Program-made: the position numbers and the translations under genes
Notes under the pieces: model-generated
What the model saw: the letters and a program-made list of their open reading frames with translations, nothing else
Databases searched by the model: none
What the model was told of the DNA's origin: nothing
Shown here: positions 1 through 64,000 of the stretch, in pieces
How positions within the stretch are numbered: position 1 is the first letter of the stretch
How the letters are laid out: every line of letters begins with the position of its first letter
From: a bacterium
Lineage (GTDB): Bacteria > SZUA-79 > Acidulodesulfobacterales > Acidulodesulfobacteraceae
Direction of reading: 5' to 3'
Length of the DNA stretch: 64,000 bases
Assembly (NCBI GenBank): GCA_021777135.1
Contig: JAJYDX010000003.1
Coordinates: 1-64,000, forward strand

Positions 1-20
1 TTAAAAGATAAATTTTTATA

Positions 21-50
21 TTGACAAAAAAATATATATTTTGGTAAAAT
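21..50 (+). promoter_or_regulatory. Strong sigma-70-like promoter for the dnaJ-like gene
   Basis: TTGACA at 21-26 is a perfect -35 box. An 18-base AT-rich spacer leads to TAAAAT at 45-50, which matches the -10 consensus at five of six positions. Transcription would begin near 57 and run into the leader of the dnaJ-like gene at 147. The call rests on box matches only. Confidence 0.6.
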
Positions 51-77
51 AAGTTTAGTAATTCTTTTCTCCATTTT

Positions 78-108
78 CCCCCTGATATATGCCGAATATG
101 TCAGGGGG
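78..108 (+). terminator. GC-rich hairpin in the dnaJ leader (attenuator or terminator)
   Basis: CCCCCTGA at 78-85 pairs perfectly with TCAGGGGG at 101-108. The stem continues with five more pairs (one G-U) around the loop GCCGA, giving about 13 pairs. It is followed by TTTCTAATTT, a weak U-tract. It lies between the promoter at 21-50 and the gene at 147, so it could attenuate that transcript. It could also end a transcript entering from outside the window. Confidence 0.55.
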
Positions 109-146
109 TTTCTAATTTATATATATTCATATATATCTTTAAGAAG

Positions 147-935
147 ATGAAAGATTATTATTCTATCCTGGAATTAGAACATAACGCGGGCGAAACATTA
201 ATTAAAAGCCGCTATCGACAACTTGCCTCAATATACCATCCTGACAAAAATCCAGACAATCAAAATAAATTTTTAGACATAAACGAGGCATATAAGACGC
301 TAGTAGATCCTGTCTTAAGAAACGCGTACGATAAAGATTTAAAAAAATATAAAGAATTTAAAAAAAGTTTGTCTGAAAATAAAATAACGCCTTACAGGGC
401 AAGGATTAGAGACGGCGGCAACGTAAATATAGACATAAATTTTTCTAATGATATATTATCGGTAAAGGACAGGAATGAAATAAATCCTGAATCCTCAAAA
501 TTTATTGAAAAAACAATTTCAATAGAAAGATACCTAAAATGTCCTGCCTGCTCCGGGGAAGGCAAAGATAAAGGAACCGTTGCGATATCATGTTCTATGT
601 GCCTAGGCACGGGAACAGTTAAAAACCGTGAAACAAACATTAACGAAGCATGCGGAAATTGCGGCGGATACGGCGATATCTTTTTATATAAATGTAAAAC
701 CTGCAACGGAATGGCAAGAATAAAATCGTCAGAAAAAATTAAATTAAATTTTGCGTTAGACGAACTAATGGGCGGAAAAAGAAATATAATATTCGAAGAC
801 AAGGGAGACGCAGGAGTTTTTGGCGGTAAAAACGGAAATCTGAATATTTTTGTTAAAATAAACGAAGATGTTTTAAATAAAATGAACAACGGCGGAAAAG
901 GGTTTTTCCGCAAACTGTTTTCCTTTAAAAAGTAA
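147..935 (+). CDS. Short DnaJ-like co-chaperone (J domain, zinc finger, one substrate domain)
   Basis: Residues 1-65 form a J domain with the HPD motif at 31-33, which stimulates DnaK ATPase. Four CxxC motifs follow (C132/C135, C149/C152, C169/C172, C183/C186); these are the DnaJ zinc-finger repeats. They are inserted in one beta-rich substrate-binding domain that ends with a GGKNGNL stretch near 226-232. The Gly/Phe linker is poor. The second C-terminal domain and the dimerisation segment of full DnaJ (about 375 residues) are missing, and a short basic tail takes their place. The ribosome site is weak (AAGAAG touching the ATG). It is probably a specialised DnaJ paralogue rather than the main DnaJ. 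Confidence 0.8.
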   Translation: MKDYYSILELEHNAGETLIKSRYRQLASIYHPDKNPDNQNKFLDINEAYKTLVDPVLRNAYDKDLKKYKEFKKSLSENKITPYRARIRDGGNVNIDINFSNDILSVKDRNEINPESSKFIEKTISIERYLKCPACSGEGKDKGTVAISCSMCLGTGTVKNRETNINEACGNCGGYGDIFLYKCKTCNGMARIKSSEKIKLNFALDELMGGKRNIIFEDKGDAGVFGGKNGNLNIFVKINEDVLNKMNNGGKGFFRKLFSFKK

Positions 936-974
936 ATCAAAAAATCCCGGTACAATCTGCCTATAAAATTACAA

Positions 975-1003
975 TTGATTATTTAAAAAAAATTTATTAT
1001 AAT
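975..1003 (+). promoter_or_regulatory. Sigma-70-like promoter for the PAS-GGDEF gene
   Basis: TTGATT at 975-980, a 17-base spacer and a perfect TATAAT at 998-1003 lie about 100 bases before the GTG start of the next gene. Transcription would start near 1010 with a leader of about 90 nucleotides. Confidence 0.55.
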
Positions 1004-1100
1004 CAAGATATTTTAATTTATTATTTTAAATAAACTAACTAATATCTAGTTAATACATAATTCAACATTGTAATTTAAAAAAACTTTTAAAGGGGGAAAG

Positions 1101-2075
1101 GTGGTAAGCGCGGAATTTAACGATTTAGGACAGGATTTTTTCGATAATATAGAAATTAAGAACCTGCTTAATTCTCTGGACGAAGGAGCATTCGTTATAG
1201 ATAAAAACGACAATCTCGTCTTTTACAACAATAGCGCTCCCTTAGTCTTAAAAACTAATTTAGACGACTTTTTGAATAAAAATGTAAATCTAATATATTA
1301 TTTTCAAAATTTATATAAAGAGCAAATAATACCGGCGCACATCAGGGACCTTGCTTCCGGATACAAGATATCTAATATTTATATAATAGAAGGACAAAGC
1401 CATTATTTTGAAAACGAAAGAATAGAGCTTTACGACGTTTCAGGGGAGATTAGAGGCGCCTTATACTTAGTCAGAGATATTACTAAAGAAATAATACTAG
1501 AGATATCTTTGTGCAACGAAATTAAATTAGACAACCTTTCCGGACTTTATAACTCGAAATTTTTTCATGAAGAAATAGAAAGGGAGATATCCAGAAGTTC
1601 AAGGTATGGACACGATCTGTCCCTTCTTTTTATAGACATAAACAATTTTAAAGTTTTTAACGACACTCTCGGTCACAAAGCAGGGGACGAGGTTATAAAG
1701 TTTACCGGCGAATCGCTTAAAAAAGCAGTCAGAAAAAATATAGATTTAGCTTGCAGATACGGCGGAGACGAATTCATAGTTATTCTGCCTAATACGCCGG
1801 CTAAGAGATCGACTATAGTCGCAAATAGAATTTTATCCAATTTTCAAAACGGGTTTAAAGAAAAATTAAAAACACTTATGTCCGACGAGGATTACGATTT
1901 AAATTTCGACAATATTGCTTTAAACGGCGGCGGATCAAAAAAAATAGGATTATCAATAGGAATAACCGGTTATCAGAAAGGCAAATCGGCGGAAATACTT
2001 ATTAAAGAAGCCGATATCGCCATGTATAAAGCAAAAAAAGAACTGGAAGTCCCTATTTGTATTTACGGGGAATGA
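1101..2075 (+). CDS. PAS-GGDEF diguanylate cyclase
   Basis: The protein should make the second messenger c-di-GMP from two GTP. An N-terminal PAS domain (about residues 20-135) probably senses a signal. The C-terminal GGDEF domain has an intact RYGGDEF active site near residue 220 and the upstream DxNxFKxxND metal/GTP motif. The inhibitory RxxD site is degenerate (KNID), so product inhibition may be weak. There is no membrane segment. Translation starts at a GTG behind AGGGGG at 1091-1096. The stop lies one base from the end of the convergent cbiB gene. Confidence 0.88.
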   Translation: MVSAEFNDLGQDFFDNIEIKNLLNSLDEGAFVIDKNDNLVFYNNSAPLVLKTNLDDFLNKNVNLIYYFQNLYKEQIIPAHIRDLASGYKISNIYIIEGQSHYFENERIELYDVSGEIRGALYLVRDITKEIILEISLCNEIKLDNLSGLYNSKFFHEEIEREISRSSRYGHDLSLLFIDINNFKVFNDTLGHKAGDEVIKFTGESLKKAVRKNIDLACRYGGDEFIVILPNTPAKRSTIVANRILSNFQNGFKEKLKTLMSDEDYDLNFDNIALNGGGSKKIGLSIGITGYQKGKSAEILIKEADIAMYKAKKELEVPICIYGE

Positions 2076-2076
2076 T

Positions 2077-3186
2077 TTACCTTACGAAAAAAACATGCAG
2101 ATAAAAAATGCAGACAAACGTTAATGCCGCATAAAAAATTACTAGAAGGGCGGATGTAGTTTCCATAATCCTTACCGCATACGCAATGTTTTCTTTATCC
2201 GCATATCCGTAATCATTAAAACCTATGACGGGTCTTTCATGTATTATTCCGCCATAAAAGTTTATCCCGCCGAGCTTTATCCTTAACGCTCCTGCTGCTG
2301 TCGATTCAAGCTGTCCGCCATTGGGGCTTGGATGGCTTTTTCTGAATTTAATCCATGATTTCAATGCTTCTGCAGGAAAATAATGTTTCTTTGATTTATT
2401 AGAATTTAAAGTAATACTTAAAATAATAACAGATAATAGCATAAAAAAAGACGTTATCCTAAAAGGAATAAAATTTAAAACATCGTCAAGACGAGCCGAA
2501 AATTTGCCGAATTTTTCATACTTATCGTTCCTGTATCCAACTAAGGAATCTAATAAATTTACGCTTTTATAAATGACTGCCGATAATACTCCAAAAAATA
2601 CTGTCGCCGAAAGCGTTATTTGTCCTGATAATAACAACGTTTTTAATATATATCCCAATATCGAACCAAGTGCGAAATAAAAGATTACCGAACCTATGCC
2701 GTCTCCGGTGTTTTCAGAAACAGATTCTATCGCCGCCCTGGATATTTCAGACTCATTTAATTTGCATGTATCCCTTCCTACTAACGATGACAGTTCCTTT
2801 CTTGCTTCATTTATTTTTTTTGATTTAAGAATACCGTATATTTTTAATGCCTCGTATCTCAATCCGCCGGTCGACATAAAAGAAGCCATTACATAAACAG
2901 ATAAAATATAAAATAACAGGGGATAAAAGGCAAAAGAAGTTAATAAAATAACTGAATAAAGTAAAGTTATCGTAAAAATTACGGCAAGATTAAATAGGAT
3001 GCCGGAAATGAAAACCGTTGTTGGCTTAGAATTAGAATTAGAAATAGAAATAGAATTAAAACGTTTTTCTAACAAAAACGCTATCGACCCCATTATGTTT
3101 AATGGGTGCATTTTATATTTGAATTTTCCGGCATATAACTCAAGTAAAAAAGATGCGGTAATTATCAGTATCGGCTTATAAAACAT
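2077..3186 (-). CDS. cbiB: Adenosylcobinamide-phosphate synthase
   Basis: CbiB (CobD in the aerobic naming) joins aminopropanol or its phosphate to adenosylcobyric acid late in cobalamin synthesis. The family signature HPSPNGGQLES followed by AAGALRIKLGG is clear around residues 283-306. Several hydrophobic helices agree with a polytopic inner-membrane protein, and 369 residues is slightly long for the family. No other cobalamin gene and no cobalamin riboswitch is visible nearby. Confidence 0.88.
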   Translation of the reverse strand: MFYKPILIITASFLLELYAGKFKYKMHPLNIMGSIAFLLEKRFNSISISNSNSKPTTVFISGILFNLAVIFTITLLYSVILLTSFAFYPLLFYILSVYVMASFMSTGGLRYEALKIYGILKSKKINEARKELSSLVGRDTCKLNESEISRAAIESVSENTGDGIGSVIFYFALGSILGYILKTLLLSGQITLSATVFFGVLSAVIYKSVNLLDSLVGYRNDKYEKFGKFSARLDDVLNFIPFRITSFFMLLSVIILSITLNSNKSKKHYFPAEALKSWIKFRKSHPSPNGGQLESTAAGALRIKLGGINFYGGIIHERPVIGFNDYGYADKENIAYAVRIMETTSALLVIFYAALTFVCIFYLHVFFVR

Positions 3187-3365
3187 AAATGATTTTTACC
3201 GGATTATTCATATATTTAATTTTGCAGCATAATCATTAAAATGTCAAATAATATATATAAGCCTATAAATCCTGATTTAGAATTAAAATCTTTAATTACA
3301 GTTTACATAATGTTCCTTATGGGACATAATAAATTAAAATACTTTATATTATATAATTGTTAAAA

Positions 3366-5690
3366 TTAAACAAGCCAGTTAATTATTTCGAAGTTTTTAT
3401 CGGGGATAAGCGATTCAAAATAACCGTTTACCGGAAAACGCTCTACTTCTACCAGAGGATTATTTTTATAGGTAAGGACTGCATAAAAATATAAATTATT
3501 ATTTGGCATAATGCCAAAAGTATTTAGCGGCATCGATACCTCAAGTATTTTTTTAAAAGCGGCTTTAATAATTGGGACTCTGGTCTTACCGCGTACCGCA
3601 TTTAAATTGTCGTCGCTTTTAGTTAAAAATGGATTAACTAATAAATTTAATCTTTTATTTATATTAAATTCAAGTTTTAAAATAATATTTGCAGAATCTA
3701 TAAATTTTATTTCTATAACTTTTCCGTCTAATTCTGAAGCACCTTTATTTGCAAGAAAATCGAATCTTATAAAAAAATTGGAATCGTTAAATCCGTATTG
3801 CAATTTTCTTACAAACCTGTCGGTATGAGCCATAGTTTTGCCCGACATAATGCTTGGGAAATAAACGGCGCTGCCGAGCCACTCAAAATAATTATCCGAT
3901 AAGCCGTCAATTTTTGGATATATAAAAGATACTGCGTCTAAATTAGGTTTTACGGTCCGTTTCTTTTCTATTAGAGGCACATAGTATTCGTCCGGAGGAT
4001 TGTCTTTTAAAAATCTGTAAACATTTATAAGATGCGTCCTGTATAGATTATCGTACTGGTCGTCTATTCCGGAAGTCCTGTCTTCGCCGTACCACCAGTT
4101 ATAATCGCTTCCTTCAGCGATAAAAATCTGTTCCCATGCCGCTTTTAGATTGTTTGAATCTTGCTCCTGGGCATTGCTCTTTTGAACCAGATAGTCCCTA
4201 GTTTTAGAAAGCAAATCCCATGCTTTATTATCTTCTTTGTCCCCTATCCATATCCTGAAGTTATGATTAATCCATGAACCAGGATAAATCATAGGGATAT
4301 TGTAAATTTTGGAAAAATCCAACTCCGAATAAGAGTTAGCGTTCCATTTGATATCTAAAAAAGGCGTTTTTAATTTATCTTCCGCTTTTTTTATATATTC
4401 GCTAAAGGTAACGGTTTTAATAATATCGTCGTTTGCAGATAAACCTTCGTATAAATAATTAAAAAAATCAAATCCGTTATTATTGTAATATTCCCATGCA
4501 TTTTCTCCGTCAAGGATAACGGGAATTACCGACAAATCATTTTCATTATAATTTTGAATACTTAATGCTATATTTTTTAAGTTATTTATTAAATCTTCTG
4601 CCGCCGCTTTAGGCTCATAACTTGAATATTTAAACCCGATTAAATCCGAAAGCGCTTTGTCTCTGAAAAATATATATAATTGCCTTCCGTCTCTTTGCGC
4701 TACGTAAGGTCTGTATAGAAGTTTTCTATTATTTGAATCTGAAAAATTAACGCCTATAGAATTTGAAAGGATTTCTTCGTCTGTAGCTATCCATTTTATG
4801 CCGTTATCTAAAAAAAGTTTTAATGCCCTCTCGCTTACGCTTCCTTCGGACGGCCACATTCCTTTAATTTTATAATTTAATTTTTTTTCGAAATAACTTA
4901 TTGCGCTTTGAATCTGGTAATCGGCATCTTCCGGATGCCTGAAAGGCTTGGGAAGCTTTATGCCATCGTGAAAATCAGCTATATCGGTATCTATCAATAA
5001 AGGCAGTATGGGATGATAATAAGGGCTTGCTGAAAGTTCTATTTGACCGGTTTTTGTCATTTCTTTTATAACCGGTATTATTTTATTTAAAATCTCGGGT
5101 ATTTTTTCTCTTATTAATCTATTTTTCTCTTCTTCCGTAAACTTTTTATCCTTATTTTTTAACGATGTTAAAAATTCATCGGAACTTATAGATATAGGGT
5201 CTATCCACAGAAGATTAAAAAGAACTACTACGTCAAGATAGTCCTGCAAGTCAAATAAATTTAATTTTTCTTCATATCCGACTCCTGAGGCATTTTTTAA
5301 TCTGTAATAAAGCTGCTTAAGCCTTTCGCTTTTTTCTATAAATTTATTGCTGGACGAGCAGGCTGGAAAAAATTTATCTATAACGAATAATTTGTCTTCC
5401 TGAGAAAATTCGGAAATTTTTTTATCGGATATGCTTAAAAATTCTTCTTTTTTAAGCATATCTTTATAATTAGAGCCGTAGTCTTCAATCTGGCGAAGCA
5501 AAGACGGAGAGTAATTGAACGTAGCATGAATACCGGGATACTTTCTTAAAAGCGCCGCCATAAAGAAATAATCCTTTGTGGCATGGAGCCTCGTCCAAGG
5601 CATCATAATTTCGCCGGTGAAATCGTCCTTATAATAAGGCTGGTGAAAATGCCATAAAAATAAGACGTTTATCGGGGTTAAACCGTTCAC
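3366..5690 (-). CDS. Glycoside hydrolase family 57 protein
   Basis: GH57 enzymes cut or transfer alpha-glucans (alpha-amylase, amylopullulanase, 4-alpha-glucanotransferase and branching types). The N-terminal WHFHQPYY motif is the first GH57 signature. [11 protein letters not shown] near residue 280 carries the expected Glu nucleophile, and [10 protein letters not shown] near 394 the expected acid/base Asp. The C-terminal 200 residues look like a beta-rich accessory domain. There is no signal peptide, so it is probably cytoplasmic and may act on storage glycogen. It starts at GTG in a GTGA overlap with the stop of the chemoreceptor gene, so the two are translationally coupled. The exact specificity cannot be read. 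Confidence 0.85.
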
Positions 5691-7066
5691 TTCTTTTCGT
5701 GCCTGTTGTAAATATTATTTTCTTTAACTTTATTGTTTAAATCATCCAGCGTTTTTATTACCTGGTTTTTATAATCAATGAGCCTGTCCGCGAGGATATT
5801 TGTTTTACTTGTATCGTTTGCGTTTAAAGCGTCGGTTAAAGCTTTTCCGGTTTCATGGACTTTCGGATGAATCTGACCTAGATCGATAAATTCTTTATAG
5901 TCGCCGTATTTAGATTTTCCTATTCCGTCGTACCATTTGCCAAGCCTGCACTGATGATGGTCCGTAAGCTCCGAACTGCTTAACGATATTTTTTTATCCC
6001 CAAGAGCGTCCAAGACCCTCGTAACCCATAATAAATGGTCTGCTTTGACTATGTTTAAAATCATGCAGTCAAATTTCCATTCAGAAAATGTTTTTATTGA
6101 ATTAGACTGTTCCTTGATTATTTTATCAAAAGAGGAACCTATTAAATCGAAGGTCTTTTGTATATCTTCCATGCCGGAAGAAAGCGAAGCGAGATTGTTT
6201 GCCATTTCCGATGCGACGCTTGACTGTTCTTCAGCCGCCGTAGCTATATAAGTAACCTGTTCGCTAGTCAGGGTCGCAGCCTTGTCGGCTATCGACATAA
6301 CCCCTGTTACTACGTCAAGTGATTCCTGCGAATTTTTGAGATGCGAAAGTCCTTCTTTGACTTTTAATTCCACTTCCTTTGACTGTCCGCCGATATCCTG
6401 GGTAACCTGCTCTATTTCTTTAGCCGCCTGAGCCGATTTTTCCGCAAGGGTTCTAACCTCGTCGGCTACTACAGCGAATCCCCTTCCGTGTTCTCCCGCA
6501 CGGGCAGCTTCTATGGCTGCGTTTAAGGACAAGAGGTTGGTTTGCGCGGCGATTTCTTTTACTTTATCGGTAAGCTCCACAATTTTCTGCGTTCTAGTTA
6601 CGAACTGGTTAATCGACTCTCCCATCGTCGTAACTGCCTGCTCTACCTGCTCCATTCTTGATACAAGCTCTTCCAGCGCCGCAGAACCTTCCTTGGTTTT
6701 TTTCACGGTATCTCCAGCTTCTCCTGCCGCCGCCTGAGCGTTTTTAGCAATTTCTTTAGCCGTGGAAGACATCTCTTCTGTAGCGGTCGCGACGCTAGTT
6801 ACTCTTGATGCCGCCTGTTCCACTTCGCTTCTGAAAACGCCTGCGGTCTTCTTAGTGTCTATGGTTATTTCCATAATGCCAACCTGGTCGGAAGCCAAAG
6901 AAAGTATTCTATTGCGCCACTCGTTAACAAGGGACAGAGCCGGAAAAGATGTGTCGAAAAGCCTTGCGTCTATTTTTTTTATCTTTTCCAATTCATCGTC
7001 TTTATCGGTTAAAGCAGAATTTATGATGCTCATGCACTGTTTGTTGTTCCGTCCCAATAATGCCAT
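5687..7066 (-). CDS. Soluble methyl-accepting chemotaxis protein with C-terminal CZB domain
   Basis: The protein signals to CheA/CheW. It has no transmembrane segment and no periplasmic sensor. The long coiled-coil signalling domain contains the tip [21 protein letters not shown] with [12 protein letters not shown] after it. The C-terminal 120 residues form a chemoreceptor zinc-binding (CZB) domain with HLLW, CRLGKWY and HPKVH, which supply the His/Cys zinc ligands. CZB domains are known to sense zinc-linked or oxidant signals in the cytoplasm. Its stop overlaps the GTG start of the GH57 gene by four bases. Confidence 0.9.
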
Positions 7067-7109
7067 AATTTTCCTCTTAAATAAATTTTAAAGTTAGTTA
7101 AATATAAAA

Positions 7110-7745
7110 TTAAGAATTCAACTGTATTAGGTTTTCTATATATCCCCTGTCTCTAGTCATGGCGTCGTTGGTGAGCATTGCGTTGTATACCGCAACAGCT
7201 TTCTTGGGTTCTTTAAGCTGTGTATAAACCGCCGCTTCTTCCAGCATTGCATATTCCTGAAGCTTAACATTGTTGATTTTAGACATTGCCTTAAAATCTG
7301 ATATCGCTTTTTTATAATTTTTTTGAAGCAATGATAATGTCGCGAGGTTGCTGTATGTAAGATAGGTTAAATTACGCGAACCCGGTTTTGGGTAAAAGCC
7401 TGCATATTTTAAAAAATATTTTTCGGCTGTATTTAATTTACCGGTTCTCATATAATCTAATCCAAGATAAAAATTAGAAATTTTAAAATCGGCGGTTTTT
7501 TTGTATTTTTTTTGAAGTTTTTTCAGGTAAGATATAGAGCCGGAAACGGCTTCAGGGTTTTTACCGTCGTAAGCCATATAGAGCCGGATGCCTTTCCATA
7601 GCATTTTATTTGCCGACTGGTTCAGTTTGTAATAATAGAATCTTAATCCCAGCACGGCGCTAACTATTATTATGATTCCAGCTAAAAAACCTATTAGATA
7701 ATATTTATTTTTAACAAGAAATCCTTCCAAATCTATTTTATCCAT
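7110..7745 (-). CDS. TPR-containing inner-membrane protein (YfgM-like)
   Basis: A short cytoplasmic N-terminus and one transmembrane helix (about residues 14-35) are followed by a helical domain with tetratricopeptide-like repeats (YLGLDYMRTGKLNTAEKYF and similar, from about residue 90). This resembles the YfgM/TPR_21 family, which helps periplasmic folding near the Sec translocon. Lys and Tyr are abundant. It sits between the chemoreceptor and PHP genes with gaps of about 40-60 bases, so operon membership is uncertain. Confidence 0.6.
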   Translation of the reverse strand: MDKIDLEGFLVKNKYYLIGFLAGIIIIVSAVLGLRFYYYKLNQSANKMLWKGIRLYMAYDGKNPEAVSGSISYLKKLQKKYKKTADFKISNFYLGLDYMRTGKLNTAEKYFLKYAGFYPKPGSRNLTYLTYSNLATLSLLQKNYKKAISDFKAMSKINNVKLQEYAMLEEAAVYTQLKEPKKAVAVYNAMLTNDAMTRDRGYIENLIQLNS

Positions 7746-7804
7746 TATTGCTTCCTTTATTTAGCGTTAAAGATAATAAATATTATAAGATAATAAAATA
7801 AAAA

Positions 7805-8485
7805 TCAAGATAATTTTTTTGACGCTTTTTTCAGTAAACGTGCGGCGTTTTCCTTAATTTTTTCAAGCTCTTTTGCCGTCAGTCCGGCACCTAGCGCAAC
7901 GCCGTCGTATTCTTTTTCGCGCATAATGTCCGAAGGAGAATGCGTGTCGCTGGAAATAATCATTCCAGTTCCTATTTTACGGCTAATACCGGATATATGT
8001 CCGTTTGCGAGACAGTGACCTTTTCTGTAAGAAAGCTCCAGAAGAATACCGTTTTTATCTGCTAATGCCGCATCTTTTTCTGTGATTAAACCTGGATGCG
8101 AAAGTATGTCTATGTCTTCTTTTAAAGCGGCGGCGTTAGTTCCGCATTCCACCGGCTCGCTTAAAGTTTCGCCGTGAACGACGACTATTTTAGCTCCTGA
8201 TTTCCTTGCAAGAACAACGGCTTCGCCTATAAGAGACGGAGGCACATGAGTTATTTCTATGCCCGGAAGGACCGTGAAACTATTTTTTTTATTCTTACCG
8301 TATAATTTGTTTATTTTTTCGCAAATTTTTTTAACGCCGGAAAGATTGCTTTCAATATTTGAGAAGTCGGCATGGTCAGTTATAGCCATAGCACTATAAC
8401 CAGCATACATGGTTCTCCTGATAAGCTCTGCCGGAACAAGCTCGCCGTCTGAAAATACCGTATGCATATGAAAATCCATAAGCAT
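7805..8485 (-). CDS. PHP-domain metal-dependent phosphoesterase
   Basis: The HMHTVFSDG motif at the N-terminus and AITDHAD near residue 35 are the first metal-binding motifs of the PHP family. Further metal ligands are likely in GIEITH, VHGE, SHPG and SSDTHSP. The length (226 residues) fits histidinol-phosphatase-like or nucleotide phosphoesterase members. The substrate is unknown. An AGGAGG ribosome site lies ten bases before the ATG and directly after the miaB stop, so the gene is probably cotranscribed with miaB. Confidence 0.75.
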   Translation of the reverse strand: MLMDFHMHTVFSDGELVPAELIRRTMYAGYSAMAITDHADFSNIESNLSGVKKICEKINKLYGKNKKNSFTVLPGIEITHVPPSLIGEAVVLARKSGAKIVVVHGETLSEPVECGTNAAALKEDIDILSHPGLITEKDAALADKNGILLELSYRKGHCLANGHISGISRKIGTGMIISSDTHSPSDIMREKEYDGVALGAGLTAKELEKIKENAARLLKKASKKLS

Positions 8486-8507
8486 TTAAAAAATACCTCC
8501 TTTTTTG

Positions 8508-8522
8508 TCCCATAGTATGGGA
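8508..8522 (-). repeat. Short perfect dyad between miaB and the PHP gene
   Basis: TCCCATAGTATGGGA is a seven-base inverted repeat around one central base, placed directly after the miaB stop codon and just before the ribosome site of the PHP gene. It could form a small RNA hairpin or be an operator. No U-tract of terminator quality follows it. Confidence 0.4.
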
Positions 8523-9689
8523 TTAATAAATTACTTTTTCCGCTGTTATTTTTTTTTGTTTTTGAAATATGGTTTCAAGGCGTTCTTTTTTAATTTCCAT
8601 AGAAACATCGTCCACAATTTTAAAAGCTTTAGTAAAAGGTCTTGGCGAATATTTAAAAGCAAATATGAAATCAAATCTGACCTCTTCCATTAAAGAAACG
8701 GTCATTTGAAAGTCTTCTTCGGTTTCGCCCGGAAAACCGACTATTATATCTGTGGAAATGGAAACATCCGGACGCCCGATTCTAATATTCTCTATAAGTT
8801 TTAAATAATCTTTTCTGGAATAGCCCCTGTTCATAGCCGCGAGTATCTTATCCGAACCAGACTGAACCGGAAGATGTATATCCCCCGAAATTTTCCGGTT
8901 TTCACAAACTGTTTCTATTAAATTTTCGCTGAAGTCCTTAGGATGAGAGGTTAAGAATTTAATTTTAAATGAACCTTCTATTTCCGAAAGTGTATTTAAA
9001 AGAAAAACGAAGTCCTTACCTTTTTCTTCCGGAGATAAGTATGAATTTACGTTCTGCCCTAAAAGAAGTATCTCTTTTGCTCCCTTTAAAATCTGTTCCT
9101 TTACGGTATTATATATAATTTTAAATGGTATTGACCTTTCTTCTCCTCTGACGTATGGCACTATGCAGTAAGAACAATAGTTATTGCATCCCTCTATAAT
9201 TTTAATGGACGCCACGCTATTTTGAGGTTTTTTATCGTAAAAATATTCTTCTAATAATCCAAAATCTTTATAATCGTCGTTAATATAATTTTCTTTCTTA
9301 TAAGAATTTTCTTGCCCAAGGATATCCGGTATCGACATGGTTTCATCCGGTCCCAGGCAATAATCAAAAAACAAACCTGTTTCCTGCTTATGTTTTTCAG
9401 ATTCCATTCTTAATTTAATTTGTTTGGCAAAACAACCGGCAAGAACAACTTTCTTATCTGGTCCGTTTTTTTTTAATCTGCCTAATTCGGATAATATTTT
9501 ATGGTCGGCATGGTCGCGGACGCTGCATGTGTTAAGGATAATTATATCGGCATCGCCGGCAGAAGCGGCTTTATGAAAACCCTTTTTTATAAGGCCGCTT
9601 TCTATTAAGCCGGAATCATGAAAATTCATCTGGCAGCCGTAGGTCTTTATAAAAAATTTATTTTCGTTTGTATTGTTATTATTTAACAA
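8523..9689 (-). CDS. miaB: tRNA-2-methylthio-N6-dimethylallyladenosine synthase (MiaB), no TRAM domain
   Basis: MiaB is a radical SAM methylthiotransferase acting on isopentenyl-A37 of tRNAs. The N-terminal UPF0004 domain has KTYGCQMN, a second Cys in NTCSVRDHA and a third in LAGCFAK. The radical SAM cluster is GCNNYCSYC followed by IVPYVRGEE. LLGQNVNSY also marks MiaB rather than RimO or MtaB. The protein is 388 residues, whereas MiaB usually has about 430-470, and it stops at the point where the C-terminal TRAM RNA-binding domain should begin. The start overlaps the IHF/HU gene by 11 bases. Confidence 0.9.
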   Translation of the reverse strand: MLNNNNTNENKFFIKTYGCQMNFHDSGLIESGLIKKGFHKAASAGDADIIILNTCSVRDHADHKILSELGRLKKNGPDKKVVLAGCFAKQIKLRMESEKHKQETGLFFDYCLGPDETMSIPDILGQENSYKKENYINDDYKDFGLLEEYFYDKKPQNSVASIKIIEGCNNYCSYCIVPYVRGEERSIPFKIIYNTVKEQILKGAKEILLLGQNVNSYLSPEEKGKDFVFLLNTLSEIEGSFKIKFLTSHPKDFSENLIETVCENRKISGDIHLPVQSGSDKILAAMNRGYSRKDYLKLIENIRIGRPDVSISTDIIVGFPGETEEDFQMTVSLMEEVRFDFIFAFKYSPRPFTKAFKIVDDVSMEIKKERLETIFQKQKKITAEKVIY

Positions 9690-9954
9690 GGTTATTTTTA
9701 TATATCTTACTCACCTTAAACTGCGGAGCTAATTTTTTTTGAACTTCTATTTTTTCTCCCGTTTTAGGATTTCTTCCAGTATAAGTTTTGTATTCCTTCA
9801 CCGAAAAACTTCCGAAACTCCTAATTTCAACTCTCTTTCTCTGAATAAGCGATTCTTTTATTTCGTTAATTATAGTGTCGACTATCTTATCCGCCACCTT
9901 AAAAGGAATATCGTTTTTTTCCGCAAATTTTTCAGTAAATTGTGCTTTGTTCAT
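9679..9954 (-). CDS. IHF/HU family DNA-bending protein (IHF-beta-like)
   Basis: The 91-residue protein has the full bacterial histone-like fold. The flexible arm carries GRNPKTGEKIEV, which inserts into the minor groove, and VEIRSFGSFSVKEY precedes it, closer to IHF subunits than to HU. It would bend DNA for nucleoid structure and for sigma-54 promoters such as the one before flgF. It is followed at once by miaB (overlap 11 bases). Confidence 0.88.
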   Translation of the reverse strand: MNKAQFTEKFAEKNDIPFKVADKIVDTIINEIKESLIQRKRVEIRSFGSFSVKEYKTYTGRNPKTGEKIEVQKKLAPQFKVSKIYKNNLVK

Positions 9955-10003
9955 CAGTCGGCACCCCTTTTATATTTTAACTATAATTTAAATTTTAAGT
10001 TTA

Positions 10004-12181
10004 TCACATAAGAATGTCAGGGTCAACATCTATAGTGATTTTACCAGATAAAAATTTTTTAGACAAAATTTCGTCAGACCTTAACATATCAATAAGCCTG
10101 TGAAGATTGGAAGCAGGCGGAGGAGCTTTTAATATTAATTGGTATCTGAAATAGTTTTTTATTTTTTCGATGGGACAAGGCGAAGGTCCTAAAATAGAAA
10201 TATTATCGGTAAAATTCCCCGATTTAATATTTCCTTCTATAATACTGCCGATAATTTTTTTTAAATTAAAAGACGTTTCTTGCAGGTTTTCTATATTTTT
10301 ATCTATTAATTTCAAGGCTATTATTTTATTATATGGCGGATAGCCGTATTCTTTTCTAATTTCAAGCTCTTTATCGTAGAAACCTTTTACATTATGCGAC
10401 GCGGTATAGTTTAATAAATAATTGTCCGGTATAAATGTTTGAATAGCAATTTTTCCACGGTCTTCGCCCCTTCCAGCCCTTCCGAGAACCTGCGTAAGAA
10501 TCTGAAAAGCTTTCTCCGCGCTCCTGAAATCCGGGATATTCATAAGTCCGTCCGCAAAAATTACGACGACTAATCCAACGTCGGGAAAATCGTGTCCCTT
10601 GGTTATAATCTGCGTTCCGATTAATACGTCTATAGTTTTTTCATGCATTTTTTTAAATATCGCCGAACCGGCTTTTTTGCTTTTAGCAATATCGGAATCA
10701 ATTCTTTCTATAACTACTTCCCTGTCTGAAATGCCATTGCCCGGGAAAAACAAGGTTTTTATTCCGTCTTCTAATTTTTGAACTCCTATTCCGTATGGCT
10801 CGATAGCATCCATTCCGCACTCAGGACATAACTTTGGAACGTCTTCCGTATGACCGCAGTAATGGCATTGCAGCGAACCCGCGTTTGCTTCCATACGGAC
10901 GGCTGGACGCCCTTTCGATTCAGCTATATCGGGATTCTTTTTTTTATGATGGACCAAAGATATTGCGCAATTTTTACACAGAAACAAATGGCCGCACGAA
11001 GAACATATTAAAAATGTCGAAAAACCTCTTCTGTTTAGGAAAAGCAGAACCTGTTTTTTATTTTTAATATTTTCTTTTATTAATAATATAGTTTCTTCTG
11101 ATAAAATTTTATGTTTAAATTCTTTTTCGCCAGAACTTTTAAATTCAGTTTTTAAGTCTACGATATCCACTTTTGGCAATGATTTTCCTTTTACCCTGTT
11201 TTCTATATAAATGTAGTCGTATTTTTTAAGGATTGTAGCATTATAATAGGATTCTAACGAAGGAGTCGCCGAACCGAGTACGCAAACGGATGAAGATTTT
11301 TTAGAAATCATGACCGCTACGTCCCTTGCATTGTAAAGAAGACCTGACTGCTGCTTATAAGAAGCGTCATGCTCCTCGTCAATTATTATAAGTCCGGGAT
11401 TTTTTAATGGAGAAAATATTGCCGACCTCGCCCCCAAAATGAGCTTAACGCTTCCGTTCATTATTCTTATATGATTTATCAGTTTTTCCCTTCTTGAAAT
11501 TTTACTGTGAAATACCGCAAAACCGTTATTCTCGACAAGGGTTTTAAATCTTTTTTTTATCAGGTAAATAAATTGATTTGTAATAAATATCTCTGGAACT
11601 GTTATGATAACCTGCTTGTTTAAACTTAATGCAAAATCTAATAAATTAAAATAAATCTCCGTTTTGCCGCTTGCGGTAACGCCGTGCAGTAAAAATGTTT
11701 TATAGGAACCTGAAGCCATAGGTTCTCGCATAAGCGTAACGGCATTATCCTGATCCCTGGTGAGTTCGTAAGAAGCTTTTGAAAGAAACTTGCCACCGCT
11801 TATACTTATATTGTTTTCGAAAAGCATAGCTTCATCGTAATATTTATCCAATAAATCAAAATGCTTAACGTCAACCGACGGCAGGACGGCATTTAAAACT
11901 CCTGATATATTTTCATGATAATAAGAAGAAAGAAAGTTAAAAATATCCTTGCGTGACTCAGTAAAAAACAATGGCTTAGAAACCCGTAGAATTTTCTTTA
12001 GTTTTATTTGTTTATTTTCTTTCTCGCTTATGCCGTGTATAAAGCCATACATAGTTCTGTTTTTCAATGGAACTAGCACGGCTTTGCCGGTTTCCGCTTC
12101 CGATTCTAATTCTTCCGGTATTAAGTATGTAAATTTAATATCAGTTCCGCTTTTGGGAATAATTATGTCTGCTGTAATCAT
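10004..12181 (-). CDS. priA: Primosomal protein N' (replication restart helicase PriA)
   Basis: PriA reloads the replisome at stalled forks as a 3'-5' helicase. An N-terminal DNA-binding domain precedes the Walker A motif GVTASGKT (167-174) and the DEEH Walker B near residue 268. Paired cysteines (CSSC, CKNC, CHYC, CPEC) form the zinc-binding insert. GRAGRGEDRGK is helicase motif VI. The length of 725 residues is normal. The end of the gene is about 50 bases from the IHF/HU start. Confidence 0.95.
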   Translation of the reverse strand: MITADIIIPKSGTDIKFTYLIPEELESEAETGKAVLVPLKNRTMYGFIHGISEKENKQIKLKKILRVSKPLFFTESRKDIFNFLSSYYHENISGVLNAVLPSVDVKHFDLLDKYYDEAMLFENNISISGGKFLSKASYELTRDQDNAVTLMREPMASGSYKTFLLHGVTASGKTEIYFNLLDFALSLNKQVIITVPEIFITNQFIYLIKKRFKTLVENNGFAVFHSKISRREKLINHIRIMNGSVKLILGARSAIFSPLKNPGLIIIDEEHDASYKQQSGLLYNARDVAVMISKKSSSVCVLGSATPSLESYYNATILKKYDYIYIENRVKGKSLPKVDIVDLKTEFKSSGEKEFKHKILSEETILLIKENIKNKKQVLLFLNRRGFSTFLICSSCGHLFLCKNCAISLVHHKKKNPDIAESKGRPAVRMEANAGSLQCHYCGHTEDVPKLCPECGMDAIEPYGIGVQKLEDGIKTLFFPGNGISDREVVIERIDSDIAKSKKAGSAIFKKMHEKTIDVLIGTQIITKGHDFPDVGLVVVIFADGLMNIPDFRSAEKAFQILTQVLGRAGRGEDRGKIAIQTFIPDNYLLNYTASHNVKGFYDKELEIRKEYGYPPYNKIIALKLIDKNIENLQETSFNLKKIIGSIIEGNIKSGNFTDNISILGPSPCPIEKIKNYFRYQLILKAPPPASNLHRLIDMLRSDEILSKKFLSGKITIDVDPDILM

Positions 12182-12218
12182 AGTATTATATTATAATATA
12201 AAGTGAGAATACGGTATA

Positions 12219-12247
12219 TTGCATTTTTAAATTTTTTTTGAGATAAT
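12219..12247 (+). promoter_or_regulatory. Possible promoter for tRNA-Ala
   Basis: TTGCAT at 12219-12224, a 17-base T-rich spacer and GATAAT at 12242-12247 lie about 33 bases before the mature tRNA. The -35 match is weak and the -10 match is five of six. Confidence 0.35.
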
Positions 12248-12279
12248 ATATTGAAAATCTGAATGGATAAATTACAAGT

Positions 12280-12355
12280 GGGGGGTTAGCTCAGTTGGTA
12301 GAGCGATGCCTTCGCATGGCATAGGCCAGGGGTTCGAATCCCCTATCCTCCACCA
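12280..12355 (+). tRNA. tRNA-Ala (anticodon CGC)
   Basis: All four stems fold: acceptor GGGGGGT with ATCCTCC, D stem GCTC/GAGC, anticodon stem ATGCC/GGCAT and T stem AGGGG/CCCCT with loop TTCGAAT. The anticodon loop TTCGCAT places CGC at 34-36, which reads GCG alanine codons. The acceptor stem has the G3-U70 pair that identifies alanine tRNA. The discriminator is A and the CCA end is encoded. The 3' end lies one base from the end of convergent hemL. Confidence 0.96.
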
Positions 12356-12356
12356 A

Positions 12357-13640
12357 TTAGCTTAAAATTTTAGATATAATCGATACGGTATTATCTAAAT
12401 CGGATTTAGTATGCTTAGAGCTTAAAAACATAGCTTCATACTGCGACGGAGCCATAAATATTCCTTCGTTCAATATAGCCGCAAAAAAATTTTTAAAGCT
12501 GTTCGTATCAGAATTCATAACATCTTTAAAATTGCCTACTTTGCCCGTATTAAAAAATATAGTTATAATAGATGATATATGGTTTATGGCAATCTTGCCC
12601 GCTATTTTTGTTTTTTTAAATTCTTCATTTAGGTTACTGACTAGATAATCAGCGGCTTCGTTTGCCTTGAAAACCGCGTCGTCCTCTTCCATAGCTTTAA
12701 TTGTCGCAATTCCCGCGGAAACGCATACCGGATTGCCGGAAAGCGTACCTGCCTGATAAACCGGGCCAAGCGGGGACAAATATTCCATTATATCTCTCCT
12801 GCCGCCGAAAGCGCCAATAGGAAGCCCGCCGCCGATGATTTTGCCGAGACAGGTAATATCCGCTTTTAAATTAAACAAACCTTGCGCCCCTCCTAAAGAA
12901 AGCCTAAAACCTGTTATAACTTCGTCAAAAATAACAAGCGCGCCGTTTTCGTGCGTTAAATCTATTAGCTCCTGCAAAAAACCGTCCTTAGGCAGAACCA
13001 CGCCCATATTTGCGGCTACAGGCTCTATTATAACGGCGGCTATTTCTCCTTTGTGAACTGAAAAAAGCTCTTTAACCGATGAGATGTCGTTATAAACGGC
13101 AATCAGAGTATCTTTTGACAGGTTTTCGGAAATACCGGCGCTTGAAGGCACAGAGGTCGTAAGAGCGCCTGAACCTGCTTTGACAAGCATCGAATCTGAA
13201 TGACCGTGATAACAGCCTTCAAATTTTATGATTTTATTTCTGTCGGTAAATCCGCGGGCAAGCCTTAAAGCGCTCATTACGGCTTCCGTACCTGAATTTA
13301 CCAGCCTGACTGATTCTATAGAAGGAAAATGTTTATTAATTAAACCGGACAGTTCTATTTCCCTTTCAGTAGTCGCGCCAAAACTAAATCCGTCAGACGA
13401 AGCTGATGAAACAGCTCTTACTACCCTTTCGTCGGCATGACCCAAAATCATTGGACCGTAAGACATAACGTAATCAATATATTCGTTTCCGTCTATATCG
13501 TAAATTTTACTGTCTTTGGCTTTTTTTATTACGACCGGCGATAGACCTACCGACTTAAAAGCCCTTACCGGACTATTTACGCCGCCCGGCATTAAAGATT
13601 CCGCTAGTTTTACCGCTTTCAAACTGTTATCGTGTTTCAT
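12357..13640 (-). CDS. hemL: Glutamate-1-semialdehyde 2,1-aminomutase
   Basis: HemL makes 5-aminolevulinate in the C5 tetrapyrrole route. It is a PLP enzyme of aminotransferase fold type I. PGGVNSPVRAF is the family N-terminal signature, and CLGKIIGGGLPIGAFGG holds the PLP lysine near residue 267. The length (427) is normal. It is six bases downstream of the hydrolase gene, so probably cotranscribed with it. Confidence 0.95.
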   Translation of the reverse strand: MKHDNSLKAVKLAESLMPGGVNSPVRAFKSVGLSPVVIKKAKDSKIYDIDGNEYIDYVMSYGPMILGHADERVVRAVSSASSDGFSFGATTEREIELSGLINKHFPSIESVRLVNSGTEAVMSALRLARGFTDRNKIIKFEGCYHGHSDSMLVKAGSGALTTSVPSSAGISENLSKDTLIAVYNDISSVKELFSVHKGEIAAVIIEPVAANMGVVLPKDGFLQELIDLTHENGALVIFDEVITGFRLSLGGAQGLFNLKADITCLGKIIGGGLPIGAFGGRRDIMEYLSPLGPVYQAGTLSGNPVCVSAGIATIKAMEEDDAVFKANEAADYLVSNLNEEFKKTKIAGKIAINHISSIITIFFNTGKVGNFKDVMNSDTNSFKNFFAAILNEGIFMAPSQYEAMFLSSKHTKSDLDNTVSIISKILS

Positions 13641-13646
13641 AATGTT

Positions 13647-14750
13647 TTATAAGAATTTCCTTTCGTTTTTTTTATTTTTTATGCTTTTTTTTGAGCCTGC
13701 GGCAGAAGATTTAGGCAGATAAGGAGCAAAAAACTTAAAAACTTCCATATTCCAGCCTGGAAGAACCACATGCCCGCTGTTTTTCGCTACAAAAAGTTTT
13801 TTCTTAGATTTTATTAATTTATAAACTACTAAAGTGCCTTTAGGCGGGCAGTCTTCGTCTTTAAGGCCAATGCCGACCATAACGGGAACTTTAATCCATG
13901 AAGCAAAATGTTTCGTATCTACATAATAAAGAGACCGCATAACTTTAGCTTTATCTTCGGGATGCTTTTTTAAAAATGCTTTGACTTCCATGTATGGACC
14001 CATATGCGCTAAAGGCATCTGAACGGGGATATCGCTTAAAAAAGGAACGTCGCCGGCAGCTGCCGTTACGTGATTATCGATAGCGGCGTCTATTAAAGGA
14101 AGCGCCCCTCCCATACTTCCGCCTGTAACGAATATGTATTTTGAATTAATATTTTTAAAATGTTCAAGAAATCTAAGCGATGCCAAGGAATCCATTACTA
14201 TTTTGACCATTGAAAAAGTTTTGACGCGCAGTATTCCGTTAGTCATAAGACCGGGGAAGCCGGGATGATAAACTGCGGCGCTCCTCCCGTGTCCTCTTAA
14301 GTCTATAGAAAGGGCGGCATATCCCCTTCTCGCAAAAAAGTGCGCCCATCCGGGAGTTCCAAACGAGCCGTAACCGTGCAGCAATAGAACGCCAGGGTAT
14401 TTTTTACCATTGACCCCGTATGGAATTGCAAAATATCCTTTAAGTTGGAGACCGTCGTATGAATTAAGCGATAAATCGTAGGTTTCTATTTTATTTATTT
14501 TATCGTTATAAAGCGGCTTTATGGAATAAACTACTTTCTCTTTACGAAGGCGACTGTACATGCCGCGCCAGAATTTTTTAAAATTTTGATATCTCGTAAG
14601 TTTAATACCTTTATTTTTAAATGATTTTAACGCCGAAATTTGCGGGGTGCTTTTTTCGCTAAAGTTTTTATATAAAAATATCCCTAAAACGATAACGACT
14701 ATTAATACTATTATTACTAAAAAAATAGACTTGTTTTTATTAGTTTTCAT
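13647..14750 (-). CDS. Membrane-anchored alpha/beta hydrolase
   Basis: One N-terminal transmembrane helix (about residues 8-27) anchors a periplasmic domain with an alpha/beta hydrolase fold. LLHGYGSFGTPGW is the oxyanion region, GGSMGG carries the nucleophile Ser, DEDCPP the likely acid and NSGHVV the catalytic His. It resembles acetyl-xylan-esterase/dipeptidyl-peptidase-like hydrolases. The substrate is unknown. The basic C-terminal tail (SKKSIKNKKNERK) is unusual. Confidence 0.7.
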   Translation of the reverse strand: MKTNKNKSIFLVIIVLIVVIVLGIFLYKNFSEKSTPQISALKSFKNKGIKLTRYQNFKKFWRGMYSRLRKEKVVYSIKPLYNDKINKIETYDLSLNSYDGLQLKGYFAIPYGVNGKKYPGVLLLHGYGSFGTPGWAHFFARRGYAALSIDLRGHGRSAAVYHPGFPGLMTNGILRVKTFSMVKIVMDSLASLRFLEHFKNINSKYIFVTGGSMGGALPLIDAAIDNHVTAAAGDVPFLSDIPVQMPLAHMGPYMEVKAFLKKHPEDKAKVMRSLYYVDTKHFASWIKVPVMVGIGLKDEDCPPKGTLVVYKLIKSKKKLFVAKNSGHVVLPGWNMEVFKFFAPYLPKSSAAGSKKSIKNKKNERKFL

Positions 14751-14799
14751 AAATTTGCCGTATTATTTTTATTTATAATATAAAATTGTAAAATAATGC

Positions 14800-14842
14800 A
14801 AAAAAAGGCATCTATGAATAATCCAAAAGTTCATAGATGCCT
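14800..14842 (-). terminator. Rho-independent terminator after the cytochrome c gene
   Basis: AGGCATCTATGAA at 14806-14818 and TTCATAGATGCCT at 14830-14842 form a perfect 13-base stem with an 11-base loop. Read on the minus strand the stem is followed by TTTTTTTGC, a good U-tract. It lies about 50 bases after the cytochrome c stop, so the gene is probably monocistronic. Confidence 0.85.
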
Positions 14843-14893
14843 GTTAAATGTAACCGCTATTATTTTAACTATTAAAATTATTTTATTTAAAAG

Positions 14894-15364
14894 TTATTTT
14901 AAGGATTCTAAATACCCAGCTACAGTTTTTAACTGAGACGCATTAAGATTATGATTAGGCATCATGCTATTTGGAGAATGAACCTTTGGAGTATTAATCT
15001 GAACTTCCAACCAATGCAACGAGTGTCCTTTAGTTCCTTCCTTGTCAAGATTTGGACCGATAGAACCGCCTTTGCCGTTTATAATATGGCAGCCCGCGCA
15101 ACCCTGAGAGGCGATAATTTTTAGCGCTGCAGCCTTTACATTATTAGAAGCCGGTTTAGCAGAAGTTTTAGCAGTTGCGGCAGCTTTAGTTTTTGAAGCT
15201 GGAGCGGCGGCAGTCGTAGCGGCACTTGGCGCTGCGGCGGGTTTAGCTGCAGGCTTAGACGGCGCAGGCGTTTTTGCACAGCCGTAAAGACCGAAGCTTA
15301 TCGTTAATAAAAATAATGCGGTAAATAAAACGGTTAACCCCTTTTTTCCTTTCAACGCTTTCAA
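14894..15364 (-). CDS. Lipoprotein c-type cytochrome
   Basis: A signal peptide ends in the lipobox LYGC, so the mature protein is lipid-anchored. A long Ala/Pro/Lys/Thr linker follows. The haem domain has CAGCH and a probable Met axial ligand in MMPNHN, and it is a small class I monohaem cytochrome. I chose a TTG start because GGAGGG sits seven bases before it. An ATG 15 bases upstream (15379) has no ribosome site and would itself overlap that GGAGGG. It probably carries electrons in the periplasm; the partner is unknown. Confidence 0.82.
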   Translation of the reverse strand: MKALKGKKGLTVLFTALFLLTISFGLYGCAKTPAPSKPAAKPAAAPSAATTAAAPASKTKAAATAKTSAKPASNNVKAAALKIIASQGCAGCHIINGKGGSIGPNLDKEGTKGHSLHWLEVQINTPKVHSPNSMMPNHNLNASQLKTVAGYLESLK

Positions 15365-15416
15365 TTTTTTACCCTCCATAATAAATTAAAGATTATTTTT
15401 TAAAGTACAATAATAT

Positions 15417-15444
15417 ATAATATATCTATTTAAAATTTTGTCAA
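15417..15444 (-). promoter_or_regulatory. Sigma-70-like promoter for the cytochrome c gene
   Basis: On the minus strand TTGACA (15439-15444, perfect) is followed by a 16-base spacer and TATTAT (15417-15422, five of six). Transcription would start near 15410, about 45 bases before the TTG start. With the downstream terminator this makes a self-contained unit. Confidence 0.6.
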
Positions 15445-15526
15445 TAAAAAATTTATCCGCCAAACGCGTTTAAAATTCATTTTTTAATATAGATTCGCGT
15501 CGATTAAAAAGTTAAATCTTGTGGAT

Positions 15527-16012
15527 TTATTGCCCTTTTATTTTTTTAATTATGCCGCTTGTTGATTTTCCCTCTAAAAAATTTATTAAAACGGTTTTTC
15601 CGCCGGCAGATTCTACAATATCCTTACCTATAATTTCTTTTCCCTCGTAATCGCCCCCCTTTACCAAAACATCGGGATTTATAAGGTTTATGAGATTATA
15701 AGGAGTATCTTCGTCAAAAATTACGACATAATCGACCGGCTTTATATTGGCTAAAATATAAGCCCTGTCTTTTTCGCCCATTACAGGCCTTTCTACGCCC
15801 TTAAGGCACTTAACAGATTTATCGCTGTTTAAGCCGACTATAAGCACGTCGCCGAATTTTTTAGCTTCATTTAAGTAACTCACGTGTCCGGCATGTATAA
15901 TATCAAAACATCCGTTTGTAAAAACAATTTTTTTACGGTCGCTTTTCAGCCTTAATGCTAAATTTTTTATACTGCCGGATTCGATTATCTTTTCGACGCT
16001 ATCAGTAGTCAT
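15527..16012 (-). CDS. rfaE2: D-glycero-beta-D-manno-heptose 1-phosphate adenylyltransferase
   Basis: This is the nucleotidyltransferase half of HldE/RfaE. It makes ADP-heptose for the LPS inner core. [14 protein letters not shown] holds the HxGH nucleotidyltransferase motif, and [12 protein letters not shown] and STSGIIKKI are family-typical. The kinase half of the fused HldE is absent here, so it must be encoded elsewhere. It is 32 bases downstream of the radical SAM gene. Confidence 0.92.
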
Positions 16013-16044
16013 ATTTAATGAAATAAAAATATAGTTATATTATT

Positions 16045-18516
16045 TTATATAAGTGTAAAATTAATATCCAGAATTTTTATTCCTTCCGGTAAAATTTTAT
16101 TTATTTTATCCCGCAAAATATTAAAATCGGTTAAGACAGCATATTCCTTATCTACCCGCGCTTTAATATATAATCCGTCGCTTTCGGTCATAAAAGGAAT
16201 AGGATTTGAAAAACTAACCTTGGGCCTGGAGGTAAATCTGGATTCTCTTCTCACAATAGGAACTCCGGTTATCTTAAATGCCTTAAGCAATATTTTTACG
16301 GTTTCCAGATGTCCAAGATACTTTGCTTCCCTTTTTTTGGAGTATATAAAAGTAAGTTCGGAAAAAGATTTTACGGTATTATTCTGAATTATTCCGGTAA
16401 ATATTTCTGACCCGCTACCTCTGGTTTCAATATTATTGCCGTTATTGGAATCCAGGTTGTTCTCCGCCTTTTCTTCTGCAGTATTTACCTTGCGGTTTTT
16501 TTTATGCATTTTGATATTTTCCGCCTTTGACGAATAAACGGGAGCTATTGTTTTAAAATCGCATACGCCGCAAAAATAACAAGTCTTTCTACAGTTTTCC
16601 GTTAAAAAATTATCCGTTGAATTATCGTTTATAGATAAGCTTAGCGGATAAATCGTTTTTAAATTCTGCCTATAAGATTTTTCATATTCTTCTCTTAGGA
16701 ATGCATTATCCACAAGAATATCTATAAAATCCCAAGGTAGCGGAATATCTGTATTTTTTTCTTCGTATAAGTATCTATAAGCGTTTTCGTTAAAACAAAA
16801 TCCGTCTTTTTTCTTATTATTTTTTCCGTCCTGATAATTATATTCGCAATTCAGGGCTTTTACCCAGGCATCATAGTTGAATAGTCTGGATTCGCTGTCG
16901 TAAACCGCCCCGTACTTATAAGCCTTATATATTATTTCCGGCGTAAAATTATCGCCTCTCGATATCAATCCTTCTATGAAACTGACTTTAGGGTCTTGAT
17001 ATTTAAAATTAACGTTTAACGGTTTTAGCAATTTTTTAAGATAATTAATTTTAAAATTAAGAACTTGTTCGCTTTCCATGGGATGCCATTGAAAAGGCGT
17101 ATGGGGCTTCGGCACGAAGTTGTTTACGTTTACAGTAATATTTAAACTCTTTGCAACTTTTTTTATCTTTATTATTAAATCATATATACCGTCCAAATCT
17201 GCTATTCTTTCAAAAGGAAGACCTATCATGAAATATAATTTTAATGTTTTAAAACCTTTTTGCGAAAGCCCGGCCGCTTCATCCAGCAAGTCCTTCTCAG
17301 AAATATTTTTATTTATAATATTCCTGAGCCTCTGGGTTCCGGCTTCAGGGGCAAGAGTAAAATTGGTCTTTTTGACAGCCGCGGTTTTTTTGAGTATATT
17401 TTCGCTTAAAGAGCCTATTCTCATAGATGGAAACGACATCGAAATTTTTTCTTCAGATGTTATGTCAGCCAATTCGGAAAGTAATGCTTCAATATCGGAA
17501 TAATCCCCCGTCGAAAGAGAAGAGAGTGATATTTCTTCCAGACCGGTTGTTTTTAAACCGTGCTTTACGGCATTCAATACAGTTTCTTTTTTGCGCTCCC
17601 TGACAGGCCTATAAATGTAACCTGCCTGACAGAAACGGCAGCCGGAAGAACAACCGCGTGCTATTTCCACGGCAAGCCTGTTGTGAACTGTTTCTATAAG
17701 CGGAACGATATGTTTATCGATATATCTAAAATCATAATTTTTAATATCTGAGTAATTTTCAGGCAGATTACAGTTGTCTTCCGGGTTATTGCTGCCTGTA
17801 CAAAATTTTCGGTCAAAATCTATGTCATTTAATATAGATTTTTTAACTTTTTTAGAAAATCCGGGTACGTAAACCCCTCTTATTTCTGCAAGTTTGCTTT
17901 TTACGTAATTTCGGTAATCAGTTTTGCTAACCGCTCCCGATATAAGTATTCGTTTTGCTTTCAATACGGCGTCGCATACTTCGACCGTCGTTTTTTCACC
18001 GTCTCCTATTATAAAAAAATCCATAAAATCGTTTAAAGGAAGAGGATTAAAAGCACAGGGGCCTCCCGCTCCGATAAAAGGATCGTTATATAACCTATCC
18101 TTATAAAAAACCGGAATGCCGGAAAGTTCCAGCATAAATAGAATATTTGTATAGGATAGTTCGTATTGTAAAGAAAAACCTGCAATATCGAAATTTTTAA
18201 TATTTTCGAAAGATTCCAGCGAAAACAAAGGTAAGTTATGCTCCTTCAGTTTAAGGTTCATATCTGGATATGGCAGGTAAACCCTTTCACAAGCTATATA
18301 ATCCACCGAATTCAATATATCGTATATTATGCCCATTCCAATATGGCTCATTCCCAGTTCGTAAAAATCCGGAAACGCAAGGGCAAATTTTAACGGAATA
18401 GTTTTAATGTCCTTAACGGTGGTTCCGGTTTCAAGTCCAAGATACCTGACGGGTTTCTGCACAAACGGAAGGATGTCCTCGTTCAACTTGCTGTATAATT
18501 CTCGGTTCGCTTTCAT
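16045..18516 (-). CDS. TIGR03960-type radical SAM protein with C-terminal DUF2344
   Basis: The N-terminal half has a B12-binding-like domain. The radical SAM cluster is ARGCSSGCRFCQAGY near residue 290, followed by YRPVRERK. A second Cys group, CRKTCYFCGVCDF, lies near residue 640. The last 110 residues (YSKKREAKYLGHLE, FTSRPKVSFSNP) are the DUF2344 domain, which is separate in some bacteria and fused here. Between the Cys group and DUF2344 is a low-complexity Asn/Glu-rich linker. The reaction of this widespread family is not known to me; a tRNA or rRNA role is only suspected. Confidence 0.82.
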   Translation of the reverse strand: MKANRELYSKLNEDILPFVQKPVRYLGLETGTTVKDIKTIPLKFALAFPDFYELGMSHIGMGIIYDILNSVDYIACERVYLPYPDMNLKLKEHNLPLFSLESFENIKNFDIAGFSLQYELSYTNILFMLELSGIPVFYKDRLYNDPFIGAGGPCAFNPLPLNDFMDFFIIGDGEKTTVEVCDAVLKAKRILISGAVSKTDYRNYVKSKLAEIRGVYVPGFSKKVKKSILNDIDFDRKFCTGSNNPEDNCNLPENYSDIKNYDFRYIDKHIVPLIETVHNRLAVEIARGCSSGCRFCQAGYIYRPVRERKKETVLNAVKHGLKTTGLEEISLSSLSTGDYSDIEALLSELADITSEEKISMSFPSMRIGSLSENILKKTAAVKKTNFTLAPEAGTQRLRNIINKNISEKDLLDEAAGLSQKGFKTLKLYFMIGLPFERIADLDGIYDLIIKIKKVAKSLNITVNVNNFVPKPHTPFQWHPMESEQVLNFKINYLKKLLKPLNVNFKYQDPKVSFIEGLISRGDNFTPEIIYKAYKYGAVYDSESRLFNYDAWVKALNCEYNYQDGKNNKKKDGFCFNENAYRYLYEEKNTDIPLPWDFIDILVDNAFLREEYEKSYRQNLKTIYPLSLSINDNSTDNFLTENCRKTCYFCGVCDFKTIAPVYSSKAENIKMHKKNRKVNTAEEKAENNLDSNNGNNIETRGSGSEIFTGIIQNNTVKSFSELTFIYSKKREAKYLGHLETVKILLKAFKITGVPIVRRESRFTSRPKVSFSNPIPFMTESDGLYIKARVDKEYAVLTDFNILRDKINKILPEGIKILDINFTLI

Positions 18517-18606
18517 AGGTTTATATATTATATAATTTTTTACTTAAAAAATTAACCTTTAAAAAAAAATAACTCTGATTTTACATTTTATTGCAAAATT
18601 AAAGAG

Positions 18607-18636
18607 TTGATTTATCGGAGAAAATAATCGTATAAT
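18607..18636 (+). promoter_or_regulatory. Promoter placed to give a leaderless M50 protease mRNA
   Basis: TTGATT at 18607-18612, an 18-base spacer and a perfect TATAAT at 18631-18636 place the expected transcription start near 18643. The ATG is at 18644. No Shine-Dalgarno sequence is present between them. Confidence 0.55.
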
Positions 18637-18643
18637 AAAAAAT

Positions 18644-19360
18644 ATGAATAATACTATTCAACTTATAGTAATCGCTATAATACCGGTTTTGTTCGCCATT
18701 ATACTGCATGAAGTTTCACACGGTTACGTCGCTCATTTTTTTGGCGACGATACGGCAAAAAATGCGGGAAGGCTGACTCTGAATCCGATAAAACATATAG
18801 ACCTTTTCGGAACTATTTTACTACCGCTGCTTCTGATTATAATAAACTCTCCTTTTTTATTCGGTTATGCAAAACCTGTTCCAGTGAACTTTAACGGGCT
18901 TAAAAATCCCAAAAAAGATACCGGCTTAGTCGCGGCTGCAGGTCCTATTACAAATTTTATACTTGCTTTTATATGCTTTGTTTTCTTAAAACTAATACTG
19001 ATAAATTTTCCTGTCATGAATTTATATCTCGTATATTTTATAAGCCATTTTAAGTTTCAGGAGGTTTCTGGAGGTTTAATTTTTAAATTTTTTATTTATC
19101 CGGTAACATTTATGTTTTTTATAGGCATAATGATAAACATTATACTTGGAGTTTTTAATCTAATACCCATTCCTCCATTAGACGGCGGCAGGATTGCCGT
19201 AAGTCTTTTACCTGAGCCTCTTTCTGGATACTTAACCAAATTAGAGCCGTTTGGATTTCTTTTACTGCTCATACTTCTTTTAATAAATCCGGGGAATTTT
19301 ATGACTGTTTCGTTTGATTTCATAGTAAACAATGTAGTTTTAAAAAATCTCAGCCTTTAA
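18644..19360 (+). CDS. Site-2 protease family (M50) membrane metalloprotease
   Basis: The protein cuts substrates inside the membrane. HEVSHGY (H22, E23, H26) is the HExxH zinc site in the first helix. NLIPIPPLDGG near 172-182 supplies the third ligand Asp180 in the usual second motif. There are about five or six hydrophobic helices and no PDZ domain, so it is the short YwhC/Rip-like type and not full RseP. It is divergent from the radical SAM gene and 27 bases upstream of scpA. Confidence 0.88.
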   Translation: MNNTIQLIVIAIIPVLFAIILHEVSHGYVAHFFGDDTAKNAGRLTLNPIKHIDLFGTILLPLLLIIINSPFLFGYAKPVPVNFNGLKNPKKDTGLVAAAGPITNFILAFICFVFLKLILINFPVMNLYLVYFISHFKFQEVSGGLIFKFFIYPVTFMFFIGIMINIILGVFNLIPIPPLDGGRIAVSLLPEPLSGYLTKLEPFGFLLLLILLLINPGNFMTVSFDFIVNNVVLKNLSL

Positions 19361-19387
19361 TTTTTGCTCAATCTATAATTTTAACTT

Positions 19388-20230
19388 ATGCAATCCCCGC
19401 AGTCCCAATTTTTACCTTATTATCCTAAAGTCAGCCTGGAAGCTTACGACGGACCGCTAGACCTGCTTTTAACGCTAATAAAAAAAAATAAAATAAATAT
19501 TTACGATATCCCGATAGTCGAAATAACAAAACAGTATCTTGAAGCTATAGGATTAAATGAAAACTCGGCAGAGACTTCTTACGATGCATTTAATCTAGAT
19601 TTGGGCGGCGACTTTATAGTAATGGCGGCTCAGCTTATATATATCAAATCAGTAATGCTTTTACCTAAATACGACGCTTTGCAAGACTTTGACGGAAGCG
19701 GTAATGACGATATACCGGATCCAAGAACTGAACTGACAGATATGCTTTTAGAATACCGCAAGGTTAAAGAAGTAGCCGACTTCTTAAATAACCGGCCTAT
19801 CTTGGGACGAGATGTATTCGAAATAAAAATGTTTAAAACCGACAAAACGGCTCTTGAGAAAATTTCAAGTAACGCGGGCGTTACTTTTGACGCAAATATT
19901 TTTATTCTTTCCAAGTATTTCTATGGCAAGATAACTGAGGCTGTAAACAGGATAAGCGTTTACGAGGTAGAAAGAGAAAATTTTTCCGTAAAAGAAAAAA
20001 TAATGGAAATAATGGAAATATTTAACAGAGTACACAATATAACTTTCGGCGAAATCGTTAAAAACAGCGCCAGTATAAACGAGTCGTTAACTTATTTTCT
20101 GGCAGTTCTTGAAATGACGAGGCTGGCACTGATAAACTTAAGCCAGTTAAAGCTATTCGGCGAAATATACATATCTCCGACAGCAAACGCCTTAATTGAA
20201 TATCGTTCAAAAATTGCAAGTATGAATTAA
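19388..20230 (+). CDS. scpA: Segregation and condensation protein A (kleisin)
   Basis: ScpA bridges SMC heads and, with ScpB, forms the bacterial condensin. The N-terminal signature YDGPLDLLLTLIKKNKINIYD is clear, and the C-terminal winged-helix part is also present (EIYISPTANALIEY). The length of 280 residues is typical. It follows the M50 gene in the same direction, a common pairing. The usual downstream scpB is absent, and the stop overlaps convergent rluB. Confidence 0.92.
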   Translation: MQSPQSQFLPYYPKVSLEAYDGPLDLLLTLIKKNKINIYDIPIVEITKQYLEAIGLNENSAETSYDAFNLDLGGDFIVMAAQLIYIKSVMLLPKYDALQDFDGSGNDDIPDPRTELTDMLLEYRKVKEVADFLNNRPILGRDVFEIKMFKTDKTALEKISSNAGVTFDANIFILSKYFYGKITEAVNRISVYEVERENFSVKEKIMEIMEIFNRVHNITFGEIVKNSASINESLTYFLAVLEMTRLALINLSQLKLFGEIYISPTANALIEYRSKIASMN

Positions 20231-21084
20231 TTTGTTAGCGCTAATTCCGCGGTTTTACGATTTAATATTCGGTAGTCTCCGGACGGAAGGTCGCCTATAT
20301 AAAGCCCGCCTATCCTAACCCTCCTGAGCATTAATATTTTAAGGTTAAAAAACTCCATCAGCCTTCTTATTTCCCTGTTTTTTCCATGCGACAAGTCAAC
20401 CGAAAGTATAAACTTTGAAGGATTTTTCCTTACTATCCTAACGTCGTCCGGTTTCAAAAGACCTGTTTCTTTAAGCATGACGCCTTTTTTTATCCTGTTG
20501 AAAAGGTCCGGGGTTAATTCTCCCTTGACCTCTACTATATAAGTTTTTATTACGCAAAACTTCGGATGGGTTAAGCTGTAAGCAAAGTCGCCGTCGTTAG
20601 TAAGCAAAAGCATGCCTTCGCTCATAAAATCAAGCCTTCCAGCCGGAAATATGTGCTTGTATTTTAAAGTTTCTTTTCTAATTAATTCCATGACTGTTTT
20701 AAATCCCTCTTCAGATTTTACTGCGGTAATATAACCCTGCGGTTTATTAAGCATAATATAAACTTTAGGCTCATCCTTATATTTAATTTTTTTGCCTTGG
20801 ACGACAACTTCGTCGCCCTGTTTCACGGAAACGGCAAGGTTGGTATTTTTTTTCCCGTTTATAAGAACGCTGCCTTCCTTAATTATTTCATCGGCGTTTC
20901 TTCTGGATACGCCGGTATGCATAGCGATAAACCTGTTTAATCTTATGCCTGCAGCCGGATTAGTGTTAATTTTTACTTTTCCGTCAGACTTAACATTATC
21001 GTTAATTTTAGTCTTAGTATGGCTTTTAGTATTAGTTTTGATAATTTTATCGGCATCAGCCTTAGCTCCTGCTTTGTGTCTCAA
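20227..21084 (-). CDS. rluB: Ribosomal large-subunit pseudouridine synthase (RluB family)
   Basis: A Lys/Thr/Asn-rich N-terminal tail of about 48 residues precedes an S4 RNA-binding domain ([19 protein letters not shown]) and the RsuA/RluB catalytic domain. [17 protein letters not shown] contains the catalytic Asp. It would modify 23S rRNA. It starts at TTG within a TTGA overlap with the thiG stop, with GGAGGGG eight bases upstream, so it is translationally coupled to thiG and falls in the TPP-controlled operon. The tail is unlike the usual family N-terminus. Confidence 0.88.
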
Positions 21085-21944
21085 AATACTATCCCCTCCA
21101 TTTGCGTGGAAGCCTGAGCATAAAGCTTCATAGGTATGCGTCCGGATAAATATGAAAGGCGGCCGGCCTCAACGGCATTTTTCATTGCAGACGCCATGCC
21201 TACCGGATTGCCGGCTCCGGCAATTGCCGTGTTTATAAGTATGCCGTCAACGCCTAGTTCCATTGTTTTACATGCGTCGGATGCCGTTCCAACGCCTGCA
21301 TCAACTATTACAGGAACGGAAACGGTTTCTTTAATTATTTTAATATTATAAGGATTCCTTATGCCGAGACCTGAGCCGATAGGCGACGCAAGCGGCATTA
21401 CCACGGGGCATCCTATATCTTCAAGTTTTTTTGCAAGAACCGGATCATCCATCATATACGGCATAACGGTAAAGCCCTCTTTGACTAAAATTTTGGCAGC
21501 TTTAAGCAGTTCTTCGTTATCCGGATAAAGCGTTTTTTGGTCGCCTATTACTTCTAACTTTACCAGATCGGTTTTAAAAACTTCGAGTTCCCTCGCAAGC
21601 CTAAGCGTGTTAACCGCGTCTTCAGCAGTATAACATCCGGCGGTATTTGGAAGAAGTATATATTTGTCCAGGTCAATATAAGACAGTAAATTTTCTTTCG
21701 AATTAAAGTCAATTCTTCTGACTGCAACGGTGATTATTTCCGAACCGGAAGCGGAAGCGGCATCTTTCATGGTTTCAAAATCCGGATACTTACCGGTTCC
21801 TATAAGAAGCCTGGATTTAAATATATATTTACCTATTTTTAATACATCTCCGGAAACTTCTTTATCGGTATTATTTTTTAAGCCGTTATTAATTTTGCTG
21901 TTATTGTTATCTTTAATTTTAATTTTTTCTTTCCTTTCTTCCAT
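21081..21944 (-). CDS. thiG: Thiazole synthase
   Basis: ThiG forms the thiamine thiazole from deoxyxylulose 5-phosphate, dehydroglycine and the ThiS thiocarboxylate. [12 protein letters not shown], the Schiff-base lysine region LVKLEVIGD, and [15 protein letters not shown]-like phosphate loops are present. A low-complexity extension of about 35 residues precedes the core. It seems real, because GAGGT precedes the ATG and no internal Met is available. It lies 43 bases after thiS. Confidence 0.95.
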
Positions 21945-21987
21945 AAAATACCTCGTTAAATTATTTAATTAAACTTTAGCTTTATTA

Positions 21988-22188
21988 TTATCCGCCTGGA
22001 GCTATGGTAACCAGGTCTATTTTATCGTTTTCGTTAAGAACAAACGCAGGATATGAACTTTTTGGGACTATCGCCTTATTTACGGCGACCGCGGTACTTT
22101 TCAAATCCAATTCAAGCTCGTCTATCAGTCTTTGGACGGTAATATCTTGACCGGTAAAATATTCTTTTCCGTTTAGTTCTAATTTCAT
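21988..22188 (-). CDS. thiS: Sulfur carrier protein ThiS
   Basis: This 66-residue ubiquitin-fold protein ends in Gly-Gly (LVTIAPGG), which is adenylated and thiocarboxylated to donate sulfur to ThiG. It lies between the CofH-like gene (31 bases) and thiG, all on one transcript behind the TPP riboswitch. Only the usual thiH is missing from the set. Confidence 0.95.
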   Translation of the reverse strand: MKLELNGKEYFTGQDITVQRLIDELELDLKSTAVAVNKAIVPKSSYPAFVLNENDKIDLVTIAPGG

Positions 22189-22219
22189 GTAAGCATCTGC
22201 CTTTATATATATTATTATA

Positions 22220-23365
22220 TTATACGTTAAACCCTTTATTTATCTCCGCATTTACATAATTATAAAGAGTATCCCTTCTTACCGGAATTTTACCGGCACG
22301 TTTTAATAACTTAATTATTTCTTTTTCGGATAAATATTCGCCAAAATTGCCGCCTGCGCTCTTTGTAATATTTTCCTCCATAAGCGTTCCGCCAAAATCG
22401 TTAACACCGTAATCCAACGATTTTAATGCTGATTGGACGCCTATTTTAGGCCAACTTGTCTGAATATTTTTAAAATTATCCAGATACAACCTCAAAATAG
22501 CATAAAATTTAAGCGCCTTATCTACATCTCTTATTACGGCCTCGTCCACCCTGCTTCTAAGAGAAGTTTTATAAGATATAAAAGGTAATGCTATAAATTC
22601 TGTAAACCCTGCTGTTTCGTCCTGAATACTCCTTATAACGTTAAGATGATATACTAAATCTTCAGCGGACTCCAAATGGCCGAAAAGAACCGTGGCCGAT
22701 GTTTTAACTCCAATATTATGGGCAGTTTTTATAATCTCTACCCAAGTTTCGCTTTCTATTTTTTTCGGACAGATTTTTTTTCTCGTTTCTTTTGCTAAAA
22801 TTTCAGCAGCCGTTCCTGGCATGGAATTTAATCCGCAGTCCATTAGTTTTTCTATAATCCCCGCGTAAGATTTACCCGTCGCGTTAGAGAGTTCATAAAT
22901 TTCCTGCGGCGAAAATGCGTGTATATGCAGTTCTGGAAAATTACTCCTTACCGTTTTAACCAGATTAAAGTAATAATCAGGATTTAATTTTAATTCAGGA
23001 TTTATGCCTCCTGTCACGCATATTTCGTCAATTCCAATAAGGCTTATTCCTTCCGAAATTTTTTCCAATACCCTGTCGTAATCTAGCAAAAAAGCGTCTT
23101 TAGAGTTTTTGGTTCTTTTATATCCGCAAAACCTGCAGTTTAAACCGCATATATTAGTAAAATTAATATTTCTATTTACTACGTAGGAAACATTTTTAGA
23201 ATTAACCGTCTGGTTTAATATATCTGCCGCTTCCTTTATTTTACTTATTTCGCTTATTTCCCGTTCTTTAAGCAAAAAAAGAAGGTCTTCGTCTTCCAGT
23301 CTGATGCCGGACAAAGATTTTTGTAAAATAGCATCCAGGTTTAGTTTACAGGATATATCCGTCAT
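22220..23365 (-). CDS. CofH-like radical SAM enzyme heading the thiS-thiG operon
   Basis: The protein belongs to the CofH/MqnC/MqnE group. The cluster is CGLNCRFCGY, preceded by VNRNINFTNI. CofH-type features are GGINPEL, HIHAFSPQEI, SMPGTAAEIL, GGTLMEENITKSAG and the C-terminal GKIPVRRDTLY. It lacks MqnC features (GGGAEIL, WVTQGAKMGQ), which are seen in the protein at 41761-42816. CofH cleaves tyrosine at C-alpha/C-beta and adds the hydroxybenzyl group to a ribityl-uracil in F420 synthesis. ThiH makes the same cleavage to supply dehydroglycine for ThiG. Its place behind a TPP riboswitch and before thiS suggests a thiamine role (inference). The ribosome site (AGAGG) is rather far from the ATG. 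Confidence 0.75.
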   Translation of the reverse strand: MTDISCKLNLDAILQKSLSGIRLEDEDLLFLLKEREISEISKIKEAADILNQTVNSKNVSYVVNRNINFTNICGLNCRFCGYKRTKNSKDAFLLDYDRVLEKISEGISLIGIDEICVTGGINPELKLNPDYYFNLVKTVRSNFPELHIHAFSPQEIYELSNATGKSYAGIIEKLMDCGLNSMPGTAAEILAKETRKKICPKKIESETWVEIIKTAHNIGVKTSATVLFGHLESAEDLVYHLNVIRSIQDETAGFTEFIALPFISYKTSLRSRVDEAVIRDVDKALKFYAILRLYLDNFKNIQTSWPKIGVQSALKSLDYGVNDFGGTLMEENITKSAGGNFGEYLSEKEIIKLLKRAGKIPVRRDTLYNYVNAEINKGFNV

Positions 23366-23492
23366 TTTATCGGCTATCGACCTCTTTATAATATGTGTAA
23401 ATTAACCTGAATGCGGCTGCCGGATACAAAATGAGGATAAGATGAGGATGTTTATAAATTTTGATAAATTATAATGCTTTATAATTATAGCA

Positions 23493-23585
23493 CATCCCTA
23501 CGACGGCATTATCCGTATCAGGTTCAAAGGGTTGCAGGTTTTAACAGCCCTGCTCTCAGCCGTTGCGTTTTATACGGCACCCCTA
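23493..23585 (-). promoter_or_regulatory. TPP riboswitch (THI element)
   Basis: On the minus strand the conserved blocks occur in order: GGGGTGCC, GGCTGAGAG, ACCCTTTGAACCTGAT, GGATAATGCC and CGTAGGGA. These are the P2/J3-2 and P4/P5 consensus parts of the thiamine-pyrophosphate aptamer. The aptamer ends about 130 bases before the CofH-like gene. The operon should be repressed when TPP is plentiful. The expression platform mechanism is not clear from the sequence. Confidence 0.95.
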
Positions 23586-23710
23586 TTTTTTATCTTTATA
23601 ATTATAATTATATCACTTATTACTTCTGAGTTCCAATTATATTATATATTATATTATCAGAATTACCGTTGGTATACATTTTATTGCATATGACAAGCCT
23701 GATTTTTTGG
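23586..23710. other. AT-rich spacer between the T4SS operon end and the riboswitch
   Basis: The whole gene-free stretch from 23366 to 23710 is 345 bases. It holds the TPP aptamer, an AT-rich leader with two GAGGAT copies near 23433-23448 (GAGGATAAGATGAGGATG), and this 125-base spacer of TATA-type sequence. I see no clear terminator after the last T4SS gene and no gene here. A promoter for the riboswitch transcript must lie in it, but several weak TATAAT-like options exist. Confidence 0.5.
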
Positions 23711-24259
23711 CTATCTCAGTAATTTCCTGTAGTAATTATAATATTTATAGACGCGGATAATATAAATTTCGGTTTGGCGGTAAGGCGGAATCAGGAATTC
23801 AGGACGGTTTTTCACATATACCGTTCTGACGGAACCAGGACCGGCATTATAGCAGGCTAAAGCCGGAACAGGTTTATAACCGAAGCGTTTAAGGCAGTAA
23901 TGAAGATATTTAACTCCGGCAATTATATTAGACGGCGGATTTTGAATGTCCATACTCAGTTCCCTGCCTGTTTTTGGCATAACCTGCATTAGCCCTACCG
24001 CCCCTTTAGGACTTAAGGCGTTTATGTTAAAACCGCTTTCGGCGCGCATTACAGCTATTAAAAAAGGAAGCGGAACGTCGTATTTTTTTGAAGCTAATAT
24101 TATCGTTTCGTCTAAACCTTTTATTTTAAAAGCATAGGCGTTTGTAGAAATAGCGGCGGTTATTAAAAATATAAATAAGGAAAATAAAAAGAACGATAAC
24201 GCGACAGTTATGGTAAATCCGCAAAACATTTCTGTTTCAATAAGTTCTATTATTTTCAT
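23711..24259 (-). CDS. Lytic transglycosylase (VirB1-like)
   Basis: A signal peptide (about 1-42, ending AYA) is followed by an SLT lytic transglycosylase domain. The catalytic Glu is in RAESGFN, followed by [11 protein letters not shown] and ALACYNAGPGSV. It would open peptidoglycan. It is the last gene of the T4SS operon, 10 bases after the lipoprotein gene, which is the role of VirB1 in other systems. Confidence 0.85.
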   Translation of the reverse strand: MKIIELIETEMFCGFTITVALSFFLFSLFIFLITAAISTNAYAFKIKGLDETIILASKKYDVPLPFLIAVMRAESGFNINALSPKGAVGLMQVMPKTGRELSMDIQNPPSNIIAGVKYLHYCLKRFGYKPVPALACYNAGPGSVRTVYVKNRPEFLIPPYRQTEIYIIRVYKYYNYYRKLLR

Positions 24260-24269
24260 ATATGTAAAT

Positions 24270-25064
24270 TTATAAAGCCGAATATAATTTTATAAAGCTT
24301 ATCGTTCCATTAATCCTGCGCCTGCATAAAACAGCCGTGCCAAACTTAAAATTAGATAAATTTTTACTTTTCCCGTTATTTAAAAATATAATTTCTCCAT
24401 CAAGCTCCTTTCGCACCGGTAAGACGAAATAACTATCTCCCTTTTTTCCGGCCGGTACGGCATCTTTATTTATATCGGATTTAAAAGAAACGCCGGCATA
24501 ATTGCCCGATGCTTCAAGTTTTTCAAAAAGCTCCGGCTTATATTTTATTGCCGAAGAATAAGTATTCATAAGAGAAAAACGTATAATGCAAAATATCCTC
24601 TCAATTTTTACGCTTATTATTTTTAAAACTACTTTTCCGTTCAGGCTTTTAACGGTTTTGTTTAAATAAACAGTTTTTGGGGGATTTAAACCGTTTAAGT
24701 GTTTATTGGCGTGTCCTACTGTGTAATTTTTAACTTTAATATTCTTTACTCCCACCATAAAAGAAGGTATAAAATAACCGCCGCTTTCGGTTTTTCTGAC
24801 TGTTTTGTTAAAATATTTTCCTGAAATAAGAACAGTTTTCAACTTTTTTTTAGAAAATCCTGACAGCTTTAAAGACGCTGTTAAAACTTTTTTCTCTAGA
24901 CGACTCTCTAAAATTTTGCGTGAAACCGAATAAGGAACATTGCCGGCGGCTCCGTTTAAAACTTTTTCCTGAGCGCATCCGGAAATAGCAAACATTGCTG
25001 ATATAATTAATGTAAAATATAAATAATATGATTTTAACTTACTAATCTTTATTTGTTTTATCAT
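24270..25064 (-). CDS. T4SS lipoprotein in the VirB7 position
   Basis: A lipoprotein signal peptide ends in the lipobox AISGC (Cys30). The rest is a beta-rich 235-residue domain without a family I recognise. It is much longer than classical VirB7 (about 50 residues). Its region around LKIISVKIERIF matches the C-terminal beta-domain of the neighbouring VirB9-like protein without gaps (9 identities in 28). It probably joins the outer-membrane core, but this is inference from position and that match. Confidence 0.55.
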   Translation of the reverse strand: MIKQIKISKLKSYYLYFTLIISAMFAISGCAQEKVLNGAAGNVPYSVSRKILESRLEKKVLTASLKLSGFSKKKLKTVLISGKYFNKTVRKTESGGYFIPSFMVGVKNIKVKNYTVGHANKHLNGLNPPKTVYLNKTVKSLNGKVVLKIISVKIERIFCIIRFSLMNTYSSAIKYKPELFEKLEASGNYAGVSFKSDINKDAVPAGKKGDSYFVLPVRKELDGEIIFLNNGKSKNLSNFKFGTAVLCRRRINGTISFIKLYSAL

Positions 25065-25074
25065 TTTATATTTT

Positions 25075-26073
25075 TTAAATTCCGCAAATTTTTAATTTAA
25101 TTAATTTTTTATCCTTAAGAATATGGAACGATATTTCTAAATTGCCCCCGCCCCCATATTTTGCCGTATCAGCCTCGGCGTCAATATGGACAGCCTTAGA
25201 CTTTTTAAATATTAATACGTTTCTAACTATTTTATACGGCATATAGCTTACGTTATGAGGAACGTCTTTTATTATTGGAATCTCTGTTGTTTTATCCGGA
25301 ACAAATCCGTCAAATAAGTTTCCGCCGTATTTTCCGTAAAGATATGCGTTTCTGACGAAAAAACGTGAACCTGAATTATTTGTAAGCTGGTATCTAAGGT
25401 AATAAAAGTTTTTAATGCGGCTTATAGAAATTATGGTAAGAGTTATTCCTTGTTTAGTTACGGACTTATTTATTTTTATCCGGTTAATTAAAAGTATTAG
25501 GCTCATAATTTCTTTTTTTTCGGCTTTTAAATCCTCTGCCTTCTTAGCTAAAATAGACTGTCGCATAAAATATTTTTTCATAAATTTAGCTTTTAAAGCT
25601 TTTATTTTGTCATTGATGTAATTTTTTACGAAAACGTCTTTTATTGAATTAGATATATCGAGATTATAAGTGACTAATTTTGAGGTTTTAATCCTTAAAA
25701 GTATGTTTATAAGCCCGTATTTTGTATAAATTTCCAGATTGCTCGTTTCCGCCATATCGTATGTAATAGGTTTTATAAATATTTGTCTTCCGACTATCTG
25801 TTCCGAAAACGCCCCCGTATTCCCGAGCGCGACGTCTAGCGGTATTACCGGCAGCGTTATAACTGAAACATAGCCTGGAGCGGTATTTAATTTATATATT
25901 AATCCTGTCTTTATGCGTAATTTATGCACCCAAAGGTTTTTTTTAATGCTATATTCCTTTAAGCCGGAATATTTTACCGCCTCAGCCGGCATACAAATGT
26001 ACATCAAAATTAAAAAACAAAAAATAATATAATATTTTATGTTACTTAAATAATAATATATAATCTTTAACAT
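25075..26073 (-). CDS. VirB9/TrbG-like outer-membrane core protein
   Basis: A signal peptide (ending near PAEA, about residue 32) precedes an N-terminal domain with the VirB9/TrbG pattern: a pattern of hydrophobic strands, TLPVIPLDVALG, IFIKPITYDMAETSNLEIYTKYG and ILLRI. A charged helical stretch (about 165-200) joins it to a C-terminal beta-sandwich domain. VirB9 with VirB7 and VirB10 makes the outer pore. The helical insertion is unusual, and the gene lies after virD4 and not before virB10. Confidence 0.7.
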   Translation of the reverse strand: MLKIIYYYLSNIKYYIIFCFLILMYICMPAEAVKYSGLKEYSIKKNLWVHKLRIKTGLIYKLNTAPGYVSVITLPVIPLDVALGNTGAFSEQIVGRQIFIKPITYDMAETSNLEIYTKYGLINILLRIKTSKLVTYNLDISNSIKDVFVKNYINDKIKALKAKFMKKYFMRQSILAKKAEDLKAEKKEIMSLILLINRIKINKSVTKQGITLTIISISRIKNFYYLRYQLTNNSGSRFFVRNAYLYGKYGGNLFDGFVPDKTTEIPIIKDVPHNVSYMPYKIVRNVLIFKKSKAVHIDAEADTAKYGGGGNLEISFHILKDKKLIKLKICGI

Positions 26074-26098
26074 TAAAATTAAGCCTCCTTATTTATTT

Positions 26099-26473
26099 TT
26101 ACTTTTTATCTATTTCGTTATATTTTTGCAATTTATTATACATTTTTAGCTTAGAACCGCTGACTCTCATCTCAAAAATCCTTACGTATAACCCGTGGAG
26201 TCCAGCAAAAAATAAAAATAAATTTGCAAGATAAAGAACTGCCGCCGCTGTATATTTTTTTAAAAAATATGAAGAAAAAGCATAAAAGCAACCTGCATAA
26301 TATTTAAATAACGGATTTGTAAAGTAAAATAGCGCAAATAAAGCGCTTAAAACAATAAAAGAGATTTCCGCAATATCTAAATCGTAACTCTGTCCGGTAA
26401 AGCCGCTTCTGTAATTATTACCGCCCATATATTTAATTTCCGCGTCAACTAATAATAATTTATTTGGATACAA
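26099..26473 (-). CDS. Small membrane protein of the T4SS operon
   Basis: I do not recognise a family. Two or three hydrophobic helices span about residues 34-55, 60-72 and 74-95, with a basic C-terminal tail. The longest frame starts at TTG without a ribosome site, and an ATG 15 codons in (26428) is an alternative. It lies 14 bases after the virD4 stop and 25 bases before virB9, so it is surely in the operon. It could be a channel accessory protein. Confidence 0.5.
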   Translation of the reverse strand: MYPNKLLLVDAEIKYMGGNNYRSGFTGQSYDLDIAEISFIVLSALFALFYFTNPLFKYYAGCFYAFSSYFLKKYTAAAVLYLANLFLFFAGLHGLYVRIFEMRVSGSKLKMYNKLQKYNEIDKK

Positions 26474-26487
26474 TAAAAAAACTAAGA

Positions 26488-28296
26488 TTATTCGTCAAAA
26501 TAACTTTTCGATTTAGGTCTGTATATTGGATGAAGATACACTATGCCGGGTCCTTTTATCTCTCCTCCCGAGCATATTCTGTAAACCGCCTGATTTAATT
26601 TCAATCCGGCAAAATCGTCGGTATCGAACGACGGCATTTTCTCGTAAGTCTTTGTAGTACCTTGAGAAATAGTATTGTCGTCTGACAATAGCTTTCCTAT
26701 GTAAGGATTAAAAATTGTTCTGTCATCCTGCTCGGTTATATTTTCGGTTATTTTTACCTTGTATTCCTTATCACATATTTTAGAGGCTTTCTCTCTGGAA
26801 TAATCGTCGATCAAAGCCAGCCATATGGAAGACCTTATGTTTCCTATTAAAGAATTAAGTTTTTCTTCGGAGCCGAGTTTCAGTTTTAACGAGCTGTAGC
26901 TTTGGGTGAGAAGTATATTAATAGCCTTGGACTGCCTGCATCTAGCAAAAAATTCCGCATCGGATTCGATGTCGCCGGACGTAACGTAATTTTGATATTC
27001 GTCGCATATAAATAAGACCGGTCTTTTAACGTTTACGGTATTTAATACCGCTGCTTTATAAACCCTGTTTAATACCGTCCTGAAATAATCTAACTTAAGC
27101 ATAATGCCGATAATTTTTCCGGTCAAACCGTAGCTCGATTCCGGCATATTTAAGATTACTATTTTTCCGCCGTTGACGACTTCTTGAAAACCCGGAAAAT
27201 TAAGTTTTTGCTCCGGAGCGCAAAAAGTATCTTTAAAAGCCGGCTTTATAAAATCGGAACACACTCTCAACGATTCGCTTTTTATAATCGCCTTGGTTCT
27301 TTCGTCTAATCCAGCGTAATCGGCTCCCGCAAAATAAGATACGGCTATTTTAAGCTCTTTTAAGTCTGCGTCAGGATTTCCGCCGCTTTTGCTTAATCGT
27401 TTTGATTTTATAGAATTTTCTGCATAATCAAGCATATTTTTTAATTTATTTTCATCAGAAATAATTTCGTATATGTCGCTCAACGTTACATAACCAAGGC
27501 ATAATCTTATAAGACTTAAAGCGTTCGAAAGCAGGTTTATGGACTTGTCTTTCCAGAAGCTGTCCTGCCTCCCGTCGTTTGAATTCATATTTTCCAGAAC
27601 GGAATATAGTCTTTCAGCGATAATTTTTGCGTCTAAGCGAGGATAATGGACGGGATTAAAATAATATCCTGAATCCGGTCCTATAATAACAATGTCTTCT
27701 TCCCTGCCGCTGCGTTTCATTATTAAAACCGCCTCTTCCCAAAAATCACCTTTTACGTCTAAAATTAAACCGCCTATTCTTTCGTCTAAAGACTCTTTTT
27801 TGTATTTTGCGAGCTGGTCAAAAAAAGGATACGCGCAGGCGCTTGTTTTTCCAGTGCCGGTAGAGCCGAAAATTATAATTCCTGTATAAAGCCCGTTTTT
27901 ATCCATAATAAGCCATTCAGGTCTTTCTTTCCTTGCTCCGTCTTTTTCATGAATCTCTCCTATTACCAACTGAAGACTGCCGCTTTCCGGCCAAACAGGC
28001 GCGCCTTTAACCGCGCCCTTTTTTCCCTGGATTTTGCTTTTCTTTCTTTTATCGTTTTCCGGCTTAAAAAATAAGTATTTGTTGTAAACGGTATTTGACA
28101 GCGTCCAGGACGAAATAAACCAAGATAGTAATGGAAATAGGACGAAAAATAGTTTGACGTCCTTAAAATCAGTAAAATAATAACCTATCCTTACGTCTGA
28201 AAAAAATCCGGAAATAAGAAAAAGGTAAGCAAGCTCCAAAGCAAACAATACGGATGAAGCCGCTAATTTTATAATAAATGCTCTGTCTTCTTTCAT
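26488..28296 (-). CDS. virD4: VirD4/TraG-type coupling ATPase
   Basis: Two N-terminal membrane helices precede a FtsK/VirD4 ATPase domain. Walker A is FGSTGTGKTS near residue 146 and Walker B LFICDEYQNYV near 430. Coupling proteins bring DNA or protein substrates to the T4SS. I place the start at 28296 because it forms an ATGA overlap with the moxR stop. A start 57 bases upstream would lie inside moxR. The C-terminal end after TYEKMPSFDTDDF is short, and no all-alpha relaxosome domain is evident. Confidence 0.82.
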   Translation of the reverse strand: MKEDRAFIIKLAASSVLFALELAYLFLISGFFSDVRIGYYFTDFKDVKLFFVLFPLLSWFISSWTLSNTVYNKYLFFKPENDKRKKSKIQGKKGAVKGAPVWPESGSLQLVIGEIHEKDGARKERPEWLIMDKNGLYTGIIIFGSTGTGKTSACAYPFFDQLAKYKKESLDERIGGLILDVKGDFWEEAVLIMKRSGREEDIVIIGPDSGYYFNPVHYPRLDAKIIAERLYSVLENMNSNDGRQDSFWKDKSINLLSNALSLIRLCLGYVTLSDIYEIISDENKLKNMLDYAENSIKSKRLSKSGGNPDADLKELKIAVSYFAGADYAGLDERTKAIIKSESLRVCSDFIKPAFKDTFCAPEQKLNFPGFQEVVNGGKIVILNMPESSYGLTGKIIGIMLKLDYFRTVLNRVYKAAVLNTVNVKRPVLFICDEYQNYVTSGDIESDAEFFARCRQSKAINILLTQSYSSLKLKLGSEEKLNSLIGNIRSSIWLALIDDYSREKASKICDKEYKVKITENITEQDDRTIFNPYIGKLLSDDNTISQGTTKTYEKMPSFDTDDFAGLKLNQAVYRICSGGEIKGPGIVYLHPIYRPKSKSYFDE

Positions 28297-29159
28297 TTTG
28301 TCTCTTTTCTTAAAATATTTCTTACAGCCCTTATATCGGAATAATATGTCCATAGCGATGGCTCAAGTATCATGATATCGTCTATAGTTACGGCGTCACG
28401 CTTATTTAATAACGCATTAGCTTTTAAAATTTTTACGGTCTCTCGCCATCTTCTGTCAGAAACTATTACCTGCTTATTCCTTAATTCTTCCCTTATTTCG
28501 TATAAACGGTTATAGATATCTGCGCCTATGCAGACCGTATCGACGGCAGAAGACAACTCGTCTATGTCTTTCCTTTCTATATTTTTTTCCGACGTGGTAT
28601 CGTTAAAATCGTATTCGTCTTTTAATTCCAGCAGTTTTTTGAAATTAACGCCATTTTTTATCGGCATTATTTCTTTCCTGAATAAAAACCTGTCGTAAAG
28701 AGGCAAAAGATTTGCATCAGACGATTTATCAGGTTTTTCGTTGGACGTCGCAAAAAGGCTGATTAAAGGAATTTTACGAGGCTCAGGAATATATGCTATT
28801 CTTTCGTTCATAACTGCTAAAAGAGAATTAAGCGTTGAATGCGGTCCTTTAAAAAATTCATCTATCAGCGCTATATCGCAGTTATCTATTCCGGTTTTAT
28901 TTTGACTATTCTTAGACATAAGTTCGTTCATACCGGTAGAAGGCGTCATCTGAAAATCGAAAAGCCTAAGCCCTTTAATCCGACTAACCATAGCCTTTAA
29001 TACCGCGGTTTTAGCAAGTCCAGGCTCCCCTATTAATATAGAATGTTTTTTGGAAACAACCGCTAGAATAATCATATCTATAACTTCTTTTCTTTCAAGA
29101 AAACTCGAATTTAAAGTACTTTTAATAGAACCTAATTTATTCAGAACGGAATTAATCAC
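28293..29159 (-). CDS. MoxR/RavA-family AAA+ ATPase inside the T4SS operon
   Basis: Walker A is GEPGLAKT (44-51), Walker B ALIDEFFKG (about 97-105) and sensor 1 ATSNE (Asn140). TPSTGMNELM after the first helix and the early Arg-rich C-terminal lid (VSDRRWRE) are MoxR/RavA traits. These are chaperone-like ATPases that usually act with VWA-domain partners, and none is nearby. It starts at GTG in a GTGA overlap with virB10 and ends in an ATGA overlap with virD4, so it is tightly coupled to both. No VirB11 ATPase is present. Confidence 0.85.
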   Translation of the reverse strand: MINSVLNKLGSIKSTLNSSFLERKEVIDMIILAVVSKKHSILIGEPGLAKTAVLKAMVSRIKGLRLFDFQMTPSTGMNELMSKNSQNKTGIDNCDIALIDEFFKGPHSTLNSLLAVMNERIAYIPEPRKIPLISLFATSNEKPDKSSDANLLPLYDRFLFRKEIMPIKNGVNFKKLLELKDEYDFNDTTSEKNIERKDIDELSSAVDTVCIGADIYNRLYEIREELRNKQVIVSDRRWRETVKILKANALLNKRDAVTIDDIMILEPSLWTYYSDIRAVRNILRKETK

Positions 29160-30403
29160 TTTATTCTCTTCAAATATACAGGTTTAAGAAATATTATTTT
29201 AACAGGAGTACCAGCCGCCAGAGTGATACTGGCGTTATGATTCAGTTCGGAATAATTATTCAATCCGTTTTGGGCGGAATTAATCTCGTTTTGGGCAACG
29301 TTTTCCCTTACCTGATTTTGAAAAGTATATGGATTTGAGGAATTAATACCGGAGCCTCCTCCGGCGAAAATAGACGCTGCCCCCGCTACGCCCTGAGCGA
29401 TATTGGTTAAAATAGTGCCCGCATAATGCTTTTCTACTTTTCCTTTTACCCCGCCGGAACCGTCAGGCATCATAGCTATTGCGTCTATGTTTATAGCTTT
29501 ACCGGAAGATTCTATTATCTTGTCGAAAGTTATGTTAAGACGGTTAAGGGAATGTTTTACGCTTACCGTGCCGAAAAATTTATCGCCTTTTTTAAAAACT
29601 GTTTTGCCATTAATATAAAATCCTGAAGAAGAAACGGCGATAACCGGTACAGAGATATTATAAGAAAAAATTTTATATTTAGTGTAAGCTTCGATAACCG
29701 TTCCCTGAGGTATGCCTATACCGTAGCCGTTTAAGCTTTCAACTTGGGATTTTTTCTGCCCGATAGCGACGCTAGAAAGCTTATTGAAAGAAGGGTTAAC
29801 CGCCCCTTTTTCAAGATTTAAAATATATTTTCCGTAACTTGCTTCTATGAAAACCACGGTTTTTTTATTAAACTGCGCCGCCTGTCCTGAAGGTATATTA
29901 TAATTTGCGGTTTGACCGTTATTAAATTTTATTCCGCGGTTTAATTTTTCCGTTTCTTGTTTAAAATTATTGTTAAATTTATCTGATTTTTTTATTTTAA
30001 TATCATTTTTATTGACTTTGCCTATCGCCCCATTTTTTTCGGCATAATTAAAAACCGCCGGAGAAAATCTTTTTTTATCCGGCATTAACGCTGTTTTAAC
30101 CATTATTTTTTTTGTTTTTACGGTATTTGCTTTATGAAAAAATATAAATTTTAAAACGATAACCACGGAAATTAAAAAGACGACTATTATAAGCGGAATT
30201 CTAAAAAATCTTAAAAAATCCTTTTTAAAAAATTTTTCTTTCACGTCAATTTCTGAATTATATATATCCATGTTTGAAAAACCGGAGGGGAATTCCGTGC
30301 CGCTTCCCGTATCTTTTAAGTCTTCCTCTTTTATTACGTGCTTATTAAAGATTTCTCCTACCGGTATTTTATTTTTTTCAGGGGTATTACTGAAACCAGA
30401 CAT
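29156..30403 (-). CDS. VirB10/TrbI-like T4SS protein
   Basis: A cytoplasmic N-terminus, one transmembrane helix (about 70-90), a low-complexity Lys/Asn periplasmic linker and a C-terminal beta-barrel domain are in the VirB10 order. Features are GIGIPQGTVIEAYTKYKI, KGDKFFGTV, INIDAIAMMPDGSGGVKG and the C-terminal LAAGTPVKIIFLKPV. VirB10 spans both membranes and senses ATPase activity. The linker is not the usual Pro-rich type. It is five bases after the virB8 gene. Confidence 0.85.
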   Translation of the reverse strand: MSGFSNTPEKNKIPVGEIFNKHVIKEEDLKDTGSGTEFPSGFSNMDIYNSEIDVKEKFFKKDFLRFFRIPLIIVVFLISVVIVLKFIFFHKANTVKTKKIMVKTALMPDKKRFSPAVFNYAEKNGAIGKVNKNDIKIKKSDKFNNNFKQETEKLNRGIKFNNGQTANYNIPSGQAAQFNKKTVVFIEASYGKYILNLEKGAVNPSFNKLSSVAIGQKKSQVESLNGYGIGIPQGTVIEAYTKYKIFSYNISVPVIAVSSSGFYINGKTVFKKGDKFFGTVSVKHSLNRLNITFDKIIESSGKAINIDAIAMMPDGSGGVKGKVEKHYAGTILTNIAQGVAGAASIFAGGGSGINSSNPYTFQNQVRENVAQNEINSAQNGLNNYSELNHNASITLAAGTPVKIIFLKPVYLKRIK

Positions 30404-30408
30404 TATAC

Positions 30409-31071
30409 TTACGCGCCTCCAAGCTTTAAACTGCTAAAATAAACCACTTCCAGGCCGAATGGATATTGAACGCTTCTTTTTATTCTCTTAATTATTAGTT
30501 TGTCTTCATAAGCTGCGCTGTTTTTTATAGAAGAGTCGGAATTAGAAATTACGGTTCTTATAACATAAAGTTTTAATTCGTCATGGTTTACGGTCTGTCT
30601 TACGAGCTTTATTTTTTTGAATTTAATTTTAGACGTTATGCCCGCTTTTTCCATTTTTTCTATAAATTTACTCCTAATAATCATAACAAGATTTTTTTTA
30701 CCGTAATTTTCAGACATTTTATTTAATGCTCTCGAAAGTTCCGTTTTAATCATTATGGAATTAAAACCCGTAAATTCTCTTACAAAATTTTTTGAAAAAT
30801 ATTCTATTTCGCCCATGCCGGTTTTATTATTAAACGGAAGGTTTCTTAATACTTTGGCATTTCCGGCTTTGTTTACCCTTATTACCACTGGAACCCTGTT
30901 AGCCTTATAAGTCCAAAAAGCCGTCAAAAGAGCTATAACGGTAATGAGCGACATTAAAATTATAACTATTTTAAGCGCGGTATTTTGGGCTTCTAAATCT
31001 CCCCATATCTCATAGAAAAGCCTGCCGTTTCTTTTTTGATAATCGTCTTTATGATTTAATAAGTTTCCCAT
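30409..31071 (-). CDS. VirB8/TrbF-like inner-membrane T4SS protein
   Basis: A single transmembrane helix (about 33-55) follows a short cytoplasmic start. The 150-residue periplasmic domain has the alternating helix/strand pattern of the NTF2-like VirB8/TrbF fold, with many Lys and Ile residues. VirB8 is an assembly centre for VirB10 and the pilus. The call depends on topology, length (220) and its place between virB6- and virB10-like genes. Confidence 0.68.
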   Translation of the reverse strand: MGNLLNHKDDYQKRNGRLFYEIWGDLEAQNTALKIVIILMSLITVIALLTAFWTYKANRVPVVIRVNKAGNAKVLRNLPFNNKTGMGEIEYFSKNFVREFTGFNSIMIKTELSRALNKMSENYGKKNLVMIIRSKFIEKMEKAGITSKIKFKKIKLVRQTVNHDELKLYVIRTVISNSDSSIKNSAAYEDKLIIKRIKRSVQYPFGLEVVYFSSLKLGGA

Positions 31072-31077
31072 TTTTAT

Positions 31078-32208
31078 TTAAGACCCCGCCGTCGCGGCGC
31101 CGGCACTTACAAGTTTTAATTTTGCGGCTTTCATTTTCTCATGAGCTTCTCCGCTTATGCCGTCAAATAACTTGCCGACTAAAAAAGGTACCGAAACGTT
31201 TATAATCATCATAATTATAAAAACTGTAATAACCTCCGCAAAAGTAAACATTCCAAGAATATTTCCGATGCCCGTTCCAGACGACGGAAGATTTATTGAT
31301 TCCATTTTTCCAAGAATAGTAAAAAAAATTAATTGTTCAAGCGCAACCATTACGCCCCAGAATGAAATTTCTATAAACATTTTCATCCACTTACCGAATA
31401 TTCCCCTAGTATAAGGGATTGTTTCAAATCCCAATATAATAGGGCAAATTGCAAAAAGGAGACCTAAAAACACAAGCTGCACCAATGCCATAAAAAATTG
31501 GACAACCAAATACAATATATTAAAAAGAAACCATATTATCCCCATTAAAACAGCGCCGGTTATAGCGTGCATGGCGCCTGACAACCAGGAAACCGGATTT
31601 AAATTCCATCCTTTTTGAACAGATGCGGTTCCGTTGGATGATATCGTAGGAATAGAAACGGAGTGAAGGCTGCCTGAAATAGAAGAAACTATCTGCGATA
31701 CAGACTGTCCTATTCCGTAAATATTTTGTTTTATTAAATAGAGTTGCATTTTATCCGCAAGGATTAAGACGATTTGCGCAAAATTAGAATCCCCGGTCTG
31801 TTTCCATGAAAGAAAACCTATGGATATCAAAGCGGTTCTGAAAAATAACCCGTAATAACTAAAGGATATTCCGGTTAATTCAGCCCTGTATCCTTCAAAA
31901 AAAGATAAAACGACGCCTGCGGCAAATAAAAAATAAAACATATAAGTTAAGAAACCGCTCAATACAGAATCTTGATTTAACGCCGCCGGAATGGAATCTA
32001 TAGAGAGCATAGTTAAATCTTCTCCGTTTTGAAGTTTTGAAATAGACATAGCCGACTGGCTCAAGACAGCATCAGATTTAGAAACCCCGTTGCCTGAACC
32101 CGAGGAAGGCGTCGCGGGAGGAGTAGAAGCATATGAGTGTGACGCATAAATAAAACTGCAGAGTAAAATAAAAAATATTGGAATTAAAAAATGCTGCATA
32201 CGTTTCAT
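31078..32208 (-). CDS. VirB6/TrbL-like polytopic T4SS protein
   Basis: A signal peptide (ending near SYA, residue 28) and a Ser/Gly-rich start are followed by at least six hydrophobic helices, with a long continuous group at about residues 210-265 and two more near 285-345. This is the VirB6/TrbL topology, a translocation channel component of the inner membrane. It lies 15 bases after the VirB5-like gene. Sequence conservation in this family is low, so the call leans on topology and position. Confidence 0.68.
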   Translation of the reverse strand: MKRMQHFLIPIFFILLCSFIYASHSYASTPPATPSSGSGNGVSKSDAVLSQSAMSISKLQNGEDLTMLSIDSIPAALNQDSVLSGFLTYMFYFLFAAGVVLSFFEGYRAELTGISFSYYGLFFRTALISIGFLSWKQTGDSNFAQIVLILADKMQLYLIKQNIYGIGQSVSQIVSSISGSLHSVSIPTISSNGTASVQKGWNLNPVSWLSGAMHAITGAVLMGIIWFLFNILYLVVQFFMALVQLVFLGLLFAICPIILGFETIPYTRGIFGKWMKMFIEISFWGVMVALEQLIFFTILGKMESINLPSSGTGIGNILGMFTFAEVITVFIIMMIINVSVPFLVGKLFDGISGEAHEKMKAAKLKLVSAGAATAGS

Positions 32209-32223
32209 AATAATTTTTTATAT

Positions 32224-33348
32224 TTATAAAGTGGTTTTAGAATAAAAATTCATACCGGGCTCGGCGCTAACCTGCGGCGCAATAACCGGACCAACATGCT
32301 CTTTTTTGATTTCGACCGCTGATTTATCTATTTCCAGCTGTTTTAACTGGCTCTCCATATAACCCATATTTTTCAAACCTGCGGCGTTTTCCTCCCCGAT
32401 GAGCGTAAGAATAGAACTCTGATAAGCATAATAATTAGAGCTGTTTTTAAGAGCGTTTCCTGAAATTTCGCCCATAAATTCGTCCCCTTCGAGTTCCGCT
32501 TTATGCGCTCTAGCCGCAGAAACTCCAGCGTTATAAAGACCGGAGGAAGCCGCGTCTATTGTCAAGCCCTTTACCGCGTCAATGCACCCGCCTACAGGAT
32601 TTTCGGAACCGTCGAAATTATATCCCCCGTTTAAAAAAGAACAGTTAAAGTTCATATTTGCCGCTCCAGTATTTCCGTCTGAATTAAAAATATTTTCGCC
32701 GGTAAACTGCGCGGAACCGTTTTCCAAAACCGATTTATTTAAATTATTTCCTATATTAGACGAATACCCAGAAACAAAATCCTCAGGATTAAAATTATTT
32801 GCCAAAGATTTAAGGTTTTGAAATTCCGAAGACTCTATATTTATATTTGAATTAATTTCAGAAATCAGTCCCTGAACGGAATTAACCTGAACGTCGCTAG
32901 CCGTTAACTCCTGCGGAATTTGATTAAAAGCAGAATTAATTTGTTCGTTAAGGTTGTTTATGCCACTTACCGCATTTTCCACCGAATTTACCAAATGACT
33001 TAACTTATTGAAGTTGATGATGATATTTTGATATTCTTCCTGCATATTAGACGCATCTGCGGTAAGCTTATCCAAGGTAGCCATCGCTTCCGATAATCCG
33101 GGTCCGGGGTTAAACAGCGGTCCGCCCGACGCTCCAGGCGCATAGCCGAGCGTGTCGGCAAGCCCCTGCAATGCTGAAAAAGCTCCGCTTGCAGAGGTTT
33201 CGACAGATTCTATCTGTCCGGAAATAGCGCTTATATCCGGCAATGGGACCCCGAATCCGTAAGACGAAGCGGAAAACAATAACACGCCGGATATAATTAT
33301 TATCAAAAGCCTAAACGGCTTTGATTTATGAAATTTATAATTAATCAT
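32224..33348 (-). CDS. VirB5/TrbJ-like periplasmic T4SS protein
   Basis: A signal peptide (about 1-30, ending SYG) leads a mostly helical protein with heptad-like regions (MQEEYQNIIINFNKLSHLVNSVENAV) and a short Cys pair (C244-C258 region). It resembles VirB5/TrbJ pilus-tip proteins. I use the start at 33348 because GGAGGT lies four bases before it and it forms an ATGA overlap with the virB4 stop. A start 12 bases upstream lacks support. Confidence 0.62.
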   Translation of the reverse strand: MINYKFHKSKPFRLLIIIISGVLLFSASSYGFGVPLPDISAISGQIESVETSASGAFSALQGLADTLGYAPGASGGPLFNPGPGLSEAMATLDKLTADASNMQEEYQNIIINFNKLSHLVNSVENAVSGINNLNEQINSAFNQIPQELTASDVQVNSVQGLISEINSNINIESSEFQNLKSLANNFNPEDFVSGYSSNIGNNLNKSVLENGSAQFTGENIFNSDGNTGAANMNFNCSFLNGGYNFDGSENPVGGCIDAVKGLTIDAASSGLYNAGVSAARAHKAELEGDEFMGEISGNALKNSSNYYAYQSSILTLIGEENAAGLKNMGYMESQLKQLEIDKSAVEIKKEHVGPVIAPQVSAEPGMNFYSKTTL

Positions 33349-35945
33349 AAAGACCTCCACGGTCCGTTTGGATATTTTTCCGCTAATATATATAAACGCT
33401 CTTTTAAAGACTTATCCGGATATAATTCTTCCATTTTCCTTTCTATCTCTTCGTCCTCTGACGATTTACAGCAAAGCCAGTATTCAAAAGGGTCAGGGGA
33501 GTTTCTTATAACAGCCGAATCTTTACCGAATTTTAAAAAATATTCAGCGTAATGACCCTTTACTACTTTAAGATTTTTGACTATCCCTATTTCCTTTCCA
33601 TTTAATCCGCAAGCGTTAAGTTCAATTTCCGAGACGCCGCCGTCCAGTTGACAAAATATTTTAATTGATGAATTTTCTATAATGCTTTTGCCGATATTTC
33701 CCGCTTTCAAGAGGTCGCCGGGTTCCTGGGTTACGCTCCAGACCATAGAACCCCATTTCGCGGATGTTTTATATAGATGCATTATAAGTTCCGAGACCTT
33801 GGGATCGTTCATAAATTCCCAACATTCGTCATAAAAGAAAAAAACCTTTGCGGACTTATCGTACATTTTTTTAAAAGAAATATTTTTTATTATAGAAAAT
33901 ACTACTTTCTGAAGATCCTCGTAGCCTTTTAATTTTTGCAGGTCGAATATAACTATTTTATTATTTAAGTCTATGCCGTTTTTTCTGTTTAACAATATTC
34001 CGTAAGGCGAAGAAATATCCGTCCACTGAAACAGGTTTTTTCCCATTTCCATAGCTCTTTTTTTATCTAAAGCATCCCTTCCTTCGTTATAGTCGAACAG
34101 GACGTTATTTATGTCGGATATTACCGGCATATCTTCGGCATCAGATATTTTGTCGTAAGACGTCTGTACCGCGCGGGTTATAATAGTTTTATCATTTGGC
34201 GTTAAGTTTTTTTCAGGCTCTGCCATTAAACCTATTATTCCGGTTAAAAAAACCATTATATCCGGGTCGAATATTTCTTCTCCTTTTATAGTTTTAACAA
34301 CGTATTTTTTAGAAGGAAACGGGTTTAAACAATAATTTCCGTCTAAATCTAGTTCAATATAGTCTCCGTTAAATATCTTGCAAAATTTTTTATAAGTTCC
34401 TCCTATATCGACGCCTATAATGTGATAATCGTTTCCGGAAATAAAGAAATTGGATAAAAATCCGTTTAGCATAAAACCTTTTCCGCTTCTTGTTTTTCCA
34501 AAAACTATTCCGTGCTTAGACGGCAAAGAGTTATTATAAATGTCTAATTTAACTCCTTCGCTCCTTTCGTTTAACAGCGGAATTGCGCATCTTTCAGTCC
34601 CGCGAAAACCTTCGTTCAGCGGAAAAAAAGCTGCTGCCGAAGACGAGATAGACTTTTTAAACCGCCTGTTAAAACGAGGCTGTCCCGGAAGAAAAGACAT
34701 AAATAGGTTATGGTGCTCCATATTATCTATTATCCCTTCCATTCCGTTAAAATTTTTAAACGATTGAAGCAGTTTAAGAGCTCTAAAATTAAGCTCGTCG
34801 ATATTTTTAGACTTTACTTTCGCGCACAAAGAAAACTCTATGATTTTTTTCTCGTTTTTTGAAGCGGATTTTAGAAATTCGTCCAGCTGCTCTGTAATGT
34901 TTGCGCCTTTATAATCCGTGTATCCTCCGCCAACGGCTTCCGTCAGGCTAGCCTTTATGTTCCTGTCGGTTTGTATCTTTTCAATCGTTTTTTCCTGCTC
35001 CGGTATGTTAAAAGATACAGAAATATCGTAAGGGAAAAAATCCCTTTTGCCGCCTTCGGAGCCGGATGAAACCGCCGTTCCGGAATCTTTAATATTTAAA
35101 AGGGAAGTTATGCCGAATGAATCTATGCGGGAAGGCAATCTGTGCATATTTATAAATTTATAATAGTAACCGTCCGTATAAAAATAATCTCTTTTAATTT
35201 CACCGTAAGAGTATATCAGCTGGCTTCTGAACGTGGTACCGTCCATCATATCTTCCCATCTTGGAGCTTTTACCGAAATCGACCTTTCCGGGTTTAATTC
35301 AGAATAAAAATAATCCGTAAGTTCCTGATTATTCATTCTTTTTAATCCTATATCGAGCTTAGACGACACAAAGCTTATATTATTTTCAATATTCTTAAAC
35401 CTTTTCTCTATAAACTCCTCATCCGTCCGGTTTAATTTTCTAGCATTTGAATTAACGGCTCCAGAAATATTAATTTTAAAAAATCCGGATGCATAATCTG
35501 AAATTTTAGAAAATATATTATTGCCGGACGGTTTGTTTTGTAAATTTAAACCGTTAATTGAACAAAATAGATATATATTAATATTTTTTATATGTTTTTC
35601 ATTTAAACTTTTAATTTTATTTTCCTTAATATATTTAAAATCTTCCGGCGGAACGGATGAATTTTCATAATTTGATATGAACTCCCTGCCGCCGTCTTCT
35701 ATTTTATAAATCCACTGCAAACTTATATCTTCATCAAGGAGATTAAGCAGGATATCGTTTGTGTATGCGGCATCGTTAACCGTTTTATCGCCGGCAAGAT
35801 AATAATCAAAACCCCTGACTTTGAAGCCTATAGTAAGCGAACCGTCTATTCCTATAACTATACCGCCGTTTATAGACAAAAGATTAACGTAATTGTTTAA
35901 AGAATTGCTTGCGTCTATTTTTTTTAAAACCGAATTTAATAGCAT
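33345..35945 (-). CDS. virB4: VirB4/TraC-type T4SS ATPase
   Basis: This is the large motor ATPase of pilus assembly and secretion. The N-terminal domain is variable and the C-terminal half is a RecA-like ATPase. Walker A is FGKTRSGKGF near residue 487 and Walker B FFFYDECWEFM near 704. VTQEPGDLLKAG and the final ELYPDKSLKERLY region are typical. 866 residues is normal. It is 23 bases after the VirB3-like gene. Confidence 0.9.
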   Translation of the reverse strand: MLLNSVLKKIDASNSLNNYVNLLSINGGIVIGIDGSLTIGFKVRGFDYYLAGDKTVNDAAYTNDILLNLLDEDISLQWIYKIEDGGREFISNYENSSVPPEDFKYIKENKIKSLNEKHIKNINIYLFCSINGLNLQNKPSGNNIFSKISDYASGFFKINISGAVNSNARKLNRTDEEFIEKRFKNIENNISFVSSKLDIGLKRMNNQELTDYFYSELNPERSISVKAPRWEDMMDGTTFRSQLIYSYGEIKRDYFYTDGYYYKFINMHRLPSRIDSFGITSLLNIKDSGTAVSSGSEGGKRDFFPYDISVSFNIPEQEKTIEKIQTDRNIKASLTEAVGGGYTDYKGANITEQLDEFLKSASKNEKKIIEFSLCAKVKSKNIDELNFRALKLLQSFKNFNGMEGIIDNMEHHNLFMSFLPGQPRFNRRFKKSISSSAAAFFPLNEGFRGTERCAIPLLNERSEGVKLDIYNNSLPSKHGIVFGKTRSGKGFMLNGFLSNFFISGNDYHIIGVDIGGTYKKFCKIFNGDYIELDLDGNYCLNPFPSKKYVVKTIKGEEIFDPDIMVFLTGIIGLMAEPEKNLTPNDKTIITRAVQTSYDKISDAEDMPVISDINNVLFDYNEGRDALDKKRAMEMGKNLFQWTDISSPYGILLNRKNGIDLNNKIVIFDLQKLKGYEDLQKVVFSIIKNISFKKMYDKSAKVFFFYDECWEFMNDPKVSELIMHLYKTSAKWGSMVWSVTQEPGDLLKAGNIGKSIIENSSIKIFCQLDGGVSEIELNACGLNGKEIGIVKNLKVVKGHYAEYFLKFGKDSAVIRNSPDPFEYWLCCKSSEDEEIERKMEELYPDKSLKERLYILAEKYPNGPWRSL

Positions 35946-35968
35946 ATTATTGGTAAAAATATATTGGA

Positions 35969-36268
35969 TTAAATTTTTTCCTGTTCCGGTCCCAAGACAT
36001 AAAGTTCCTTTTTTACAAATAAAAAAGATAACAAGGAACTTGTATAAAAATCCGGTTTGTTCTTTTTATATTTTTTTAAAAAAATCAAAACTGCGGCATC
36101 TAATAATATTGCTAAAATTATAATTTTTTTTAATAAAACTATAGAAATCATAGTAAAAAAGATAAAAATTCCCCAGTCGTAAATTTCTAATCCAAATCTG
36201 GTAACCCTGCCGTATATCCCGCTATAGATTTTAAATTCCGTGTAATTATCGCCTTCTTGAATTTTCAT
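35969..36268 (-). CDS. VirB3/TraL-like small membrane protein
   Basis: The 99-residue protein has one long hydrophobic hairpin (about 30-65) and a conserved-looking end with KKELYVLGP. VirB3/TraL proteins of this size sit directly before virB4, as here, and help VirB4 reach the membrane. The N-terminal 25 residues are polar (VTRFGLEIYDWG). Confidence 0.62.
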   Translation of the reverse strand: MKIQEGDNYTEFKIYSGIYGRVTRFGLEIYDWGIFIFFTMISIVLLKKIIILAILLDAAVLIFLKKYKKNKPDFYTSSLLSFLFVKKELYVLGPEQEKI

Positions 36269-36335
36269 TTATTATGCCCCAAATTTATCCGCCAGATATC
36301 TATATTATTAAATCCAATTTTTAAATATCTTATAA

Positions 36336-36821
36336 TTACGGCTGTCCTACCGTTGTAGAACCGTTTCCCCCTCCCATATTTATTGCTCCGGCAGAACCTC
36401 CGGCATTCTGAACTATGCCTAATATTGCTCCGGTTATCGTGGGCGCCAGCATAACACCAGTGCCTGCGGCAGCGGTTATAAAGGCTTTTCTTGCCGCATC
36501 GGGCTTGTGCTGTTTAATATCGTAGAATCCTTTTACGAGACCTATAGTAAGCGTCGCCGGAGCAAGCCTATAACAAATCCAAGTGGTAGCCTCGTTTAAA
36601 ATACCTGACGCTCCTATTCCCAAAGAACCCTGATTTAAATTTATAATGGCGAACGCGCGTGAGCCCGCGGATACGATACTTCCGAAAGTAAAGGCAAATA
36701 ATAAAATATTTTTCCATTTTCTTTCATAAATTTCTGTCTGAATTTTTACGGCAATTTTACTTGAATAATAGTTAATAGCGCTTAAAATGCTTACGTCTTT
36801 AAAATTGAAGTTTTTTAACAT
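36336..36821 (-). CDS. VirB2/TrbC-like pilin candidate
   Basis: A long basic N-terminus is followed by a hydrophobic segment that ends in SRAFA (residues 54-58), a good signal peptidase site. The predicted mature part has two hydrophobic helices (about 80-100 and 115-138) and a Gly-rich tail, the VirB2/TrbC pilin layout. The leader of nearly 60 residues is longer than most. It is the first gene of the T4SS operon and has a good ribosome site (GGAGG). Confidence 0.6.
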   Translation of the reverse strand: MLKNFNFKDVSILSAINYYSSKIAVKIQTEIYERKWKNILLFAFTFGSIVSAGSRAFAIINLNQGSLGIGASGILNEATTWICYRLAPATLTIGLVKGFYDIKQHKPDAARKAFITAAAGTGVMLAPTITGAILGIVQNAGGSAGAINMGGGNGSTTVGQP

Positions 36822-37079
36822 TTTTCCTCCGGCGATAAATATAAAATTAAATTAAATTAACGTTAAGATTATTTATATCATTTTAATGTTTAGATATTAT
36901 GAAGGATTTGTTAAAAAATGATTAAGTTTTTGTTACGTTTCGGTTACAAAAATGCCCGAATTATTTATTAGATGAGGGTTGACGCAGGTTTAACAGTAAA
37001 ATAATATTTTGAGTTTGTCGCAAATTTAGAACGCGCAAATCCAAATTATATTGCGAAATTAAGGTTAAATCGGATGCCT
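36822..37079. other. 258-base regulatory gap upstream of the T4SS operon
   Basis: This AT-rich gap separates the thioesterase end from the pilin gene. It should hold the T4SS promoter. It contains TTTTTGT and ACAAAAA as short inverted arms near 36928-36954. It also has a plus-strand TTGACG with TAATAT 17 bases later near 36979, with no plus-strand gene after it. No strong minus-strand promoter stands out and no mobile-element ends are visible. Confidence 0.4.
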
Positions 37080-37517
37080 TTAAAATTGTTCGAAATCCTG
37101 AATAGCTTTTCTTAAATATTCAGGAATGCGGCGGGGCTTAAAATCTTGATTATTTACGCAGACCAGAACGGTATTGCCCGAAGCAATTTTTACGCCTGGT
37201 GCGGTCTTATCACCTGCGGATTTCACGATATCGTAAATAAAATTAAAACTTGAGTTTTTTATATATTCAATTCTTGTAAATATTTTTAAATGGTCGTCGT
37301 ATCTTGCGGGATTAAAATACTTGCAGTTAGACTCGGCAACTACAAAATAAAAGCCTTCTTTTTCTATATCAGTATAATTATAACCAATATTTTTAAGGTA
37401 TTCCGTTCTTGCCACTTCGAAAAAAACGAAATATTTACCATAATATACAACCGACATTGCGTCGGTTTCTTCGTACCTGACTTTAAGTTCCGTATAAAAT
37501 TTAAAATTATCAGCCAA
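37080..37517 (-). CDS. Acyl-CoA thioesterase (4HBT hot-dog fold, YbgC/FadM type)
   Basis: The motif YEETDAMSVVYYGKYFVFFE holds the catalytic Asp and the helix of the hot-dog fold. The length (145) is typical of 4-hydroxybenzoyl-CoA/YbgC-type thioesterases. It would hydrolyse acyl-CoA esters; the chain length is unknown. It overlaps the end of the receiver gene by eight bases and probably ends the signalling operon. Confidence 0.8.
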   Translation of the reverse strand: MADNFKFYTELKVRYEETDAMSVVYYGKYFVFFEVARTEYLKNIGYNYTDIEKEGFYFVVAESNCKYFNPARYDDHLKIFTRIEYIKNSSFNFIYDIVKSAGDKTAPGVKIASGNTVLVCVNNQDFKPRRIPEYLRKAIQDFEQF

Positions 37518-37884
37518 GTTTTAAATATTCCCTTATTTTTTCGTAAAGTATATTTTTATCTATTGGTTTTGGAATGAAATCGTTGAAACCTAAAGACATA
37601 AGATGCTCTTTATTGCCTGCCATGGCATGGGCAGTTACGGCTATAACTGGAATATTTTTTGAAGCCTCTATGCATTTCAGCCTTTTAAAAACTTCTATTC
37701 CGTCTATTCCAGGAAGACCTATATCTAATAATATTAAAGAAATATCCGGATTTTCATCGGCTTTCTTCAAGGCTTCGTAACCGTCTTCCGCCGTTATTAT
37801 GTCTAAATCGAAAGATTCAAGCATAGCGGTAATTAAATCGAGATTAATGGCATTGTCTTCTACTATAAGAATTTTATGGCGCAT
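37510..37884 (-). CDS. Single-domain response regulator (CheY/DivK-like)
   Basis: A receiver domain fills the whole 124 residues. The acidic pair is VEDN, the phospho-acceptor Asp is in LLLDIGLPG, the Thr is in AVTAHA and the Lys in PKPID. No output domain is present. The AVTAHAMAG stretch is like DivK and hybrid-kinase receivers. It lies 33 bases after the hybrid kinase and probably receives phosphate from it. Confidence 0.88.
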   Translation of the reverse strand: MRHKILIVEDNAINLDLITAMLESFDLDIITAEDGYEALKKADENPDISLILLDIGLPGIDGIEVFKRLKCIEASKNIPVIAVTAHAMAGNKEHLMSLGFNDFIPKPIDKNILYEKIREYLKLG

Positions 37885-37917
37885 TTCGATTAATTTAATT
37901 TTTATTAATAAATTATA

Positions 37918-40878
37918 TCAATTTACCTCGGCTACGGAATTTCCGCCTGAATTTTTAACATCGCAAAGTTTATTATAAATTTTAGAAATCAATTCTTCCG
38001 GAGTTCCACCGTCTTTAGGAAATGAAGCGACTACAAAAGAAGCCGTTAATTTCTTTGATTCTAGCTCTTCTTCTTTATAGAAAGGATAATCCCTGACAAC
38101 GGAACAGAACCTGTTGGCTACAAAAGTCGCCGCTTCTTTTAAGGTATTATTAAGTATAATTGCAAATTCGTCATAACCGAACCTGACTACTACGTCTGAA
38201 CCTCTTAATAATTTTTTAAGCATTTCCGATATTTTTTTAAGCGCGATGTCGGAATGAAAATTTCCTACTAAATCGCAGTATTCCTTAAAATGGTCAATGT
38301 CTAAAAATACCACGCTGAAAACAATATTGTATCTCTTAGCCCTGTTAATTTCCTGAGCAAGCCTAATATTAAAATAATTATGGTCTAAAAGACCTGTAAT
38401 TTCGTCAAATAAACCTGCTTTTTGGGGATAAATAAGTTCAAGCTCCCTTATGGAGCGGCTCAGTTCTTCCGAAGAAAAAGCTTTTTTGCCAATTATTCTT
38501 TCTATATTGCCGGAAAGCCTTAACCTCTCTTCGACCGTTAAATCTTTAGACGTTATAATAAAGATAGGTATCTGTGCCGATACCGGATGTTTTTTAATAT
38601 TTTCAGCAACCTCGAACCCGTCTATATCCGGCATAATTAAATCAAGAAGAATTAAATCCGGTTTAAGTTCTATAGCCATTTTAAGCCCTTCTTCCCCGTT
38701 GTAAGCATGGACTAAATTAAAGCCCTCTTCAAGAAGCAGTTTTTCTATCATTTTGTGAACTACCGGGTCGTCGTCCACCAGCAGGATATTTACCTGCCTT
38801 TTCTTTCTTTTCGAAGTTAACGTGAATTGCGATAATGTATGAATTAAAGTTTCCCTGTCAATAGGCTTTATAAGGTAATCGGTGGCGCCTAACGCAAAAC
38901 CCAAATCCTTATTGTCTATAATACTGGTAATAATTACAGGAATATTTTTAGTGTCTTTATCTGATTTTAAATCGTTTAAAACCTCCCATCCATCTTTTCT
39001 TGGCAGCATTATGTCTAATAAAATAGCAAAAGGTTTTAAGCTCTTGGCTTTTTCGACAGTTTCTATTCCATCGTACGCGTGGGCGACGGAATATCCTGAA
39101 TTTACCAAGTTTATAGTAAAAATTTCGGAAGTAGGTCTGTCGTCTTCCGCGACTAAAACTAGGGGTTTGTTTCTTTTTGTATTATTGTCCCTGAAAAATG
39201 TTTTTGCATCTACTGTTATCAATGTTTTTTCGGCATCTTCGACGCTTGCAAGCGAAGTTTCGGTTTCTAAAGGATTTGGCAGGAGGAAATTAAAATCAGT
39301 GAAATCGTTTTTAACGGATTCAAAATTTATATGCCCGCCGTGAAGTTCTATTATTTTTTTAGTCAGCGCGAGTCCAAGACCGGTGCCTTCATACTGCCTG
39401 GAATAGTTGTTGTCTGCCTGCGTAAATTCCTCAAATATTTTATTTTTAAAAGCGTCGTCTATCCCGATGCCGCGGTTTATAACGTCTATCTGTATATATT
39501 CGAACATCTTGTCATGCGTTTTGTTATATTTTTTTAGATTAAAGTTAGAGGTGGTTTTAATATCTAAAGACGGGGGTATATTTTTGCATATAACTTTTAT
39601 TTCCGTATTTTCGAAAGAGAACTTTATAGCGTTGCTAAGCAGGTTATATATAATTTGCTTAAATTTAACCCTGTCGGAATACAGTTTATAGTTGTCGGAA
39701 CATTCATATTCCACAGTTATTGCAAGATTCTTTTTTCCGGCAAGCGACTTTAAAACTACTATGGCTTCGTCTATTGCTTCTTTAATGGAAAAAACGGAGT
39801 ATTCAAGAGAGAACATCCCCGCTTCTATTTTAGAAATGTCTAATATGTTATTTATCAGCTGGAGCAGATGTTTGCCTGATACCAATATATTGTTTGTATA
39901 TTTTTTGTGTTTTTCGCTTAAATCAGAAGAATCAGTCAAAAGGTCGGAGTATCCAATGATTGCATTTAACGGGGTCCTCAGCTCGTGCGACATATTTGCT
40001 ATAAATTTTGATTTGAGTTCGTTAGCCCTCGCGAGCTCTTTAACGCTTTCCTCAAGCTGCTTAGTTCTTTCGATAACTTTGTTTTCAAGGCTTTCGTTGA
40101 GCTCTTTAAGCCTTTTTTCCTGAATTTTTTTATCCGAAATATCTTTTGAAATACCTATTGTTCCTATAATCTCGCCTTTCTTATCCATGATTCGGGATAT
40201 CGTAAGGGATATGTCTAAAGGAGTTTCATCCTTTTTCCTGAGCACGGTTTCATAATTAGCGACGAATTTATCTTTTTGAAGCTTTTTTAAAATATCGTCT
40301 CTTTCTTCAGGATTTATATAAAACTCGGAGGCGCGTTTACCGACAACTTCCTTGTTCTGATAGCCAAGCATATTTTCGCCGCCTTTATTGAATTCGGTTA
40401 TTATTCCACGGCGGTCGGTAACCATAATCATATCAAACGAGTCGTCCAATATATTTTTAAAATAAGACTTCTGTTCCCTTAGCTGTTTGATAATGCTTTC
40501 TTTGTCAATATGGTTTTTATGCCTGTCGTAAAGCAGGTCGTAAATCATCTTGGAACTGACTGAATTGACTATCTCGATTCTGCCGCTTTTAAGTTCGGCA
40601 AGTTCAGGTAGTTCGTTTTCTGGCTGGCCGGTAAGGTTAAAAACGATATTAAAATTTATTTTTTTGTCGATTGCTTCTTTTATGGAATTAAAACATTTTA
40701 TATTTAGTTCCTTGGCTAATTGCGCTCCATCTTTTGTTAAGTTTCTGGCGGCTAAAGCGGTAATTTCGACGTTTTTATCGTCCCTAAACATTTCGATGAG
40801 CGTCTTTGCCGCATTTCCGCCGCCGTATATCAAAATTTTAGCCATGATACCGTTCATAAAATTATTCTGTTTTTTCAA
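37918..40878 (-). CDS. Hybrid sensor kinase: Rossmann-like - PAS - HisKA - HATPase - REC - REC - GGDEF
   Basis: Residues 13-125 look like a Rossmann domain (ILIYGGGNAAKT). A PAS domain is at about 135-255 and a coiled coil at 250-295. HisKA has phospho-His298 in MSHELRTPLN, and HATPase spans about 400-535 (NLLSNAIKF). Two receivers follow with Asp622 and Asp746, then a GGDEF domain (822-986) with GYDEF at the active site, probably inactive. The ATP G1 box reads NRGIGI with Asn where Asp is usual. The start is TTG; ATG codons at residues 8 and 12 are alternatives. Confidence 0.85.
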   Translation of the reverse strand: MKKQNNFMNGIMAKILIYGGGNAAKTLIEMFRDDKNVEITALAARNLTKDGAQLAKELNIKCFNSIKEAIDKKINFNIVFNLTGQPENELPELAELKSGRIEIVNSVSSKMIYDLLYDRHKNHIDKESIIKQLREQKSYFKNILDDSFDMIMVTDRRGIITEFNKGGENMLGYQNKEVVGKRASEFYINPEERDDILKKLQKDKFVANYETVLRKKDETPLDISLTISRIMDKKGEIIGTIGISKDISDKKIQEKRLKELNESLENKVIERTKQLEESVKELARANELKSKFIANMSHELRTPLNAIIGYSDLLTDSSDLSEKHKKYTNNILVSGKHLLQLINNILDISKIEAGMFSLEYSVFSIKEAIDEAIVVLKSLAGKKNLAITVEYECSDNYKLYSDRVKFKQIIYNLLSNAIKFSFENTEIKVICKNIPPSLDIKTTSNFNLKKYNKTHDKMFEYIQIDVINRGIGIDDAFKNKIFEEFTQADNNYSRQYEGTGLGLALTKKIIELHGGHINFESVKNDFTDFNFLLPNPLETETSLASVEDAEKTLITVDAKTFFRDNNTKRNKPLVLVAEDDRPTSEIFTINLVNSGYSVAHAYDGIETVEKAKSLKPFAILLDIMLPRKDGWEVLNDLKSDKDTKNIPVIITSIIDNKDLGFALGATDYLIKPIDRETLIHTLSQFTLTSKRKKRQVNILLVDDDPVVHKMIEKLLLEEGFNLVHAYNGEEGLKMAIELKPDLILLDLIMPDIDGFEVAENIKKHPVSAQIPIFIITSKDLTVEERLRLSGNIERIIGKKAFSSEELSRSIRELELIYPQKAGLFDEITGLLDHNYFNIRLAQEINRAKRYNIVFSVVFLDIDHFKEYCDLVGNFHSDIALKKISEMLKKLLRGSDVVVRFGYDEFAIILNNTLKEAATFVANRFCSVVRDYPFYKEEELESKKLTASFVVASFPKDGGTPEELISKIYNKLCDVKNSGGNSVAEVN

Positions 40879-40884
40879 ACTAAA

Positions 40885-41316
40885 TTATATTCCCCTTTTT
40901 ATTCTAGTCTTTTGAATATCCTTCCCGCCGAGAAGTATACTTATTTTATCCCTTAGCATTTCGTTCCTCATCGGTTTTGCGGCATAATCGGTAGCCCCGC
41001 CCGCAAAGCTCTTATCGATAGTTTCCTTATCGTTCAAAGCGCTTAGCATTAAAACCGGAACTTTATCGTAGGCTTTCCTTATAGTCCTAAGAACGTCGAG
41101 CCCGTTTATTTTTGGAAGCATAATGTCAATTATTATTAAATCGAAAATAAGTCCGTCGGTAATTTTATCGAGAGCTTCTTTCCCGTCTTCGGCAATAACT
41201 ATATCGGCGTCGAAAGAAGACTGAATTATAATTTTTAAAAGTTCTGAATGCATCCTGTTGTCTTCAACTATAAGTATGTGTTTGCGAGGAGCAATTTTAC
41301 TCGAAAAGTTTATCAT
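40885..41316 (-). CDS. Response regulator receiver protein
   Basis: A CheY-like receiver (acidic VEDN, Asp in IIIDIMLPK, Ser in MLSALND, Lys in AKPM) makes up nearly all of the 143 residues, with a short basic tail. It lies six bases before the hybrid kinase gene and 15 after dksA. Together with the other small receiver it brackets the kinase, which suggests a phosphorelay. Confidence 0.85.
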   Translation of the reverse strand: MINFSSKIAPRKHILIVEDNRMHSELLKIIIQSSFDADIVIAEDGKEALDKITDGLIFDLIIIDIMLPKINGLDVLRTIRKAYDKVPVLMLSALNDKETIDKSFAGGATDYAAKPMRNEMLRDKISILLGGKDIQKTRIKRGI

Positions 41317-41331
41317 TATTATCTTACCTTA

Positions 41332-41694
41332 TTATATATTTGATTTTTTTTCAAGCTCTTCTTCCCTGGTTTTGCAAATAATGCATAAAGTTGCTTCTGG
41401 TCTTGATTCCAGCCTTTTTTCAGATATTTCTCCGCCGCACTCTTCGCATATTCCGTAAGTTCCGTTTTCTATTCTTTCCAGCGCTTCTTTTATTTTGGGG
41501 ATAAGTTTTCTTTCTCTGTCCCTGATTCTCAACTCGAAATTTCTGTCTGATTCAAGCGTCGCCCTGTCGGTAGGGTCCGGGAAGTTATCGTCTTCTTTTG
41601 TCATTGTATCTACTGTTTTTAAAGCTTCGCCTAGAAGGGAATCGAGCTTTTTGCTAAGTATATTTTTAAAATACAGTAATCTCTCTTCAGTCAA
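41332..41694 (-). CDS. dksA: DksA/TraR-family transcription factor
   Basis: A coiled-coil with the tip motif DPTDRA and the run RIRDRERKLIPKI is followed by a C4 zinc finger (CEEC...CIIC) near residues 85-106. DksA binds the RNA polymerase secondary channel and works with ppGpp. 120 residues is a normal short form. The gene lies 66 bases after mqnC and 15 before a receiver gene. Confidence 0.92.
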   Translation of the reverse strand: MTEERLLYFKNILSKKLDSLLGEALKTVDTMTKEDDNFPDPTDRATLESDRNFELRIRDRERKLIPKIKEALERIENGTYGICEECGGEISEKRLESRPEATLCIICKTREEELEKKSNI

Positions 41695-41760
41695 TGTTTA
41701 TTTTCCTTTAAATTGGTTATTTTTTTATTATAAAATTATAACATAATTTTATAATAAAAT

Positions 41761-42816
41761 TTAATAAAATTTTATTATATCATAATTATTAATTCTTTGC
41801 GCCGGAACAAAACCCGCGTCTTTAATAAGTTTTACCATAAGCTTCTCGTCGACGGTGCTGTTTGAAGTGCCTGCCGCCTTAACGACGTTTTCTTCCAGCA
41901 TCGTTGAACCCATATCGTTAGCGCCAAAACTTAACGCAACCTGCCCCATTTTTGCCCCCTGAGTTACCCACGAGGCCTGAATATTATCGAAATTGTCTAA
42001 AACTATCCTTGAAATTGCAAGAACCTTAAGATAATAATGACCATAAACGCCTCTAGGATTTAACGCGGTATTTTTGCTCTGGAAACTCCAGGGGATAAAC
42101 GCCTTGAAACCGCCGGTTTCGTCCTGCAAATCGCGAAGTTTAAAAAGATGCTCCATAATGTCTTCATCGGTTTCTACCGTTCCGAACATCATCGTCGCCG
42201 ACGAATTTAGACCGGCAAGGTGTACTTCTTTCATAACTTCGAGCCACTGGCGGCTGTTTATTTTATTAGGGCTGATTTTATTCCTAACCCTGTCGGTCAG
42301 TATTTCCGCGCCACCGCCTGGGACTGAACCTAGTCCGGCGTCTTTCAAAAGATTAACGGTTTCTTTTATAGTTATATCATTCAAATCTGAGATAAAAGTA
42401 ATTTCTGGCGGAGAAAAAGCGTGTATATGAATTTTGAATTTTTCCTTTATATCCCTTAAAAGCTCTATATAATAATTTATCTCGATATCCTTGTTTAATC
42501 CGCCTTGAAGAAGAATCTGGGTTCCGTTTAGTTCTTTAGTTTCCTTAATTTTTTCAAAAATTTGCTCTTTTGAAAGAATATAAGCTTCTTTGTCCGAAAC
42601 GCCGTACTTTTTATAAAAAGCGCAGAACCTGCATTCTGAGGCGCATATATTAGTATAATTAATATTTCTGTCTATAATAAAAGTTACGATATTATCAGGA
42701 TGTTTGTTTTTTCTTATTTCACCGGCCATTTTCCCTAGGTCGAGAAGGCTTTTGCTTTTAAATAGTTTCAGTGCTTCTTCTTTATTAATTCTTTTTTGAC
42801 GCATATTTTTATTCAT
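41761..42816 (-). CDS. mqnC: Cyclic dehypoxanthine futalosine synthase
   Basis: MqnC is the radical SAM cyclase of the futalosine menaquinone pathway. The cluster is CASECRFCAFY. QGGLNKDIEINYY, SVPGGGAEIL, LQDETGGFKAFIPWSFQ and SWVTQGAKMGQ are family hallmarks. The protein is clearly distinct from the CofH-like protein at 22220-23365. The gene lies 15 bases after fliI, an unusual neighbour, and no other mqn gene is seen. Confidence 0.92.
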   Translation of the reverse strand: MNKNMRQKRINKEEALKLFKSKSLLDLGKMAGEIRKNKHPDNIVTFIIDRNINYTNICASECRFCAFYKKYGVSDKEAYILSKEQIFEKIKETKELNGTQILLQGGLNKDIEINYYIELLRDIKEKFKIHIHAFSPPEITFISDLNDITIKETVNLLKDAGLGSVPGGGAEILTDRVRNKISPNKINSRQWLEVMKEVHLAGLNSSATMMFGTVETDEDIMEHLFKLRDLQDETGGFKAFIPWSFQSKNTALNPRGVYGHYYLKVLAISRIVLDNFDNIQASWVTQGAKMGQVALSFGANDMGSTMLEENVVKAAGTSNSTVDEKLMVKLIKDAGFVPAQRINNYDIIKFY

Positions 42817-42831
42817 ATTTTTAATTAATAG

Positions 42832-44154
42832 CTAATTAAGCAGTCCGTTTAATTCATTAAGGCTTTCATCGAAAGAATATTTTTCGTCCGGCGTCTGCCT
42901 TATGAAATTTTCTATCTTTGAAATATGGTCTATTGCAAAATCTATTTTATCGTTTGAACCTTTAGAATATGCGCCTATATTTATAAGGTCTTCGTTTACC
43001 CTGTATTCCGAAACTACTTTTAATACTTCTCTGGCTTTTATAAGATGTTCTTCCGAAACGACGTCCGGCATAACCCTCGACAGGCTATTAAGAACGTCTA
43101 TAGCAGGAAATATCCCGTTTTCTGCAATTTTTCTGGAAAGTATAATATGTCCGTCTAATATAGACCTGACGGTATCAGAAACCGGTTCGCTCATATCGTC
43201 GCCCTCTACTAAAACCGTATAAATTCCGGTAATGCTTCCTTTGTCTGAGATAGCTGCCCTTTCCAAAAGTTTTGGCAAAACGCTGAACACCGACGGCGTA
43301 TATCCTCTAACGGTCGGGGGTTCGCCGGCTGAAAGGCCTATCTCCCGAGACGCCATGGCAAATCTTGTTATGGAATCCATTAAGAACAAAACGTCGCGCC
43401 CCTTATCCCTAAAATATTCGGCTACCGCGGTAGCGGCAAAAGCGCCTCTTAGTCTTACTAATGGTGATTTATCAGAGGTTGCTACGATAATTACCGATTT
43501 TTTAAGCCCTTCTTCTCCAAGGCTTTTTTCTATAAACTCTTTAACTTCGCGCCCTCTTTCGCCTATAAGGGCTATAACGTTCACATCTGATTTAGAATAC
43601 TTTGTAATCATACCGAGAAGAGTGCTTTTGCCTACGCCGGAACCAGCAAATATACCTATTCTTTGACCTTTGCCTATCGTAAGAAAGGAATTAACCGCCC
43701 TTACGCCGACGTCCATAACTTCGTTTATTCTTTTTCTTGAAAGCGGAGACGGGGGCTCTGCCGATATTTTTGCATAATCGGAGCAAAAAATTCTGCCTTT
43801 TTCGTCGATAGGATTGCCGAAAGGGTCTAAAACTCTTCCTAGTAATTCTTCTCCGGCTGGAAATTTTTCTTCTTCGTCTAATAGAAGGACTTCGCTTTCC
43901 AAACTTATGCCCGAAGTGTCGCCATAAGGCATAAGTATCGCGTTGCCGTTATTAAATCCAACGACTTCTGCAGTTATGTCGGCAGACATAACCGAATTTT
44001 TACTTCTTATGCGGCATATCTTCCCTATTGAAAGTCCCGGATGCCTTGTTTCAAGAATAATTCCTACGGCCTTGGTGAGTTTACCTTTTATGAGCAAAGG
44101 ATTTGCGTTGTCCAGAACGTTCCGATATTCTTTTAGGCTTAAAAGTCTCCCCAT
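42832..44154 (-). CDS. fliI: Flagellum-specific ATPase FliI
   Basis: FliI is the hexameric export ATPase of the flagellar type III system. The F1-beta-like P-loop is FAGSGVGKSTLL near residue 165, with GERGREVKEF after it and PTVRGYTPSVFS, which mark FliI rather than F1. The length (440) is normal. It follows flgJ by five bases. FliH and FliJ are not in this cluster. Confidence 0.95.
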   Translation of the reverse strand: MGRLLSLKEYRNVLDNANPLLIKGKLTKAVGIILETRHPGLSIGKICRIRSKNSVMSADITAEVVGFNNGNAILMPYGDTSGISLESEVLLLDEEEKFPAGEELLGRVLDPFGNPIDEKGRIFCSDYAKISAEPPSPLSRKRINEVMDVGVRAVNSFLTIGKGQRIGIFAGSGVGKSTLLGMITKYSKSDVNVIALIGERGREVKEFIEKSLGEEGLKKSVIIVATSDKSPLVRLRGAFAATAVAEYFRDKGRDVLFLMDSITRFAMASREIGLSAGEPPTVRGYTPSVFSVLPKLLERAAISDKGSITGIYTVLVEGDDMSEPVSDTVRSILDGHIILSRKIAENGIFPAIDVLNSLSRVMPDVVSEEHLIKAREVLKVVSEYRVNEDLINIGAYSKGSNDKIDFAIDHISKIENFIRQTPDEKYSFDESLNELNGLLN

Positions 44155-44159
44155 TTTTT

Positions 44160-45113
44160 TTAAGATTTAGTTTTGTCAGTCAAGGCATTATATTCCTTAT
44201 AATAGGAAAGGACCGTCTTAACGTAATTTTCGGTCTCTTCAAACGGAGGTATGCCGTTATACTTATCGACGTTTCCGGCACCGGCGTTGTAGGCGGCAAG
44301 AGCAAGTTCGGTATTGCCGTTATAGGTATCTAAAAGTTGCTTTAAATACATAGTCCCGCCGAAAACATTTCCTTCGGGGTCATATGGATTTACGCCGAGT
44401 TCATCAGCCGTTTCAGGCATAAGCTGCATAAGACCCACAGCTCCTTTTTTAGAGACTGCGTATGGATTAAATCCAGATTCTGTTTTCATTACGGCTTTTA
44501 TAAGCCCGTAAGGAACGCCGTATATTTCAGAGGCTTTTTTTGCCAATCCGTCAGCCGTAACATAATCTCCGTCCGAACCGTTTAAATTATTTAAGCCGTC
44601 AGAAAAATCATTTTTGTTTTCTGCGTTTCCTCCGCCGATTAAATTTTCCTTGCCGTTGCCGGTCCCGGCGTTAATACCGTATTTTGAGGCCAAGCCGTAC
44701 GCCTGAAACATATTTCCGGTCGCTGAAAGTTCAGCTACCGAAGACCCCAGTTCTTTAAGCCCGTCCTGCGCAATTAAAGAAGGATGCTCTTTAAAATAAT
44801 CCACTATCATCCTTGCAATGCCTATTCCTTTTCCGTAGCTTTCGTTATTGGCCAAGGCATCATAAAACAAGGAATTAAAAATTTTATAACCGGTTCCTCT
44901 GTCTATAAAAGAACCCTTTCCGACTTCTTTAGACATGGAATCAAAAATCATATTTAAAAAAAGGCTTTCGAATTTTACTGCTACGGTTTTTATCTCGCTA
45001 AGTTCGGCAGGAGAAATAACGTTTTTTTCCGAAGAAATATTTTTATCGGCAGAAACAGCCGCGGAAGAAGTACCTGTCTGTGCCGAAGAATTTAAGGCGT
45101 CAGTTATATTCAT
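44160..45113 (-). CDS. flgJ: FlgJ-type rod-binding protein fused to an SLT transglycosylase
   Basis: The N-terminal part (about 45-115, [17 protein letters not shown]) is the FlgJ rod-scaffold domain. The C-terminal part (about 205-310) is an SLT lytic transglycosylase with [25 protein letters not shown] and [13 protein letters not shown] Gly/Asn-rich linker joins them. It would cap the growing rod and open peptidoglycan for it. In enteric FlgJ the second domain is a glucosaminidase, so this is a different enzyme class. It is divergent from motA. Confidence 0.88.
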
Positions 45114-45283
45114 ATAGTTTATAAGATTACCGATATAATATTAATCAATAAAATTATATCATAATCGGATTATTAATAAAAGTTTGCAGAAATTATTTTA
45201 AAAATATATTATTTATATTATAATAATAAAAAAAATTTATAATTTATTTAATAAACATTTTAAAACGTTATAAAGATTAAAAT

Positions 45284-46066
45284 ATGGATATAGCGTCTAT
45301 TTTAGGTTTCATCCTCGGAATCGGCGGAATAATATTCGGAAATTTCCTGCAGGGTTCTACTCTTATGCAGTTAATCGACCCTATAGGTTTTACTATAGTT
45401 ATAGTTGGAACCGCCGGAGCCACTATAGCCGGAAACAGGATGGAAAATATTAAAAAAGCCCTTCTGTCCGTTAAAAACGTAATACTATCTGAAAAAGTAG
45501 ATTTTGAAAATACCATATCCGACCTGCTTAATTATGCCACTAAAGCTAGAAAAAACGGGGTTCTCGCATTAGAATCCGAAATAGAAGCCTCGTCCGACGA
45601 TTTTATTAAAAAAGCGCTTCAACTGGTTGTTGACGGCATCGACCCGCAGATAGTTATGGAAATTATGGAAACAGAATTGTCAAACATCGAAGAATTTGGG
45701 GAAGAAAGCGTTAAAATATTCGAACAGGCAGGGGGGTACTCGCCTACTCTCGGTATTATAGGCGCTGTTCTGGGGCTCATTCACGTTATGCAGCACTTAA
45801 ACGAACCGAACAGGCTGGGTGCCGGAATAGCGGTAGCTTTTACCGCAACGCTTTACGGCCTCGCGTTCGCAAACGTAGCTTTGTTTCCTATATCCAGCAA
45901 GCTCAAGATGAACCTTAAAGTAAAAGTTTTAAGATACGAACTTATCCTTATGGGTATAAGAAGCATTCAAAACGGCGAAAATCCGAGGCTTATCGAAGAA
46001 AAACTAAAATCATTTTTAAGCGAACAGGAAAAAAAGTTGTATGAGATAAAAAATCAGGAGAAATAA
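45284..46066 (+). CDS. motA: Flagellar stator protein MotA
   Basis: Four membrane helices, with the MotA/TolQ/ExbB-like region GGYSPTLGIIGAVLGLIHVM and the long cytoplasmic loop between helices 2 and 3. With MotB it forms the ion-conducting stator. The motB start lies two bases after the stop. No clear ribosome site is seen before the ATG. It runs away from flgJ. Confidence 0.93.
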   Translation: MDIASILGFILGIGGIIFGNFLQGSTLMQLIDPIGFTIVIVGTAGATIAGNRMENIKKALLSVKNVILSEKVDFENTISDLLNYATKARKNGVLALESEIEASSDDFIKKALQLVVDGIDPQIVMEIMETELSNIEEFGEESVKIFEQAGGYSPTLGIIGAVLGLIHVMQHLNEPNRLGAGIAVAFTATLYGLAFANVALFPISSKLKMNLKVKVLRYELILMGIRSIQNGENPRLIEEKLKSFLSEQEKKLYEIKNQEK

Positions 46067-46068
46067 AA

Positions 46069-46860
46069 ATGAGAAAAAAAAAGAAATGTCCTGAACATTC
46101 AAACAGCGAAAGATGGATGATAAGTTACGGAGACTTTCTCACCACGCTCCTTTCCTTTTTTATAGTCATGTTTGCGATATCCAAAGTAAATAACGTCAGG
46201 CTTAAAGAACTGGCGGTATCCATACAGCAGGCATTCGGAGCAAATAAATTTATTACTGTTTCTACTTCTAAACCCAATATAGCTTCGTCTCCTAAACTTA
46301 TAGTCGCTAAGGTATCTCCTTCTACTTTTAAAGTTTCCAAATCCAATAAAAAACTTATCAAAGAAGAATCCCACGAATCTGCCGTTTTTACGTCGATAGA
46401 ATCTAAAGTAAAATCTTTCACCGCGGCAAACAGGTCTTACAGGTCGTCCCTTAAGATTTACAAATCTACGCGCGGGCTTGTTATATCCTTAAAAGGTTCA
46501 AGTTTTTTTGGCTCCGGCAGCTCAAGCATAATAAAAAAATATCAGCCTCTTTTAAAAAATATAGCTTCGGAACTGCTAAAAGTAAAAAATAACATTACTA
46601 TAGAAGGATACACAGATTCAACGCCGATTAGAACGGCAAAATATCCTAATAACTGGATGCTTTCAACTGCGAGGGCGGTAAGCGTTTTAAGCTTTTTTAT
46701 AAAAAAAGTGAATTTTCCTCCTGCAAGGCTTTCCGCTTCGGGATATGGAAAATATAAACCGGTCGCCAGCAACTCAACTGCCGAAGGTCGGGCGCTTAAC
46801 AGAAGGGTCAATATAGTCGTACTTTCTAATTTTTTAAACAACGAACTCCCAAAATCTTAA
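46069..46860 (+). CDS. motB: Flagellar stator protein MotB
   Basis: A short cytoplasmic start is followed by one transmembrane helix carrying the ion-binding Asp in SYGDFLTTLLSFF, and an OmpA-like peptidoglycan-binding domain (IEGYTDSTPIRT, NWMLSTARA, GRALNRRVNI). It anchors the stator. Its stop overlaps the convergent PilZ gene by four bases. Confidence 0.93.
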   Translation: MRKKKKCPEHSNSERWMISYGDFLTTLLSFFIVMFAISKVNNVRLKELAVSIQQAFGANKFITVSTSKPNIASSPKLIVAKVSPSTFKVSKSNKKLIKEESHESAVFTSIESKVKSFTAANRSYRSSLKIYKSTRGLVISLKGSSFFGSGSSSIIKKYQPLLKNIASELLKVKNNITIEGYTDSTPIRTAKYPNNWMLSTARAVSVLSFFIKKVNFPPARLSASGYGKYKPVASNSTAEGRALNRRVNIVVLSNFLNNELPKS

Positions 46861-47819
46861 ATAATAGATGTCTTTTTAATCATACGCCTTTGCTGTTCCA
46901 GAGTGAATTTAATTATTTCATCCCTGTCGTACTCGTTTATCGCGATAAATTTACAGGCTACCGATATTTCAGAGGAAGCGGCGGCGTTCCCGTCTGAGAT
47001 AATGCTGCCGGCGTCGTATTCGTCGCGGCCGTTAGAAATTTTTACGACCTGCGCTAAGGCTTTTATTAAAAACTGAGGCACGGTGGGAAACAGCATAGTA
47101 ATTTTTATAATGCTTCCTAATTCTAAATCTTTATCTTTAGAGTCTCCATGCCACATAATTCCAGAACCGCTTATTGATACTTTTTTTTCTTTAATTCCGG
47201 AAAATATAGACGCTTCGGGATTTAAAATCGAAAGAATAACGTCTAACTTGCTGTTTATGGTTACAAGGAGTTTTTCTATTTTAGGATTGACCGGAGCGTC
47301 GGAATCTTTTTCGACGGAAGTTTGATATATTTTAGGAGCCGCCATACCGTACATTCCGTAAACCGAAGTAGTAAGGGAAGGCTTGGTAACGTATCCGTCT
47401 TTGGTTTCAAGAAATTCATCTACTGAAATTTCTTCGTATATGAATTGAATAACCGCATCTATCCTTAAAAATTCCCTGCCTTCCCTTTCTTCCACGGGCG
47501 CACCGGTAATTTGAACTTTCAAAGCAATACCGCTTTCGTTTTTAACGACGTTTTTTAACGCAGGCTTATATAGAAAGGTTTTAGAAAACCCTGAACCGAT
47601 TATCGTAATATCTCCGGAGTTCTTAATTAATAACAGGTCGGCGTTTATATCATAGCCTTCCGCGTTAAATTCCAACTCCTGACCTCCAGCAAAAGACGAA
47701 TAAAGTAAAATATTAAGAAAGCCGTCTTCTATTTTATTAATATAACCCCTAAAATTTTTCTGCGACGTTTCTAGAACTATATCCTGATTCTTATAAAAAA
47801 TGCCTTTTAGATTATTCAT
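46857..47819 (-). CDS. PilZ-domain protein, flagellar c-di-GMP receptor-like
   Basis: An N-terminal YcgR-like beta domain (1-110) is followed by a PilZ-type region. REFLRID is the RxxxR-like entry (reduced), VSISGSGIMW stands for the second motif, and the end DRDEIIKFTLEQQRRMIKK is the PilZ C-terminal helix. Between them is a 90-residue Ala/Ser/Tyr-rich insert. The weak motif could lower c-di-GMP binding. It is near motAB, so it may act as a motor brake (inference). Confidence 0.65.
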   Translation of the reverse strand: MNNLKGIFYKNQDIVLETSQKNFRGYINKIEDGFLNILLYSSFAGGQELEFNAEGYDINADLLLIKNSGDITIIGSGFSKTFLYKPALKNVVKNESGIALKVQITGAPVEEREGREFLRIDAVIQFIYEEISVDEFLETKDGYVTKPSLTTSVYGMYGMAAPKIYQTSVEKDSDAPVNPKIEKLLVTINSKLDVILSILNPEASIFSGIKEKKVSISGSGIMWHGDSKDKDLELGSIIKITMLFPTVPQFLIKALAQVVKISNGRDEYDAGSIISDGNAAASSEISVACKFIAINEYDRDEIIKFTLEQQRRMIKKTSII

Positions 47820-47865
47820 AATGTAAGCCGTCCGTTTTAAAAAAGAGATTAGGTATGCCTTTAAA

Positions 47866-48195
47866 TTAGCCGCCGTAGGCTTTAATAGCGGCGGAAATTT
47901 TTTTTAGCCCGTCAATTTTATCCGCGGTAATTTCTTTTCTTTCTTTTAGAATATTTACGATAGTTTTATCTGATTCCAATATATATTCCAACTTTTCTTT
48001 AAAATCAGCTTCTATCCCGTTCTCTTTATTTTCAATATATTCCGGCTTTAGCGTTTTTGAAAAAAGAGAAGTCAAAAAAACTTTTCTGTCAAATATATGC
48101 TTTATATTAATAGGATTTTCCCTTTTTTCCAAGAGAATAAGAAGTATATATCTATTTATAATAAGAATTTCACCTGCGATTTTAAATTTTAACAT
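47866..48195 (-). CDS. Small hypothetical protein upstream of the PilZ gene
   Basis: I do not recognise a family. It is 109 residues, mostly helical and rich in Lys, Ile and Glu, and has no signal peptide or membrane helix. It ends 46 bases before the PilZ gene on the same strand and may share its transcript. A small cytoplasmic flagellar chaperone is possible but is not supported by a motif. Confidence 0.5.
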   Translation of the reverse strand: MLKFKIAGEILIINRYILLILLEKRENPINIKHIFDRKVFLTSLFSKTLKPEYIENKENGIEADFKEKLEYILESDKTIVNILKERKEITADKIDGLKKISAAIKAYGG

Positions 48196-48304
48196 ATTAA
48201 AATTTTTTCATAATCTCAGTTTTATTTTTTACTATTATAATTTTATAATATGATATAATATAAATCAACATTTAAAGATATTTAAGCGATAAATATAATT
48301 CATC

Positions 48305-48655
48305 ATGAAAAAAATAACTGCCGAAAAACTTAAGTCCGGCGACATACTGGCAAAAGACATAATATCAGGCAAGGGAATTACTATCCTTAAAAAAGGAACG
48401 GTCATTACAGACAAATTTATAGAAAATATTAAAAAAATAAATGCCGATTTTACAAAGGACGAAGAAAATTTAATATTTATCGAAGACACTGACGGTGTCA
48501 GCCCGGAAAATGCCCTGCAAAATATAGAAAAAATGGAAAAAGAACTAGCCTCATTGGAAAAAAGATTTGAACGCGCCGATGAAAATGAATTTATGCAAAA
48601 AATTAAAGAAATTATAAAAAATGTCATAATTAAAAATTACGGCGGAAATATTTAG
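48305..48655 (+). CDS. Small protein resembling an N-terminal domain of HD-GYP proteins
   Basis: The first half (LKSGDILAKDIISGKGITILKKGTVIT) is the beta-rich pattern found before HD-GYP domains. The second half is a charged helix. No catalytic domain follows in this protein. The HDOD gene starts five bases later, so the two may work as separate parts of one module. Confidence 0.55.
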   Translation: MKKITAEKLKSGDILAKDIISGKGITILKKGTVITDKFIENIKKINADFTKDEENLIFIEDTDGVSPENALQNIEKMEKELASLEKRFERADENEFMQKIKEIIKNVIIKNYGGNI

Positions 48656-48660
48656 TAAAA

Positions 48661-49536
48661 ATGAAAAAAGTAGACACGCTGGACGAATTAATCGCTACCA
48701 TAAAAAAAACCGATAACATACCTACGCTGCCCAAAGTTTTATCCAAGATTTCAGAAGAAACGGATAACGATAATTTCTCTATAAAAAATATCGGCGAATT
48801 AATGTCCCGCGACGTAAGCCTTTCTGCGAGAATATTAAGAATAGTAAACTCCCCATTTTACGGTTTCCCGCAAAGAATTTACAGTATAAATCATGCAATA
48901 GTGCTGTTGGGTTCAAATGTTTTAAAAAGCATAATAATTTCTACTTCAGTTTTCACGGCAATGAAAGAAGCGATGACAGGATTATCGGAGCACAGCCTTT
49001 TCTGCGCTTTTACGGCTAAACATATAGCAAATGCCTTAGAAATCCTTAAAAAGGATGATATCAGGGCAAAAAAAATAAACGGCATAGACCAGGACATGAT
49101 GTTTTCTGCCGGATTACTGCACGATATCGGGAAAATAATTATAGCAACTACATTTAAGGAAGATTTTAAAAAAATTATACAAATTGCCACTGAAAGCAAA
49201 AAGAAACTTTCCGACATCGAACATGACGTCTTAAATATATCGCATGACCAGCTTGGATATATGCTCATAAAAGAATGGAACCTGCCGCCGTCTATTTACT
49301 TGCCGATAAAATATCACCATAATGTAAGTCTTGCGGAAGATTTTAAGGCTGAAACGGCAATATTAAATCTTGCGGATTTCTTAACCAGGGCTTTAGGAAT
49401 AGGTTTTTCGGGGTCCTCATACTTGGAAGCGATAAACCAGGACGCATTAAAAATACTTGGCGTAGATGTCAATTTCATAAAATCCGTAATTGAAGAGATA
49501 TATTCATACAAAGACGAACTTTATATATTCGATTAA
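48661..49536 (+). CDS. HDOD-domain protein
   Basis: The HDOD domain fills most of the 291 residues. IPTLPKVLSKI, LSARILRIVNSPFYGF and HAIVLLGSNVLKS are its signature, and AGLLHDIGKIII keeps an HD pair. HDOD proteins are regulatory, often in chemotaxis, flagellar or c-di-GMP control, and usually lack phosphodiesterase activity. It is followed by a GGDEF gene on the same strand. Confidence 0.88.
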   Translation: MKKVDTLDELIATIKKTDNIPTLPKVLSKISEETDNDNFSIKNIGELMSRDVSLSARILRIVNSPFYGFPQRIYSINHAIVLLGSNVLKSIIISTSVFTAMKEAMTGLSEHSLFCAFTAKHIANALEILKKDDIRAKKINGIDQDMMFSAGLLHDIGKIIIATTFKEDFKKIIQIATESKKKLSDIEHDVLNISHDQLGYMLIKEWNLPPSIYLPIKYHHNVSLAEDFKAETAILNLADFLTRALGIGFSGSSYLEAINQDALKILGVDVNFIKSVIEEIYSYKDELYIFD

Positions 49537-49553
49537 CTTCCGGTTAGATATGA

Positions 49554-50543
49554 ATGAAAAAAGACAAGAACGACAGTCCTAAAATATTTATAGTATCTGA
49601 TAAAAACACGGCATATAATTCCGTTTTAAAAGAAGAATTAAAGGACTATAGTTTAAAAATATTTGATTCTTTTGACCATGCATATTATTCCGTTTATGCT
49701 TCCCCTCCTCAGCTAATAATCATTACGATGAACGCGCTTTCTAAGATAGGCTCTGAAAATAATAAGCGGGAAATTAAAATGATTACCGATATGCAACTGG
49801 ATAATATGCTTAGCAATATTCCTGTGCTTTTTATGCTTCCCGCGCATTTTGATTTTAACGAAATAAAGGATGAAAAATATTTTTTAAAAGACTATATTAA
49901 AGAACCTCTTAACCCCTGCGAACTAAGATATAAAACCCAAAATATCATATATGCCTCCAAATCGGCTTTGGATGCAAACCCGCTGACCAAACTTCCAGGA
50001 AATTCTTCTATTATGGAATCTGTTAAGGACAAGCTCATCGGCGAAGTGAATTTTTCTTTCGCTTATATAGATATAGACAATTTTAAGTCTTATAACGATA
50101 AATACGGATTTTTAAGAGGAGACGAGGTCATTATGATGACCTCCAGGCTGATTGCCACCACTGTTTACGACATATCTAAAACAAGGCAAAGGGACATAAA
50201 GCAACACGTATTCATAGGACATATAGGGGGCGACGATTTCGTATTTATGTCTCACCCGGACGACATCATAGACATATCTAATGCGATTATTTCCAATTTC
50301 GATAAAATAATCCTGTCTTTTTACGACAATACAGACAAGCAAAGAGGATATATCGAGGCATACGACAGGCAGAAAAAAATGCAAAAATTCCCCGTAATGA
50401 GCCTGTCAATAGCCGTGATAGAAGACGTAAATAAAAAAATCTCGCACTACGGGCAGATAAGCGAAATAGCATCCGGATTAAAATCTACCGCTAAAGAGAA
50501 AAAAGGCTCTAACGTAATCCTAGATAGAAGAAGGGTTGAATAA
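49554..50543 (+). CDS. Receiver-like plus GGDEF-domain protein (GGDDF active site)
   Basis: Residues 1-130 look like a receiver fold without a clear phospho-Asp (IFIVSDKNTAY, LIIITMNAL, ILEPLNP-like end). The GGDEF domain (about 140-329) has DIDNFKSYNDKYG and a GHIGGDDF active site. Asp for Glu in the last acidic position may keep or reduce cyclase activity. It is 17 bases after the HDOD gene. Confidence 0.78.
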   Translation: MKKDKNDSPKIFIVSDKNTAYNSVLKEELKDYSLKIFDSFDHAYYSVYASPPQLIIITMNALSKIGSENNKREIKMITDMQLDNMLSNIPVLFMLPAHFDFNEIKDEKYFLKDYIKEPLNPCELRYKTQNIIYASKSALDANPLTKLPGNSSIMESVKDKLIGEVNFSFAYIDIDNFKSYNDKYGFLRGDEVIMMTSRLIATTVYDISKTRQRDIKQHVFIGHIGGDDFVFMSHPDDIIDISNAIISNFDKIILSFYDNTDKQRGYIEAYDRQKKMQKFPVMSLSIAVIEDVNKKISHYGQISEIASGLKSTAKEKKGSNVILDRRRVE

Positions 50544-50566
50544 CAAAACTCAAAACTTAACTAAGC

Positions 50567-51028
50567 CTAACTAAGTTTTTGCTTGACGGAATACAATTCG
50601 TTGTTTAAAACTGCCTGAACAGCTTTACGGCTTTTCCTGTTAATAATTATCGGAGCCTTTAAATTTACGGTGGATGAATGCAACTCCTTAAATACCGTAA
50701 CTATAACGAATATTATCGCGTCTGTTCTGTCGGTAAGGCTTAACAGTTCTTTTTCCTCTTCGGTTACAGCGGCGGCATAATCCTTGAAAAAATGATTTGG
50801 GTCGGCGACTATAAAACACAAGCCCTCGTTTTCTATGCTCTGTAAAATAAAAAACGGCAGTTTTTTTTCTTTATCTATATTTAATATGCAGTATTTTTTT
50901 AACTGGTCGAACCCTAATATCGGTTTAACGAATTCTATAATTTTTGTTTTTTCTACATTTACTCCTTCGGGGTAATAAATACTTTTAACAAGAATTTCAT
51001 TTTCTTGGTTTACGTTATCGTTATTCAC
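50567..51028 (-). CDS. fliW: Flagellar assembly factor FliW
   Basis: FliW binds CsrA and flagellin and sets flagellin translation. The 153-residue beta-barrel shows GFDQLKKY, PFFILQSIEN, NLKAPIIINRKSRKAVQ. It follows csrA by 19 bases, the usual pairing. Confidence 0.93.
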   Translation of the reverse strand: MNNDNVNQENEILVKSIYYPEGVNVEKTKIIEFVKPILGFDQLKKYCILNIDKEKKLPFFILQSIENEGLCFIVADPNHFFKDYAAAVTEEEKELLSLTDRTDAIIFVIVTVFKELHSSTVNLKAPIIINRKSRKAVQAVLNNELYSVKQKLS

Positions 51029-51047
51029 TGTAAAAAACTCCTCATAC

Positions 51048-51290
51048 TTAATCTTTTTTAACGTTTAATTCATTTAGTTTTTTAAGTCCGGACAAATCGC
51101 CTAAGTTAACGGCGGAAGCACTTATGTTTTCGCTTTTTACAGCGTCGTAAAGTTCTTTTCTCATTATGCCGACTTCTTTTGGGGCATTTATTCCTATTTT
51201 AACGGTATTTCCCGTTACGGATATAATTTCCAGGGTCACGTCGTCCCCTATTTTTATGCTTTCTCCTGTTTTTCTTGCAAGAATTAACAT
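51048..51290 (-). CDS. csrA: Carbon storage regulator CsrA
   Basis: CsrA is a small RNA-binding dimer that blocks translation at GGA sites. MLILARKTGESIKIGDDV, GNTVKIGINAPKEV and MRKELYDAV are the full family pattern. The C-terminal tail of 20 residues is a little long. It lies 29 bases after flgL and before fliW, which acts as its antagonist. Confidence 0.96.
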   Translation of the reverse strand: MLILARKTGESIKIGDDVTLEIISVTGNTVKIGINAPKEVGIMRKELYDAVKSENISASAVNLGDLSGLKKLNELNVKKD

Positions 51291-51319
51291 GGTTTAATTT
51301 AAGGTTTGCTTATGGATGC

Positions 51320-52324
51320 TTATTTAAGATACTGGAGCAGCATAGGGGTCAACGATGTAATATTAGAAGAGGCTTCAAGGGTCGCCTGATAAGAATCCTG
51401 CGCCTGAGTAAGATTAGTCATTGCCTGTGCCACGTTTACGTCCTGCGTCTGGCTTAAAAGCTGCGAAATATTAGACAAAACGGTCTGATAACTGGTTTGT
51501 TGTTCGTTAAGTCTTTGGACCACCGAACCTACCTTAGCCTGAGCGGCTGTCATCGTGTTTAACCCGTTCTGTATTCCCTTAATTATGGAAGAGGAATTTT
51601 GCTGATAATTATTATTACTAAGTTCCGACTGAAAGAGCGAAAGAACGGAAAGAAGACCGGAAGGGGTAGCGGCAGTAGATGAAGATGAACTAGTCATAGT
51701 CGATTTAGGGTCGTTTCCAAATATCGCATCGGCAGTTAGGGACGGCGTTACCGTTTCGCTCTGAGTTATCTGATAATTTTGGTTAGCGTCGGTTCCTGCA
51801 TAGGTATAAACGCTGTAAGAAACAGCTGACGCCATACTGCTTGATTTATAATAAGACGTAGTAGGAGTATATGCGGATGATAAATTGAGATTATTTCCGG
51901 TAAAAATATTCTGACCGTTATAAGAAGTGCCGGCATATCCTATGAGTTCGTTAATCATCTGCCCTACCTGCTGCGCCGCCGCCTGATTGTTTGCCGTGGT
52001 ATTAGTTCCGTTTGCCATTTCTACTGCAAGAGAGCTCGCCTGATTTACGACGGACATTGCGTTCGTAATTGTCGAAGAAGCAAGAGAACCTATGCTGTTT
52101 GCGGTACTAACATTAGAGTTATACTGCGTTACGAGAGCCGTGCTGTTATTATAAGACAAAACGTTAACCATACCGCCTGGATTATCCTGCGGCGACGTAA
52201 TCTGCAAACCGCTAGAAATCTCGTCCTGAAGATTGTAAACATTGGTGGATAGGTTAAGCAGTTCGTTGTTTATATTGTTATAAATCATACCATTAGTTAC
52301 TTGTATCATAACGTTTGCCTCCAA
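51320..52324 (-). CDS. flgL: Hook-filament junction protein FlgL
   Basis: FlgL (HAP3) joins hook and filament. The N-terminal flagellin-like helix (VTNGMIYNNINNELLNLS) and the C-terminal helix (AMTNLTQAQDSYQATLEASS) are as in flagellins, with a short Ser/Thr-rich middle. The start matches ATG with a Met at residue 6 as an alternative. It is downstream of flgK across a 207-base gap with an inverted repeat. Confidence 0.9.
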   Translation of the reverse strand: MEANVMIQVTNGMIYNNINNELLNLSTNVYNLQDEISSGLQITSPQDNPGGMVNVLSYNNSTALVTQYNSNVSTANSIGSLASSTITNAMSVVNQASSLAVEMANGTNTTANNQAAAQQVGQMINELIGYAGTSYNGQNIFTGNNLNLSSAYTPTTSYYKSSSMASAVSYSVYTYAGTDANQNYQITQSETVTPSLTADAIFGNDPKSTMTSSSSSTAATPSGLLSVLSLFQSELSNNNYQQNSSSIIKGIQNGLNTMTAAQAKVGSVVQRLNEQQTSYQTVLSNISQLLSQTQDVNVAQAMTNLTQAQDSYQATLEASSNITSLTPMLLQYLK

Positions 52325-52353
52325 ATATCCAAAAACTATAAATTATTTATGTA

Positions 52354-52485
52354 ATATAGAAATTCTGGATTACCGCTTTCGCGGTAATGACTTTGAGAGA
52401 TTTAAATTTTTTACCTAAGTGGTGCCATCCAGCGTAAACACAAATAATGTCATCCCCGCGTAAGCGGGATCCAGAATTTCTATAT
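52354..52485. repeat. REPIN-like inverted pair of REP hairpins between flgK and flgL
   Basis: The outer arms ATATAGAAATTCTGGAT (52354-52370) and its exact complement (52469-52485) bound the element. Each arm contains its own small hairpin: TACCGC-TTTC-GCGGTA on the left and CCCGC-GTAA-GCGGG on the right. Both arms align over about 32 bases in opposite orientation. The motif GTCATCCCCGCG...GCGGGATCCAGAA is like the GC-rich palindromic repeats scattered in many proteobacteria. In RNA it would form a large structure that may protect or divide the flgK-flgL mRNA. Confidence 0.8.
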
Positions 52486-52531
52486 TTTTGTAACTATTTT
52501 AAAAGTTTCATATAAAAATCAATCCGTAAAT

Positions 52532-54748
52532 TTACGGAACGGTGCTTAGCAATGCCGTCATAATCGTTTCGACTGAGTTAGTAATAGCCGCCGCCGCCTG
52601 ATACGAATTCTGGTAATTTACGAGGTTCGTCATCTGTTCATTCATATTTACGCCGACAAAAGACTGCAGCTGGTTCTGCAAATTAGTTAAGACGGAGGTA
52701 GAATTAGTATAATTAGTATTTGCGCTTTGCGACTGCGTCCCGATATTAGAAACTATATTTGAATAATAAGTCGAAATAGTCGAGCTCGTCCCGTTGATAG
52801 TCAGGCTGTTATTCTGAAGCGTCCCAAGGGCAAGCGCGTTTTCGTTGTTGCCCGCTAATCCTGCCGAGTTCATCTGTTGCGTTGTCATAGGCGTTAAATA
52901 ATTACTGTTAAGATTTGAACCGTTGCTGACGGATGTAGAACTAGACGGGCTTAAAACGTCGGCGGTGAAAGAATCGCCGATTTGAGGTGTTCCTGTAATT
53001 GTTACGTTGAAATTTTGCGCATTAGAATTACCTGAAGTACCAGGCGAATTATTTTGATTTCCGAAATCTATAGAATATGTAGATTGACCCCCAGAACTAG
53101 TTGTGGGGGTTATGTCAAGATATTGAATATTACCCGTTGTGTTGTTCTTAGCAACAAAGTTATAATTTGATGACGCAACGCCGTTTATAGTTCCGCTTCC
53201 GTTGCTGTATGTTATCGTATATTGTCCGCCTTCGTTTGTATAGTTAGGACTCGAACTTTGATTATAAGGATTTATCACCGAACCGGCGCTTATCGTAGCA
53301 TTGCCGGTATTTGTAGGACTAACCGCCGTGGAAACTGCGGATGCCGCAGCTACCTGAGAAGCCGTAAGGCTTGGGTTAACCTCCATTGTAAAAGCCGGGT
53401 TAGTCGTATTCTGATTGACGGTAAAAGTTTCTGAATTAGTTAAAGTAACCGGAGCCGTTTTTGTTGCCGTAGTAGCTGTAGAAGTTATATTTACAGATAT
53501 TCCGTCAAAACCTACTGTATAAACAGATTGTCCATAACCATTTACCGTCGGGGTTGACGAACTTACGGAAGAAGAACTTAAAGTTTGTTTTGTAGTGTTA
53601 TTATAAACCGAAAATGTAGTCTTTAGAGGAGAGCCTGATGTATTAGCTGTAATCGTGTAATTATCCCCGGTCAAGTCCGCCGGATTAGTAACTGTGCCGG
53701 TCGATATAGTGGCATCAGTAACAGGGCTAGCTTTGGTTCCTGCTGCCGTCGTCAAATTAGGCTGAAAGAAATAATTTCCCGTCGAGCCGTCGAGGCCGTA
53801 GCCGTTGTATTGCAGGGAGTTTACGTTGTCTGTGACGGATGCCGCAAGAGAATTAAGCTGGCTTATATAAGACGGCGCCGCAGTCTGTTCGATATTTACG
53901 TATGCTCCAAGGCTGCCCCCTGTTATCTGGCTCGTAACAGGTTGCGCCGATCCGTTCGGTCCGGTCCACATAATATCTAAATTTGCCGCGTTTGACTGGT
54001 CAACCTGAGTGGAAAGGTTAAAAGACGTGTCGCTTGATACCAGAGGCACATTGCCGAGAGATATATTTGTTTTGCCGTTATTATTTGTATAATACGAAAT
54101 ATTTACCAGTTTTGAAAGGCTGTTAATAGCCTGCATCTGCTGGTCCTGCAGTTCATTTGCGTTGCTTCCCGCGTTAAGGGCGTAGGTAATCTGCTGGTTA
54201 AGACCGGCAATCTGCGACGTAAGGCTGTTGACCTCCGGTATAACGCCCTGAATAGAATTATTAGTAGAAGAAACCGTATTCATAATAGTCGAATAGGCGT
54301 TGTTTATTGACCCCGTAAGAGACTGGGCATCGGACAAAAGGGCGGTTCTCTGGGAAGTATTCGACGGATTATTCGCAACGTTCTGAAAATCGTTGAAAAA
54401 CTGCGATATTTGGGAACTGAATCCCGAGCCTGTCTGGTCGTTAAAAAGGTTTTGAATCTGGTCCAGCCCCTGATACAACGTCGTATAATAGCTGTTCTGC
54501 CCAGTTTCGTTATTGACTTCGGATTGGACGAAATTGTCCGTGCTCCTTTGAATATCGTTTACGTTTACTCCGGTTCCGTATGTATAAGGCGCACCTACTA
54601 CCGCGGGAGCTTCGGTTTCTATAGGCGTTTCGCTGTTGTAAAAAGGCGTATTTACGTTGGCTACGTTCTGCGAAACTGTATTCATTGCCGCCGTATTGGC
54701 GTTCATAGCCGAATCGGCGATATCTAGTATATTATTTATAGTAAGCAT
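52532..54748 (-). CDS. flgK: Hook-filament junction protein FlgK
   Basis: FlgK (HAP1) shows the N-terminal ANTAAMNTVSQNVANVNTPFY and the C-terminal NMNEQMTNLVNYQNSYQAAA. 738 residues is long. The extra length is in the outer domains, where two related blocks of about 105-115 residues occur (345-447 and 483-598), each with ATIS.G.V.NP, NNTT and GQS.Y. The ATG lies immediately after the flgN stop codon. Confidence 0.93.
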   Translation of the reverse strand: MLTINNILDIADSAMNANTAAMNTVSQNVANVNTPFYNSETPIETEAPAVVGAPYTYGTGVNVNDIQRSTDNFVQSEVNNETGQNSYYTTLYQGLDQIQNLFNDQTGSGFSSQISQFFNDFQNVANNPSNTSQRTALLSDAQSLTGSINNAYSTIMNTVSSTNNSIQGVIPEVNSLTSQIAGLNQQITYALNAGSNANELQDQQMQAINSLSKLVNISYYTNNNGKTNISLGNVPLVSSDTSFNLSTQVDQSNAANLDIMWTGPNGSAQPVTSQITGGSLGAYVNIEQTAAPSYISQLNSLAASVTDNVNSLQYNGYGLDGSTGNYFFQPNLTTAAGTKASPVTDATISTGTVTNPADLTGDNYTITANTSGSPLKTTFSVYNNTTKQTLSSSSVSSSTPTVNGYGQSVYTVGFDGISVNITSTATTATKTAPVTLTNSETFTVNQNTTNPAFTMEVNPSLTASQVAAASAVSTAVSPTNTGNATISAGSVINPYNQSSSPNYTNEGGQYTITYSNGSGTINGVASSNYNFVAKNNTTGNIQYLDITPTTSSGGQSTYSIDFGNQNNSPGTSGNSNAQNFNVTITGTPQIGDSFTADVLSPSSSTSVSNGSNLNSNYLTPMTTQQMNSAGLAGNNENALALGTLQNNSLTINGTSSTISTYYSNIVSNIGTQSQSANTNYTNSTSVLTNLQNQLQSFVGVNMNEQMTNLVNYQNSYQAAAAITNSVETIMTALLSTVP

Positions 54749-55189
54749 TTATACCCTGACTCCATGTTTTAGTAAAACGTTTTTTAAAGGAAAAAAGTTT
54801 GAATCGTTTGCTCCGCCCCTGTCGTAAATGGAGTTCTTATTAAAAGCGTCGGCAATAAAGGAAATTGTTAGCTGGTTGTAATATATATTTTTTTTGATTA
54901 ATCCTGAGAAAGCAGCATTTAACTCGGCTATTGCAAATATCTCAGCCCTTACGGCTTCTTTGATATCTTCGCTTTCGTCTTCGTTATCCGCCGTTATGTT
55001 TCCAAATTCTTTTATTTTTTCCGTTATTTCTTTTATGACCTTCCTTTTATTGTCTAATATATCTATATTTTTTAAGGGGTTAAAACTGGTTTTCAATATA
55101 AAATAAGATTCGTCAAGTTCTTTTCTTAACGTTTTTACTATATTAAATACCTCTTCAAGTTTTTTTTTATTCGCTGATGTATTTTCCAT
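54749..55189 (-). CDS. flgN: FlgN-like export chaperone
   Basis: A 146-residue, mostly helical protein with LNAAFSGLIKKNIYYNQLTISFI and a C-terminal YDRGG part, matching FlgN chaperones of FlgK and FlgL. It is directly upstream of flgK and 50 bases after flgM, the canonical order. The call rests on pattern and position. Confidence 0.75.
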   Translation of the reverse strand: MENTSANKKKLEEVFNIVKTLRKELDESYFILKTSFNPLKNIDILDNKRKVIKEITEKIKEFGNITADNEDESEDIKEAVRAEIFAIAELNAAFSGLIKKNIYYNQLTISFIADAFNKNSIYDRGGANDSNFFPLKNVLLKHGVRV

Positions 55190-55239
55190 ATTATTTATAT
55201 TATTTCGGATTAAAAATTTAAATAATAGCGTTTCGTCTG

Positions 55240-55539
55240 TTAGTCGGCAATATTTAAAGCGTTAATTAAGCCTTCTGCTATTTTTGAAACGTCGGCGTAA
55301 CTTCCGGAAGAAACTTTTTGCTTAATATCGTAAACCTTTGAAGCGGGAGAAGACTGCGCGTTATATACGGCGCTTTTTAAATTACCTATAAAACTTGCGT
55401 CTCCGGATATACTGACTTTATCTGAACCTACCGTTGCTTTGGGAGATTCTACGCCGCTTATTTCTTTTTTCTTTCCGTTATTATTTTGCGGTATTTCGCC
55501 GATAACGGACGACGAAATTCCTGAAATTTCGATTGTCAT
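55240..55539 (-). CDS. flgM: Anti-sigma-28 factor FlgM
   Basis: FlgM binds and holds FliA until it is exported. The 99-residue protein has a disordered N-terminus and a C-terminal half DKVSIS...VYDIKQKVSSGSYADVSKIAEGLINAL, the family sigma-binding pattern. A sigma-28-like promoter precedes it. Confidence 0.88.
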   Translation of the reverse strand: MTIEISGISSSVIGEIPQNNNGKKKEISGVESPKATVGSDKVSISGDASFIGNLKSAVYNAQSSPASKVYDIKQKVSSGSYADVSKIAEGLINALNIAD

Positions 55540-55592
55540 ACTTTTACCTTATTTTTATAATATATTTGTTTAAACTTTCCAGGTTTATATAA

Positions 55593-55620
55593 CAATCGAC
55601 ATTTTTAGACGGTAACTTTA
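55593..55620 (-). promoter_or_regulatory. Possible sigma-28 promoter of flgM
   Basis: On the minus strand TAAAGTTA (consensus TAAAGTTT) is followed after 12 bases by GTCGATTG (consensus GCCGATAA, five of eight). The spacer is one base longer than the usual 11. It lies about 54 bases before the flgM ATG. Matching FliA control of flgM is known in enterics. Confidence 0.4.
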
Positions 55621-55638
55621 ATATGCCTCCTTCTACGG

Positions 55639-56706
55639 TTATATTATCTTAATTTCAGCCGACAAAGCCCCTGCCGCTTTAATAGATTCAAGTATCGAGA
55701 TTATATCGGAAGTAGAAGCTCCCACGTCGTTCAAAGCTTTTACAAGCTGAGCCACTGTCAATCCTTTTTTCAAATAAAATGCGTTGGGGACTCTTTTTTT
55801 ATTTATTTTGAGGGTTATATTCCTGTTAGAAACCGCTACGGGATTTATTTTTATATTTCCGCCCATTACTACTGTTCCTGAACGTTCGTTAATAACTATA
55901 ACGGCTTTTGAATGGGTTTTTACGTCTACCGCGTCTATAACGGATACAAACTGTGCTACGTTGCCTTTATACGAAGTCGGAACTGAAACTGACACGCTTG
56001 TAGAATTTAAAGGCTTCGCGGTCCCCTTGCCTATTTTTGCGTTTATAGCGGCGGCAATCCTGGACGAATCGGTAAAGCTGGGGTTTTTTAATATCAGCCG
56101 GACTTCGGTAAAAGTGTTTAATCCTATAGAAACTCCCTTTTCGACTATTCCTCCGTTATCAACTATGCCGGACGTTTGAAAATTTTGCGACACCGGCACG
56201 TACCCGGGCAGGGGCATAACATTTTCGGATGCAACGCTGCCGCCCGTAGATATGCTTCCCTGACCTAGCGCGTAAACTATCCCGTTCGGCCCTTTCAGGG
56301 GGGTCATCAATAAAACTCCGCCCTGCAGGCTTTCAGCGTTTCCTATGGAACTGACCGTAATATTTATTCTTTCGCCCGGAACGGCAAACGGAGGAAGTTC
56401 GGCGGTAACCATAACGGCAGCCGTATCCCTTATTTCGTAAAGCGAAGCTTCATCGGTATTAATACCCAATTTTGACAGCATAGTAACAATGCTCTGCTGG
56501 GTAACGTTAACCCCCCACTGATCGCCCGTCCCGTCAAGTCCGGTAACGAGTCCATAGCCGACTATCGGGTTGCTCATTGCCCCGTAAATAGAGGTAATAT
56601 TGCCTATGGTCGCTGCGGAAGAAAAATTCGGCTGAAACAACGCCGCCCCAGCAATAAACAAACTTAATAAAAATATTAACGCCGTTAAAATTCTTTTTTT
56701 CTTCAT
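55639..56706 (-). CDS. flgI: Flagellar P-ring protein FlgI
   Basis: A signal peptide (ending SSA, about residue 31) precedes the P-ring domain. VGYGLVTGLDGTGDQ, PPFAVPGERINITVSSIGNA and GTVVMGGNIKINPVAVS are classic. It forms the periplasmic bushing of the rod. It follows flgH by 21 bases. Confidence 0.95.
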   Translation of the reverse strand: MKKKRILTALIFLLSLFIAGAALFQPNFSSAATIGNITSIYGAMSNPIVGYGLVTGLDGTGDQWGVNVTQQSIVTMLSKLGINTDEASLYEIRDTAAVMVTAELPPFAVPGERINITVSSIGNAESLQGGVLLMTPLKGPNGIVYALGQGSISTGGSVASENVMPLPGYVPVSQNFQTSGIVDNGGIVEKGVSIGLNTFTEVRLILKNPSFTDSSRIAAAINAKIGKGTAKPLNSTSVSVSVPTSYKGNVAQFVSVIDAVDVKTHSKAVIVINERSGTVVMGGNIKINPVAVSNRNITLKINKKRVPNAFYLKKGLTVAQLVKALNDVGASTSDIISILESIKAAGALSAEIKII

Positions 56707-56727
56707 TTTTTTCCTTATACCTTATAT

Positions 56728-57411
56728 TTAGAACGGCCAGATATCCTGCATAATCTTATAAAGCCAGTTCGGGCTCTGCGAACTGTTCACGTAGCCTCTG
56801 CCGTTTATCCATATTCTTTCGTCGGATATCTGACTGGATAAAATCGTATTTGCCGGAGATATGTCTATCGGTCTGGCTATTCCTTTTATTAACAAATACC
56901 TGGTTTCCCCGTTAACTGAAACTTTTCTTTCGCCTTTTAACTCTACATTTCCGTTTGGAAAAACCTTAACTACCTGCGCCTGTATAACCGAAGAAATTTG
57001 TCCGCTTTCCGCTACTCCGCCTCCACCGTTAAAACTTTCTACGTTAGAGCCGTTATAGCCGGTCGGTTTTGCAGACGAAAGTGTGCCGAATGCGATGCTG
57101 CCTAAACCTGACGAATTATGTGAAAGCGCTGTCGCGGAAGAATCGTTGACCTGCGTCTGGTCGTTAACGATAATCGTTACGGTATCGTTTAGCTTAAAAG
57201 CTACGTTATCGGAATACAGATTGGTTCCCGTTCCGGTTCCAGTCCACAGGGAGCCTAGCACGGGTTTGCCCTGAATGCCTCCGTTCTTCGCCGTCGGATT
57301 AACGTATGTCGGAGGTATCATAGACTTAGGCGGATGGACTCCGCACCCCGTTAATATAAGTGGAAGCAATAATGCCGAAACTATTGTCAATATATTATAT
57401 TTTAATTTCAT
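56728..57411 (-). CDS. flgH: Flagellar L-ring protein FlgH
   Basis: A lipoprotein signal (LTGC near residue 22) precedes the L-ring domain with GSLWTGTG, DTVTIIVND, VFPNGNVELKGERKVSVN and the C-terminal IWINGRGYVN. It forms the outer-membrane ring. It lies between flgA and flgI in the ring operon. Confidence 0.95.
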   Translation of the reverse strand: MKLKYNILTIVSALLLPLILTGCGVHPPKSMIPPTYVNPTAKNGGIQGKPVLGSLWTGTGTGTNLYSDNVAFKLNDTVTIIVNDQTQVNDSSATALSHNSSGLGSIAFGTLSSAKPTGYNGSNVESFNGGGGVAESGQISSVIQAQVVKVFPNGNVELKGERKVSVNGETRYLLIKGIARPIDISPANTILSSQISDERIWINGRGYVNSSQSPNWLYKIMQDIWPF

Positions 57412-57480
57412 ATTACCCGTTTTGAATTTTTTAATAATACCTGCTTAAATCCGTCCTTAGTTTTATATGTGGTCTTCTTC

Positions 57481-58233
57481 CTACCTGACAGCTACTGTTT
57501 TATTTGATTTTACCATACAGTTAAGAATCTCTCCCGATGCGGCGTTTCTTACTCTTATCAGCGAGTTTAAAGCTCCAGCCTGAAGCGCTATGCCTTTTGT
57601 TTTTAAGACTAACCCGTATTTATTATAGACTATATTTACCGTATCGCCGAAATTAATTATTCTTCTCCTCTCCGTATTTGCGTTTGTTAAAGCGGTACCA
57701 GACCCGATAAAAAATTTTGCCTCTCTGCCGGCTATTTTTTTGCTTTTTAGGCAATAACCGTCGTTTAGACCAGGGATATTTTTATAAGATATTTTAACAT
57801 CCACTGGTTTTATAATCTGGAATCTTCCTATCGATTCAGAAGCTACGGCAACCGGAGCATAAATTTCCGTTTTAAACGTAATATCGTCTATTCCTATAAT
57901 CTCTCCGTTTTTTTTATCTAATATTTTAATTAACGCCGTATGGTAGCCTGAATACTTTAAATTATTAATTTCTACTTTTACGGAATAAACTCTTGCATTT
58001 TTCGCGGTGATTTCAAAAGGAATATTATATGCAAAATTTGAGAAATTAAAATATTTTTTAAATTTTAAAGGAATTTTGTCAGTGTATGATTTTATAACCA
58101 TACGTTTTAAATACGCGTATTTTAAGCCGGTAAAGCCTTGCTTTTTTCCGTTTAGGGCATATCCCCGGCAAAAAAAGCCCGGCAATAAAACCGATACTAA
58201 AAATATAACTGCGTATGTTGTTTTTTTAAGCAT
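57481..58233 (-). CDS. flgA: Flagellar P-ring assembly chaperone FlgA
   Basis: A signal peptide is followed by an SAF-type domain with FQIIKPVDVKI and the C-terminal GDTVNIVYNKYGLVLKTKGIALQAG. FlgA helps P-ring assembly in the periplasm. The N-terminal half is poorly conserved and rich in Lys and Tyr. It lies between flgG and flgH. Confidence 0.9.
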   Translation of the reverse strand: MLKKTTYAVIFLVSVLLPGFFCRGYALNGKKQGFTGLKYAYLKRMVIKSYTDKIPLKFKKYFNFSNFAYNIPFEITAKNARVYSVKVEINNLKYSGYHTALIKILDKKNGEIIGIDDITFKTEIYAPVAVASESIGRFQIIKPVDVKISYKNIPGLNDGYCLKSKKIAGREAKFFIGSGTALTNANTERRRIINFGDTVNIVYNKYGLVLKTKGIALQAGALNSLIRVRNAASGEILNCMVKSNKTVAVR

Positions 58234-58277
58234 AATATAAATATAAAACCAAAGTAACGCGGACGTTATTATATAAA

Positions 58278-59063
58278 TTACGGTATTAAACCGCTCATAG
58301 TCTGCAGCATCTGGTTTGCGGCGGTAATCGCTTTAGAATCTATAGTATATGCGTTTTGTGCGGTTATCATAGACACCATCTGACCTACCAGATTTACGTT
58401 TGACATTTCCAAAAAACCCTGCTGAATAGTGCCTAACCCGTTTTCGTTAGGCGTACCGACCTGCGGGACTCCGGAAGCCGCGGTCTGCAAGTAAAGATTA
58501 TTACCGATACTGCTAAGCCCTGCGGGATTTATGAAATTAACTAGCGTTATACTTCCTACCTGCGCCGGATTTGTCTGACCTGAAATAGCCGCGGTAACAG
58601 TCCCGTTTTCAGAAATAGTAACTGAAGTTGCATTAGGCGGAATCGTTATCGGAGGAACAAGCTGATTGCCGTTTGCATCCACCAGCTGTCCCTGTGAATT
58701 AGTCTGAAAAGTTCCGTCTCTGGTATATGCCGTTTCTCCGTTTGGCATCTGTATCTGGAAAAAACCCTGACCCGAAATTGCTAAATCTAAGGGATTTGAG
58801 GTCTGTTGAAGGTCGCCCTGCGTAAATTCCTTTTCTATGGAAGATACCTTAGTTCCCAGACCTATTTGAATACTCGTGGGAGATTGAACATATTCCGAAG
58901 AATAGGCTCCAGGCGATTTAACTGTTTGATAAAAAAGGTCCTCAAAATTTACCCTGGATTCTTTAAACCCGGTCGTATTGGTGTTTGCCAGATTGTTGGA
59001 AATATTGTCAATCTCTATTTGTTGCCCTTCCATTCCTGTAGCCGCCGTCCATAATGCCCTCAT
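58278..59063 (-). CDS. flgG: Flagellar distal rod protein FlgG
   Basis: The N-terminal MRALWTAATGMEGQQIEIDNISNN and ANTNTTGFKESR, and the C-terminal NVNLVGQMVSMITAQNAY mark FlgG. The length (261) is typical. It lies 55 bases after flgF. Confidence 0.95.
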   Translation of the reverse strand: MRALWTAATGMEGQQIEIDNISNNLANTNTTGFKESRVNFEDLFYQTVKSPGAYSSEYVQSPTSIQIGLGTKVSSIEKEFTQGDLQQTSNPLDLAISGQGFFQIQMPNGETAYTRDGTFQTNSQGQLVDANGNQLVPPITIPPNATSVTISENGTVTAAISGQTNPAQVGSITLVNFINPAGLSSIGNNLYLQTAASGVPQVGTPNENGLGTIQQGFLEMSNVNLVGQMVSMITAQNAYTIDSKAITAANQMLQTMSGLIP

Positions 59064-59118
59064 ATTTTAAAAATTCCCCCGATAATATAATTATTGTTAT
59101 TTACTGTTATTATAAATA

Positions 59119-59895
59119 TTAAACTGCCGCTCCAATTGTATTTATAGCCGTATTATTAACCTGTGAATAAGATTTTAAAACTTGAACCATATTGTTATAA
59201 GTCTCGGAAACATTAATCATCTGAACCATGCCTTTTATTTCATTTACATTTGATTCTTCGACATATCCCTGAAGCATATCTGGATTTTCGTCCTGAACAG
59301 GCGCTCCCGAGTTTTTTGTCGCCGAAAATAATGTATCTCCATATTTTGATAAATTTTCCGGATTTTTAAAATTAACGGTCAGTATGCTGCCGGAATAGAA
59401 TTCATTGTTGGTGGAAGGGTCTGTAATATTTATTGCGCCTGAATCAGATATAGTAACGTTGGAACCCCTTTCGTTTAAAAAAATAGGTTTTTTGTCGGTA
59501 TTCAAAACGGGAAAACCTTGCTGAGTAACAAGTTCTCCTGCCTGATTTAAAGAAAATGCACCGTTTCTTGTGTATTTAATTCCGGATGGGGTTTGGACAA
59601 CAAAATATCCGTTTCCTTTAATAGCAAGGTCAAATCTGTTGCCTGTCTTTTTCAGGGGTCCCTGCGACATATTTACATAAGTATTGAGTGTTATAGGATA
59701 AGCTTTATCTGCCAGAGGTTTATCTGCGCCGGAATTTGAAGCGGAAAGAGCTTTAGGGGATAAAAATTCCGCAAAAGTATCTCCGCTGCTTTTATATCCA
59801 ATAGTATTGACATTTGATATATTGTTGGTAATAACGGATAACCGCCTTTCTTCCGCCAATATACCGCTTAGCGCTATGTAAGAACCGCCGTTCAT
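59119..59895 (-). CDS. flgF: Flagellar proximal rod protein FlgF
   Basis: A FlgF/FlgG family rod protein with ALSGILAEERRLSVITNNISNVNTIGYKSS and a C-terminal ESNVNEIKGMVQMINVSETY. I call it FlgF because it precedes flgG and differs from it as FlgF does. It is the first gene of the ring and rod operon after the sigma-54 promoter. Confidence 0.88.
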   Translation of the reverse strand: MNGGSYIALSGILAEERRLSVITNNISNVNTIGYKSSGDTFAEFLSPKALSASNSGADKPLADKAYPITLNTYVNMSQGPLKKTGNRFDLAIKGNGYFVVQTPSGIKYTRNGAFSLNQAGELVTQQGFPVLNTDKKPIFLNERGSNVTISDSGAINITDPSTNNEFYSGSILTVNFKNPENLSKYGDTLFSATKNSGAPVQDENPDMLQGYVEESNVNEIKGMVQMINVSETYNNMVQVLKSYSQVNNTAINTIGAAV

Positions 59896-59964
59896 CTTTC
59901 TCCGTAAGAATTATTTTTAAGTTTTATATAATATTAAACTTTACTGAATAATATATTTTAAGCA

Positions 59965-59980
59965 AGCAATAAATATGCCA
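59965..59980 (-). promoter_or_regulatory. Sigma-54 promoter of the flgF-flgG-flgA-flgH-flgI operon
   Basis: On the minus strand TGGCATATTTATTGCT matches the -24/-12 consensus TGGCAC-N5-TTGC[A/T]. The GG and GC dinucleotides have the correct spacing. Transcription would start about 60 bases before the flgF ATG. An NtrC-type activator such as FlrC/FlgR is expected but is not in the window. Confidence 0.8.
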
Positions 59981-59985
59981 AAAAA

Positions 59986-60006
59986 AACAGGAAAAAATTT
60001 CCTGTT
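59986..60006 (-). terminator. Terminator-like hairpin just upstream of the sigma-54 promoter
   Basis: AACAGGAAA and TTTCCTGTT form a nine-base stem with loop AAA. Read on the minus strand, the last six or more bases are a T-run (TTTTTTTT). It would stop antisense or read-through transcripts before the flgF promoter. It is moderately GC-poor, so the efficiency is unclear. Confidence 0.5.
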
Positions 60007-60106
60007 AAATTGTAAAAATAAAAAATTGTTGATATCGGCAAGGAAATTAAATACAATATTAAAAATATAACCTCAAGTTATTATATTTTTAAGGAAAAAT
60101 TTAGCT

Positions 60107-60430
60107 ATGAATAAAAAACTTGCTATTATTATCGCTTCGGATAAATATTTAAATTATATTTCAGGGTTAATTTGCGCGTCAGCGAAAAAAAAAGATATTT
60201 CCGTATCGATTTTTATTACGGACAAAGGCGTTTTTTTAACTGAAAATAAAGAATTTATTTCCCTTATTAAAAAATATACAGCTAATATAGACAAAGTTTC
60301 CGTCTGCGAATACTCCTGCGCGGTTAACAAAATATCCTCGAGGATTGAAGGATTTAATTACGCCTCTCAATTTGAAAACGCAAAAATGATAAACGGACTG
60401 GAAGAAAAAGACAGGGCTCTATTATTTTAA
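60107..60430 (+). CDS. Small DsrE-like protein
   Basis: The 107-residue protein starts with LAIIIASDKYLNYISGLICASAKKKDISVSIFIT, the beta-alpha-beta of DsrE/YchN-fold proteins. A Cys pair (C63, C67) lies near residues 60-70. It is followed after 19 bases by a PilZ gene on the same strand. A sulfur-relay role is not shown by the sequence. Confidence 0.6.
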   Translation: MNKKLAIIIASDKYLNYISGLICASAKKKDISVSIFITDKGVFLTENKEFISLIKKYTANIDKVSVCEYSCAVNKISSRIEGFNYASQFENAKMINGLEEKDRALLF

Positions 60431-60449
60431 ACGATAAATTACGGAGATT

Positions 60450-61169
60450 ATGTTCGACATTAAAAAACTCAAAGAAAATCCCGATATAAACGTATATTCC
60501 AAAAAGCAGGAAATTAATGCAATCCTCAGAGGTTTTGCCAACCAGAAAAAGCCTCTTATTATTTATCCGGTCCCTTTTAACGACGAATACACGACGAATA
60601 TCATAAGGGTAAACGACGATTCTATAAACATAGACTCCATGGTTCCAAAATCCGGAAATCTAAAGCTTATAGAATCTTCGTATCTTAAAATTACTTTTAA
60701 ATTCAGCAACAACGAACATTTTTTTCTTTCAAAATTATATAATTACGAAAAAGACAAAGAATATTTCGTCTTTGACATTTACAAACCCATAGAAATATTA
60801 TCGCTAGAAAAAAGAAAATTTTTCAGGATAGAACCTTCCTTAAGCGAACCGATAAATATCTCCTTTTTCTTAAATAATAAATATTTCGAAACAAAGCTTT
60901 TCGACCTCTCCGGAGAGGGTTTTTCTTTTTTATTAGATTTTCCGGTCGAAAAACACACCGTACTAGAAGGCGTAAAGATTAAATTTCCGGGCGGACTGCC
61001 GGAAATCACAGTGAGGTTGGAAATCAGGTCGGTCGCGCGACTGGACAACCTTAAATATAAAGTGGGCGCTCAGGCTATAAATATAAAACCCGCCGAACAG
61101 GATATTTTATTTAGGTATATATTCAAAAGACAGCGTGAAATAGTCGCTGCTATGAAGGGGATTGTTTAG
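60450..61169 (+). CDS. YcgR-like PilZ c-di-GMP receptor
   Basis: An N-terminal YcgR-type domain (about 1-105) is followed by a PilZ domain with KRKFFRIEP (RxxxR entry) and DLSGEGFSF (D/NxSxxG), both well formed. It should bind c-di-GMP and slow the motor. GGAG lies four bases before the ATG. Its end overlaps the convergent FlhB-like gene by 20 bases. Confidence 0.85.
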   Translation: MFDIKKLKENPDINVYSKKQEINAILRGFANQKKPLIIYPVPFNDEYTTNIIRVNDDSINIDSMVPKSGNLKLIESSYLKITFKFSNNEHFFLSKLYNYEKDKEYFVFDIYKPIEILSLEKRKFFRIEPSLSEPINISFFLNNKYFETKLFDLSGEGFSFLLDFPVEKHTVLEGVKIKFPGGLPEITVRLEIRSVARLDNLKYKVGAQAINIKPAEQDILFRYIFKRQREIVAAMKGIV

Positions 61170-61440
61170 ACGCTTTCTCGTTTAGTTTGTGCAGGAACGC
61201 AAAAATATTCGCTATCGCCTTGTAAATTTCTGTCGGAATTTCTTCATAAATATCGAGTCCGTCTAGAATATCCGCTAAAACGTTATTCTTTGTTATCGGT
61301 ATATTTTCTTTTTTAGCTATTTCTATAATTTTTTCGGCAAGTTCTCCCCTGCCCTTGGCTACGACAACGGGGGCGTTATTTTTCTTGGGATCGTAACGCA
61401 GCGCGGACGCTTTAGCATATTTAGCTTTAGACTCTTTCAT
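61150..61440 (-). CDS. Orphan FlhB C-terminal-domain protein
   Basis: The 96-residue protein corresponds to the cytoplasmic C-terminal domain of FlhB (AKASALRYDPKKNNAPVVVAKGRGELAEKI). The NPTH autocleavage motif is absent. Such FlhX-type proteins are known beside fliK in some bacteria and can replace the cleaved part of FlhB. The start overlaps the FliK-like gene by 14 bases. Confidence 0.85.
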   Translation of the reverse strand: MKESKAKYAKASALRYDPKKNNAPVVVAKGRGELAEKIIEIAKKENIPITKNNVLADILDGLDIYEEIPTEIYKAIANIFAFLHKLNEKASKQSPS

Positions 61441-62422
61441 TTATTATATTGCCCTCAGAAAATATTTCTCCGCCCGAGGAGAATATTCCGGTTTTTTTGC
61501 CGGCTTTAAGGTCTTTACCTGTAACAGAATTAAAAGATAAATCCTTGAGCGTTATCCCGTCTTCGGACAGCATTTCCTTAAAAGTTCCAATGTTTTTATT
61601 TATAAGCTCTTTTGCCCCGTCTGAACATTCCTGAAATTTAACGCTAAGCGAATTGCCAGAATAATAGGAAAAAAGCTTAATGTGCCCTAAAGCATTAAAA
61701 TCTGTTTCAAGCATCAGCATATATTTTTTTGAAAGAACGCCTGCCGTATTTTTTTTATCGGGAGCATCTTTTATTATAGCGTAATTGTTATTGGCAGTTA
61801 AAATAACCGAGCCTAAACCGATAGAAGAGCCAAAATTAATATGGATAAACAAAAAATTACCTTTAACCGAAGCCGTTACGTTTTGGACTAAAGGATTTAA
61901 ACCCGACGTTAAAAGAGATTTAAATGCAGACCCGATATTGCTTTCCAGATTTTCGGAAAAGACTTTATTGTATAAATCCAGGGCTTTTTGAATGTTAATA
62001 TTGTCGGCGGAATCCCCCACTACTTTAAATATTACTTCTAAACCGCTCCCGCCGCCGCTCCCGAGAGCAGATTCGTTTGCCGCGTTACTCTGGATACTGC
62101 TTCTGGCAGCGTTTTCAAGCTTTAGCCTTATCGGCATATCGAAATTATTATTAAACGCTTTGCCTAAAGCAAATTCATTGTAAAGTTCCTGCGGAATTGC
62201 CGCCGTAAGAAGTTTGCCGTTAATATTTAATATGCCGCTTAAAGAACCGTCCGCTCCAGCCGAAACGTCTATCAGGCTTGCTTCTGTTATACTGCCCTGT
62301 TTTAATATGTTTAAAAGCGAAGAAGTTATTTTTTCCTTAATTATTAAGGAAATATCTGAAGCGGCGATATTGTGAGCGCTTAAATTTCCCGCCAGAGCTG
62401 CCTGTTCAACCATAAAATTCAC
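61427..62422 (-). CDS. FliK-like hook-length control protein
   Basis: The C-terminal 90 residues fit the FliK C-terminal domain pattern (MLETDFNALGHIKLFSYYSGNSLSVKF, EMLSEDGITLKDLSF). The first 200 residues are variable and Ser/Ala-rich. FliK switches export from hook to filament by acting on FlhB, which agrees with the FlhB-like neighbour. It starts at GTG in a GTGA overlap with the upstream gene; an ATG nine bases later is possible. Confidence 0.62.
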   Translation of the reverse strand: MNFMVEQAALAGNLSAHNIAASDISLIIKEKITSSLLNILKQGSITEASLIDVSAGADGSLSGILNINGKLLTAAIPQELYNEFALGKAFNNNFDMPIRLKLENAARSSIQSNAANESALGSGGGSGLEVIFKVVGDSADNINIQKALDLYNKVFSENLESNIGSAFKSLLTSGLNPLVQNVTASVKGNFLFIHINFGSSIGLGSVILTANNNYAIIKDAPDKKNTAGVLSKKYMLMLETDFNALGHIKLFSYYSGNSLSVKFQECSDGAKELINKNIGTFKEMLSEDGITLKDLSFNSVTGKDLKAGKKTGIFSSGGEIFSEGNIINERV

Positions 62423-62700
62423 ACTACTAAATCTATATGTTCATTATTTTCTTGCTCTTCTTTATTTTCTTCTTCTTCGCCGCCGTTTTGATTTTCTTTG
62501 CGGTTCTTATTTTTATCGTTAACAGGCTCAAGCGTTTTGCTTAATTCGACAACTGTATTTAAAGCGGTTTCATCAACGTTTTCCATTTCCTTACGAATTA
62601 TATTGCTGGAATTTACGGCTAAAATTTGGGAGGTTGATGCTATTTTTTCAACGGAAGGCAGATTAGTAATAATTTGCTGAAGCTCGACCGTGTCTATCAT
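62419..62700 (-). CDS. Small hypothetical flagellar-cluster protein
   Basis: I do not recognise a family. The 93-residue protein has a helical first half and a very acidic second half (EEEENKEEQENNE), with no membrane segment. Its stop overlaps the FliK-like gene by four bases, so the two are coupled. It may be a chaperone or a secreted regulator. Confidence 0.5.
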   Translation of the reverse strand: MIDTVELQQIITNLPSVEKIASTSQILAVNSSNIIRKEMENVDETALNTVVELSKTLEPVNDKNKNRKENQNGGEEEENKEEQENNEHIDLVV

Positions 62701-62711
62701 AACTAATAAGG

Positions 62712-63440
62712 TTAAGACGTTAAATGGGTAAAAATACTTTCCATGCTTATAACGGAATAAAATTTTCCTTCGGAGTTTTCAAATACGTCTGATATTATAT
62801 TGTTTGAATTTCTAAATTTGAATGTAGAAGGTGAAATAAGGTTTTTGTTTTTAATGCCGGTAATATTTTTTATTTCGCTAACCGATAAGCCGAAAAATTT
62901 ATTTTCGTATATACATATTACTATATATTTAGATAATGATTTTACATCTATAGCGCCGTTTACTATTATAGAAAAATCGTAAATCGGAACCATTTTATTT
63001 CTGTAGAGTATTATACCGAGATGTCCGGCTTTTTTTGAAAAAATATTAACGGGGGTTTTATATCTAATAATTTCGTTAATGTTTAAAGAAGGCAGGGCGT
63101 AAAAAGAATTTCCGGAAACGAAAGTAAAATAAGAAATTTCTCTTTCCGGATCCAATTCCGGCTTCACCGGAGAAACGCTCAGTAACTCATCTTCGGCTTT
63201 ATTAAATAAAGGAACAATATGCACGCCGGAAGTTTTATCCTGAGACTGAAATAGGGGAATATCTTCTGCCGGGGTAAGTATCTTTTCTACGGGATAGGAC
63301 AGAATAACCGAAGACCCTTCGGTTTCTACGGCATTTTTTTTGTCCAATAAATCATCAATCCAAGGCGTGACAAGGTCGGAACCGACCGCTTTAGAGCTTT
63401 TAAAATTATATAGATTGAAAGTTTTATTCATCTCCGGCAC
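62712..63440 (-). CDS. CheW-like domain protein (ParP-like)
   Basis: The C-terminal 140 residues form a CheW-like domain (YFTFVSGNSFYALPSLNINEIIRY, MVPIYDFSIIVNG). The N-terminal 95 residues are a variable Pro/Ser/Asp-rich segment. This agrees with ParP proteins, which link a ParA-type ATPase to chemoreceptor arrays through a CheW-like domain. Its start overlaps the ParA gene by 17 bases. It could also be an ordinary accessory CheW. Confidence 0.72.
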   Translation of the reverse strand: MPEMNKTFNLYNFKSSKAVGSDLVTPWIDDLLDKKNAVETEGSSVILSYPVEKILTPAEDIPLFQSQDKTSGVHIVPLFNKAEDELLSVSPVKPELDPEREISYFTFVSGNSFYALPSLNINEIIRYKTPVNIFSKKAGHLGIILYRNKMVPIYDFSIIVNGAIDVKSLSKYIVICIYENKFFGLSVSEIKNITGIKNKNLISPSTFKFRNSNNIISDVFENSEGKFYSVISMESIFTHLTS

Positions 63441-64000
63441 TCCCCTCTTTAACTCCGTTATTAAAGTCTTCTATTATTTCTTTTGCAACATTAATATAAT
63501 CCTGCGCTCCCCTAGAATGAACGTCTATATAGGTTAGCGGCTTTCTTATCATGCTTGCGTCTTTAAATTTTGTATCTGTATTAATTATACTATTAAAATG
63601 ATTATCTTTATATTTATTTTTAAAATAATCAAGCGATTTAATAGAAGAATTAGTCCTCCTGTCGAACATAGTAACAAGAAGCCTGAAAGTACAACGATAA
63701 TCCAGAGCTTTTTCTATTTTTTCTATTGTCGAAAGCAACAAGTCCACGCCTCTTGCCGATAAAAAATCTGACATTACCGGAATAATAATTTCGTCGCTTG
63801 CGGCAACCGCGCTTATAAGAAGAACGCTCAGCGCAGGCGAAGAATCTATTATTATATAGTCGTAATTATCGTAAAAAAACTTTAATTTTTCCCTGAGTTT
63901 TAACCCGCCTCCTTTAGAAACGGATAATTCAGCTTCTATTCTTGCAAGATTTATATTTGAAGGAATAAGGTCTATGCAGCCGCCGTTTTTAAGCCTGTAT
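63424..64000 (-). CDS. ParA-family ATPase (ParC-like), start beyond the window
   Basis: The reading frame stays open to the window edge, so this is the 3' part of a longer gene. A shorter frame starting at the Met at 63774 would be an artefact. GCIDLIPSN, YDYIIIDSSPALSVLL and EIIIPVMSDFL are ParA/Soj motifs, with the DxSP Walker-B-like region. The Walker A must lie outside. Beside a CheW-like gene it may place chemotaxis arrays at the cell pole (inference). Confidence 0.85.
   Translation of the reverse strand, partial: YRLKNGGCIDLIPSNINLARIEAELSVSKGGGLKLREKLKFFYDNYDYIIIDSSPALSVLLISAVAASDEIIIPVMSDFLSARGVDLLLSTIEKIEKALDYRCTFRLLVTMFDRRTNSSIKSLDYFKNKYKDNHFNSIINTDTKFKDASMIRKPLTYIDVHSRGAQDYINVAKEIIEDFNNGVKEGSAGDE

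Follow-up and report, generated by a model that had tools for sequence, protein, structure and literature searches.

Known sources of dehydroglycine and the CofH family

CofH is the 5-amino-6-(D-ribitylamino)uracil--L-tyrosine 4-hydroxyphenyl transferase of F420/FO synthesis, and the other fragment of its reaction is dehydroglycine (2-iminoacetate). In this reaction, a hydrogen is taken from the tyrosine amine, which leads to fragmentation and to a p-hydroxybenzyl radical that is added to ribityldiaminouracil (PMC8498797). The tyrosine lyase ThiH (2-iminoacetate synthase) breaks the same tyrosine bond, releasing dehydroglycine and p-cresol (PMC9046217). Because both enzymes cleave the same bond, a CofH-type enzyme encoded beside the thiazole synthase ThiG would supply the substrate that ThiG needs with little or no new chemistry. 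The same product is formed by glycine oxidase, ThiO, an unrelated oxygen-dependent flavoenzyme. MqnC and MqnE, the sister members of the CofH/MqnC/MqnE family, belong to the futalosine menaquinone pathway. In one large survey, the thiamine genes considered were limited to ThiC, ThiE, ThiG, and ThiL (PMC11346370), and no paper naming CofH together with ThiG or ThiH was found in a literature search that had most subscription papers and all preprints outside its reach.

We analyzed a thiamine locus in a 64,000-nucleotide stretch of DNA (the window) from a genome of the Ca. Acidulodesulfobacterales (SZUA-79), a group described earlier (PMC6776010). The genome comprises 2.12 Mb in 92 contigs, with an estimated completeness of 100% and contamination of 2.1%.

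A CofH-like gene in a riboswitch-led thi operon

The sequence-only reading of this DNA had placed a clear TPP aptamer at the head of an operon with the order CofH-like gene, thiS, thiG, rluB. The aptamer scores well above its gathering threshold, and all four genes were located behind it on the same strand by model or domain matches (Table 1), in agreement with that description. The interval that it had singled out, 22220-23585, includes the entire CofH-like gene and an almost complete aptamer. A genome-wide search found this riboswitch as a single copy. In the stretch between the aptamer and the first gene, no terminator-like site was found on the gene strand, and the folded leader showed no significant additional structure (z -1.0). 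The rluB-type gene overlaps the thiG stop. Among relatives it lies 3' of thiG where the CofH-like gene comes first and is not found there in the order thiS-thiG-cofH; it is probably a mere passenger of the operon.

Table 1. Features of the thi operon, with positions in the window
Feature	Position	Strand	Evidence
TPP riboswitch aptamer (THI element), operon leader	23477-23594	minus	Rfam RF00059, 73.8 bits, gathering score 54.3, E 1.2e-12
CofH-family radical SAM gene, thi-linked clade, 381 aa	22220-23365	minus	TIGR03551, 389 bits
thiS, sulfur carrier, C-terminal Gly-Gly (ends APGG)	21988-22188	minus	TIGR01683, 57 bits, cut-off 37
thiG, thiazole synthase	21081-21944	minus	PF05690, 366.7 bits, E 7e-110
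S4-domain pseudouridine synthase, rluB-type	20227-21084	minus	PF00849 (PseudoU_synth_2) + PF01479 (S4)

The encoded protein is a CofH-family radical SAM protein

The CofH-like protein exceeds the cut-off of 374 bits for the CofH model TIGR03551 and falls just below that of NF005609 (419 bits, cut-off 426). It stays under the cut-offs of the MqnC model TIGR03699 (361 vs 428 bits) and the MqnE model TIGR03700 (331 vs 435 bits), and with the ThiH model TIGR02351 it reaches 28 bits against a cut-off of 380, which bears out the earlier statement that ThiH features are lacking. Its Pfam domains are Radical_SAM and CofH_C; the C-terminal BATS domain of ThiH (PF06968) was not detected by Pfam, and CofH_C stands in its place. 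The cluster motif CxxxCxxC is formed by C73, C77, and C80, and the three CofH motifs named previously, PGTAAEIL, GGTLMEEN, and RDTLY, are all present. In an AlphaFold2 model (pLDDT 88.3, pTM 0.89), the best PDB match is MqnE at a TM score of 0.85, followed by HydE, PylB, HydG, and ThiH. Family, fold, and cluster motif are shared with CofH; with ThiH the protein distantly shares the radical SAM fold.

Residues were compared for the clade of thi-linked proteins as a whole. Of the positions fixed in CofH, the clade keeps 47 of the 50 found family-wide and 9 of the 11 CofH-specific ones (C116, T185, A186, H230, T255, E256, L260, K307, and M329), and in the same comparison it has none of the nine MqnC-specific and none of the 21 MqnE-specific residues. 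This pattern points to substrate handling of the CofH type, with tyrosine as the predicted substrate. Among the positions fixed in CofH, those altered throughout the clade include F82Y, A106G, Q118T, T223S, V306P, and R51N, and the CofH-fixed T113 is mostly D or N. Retention of the CofH-specific residues would fit a tyrosine lyase and a full CofH transferase alike and cannot separate the two.

Thiamine and related cofactor genes in the genome

The genome encodes thiC, thiE, thiS, and thiG, with thiE and thiC together on another contig (C54). Searches of this genome gave no match above the cut-off for the ThiH and CofG models and no match at E 1e-5 for the ThiO model. A search among DAO-family oxidases gave no source of dehydroglycine; HydG, sought through its BATS domain, was likewise not found, the sole protein with this domain being BioB.

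Three genes of the CofH family are present, namely the thi-linked one, mqnC, and mqnE. MqnC (cyclic dehypoxanthinyl futalosine synthase) is encoded in the window at 41761-42816 on the minus strand (TIGR03699, 490.6 bits, cut-off 428), and MqnE on contig C46; together they point to the futalosine pathway of menaquinone synthesis. A menaquinone role for the thi-linked protein was considered and rejected, since the genome has separate orthologs of both enzymes.

Nearly every genome of the phylum has two genes of the ThiC family. Here they lie at G000:C46:4895-6133 (L223:2863-4188) and G000:C54:529656-530924 (L224:3642-4940). One follows thiE, and the other adjoins apparent cobT and cobB-type cobalamin genes, which were named by eye. 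With the BzaB model (cut-off 700), the cobalamin-side gene reaches 508 bits, and it may encode a 5-hydroxybenzimidazole synthase (BzaF-type) for the lower ligand of B12.

One could suppose that the CofH-like enzyme acts on some other substrate of thiamine metabolism, for instance in pyrimidine synthesis or salvage, and that dehydroglycine forms non-enzymatically from glyoxylate and ammonia. Chemically, the imine of glyoxylate is identical to dehydroglycine, and tyrosine as the substrate is a prediction from the residues. However, ThiC and ThiE cover the pyrimidine branch, seven genomes have the gene behind thiS-thiG, where thiH classically stands (see below), and the known branch of the family with these CofH-type residues acts on tyrosine. 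We regard such a role as improbable.

Co-occurrence with ThiG and absence of ThiH, ThiO, and CofG

All 30 genomes in the data set for this phylum of uncultured bacteria, which represent six genera of one family-level lineage, were searched with a model built from the thi-linked proteins. It matched in 27 of the 30 genomes at 612-768 bits, and the next family members there, MqnE and MqnC, reached at most about 310 bits. CofH proteins of the F420 type score at most 398 bits with this model, as does any other CofH, a gap that sets the thi-linked proteins apart. ThiG occurs in exactly the same 27 genomes, and ThiC in 29 of the 30. The three genomes without both the CofH-like gene and thiG are 85-86% complete; they probably reflect one missing locus and are not independent evidence. 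Two genomes carry a second copy of ThiG close to the end of a contig (G018:C34:316-1050 and G019:C11:330-1064), with no CofH-like gene matched there; it could be the same locus duplicated through strain variation within the bin.

Neither ThiH nor ThiO was found above the cut-off in any of the 30 genomes, and both models match the control genomes as expected. The three strongest ThiO-model matches (68-73 bits) are in G026, G003, and G007. The best of them (G026, 72.7 bits) was rejected as a ThiO, being an L-2-hydroxyglutarate oxidase according to NCBIfam. CofG is also absent above the cut-off from all 30 genomes, the best score being 63 bits vs 213 and coming from other members of the CofH family; here too the controls match. 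The 19 genomes with a completeness of at least 90% all agree on this pattern. There is some residual chance that the absence stems from incomplete genomes or from a ThiH or ThiO that has diverged strongly. The sequence-only reading had proposed a search of the genome for thiH, thiO, and cofG; all three are absent from this genome and from 30 of 30 in the phylum.

These absences bear on the possibility that the protein is a true CofH, making the adduct of tyrosine and 5-amino-6-ribitylaminouracil for a deazaflavin-type product that is regulated by TPP. In favor of this, it passes TIGR03551 and keeps 9 of the 11 CofH-specific positions. But FO could not be completed by the known route in a phylum lacking CofG, the gene is tied to thiS-thiG in a TPP-controlled operon instead of to F420 genes, and ThiG would be left without a source of dehydroglycine. 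We therefore give a true CofH little credence, and the thiamine-controlled deazaflavin step that had been offered as an alternative appears unlikely given the absence of CofG.

Conservation of gene order and riboswitch

In 26 of the 27 genomes, the CofH-like gene and thiG are on the same strand, and their matched stretches are 67-453 bp apart. The order is cofH-thiS-thiG in 19 genomes and thiS-thiG-cofH in seven. The latter order is led by a TPP riboswitch and has the CofH-like gene in third place, where thiH usually stands, so that in slot as well as in riboswitch and neighboring genes the gene resembles thiH. Since two gene orders occur, the adjacency has outlived rearrangement, and its conservation argues for a functional tie and against chance. 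A TPP riboswitch precedes the operon in nearly all relatives whose upstream sequence is long enough, and in most it exceeds the gathering score; those of G008, G009, G011, and G014 score 50.8-54.0 bits, just under the 54.3 cut-off, with E values of about 4e-7 or better.

The remaining genome, G028, has kept the CofH-like gene 36 kb from thiG. The TPP riboswitch leads the thiG side, and none was detected before the CofH-like gene. At L160:2430-4421, the unlinked gene follows that of an FAD-dependent protein with PF21688 (FAD-depend_C). As a further observation, the lineage with the order thiS-thiG-cofH has SAM riboswitches and cobalamin riboswitches no more than a few kb away from its thi locus (L034:1969-2066 and L035:1769-1866; L173:258-455 and L179:152-350).

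Phylogeny of the thi-linked proteins

Among the matches listed in a scan of 85k species, six close relatives with 62-78% identity are all thi-linked, and every other match has at most 48% identity. Outside the phylum, none of the 80 best relatives in the 85k genomes was found near ThiS or ThiG. In a maximum-likelihood tree, the thi-linked proteins form one clade (support 99/85) on a long stem of 0.86. The best tree places this clade outside the F420-type CofH clade, including the copies encoded beside cofG, cofC, cofD, and cofE, and also outside the cyanobacterial CofH clade. A tree had been suggested previously as a way to learn whether thi-linked members stand apart. The separate clade was recovered, and its position outside F420-type CofH holds in the best tree. 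AU tests reject none of the alternatives compared (attachment to either CofH set, or to all CofH; p-AU 0.14-0.36), so that its exact placement and the root are tentative.

The 27 cases are one family-level lineage and not independent origins. This restriction to a single lineage, with no gene beside ThiG or ThiS among the relatives screened outside the phylum, would be expected if a leftover CofH gene had merely chanced into the thi operon and hitchhiked there. The gene has nevertheless stayed intact in 27 genomes of six genera, through a change in order and one separation, and no CofG is left to account for its retention. Such hitchhiking has hardly any chance of being the explanation.

Proposed function

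Our preferred reading builds on what was observed: the operon and its riboswitch, the joint occurrence with ThiG, the lack of ThiH, ThiO, and CofG, and the CofH-type residues. On this genomic evidence, the CofH-like gene likely encodes a dedicated enzyme of the thiazole pathway, one that the CofH branch of its family has provided as a non-orthologous replacement of ThiH. The protein would work like ThiH without being a member of the ThiH family, and an F420-type role as a CofH is only putative without CofG. The earlier suggestion that a CofH relative may supply dehydroglycine here is supported by the absence of ThiH, ThiO, and CofG and by the separate clade, the activity itself being predicted.

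In the proposed route, the CofH-type enzyme would cleave tyrosine to dehydroglycine, the same product that ThiO would provide, and would hand it over to ThiG, which would build the thiazole from it, deoxyxylulose phosphate, and the thiocarboxylate of ThiS. The leftover 4-hydroxybenzyl radical might be reduced and released as p-cresol, as with ThiH, or added to an acceptor, as with CofH; this acceptor could be 5-amino-6-ribitylaminouracil or another compound. TPP would shut the operon off through the riboswitch.

Within this reading, the enzyme could still carry out the CofH transferase reaction, with ribitylaminouracil or some other acceptor, so that the dehydroglycine by-product is what is useful and the adduct serves as a sink. 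The CofH-specific residues are largely kept, and recruitment of an ancestral CofH would call for no new chemistry, as the mechanism implies that the reaction already leaves 2-iminoacetate (PMC8498797). On the other side, one riboflavin precursor would be spent per thiazole, and the clade-wide changes Q118T, V306P, F82Y, and R51N, along with the D or N that mostly replaces T113, may reflect an altered acceptor site. We hold this variant to be possible, though somewhat doubtful.

For the broader proposal, that a CofH-clade enzyme has replaced ThiH in the entire phylum and represents a third, undescribed class of dehydroglycine source, possibly one that passes the hydroxybenzyl group to an acceptor other than the ribityl-uracil, we see a good probability. 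In thiamine pathway annotation, dehydroglycine is assigned to ThiH and ThiO; such genomes therefore look incomplete, and the gene is labeled as an F420 enzyme. If the proposal is true, this would be a clear-cut example of non-orthologous gene displacement in which the by-product of an enzyme became its product. It would also caution that F420 should not be deduced from CofH by itself, and would offer a natural test of how enzymes of the CofH family choose the fate of the 4-hydroxybenzyl radical.
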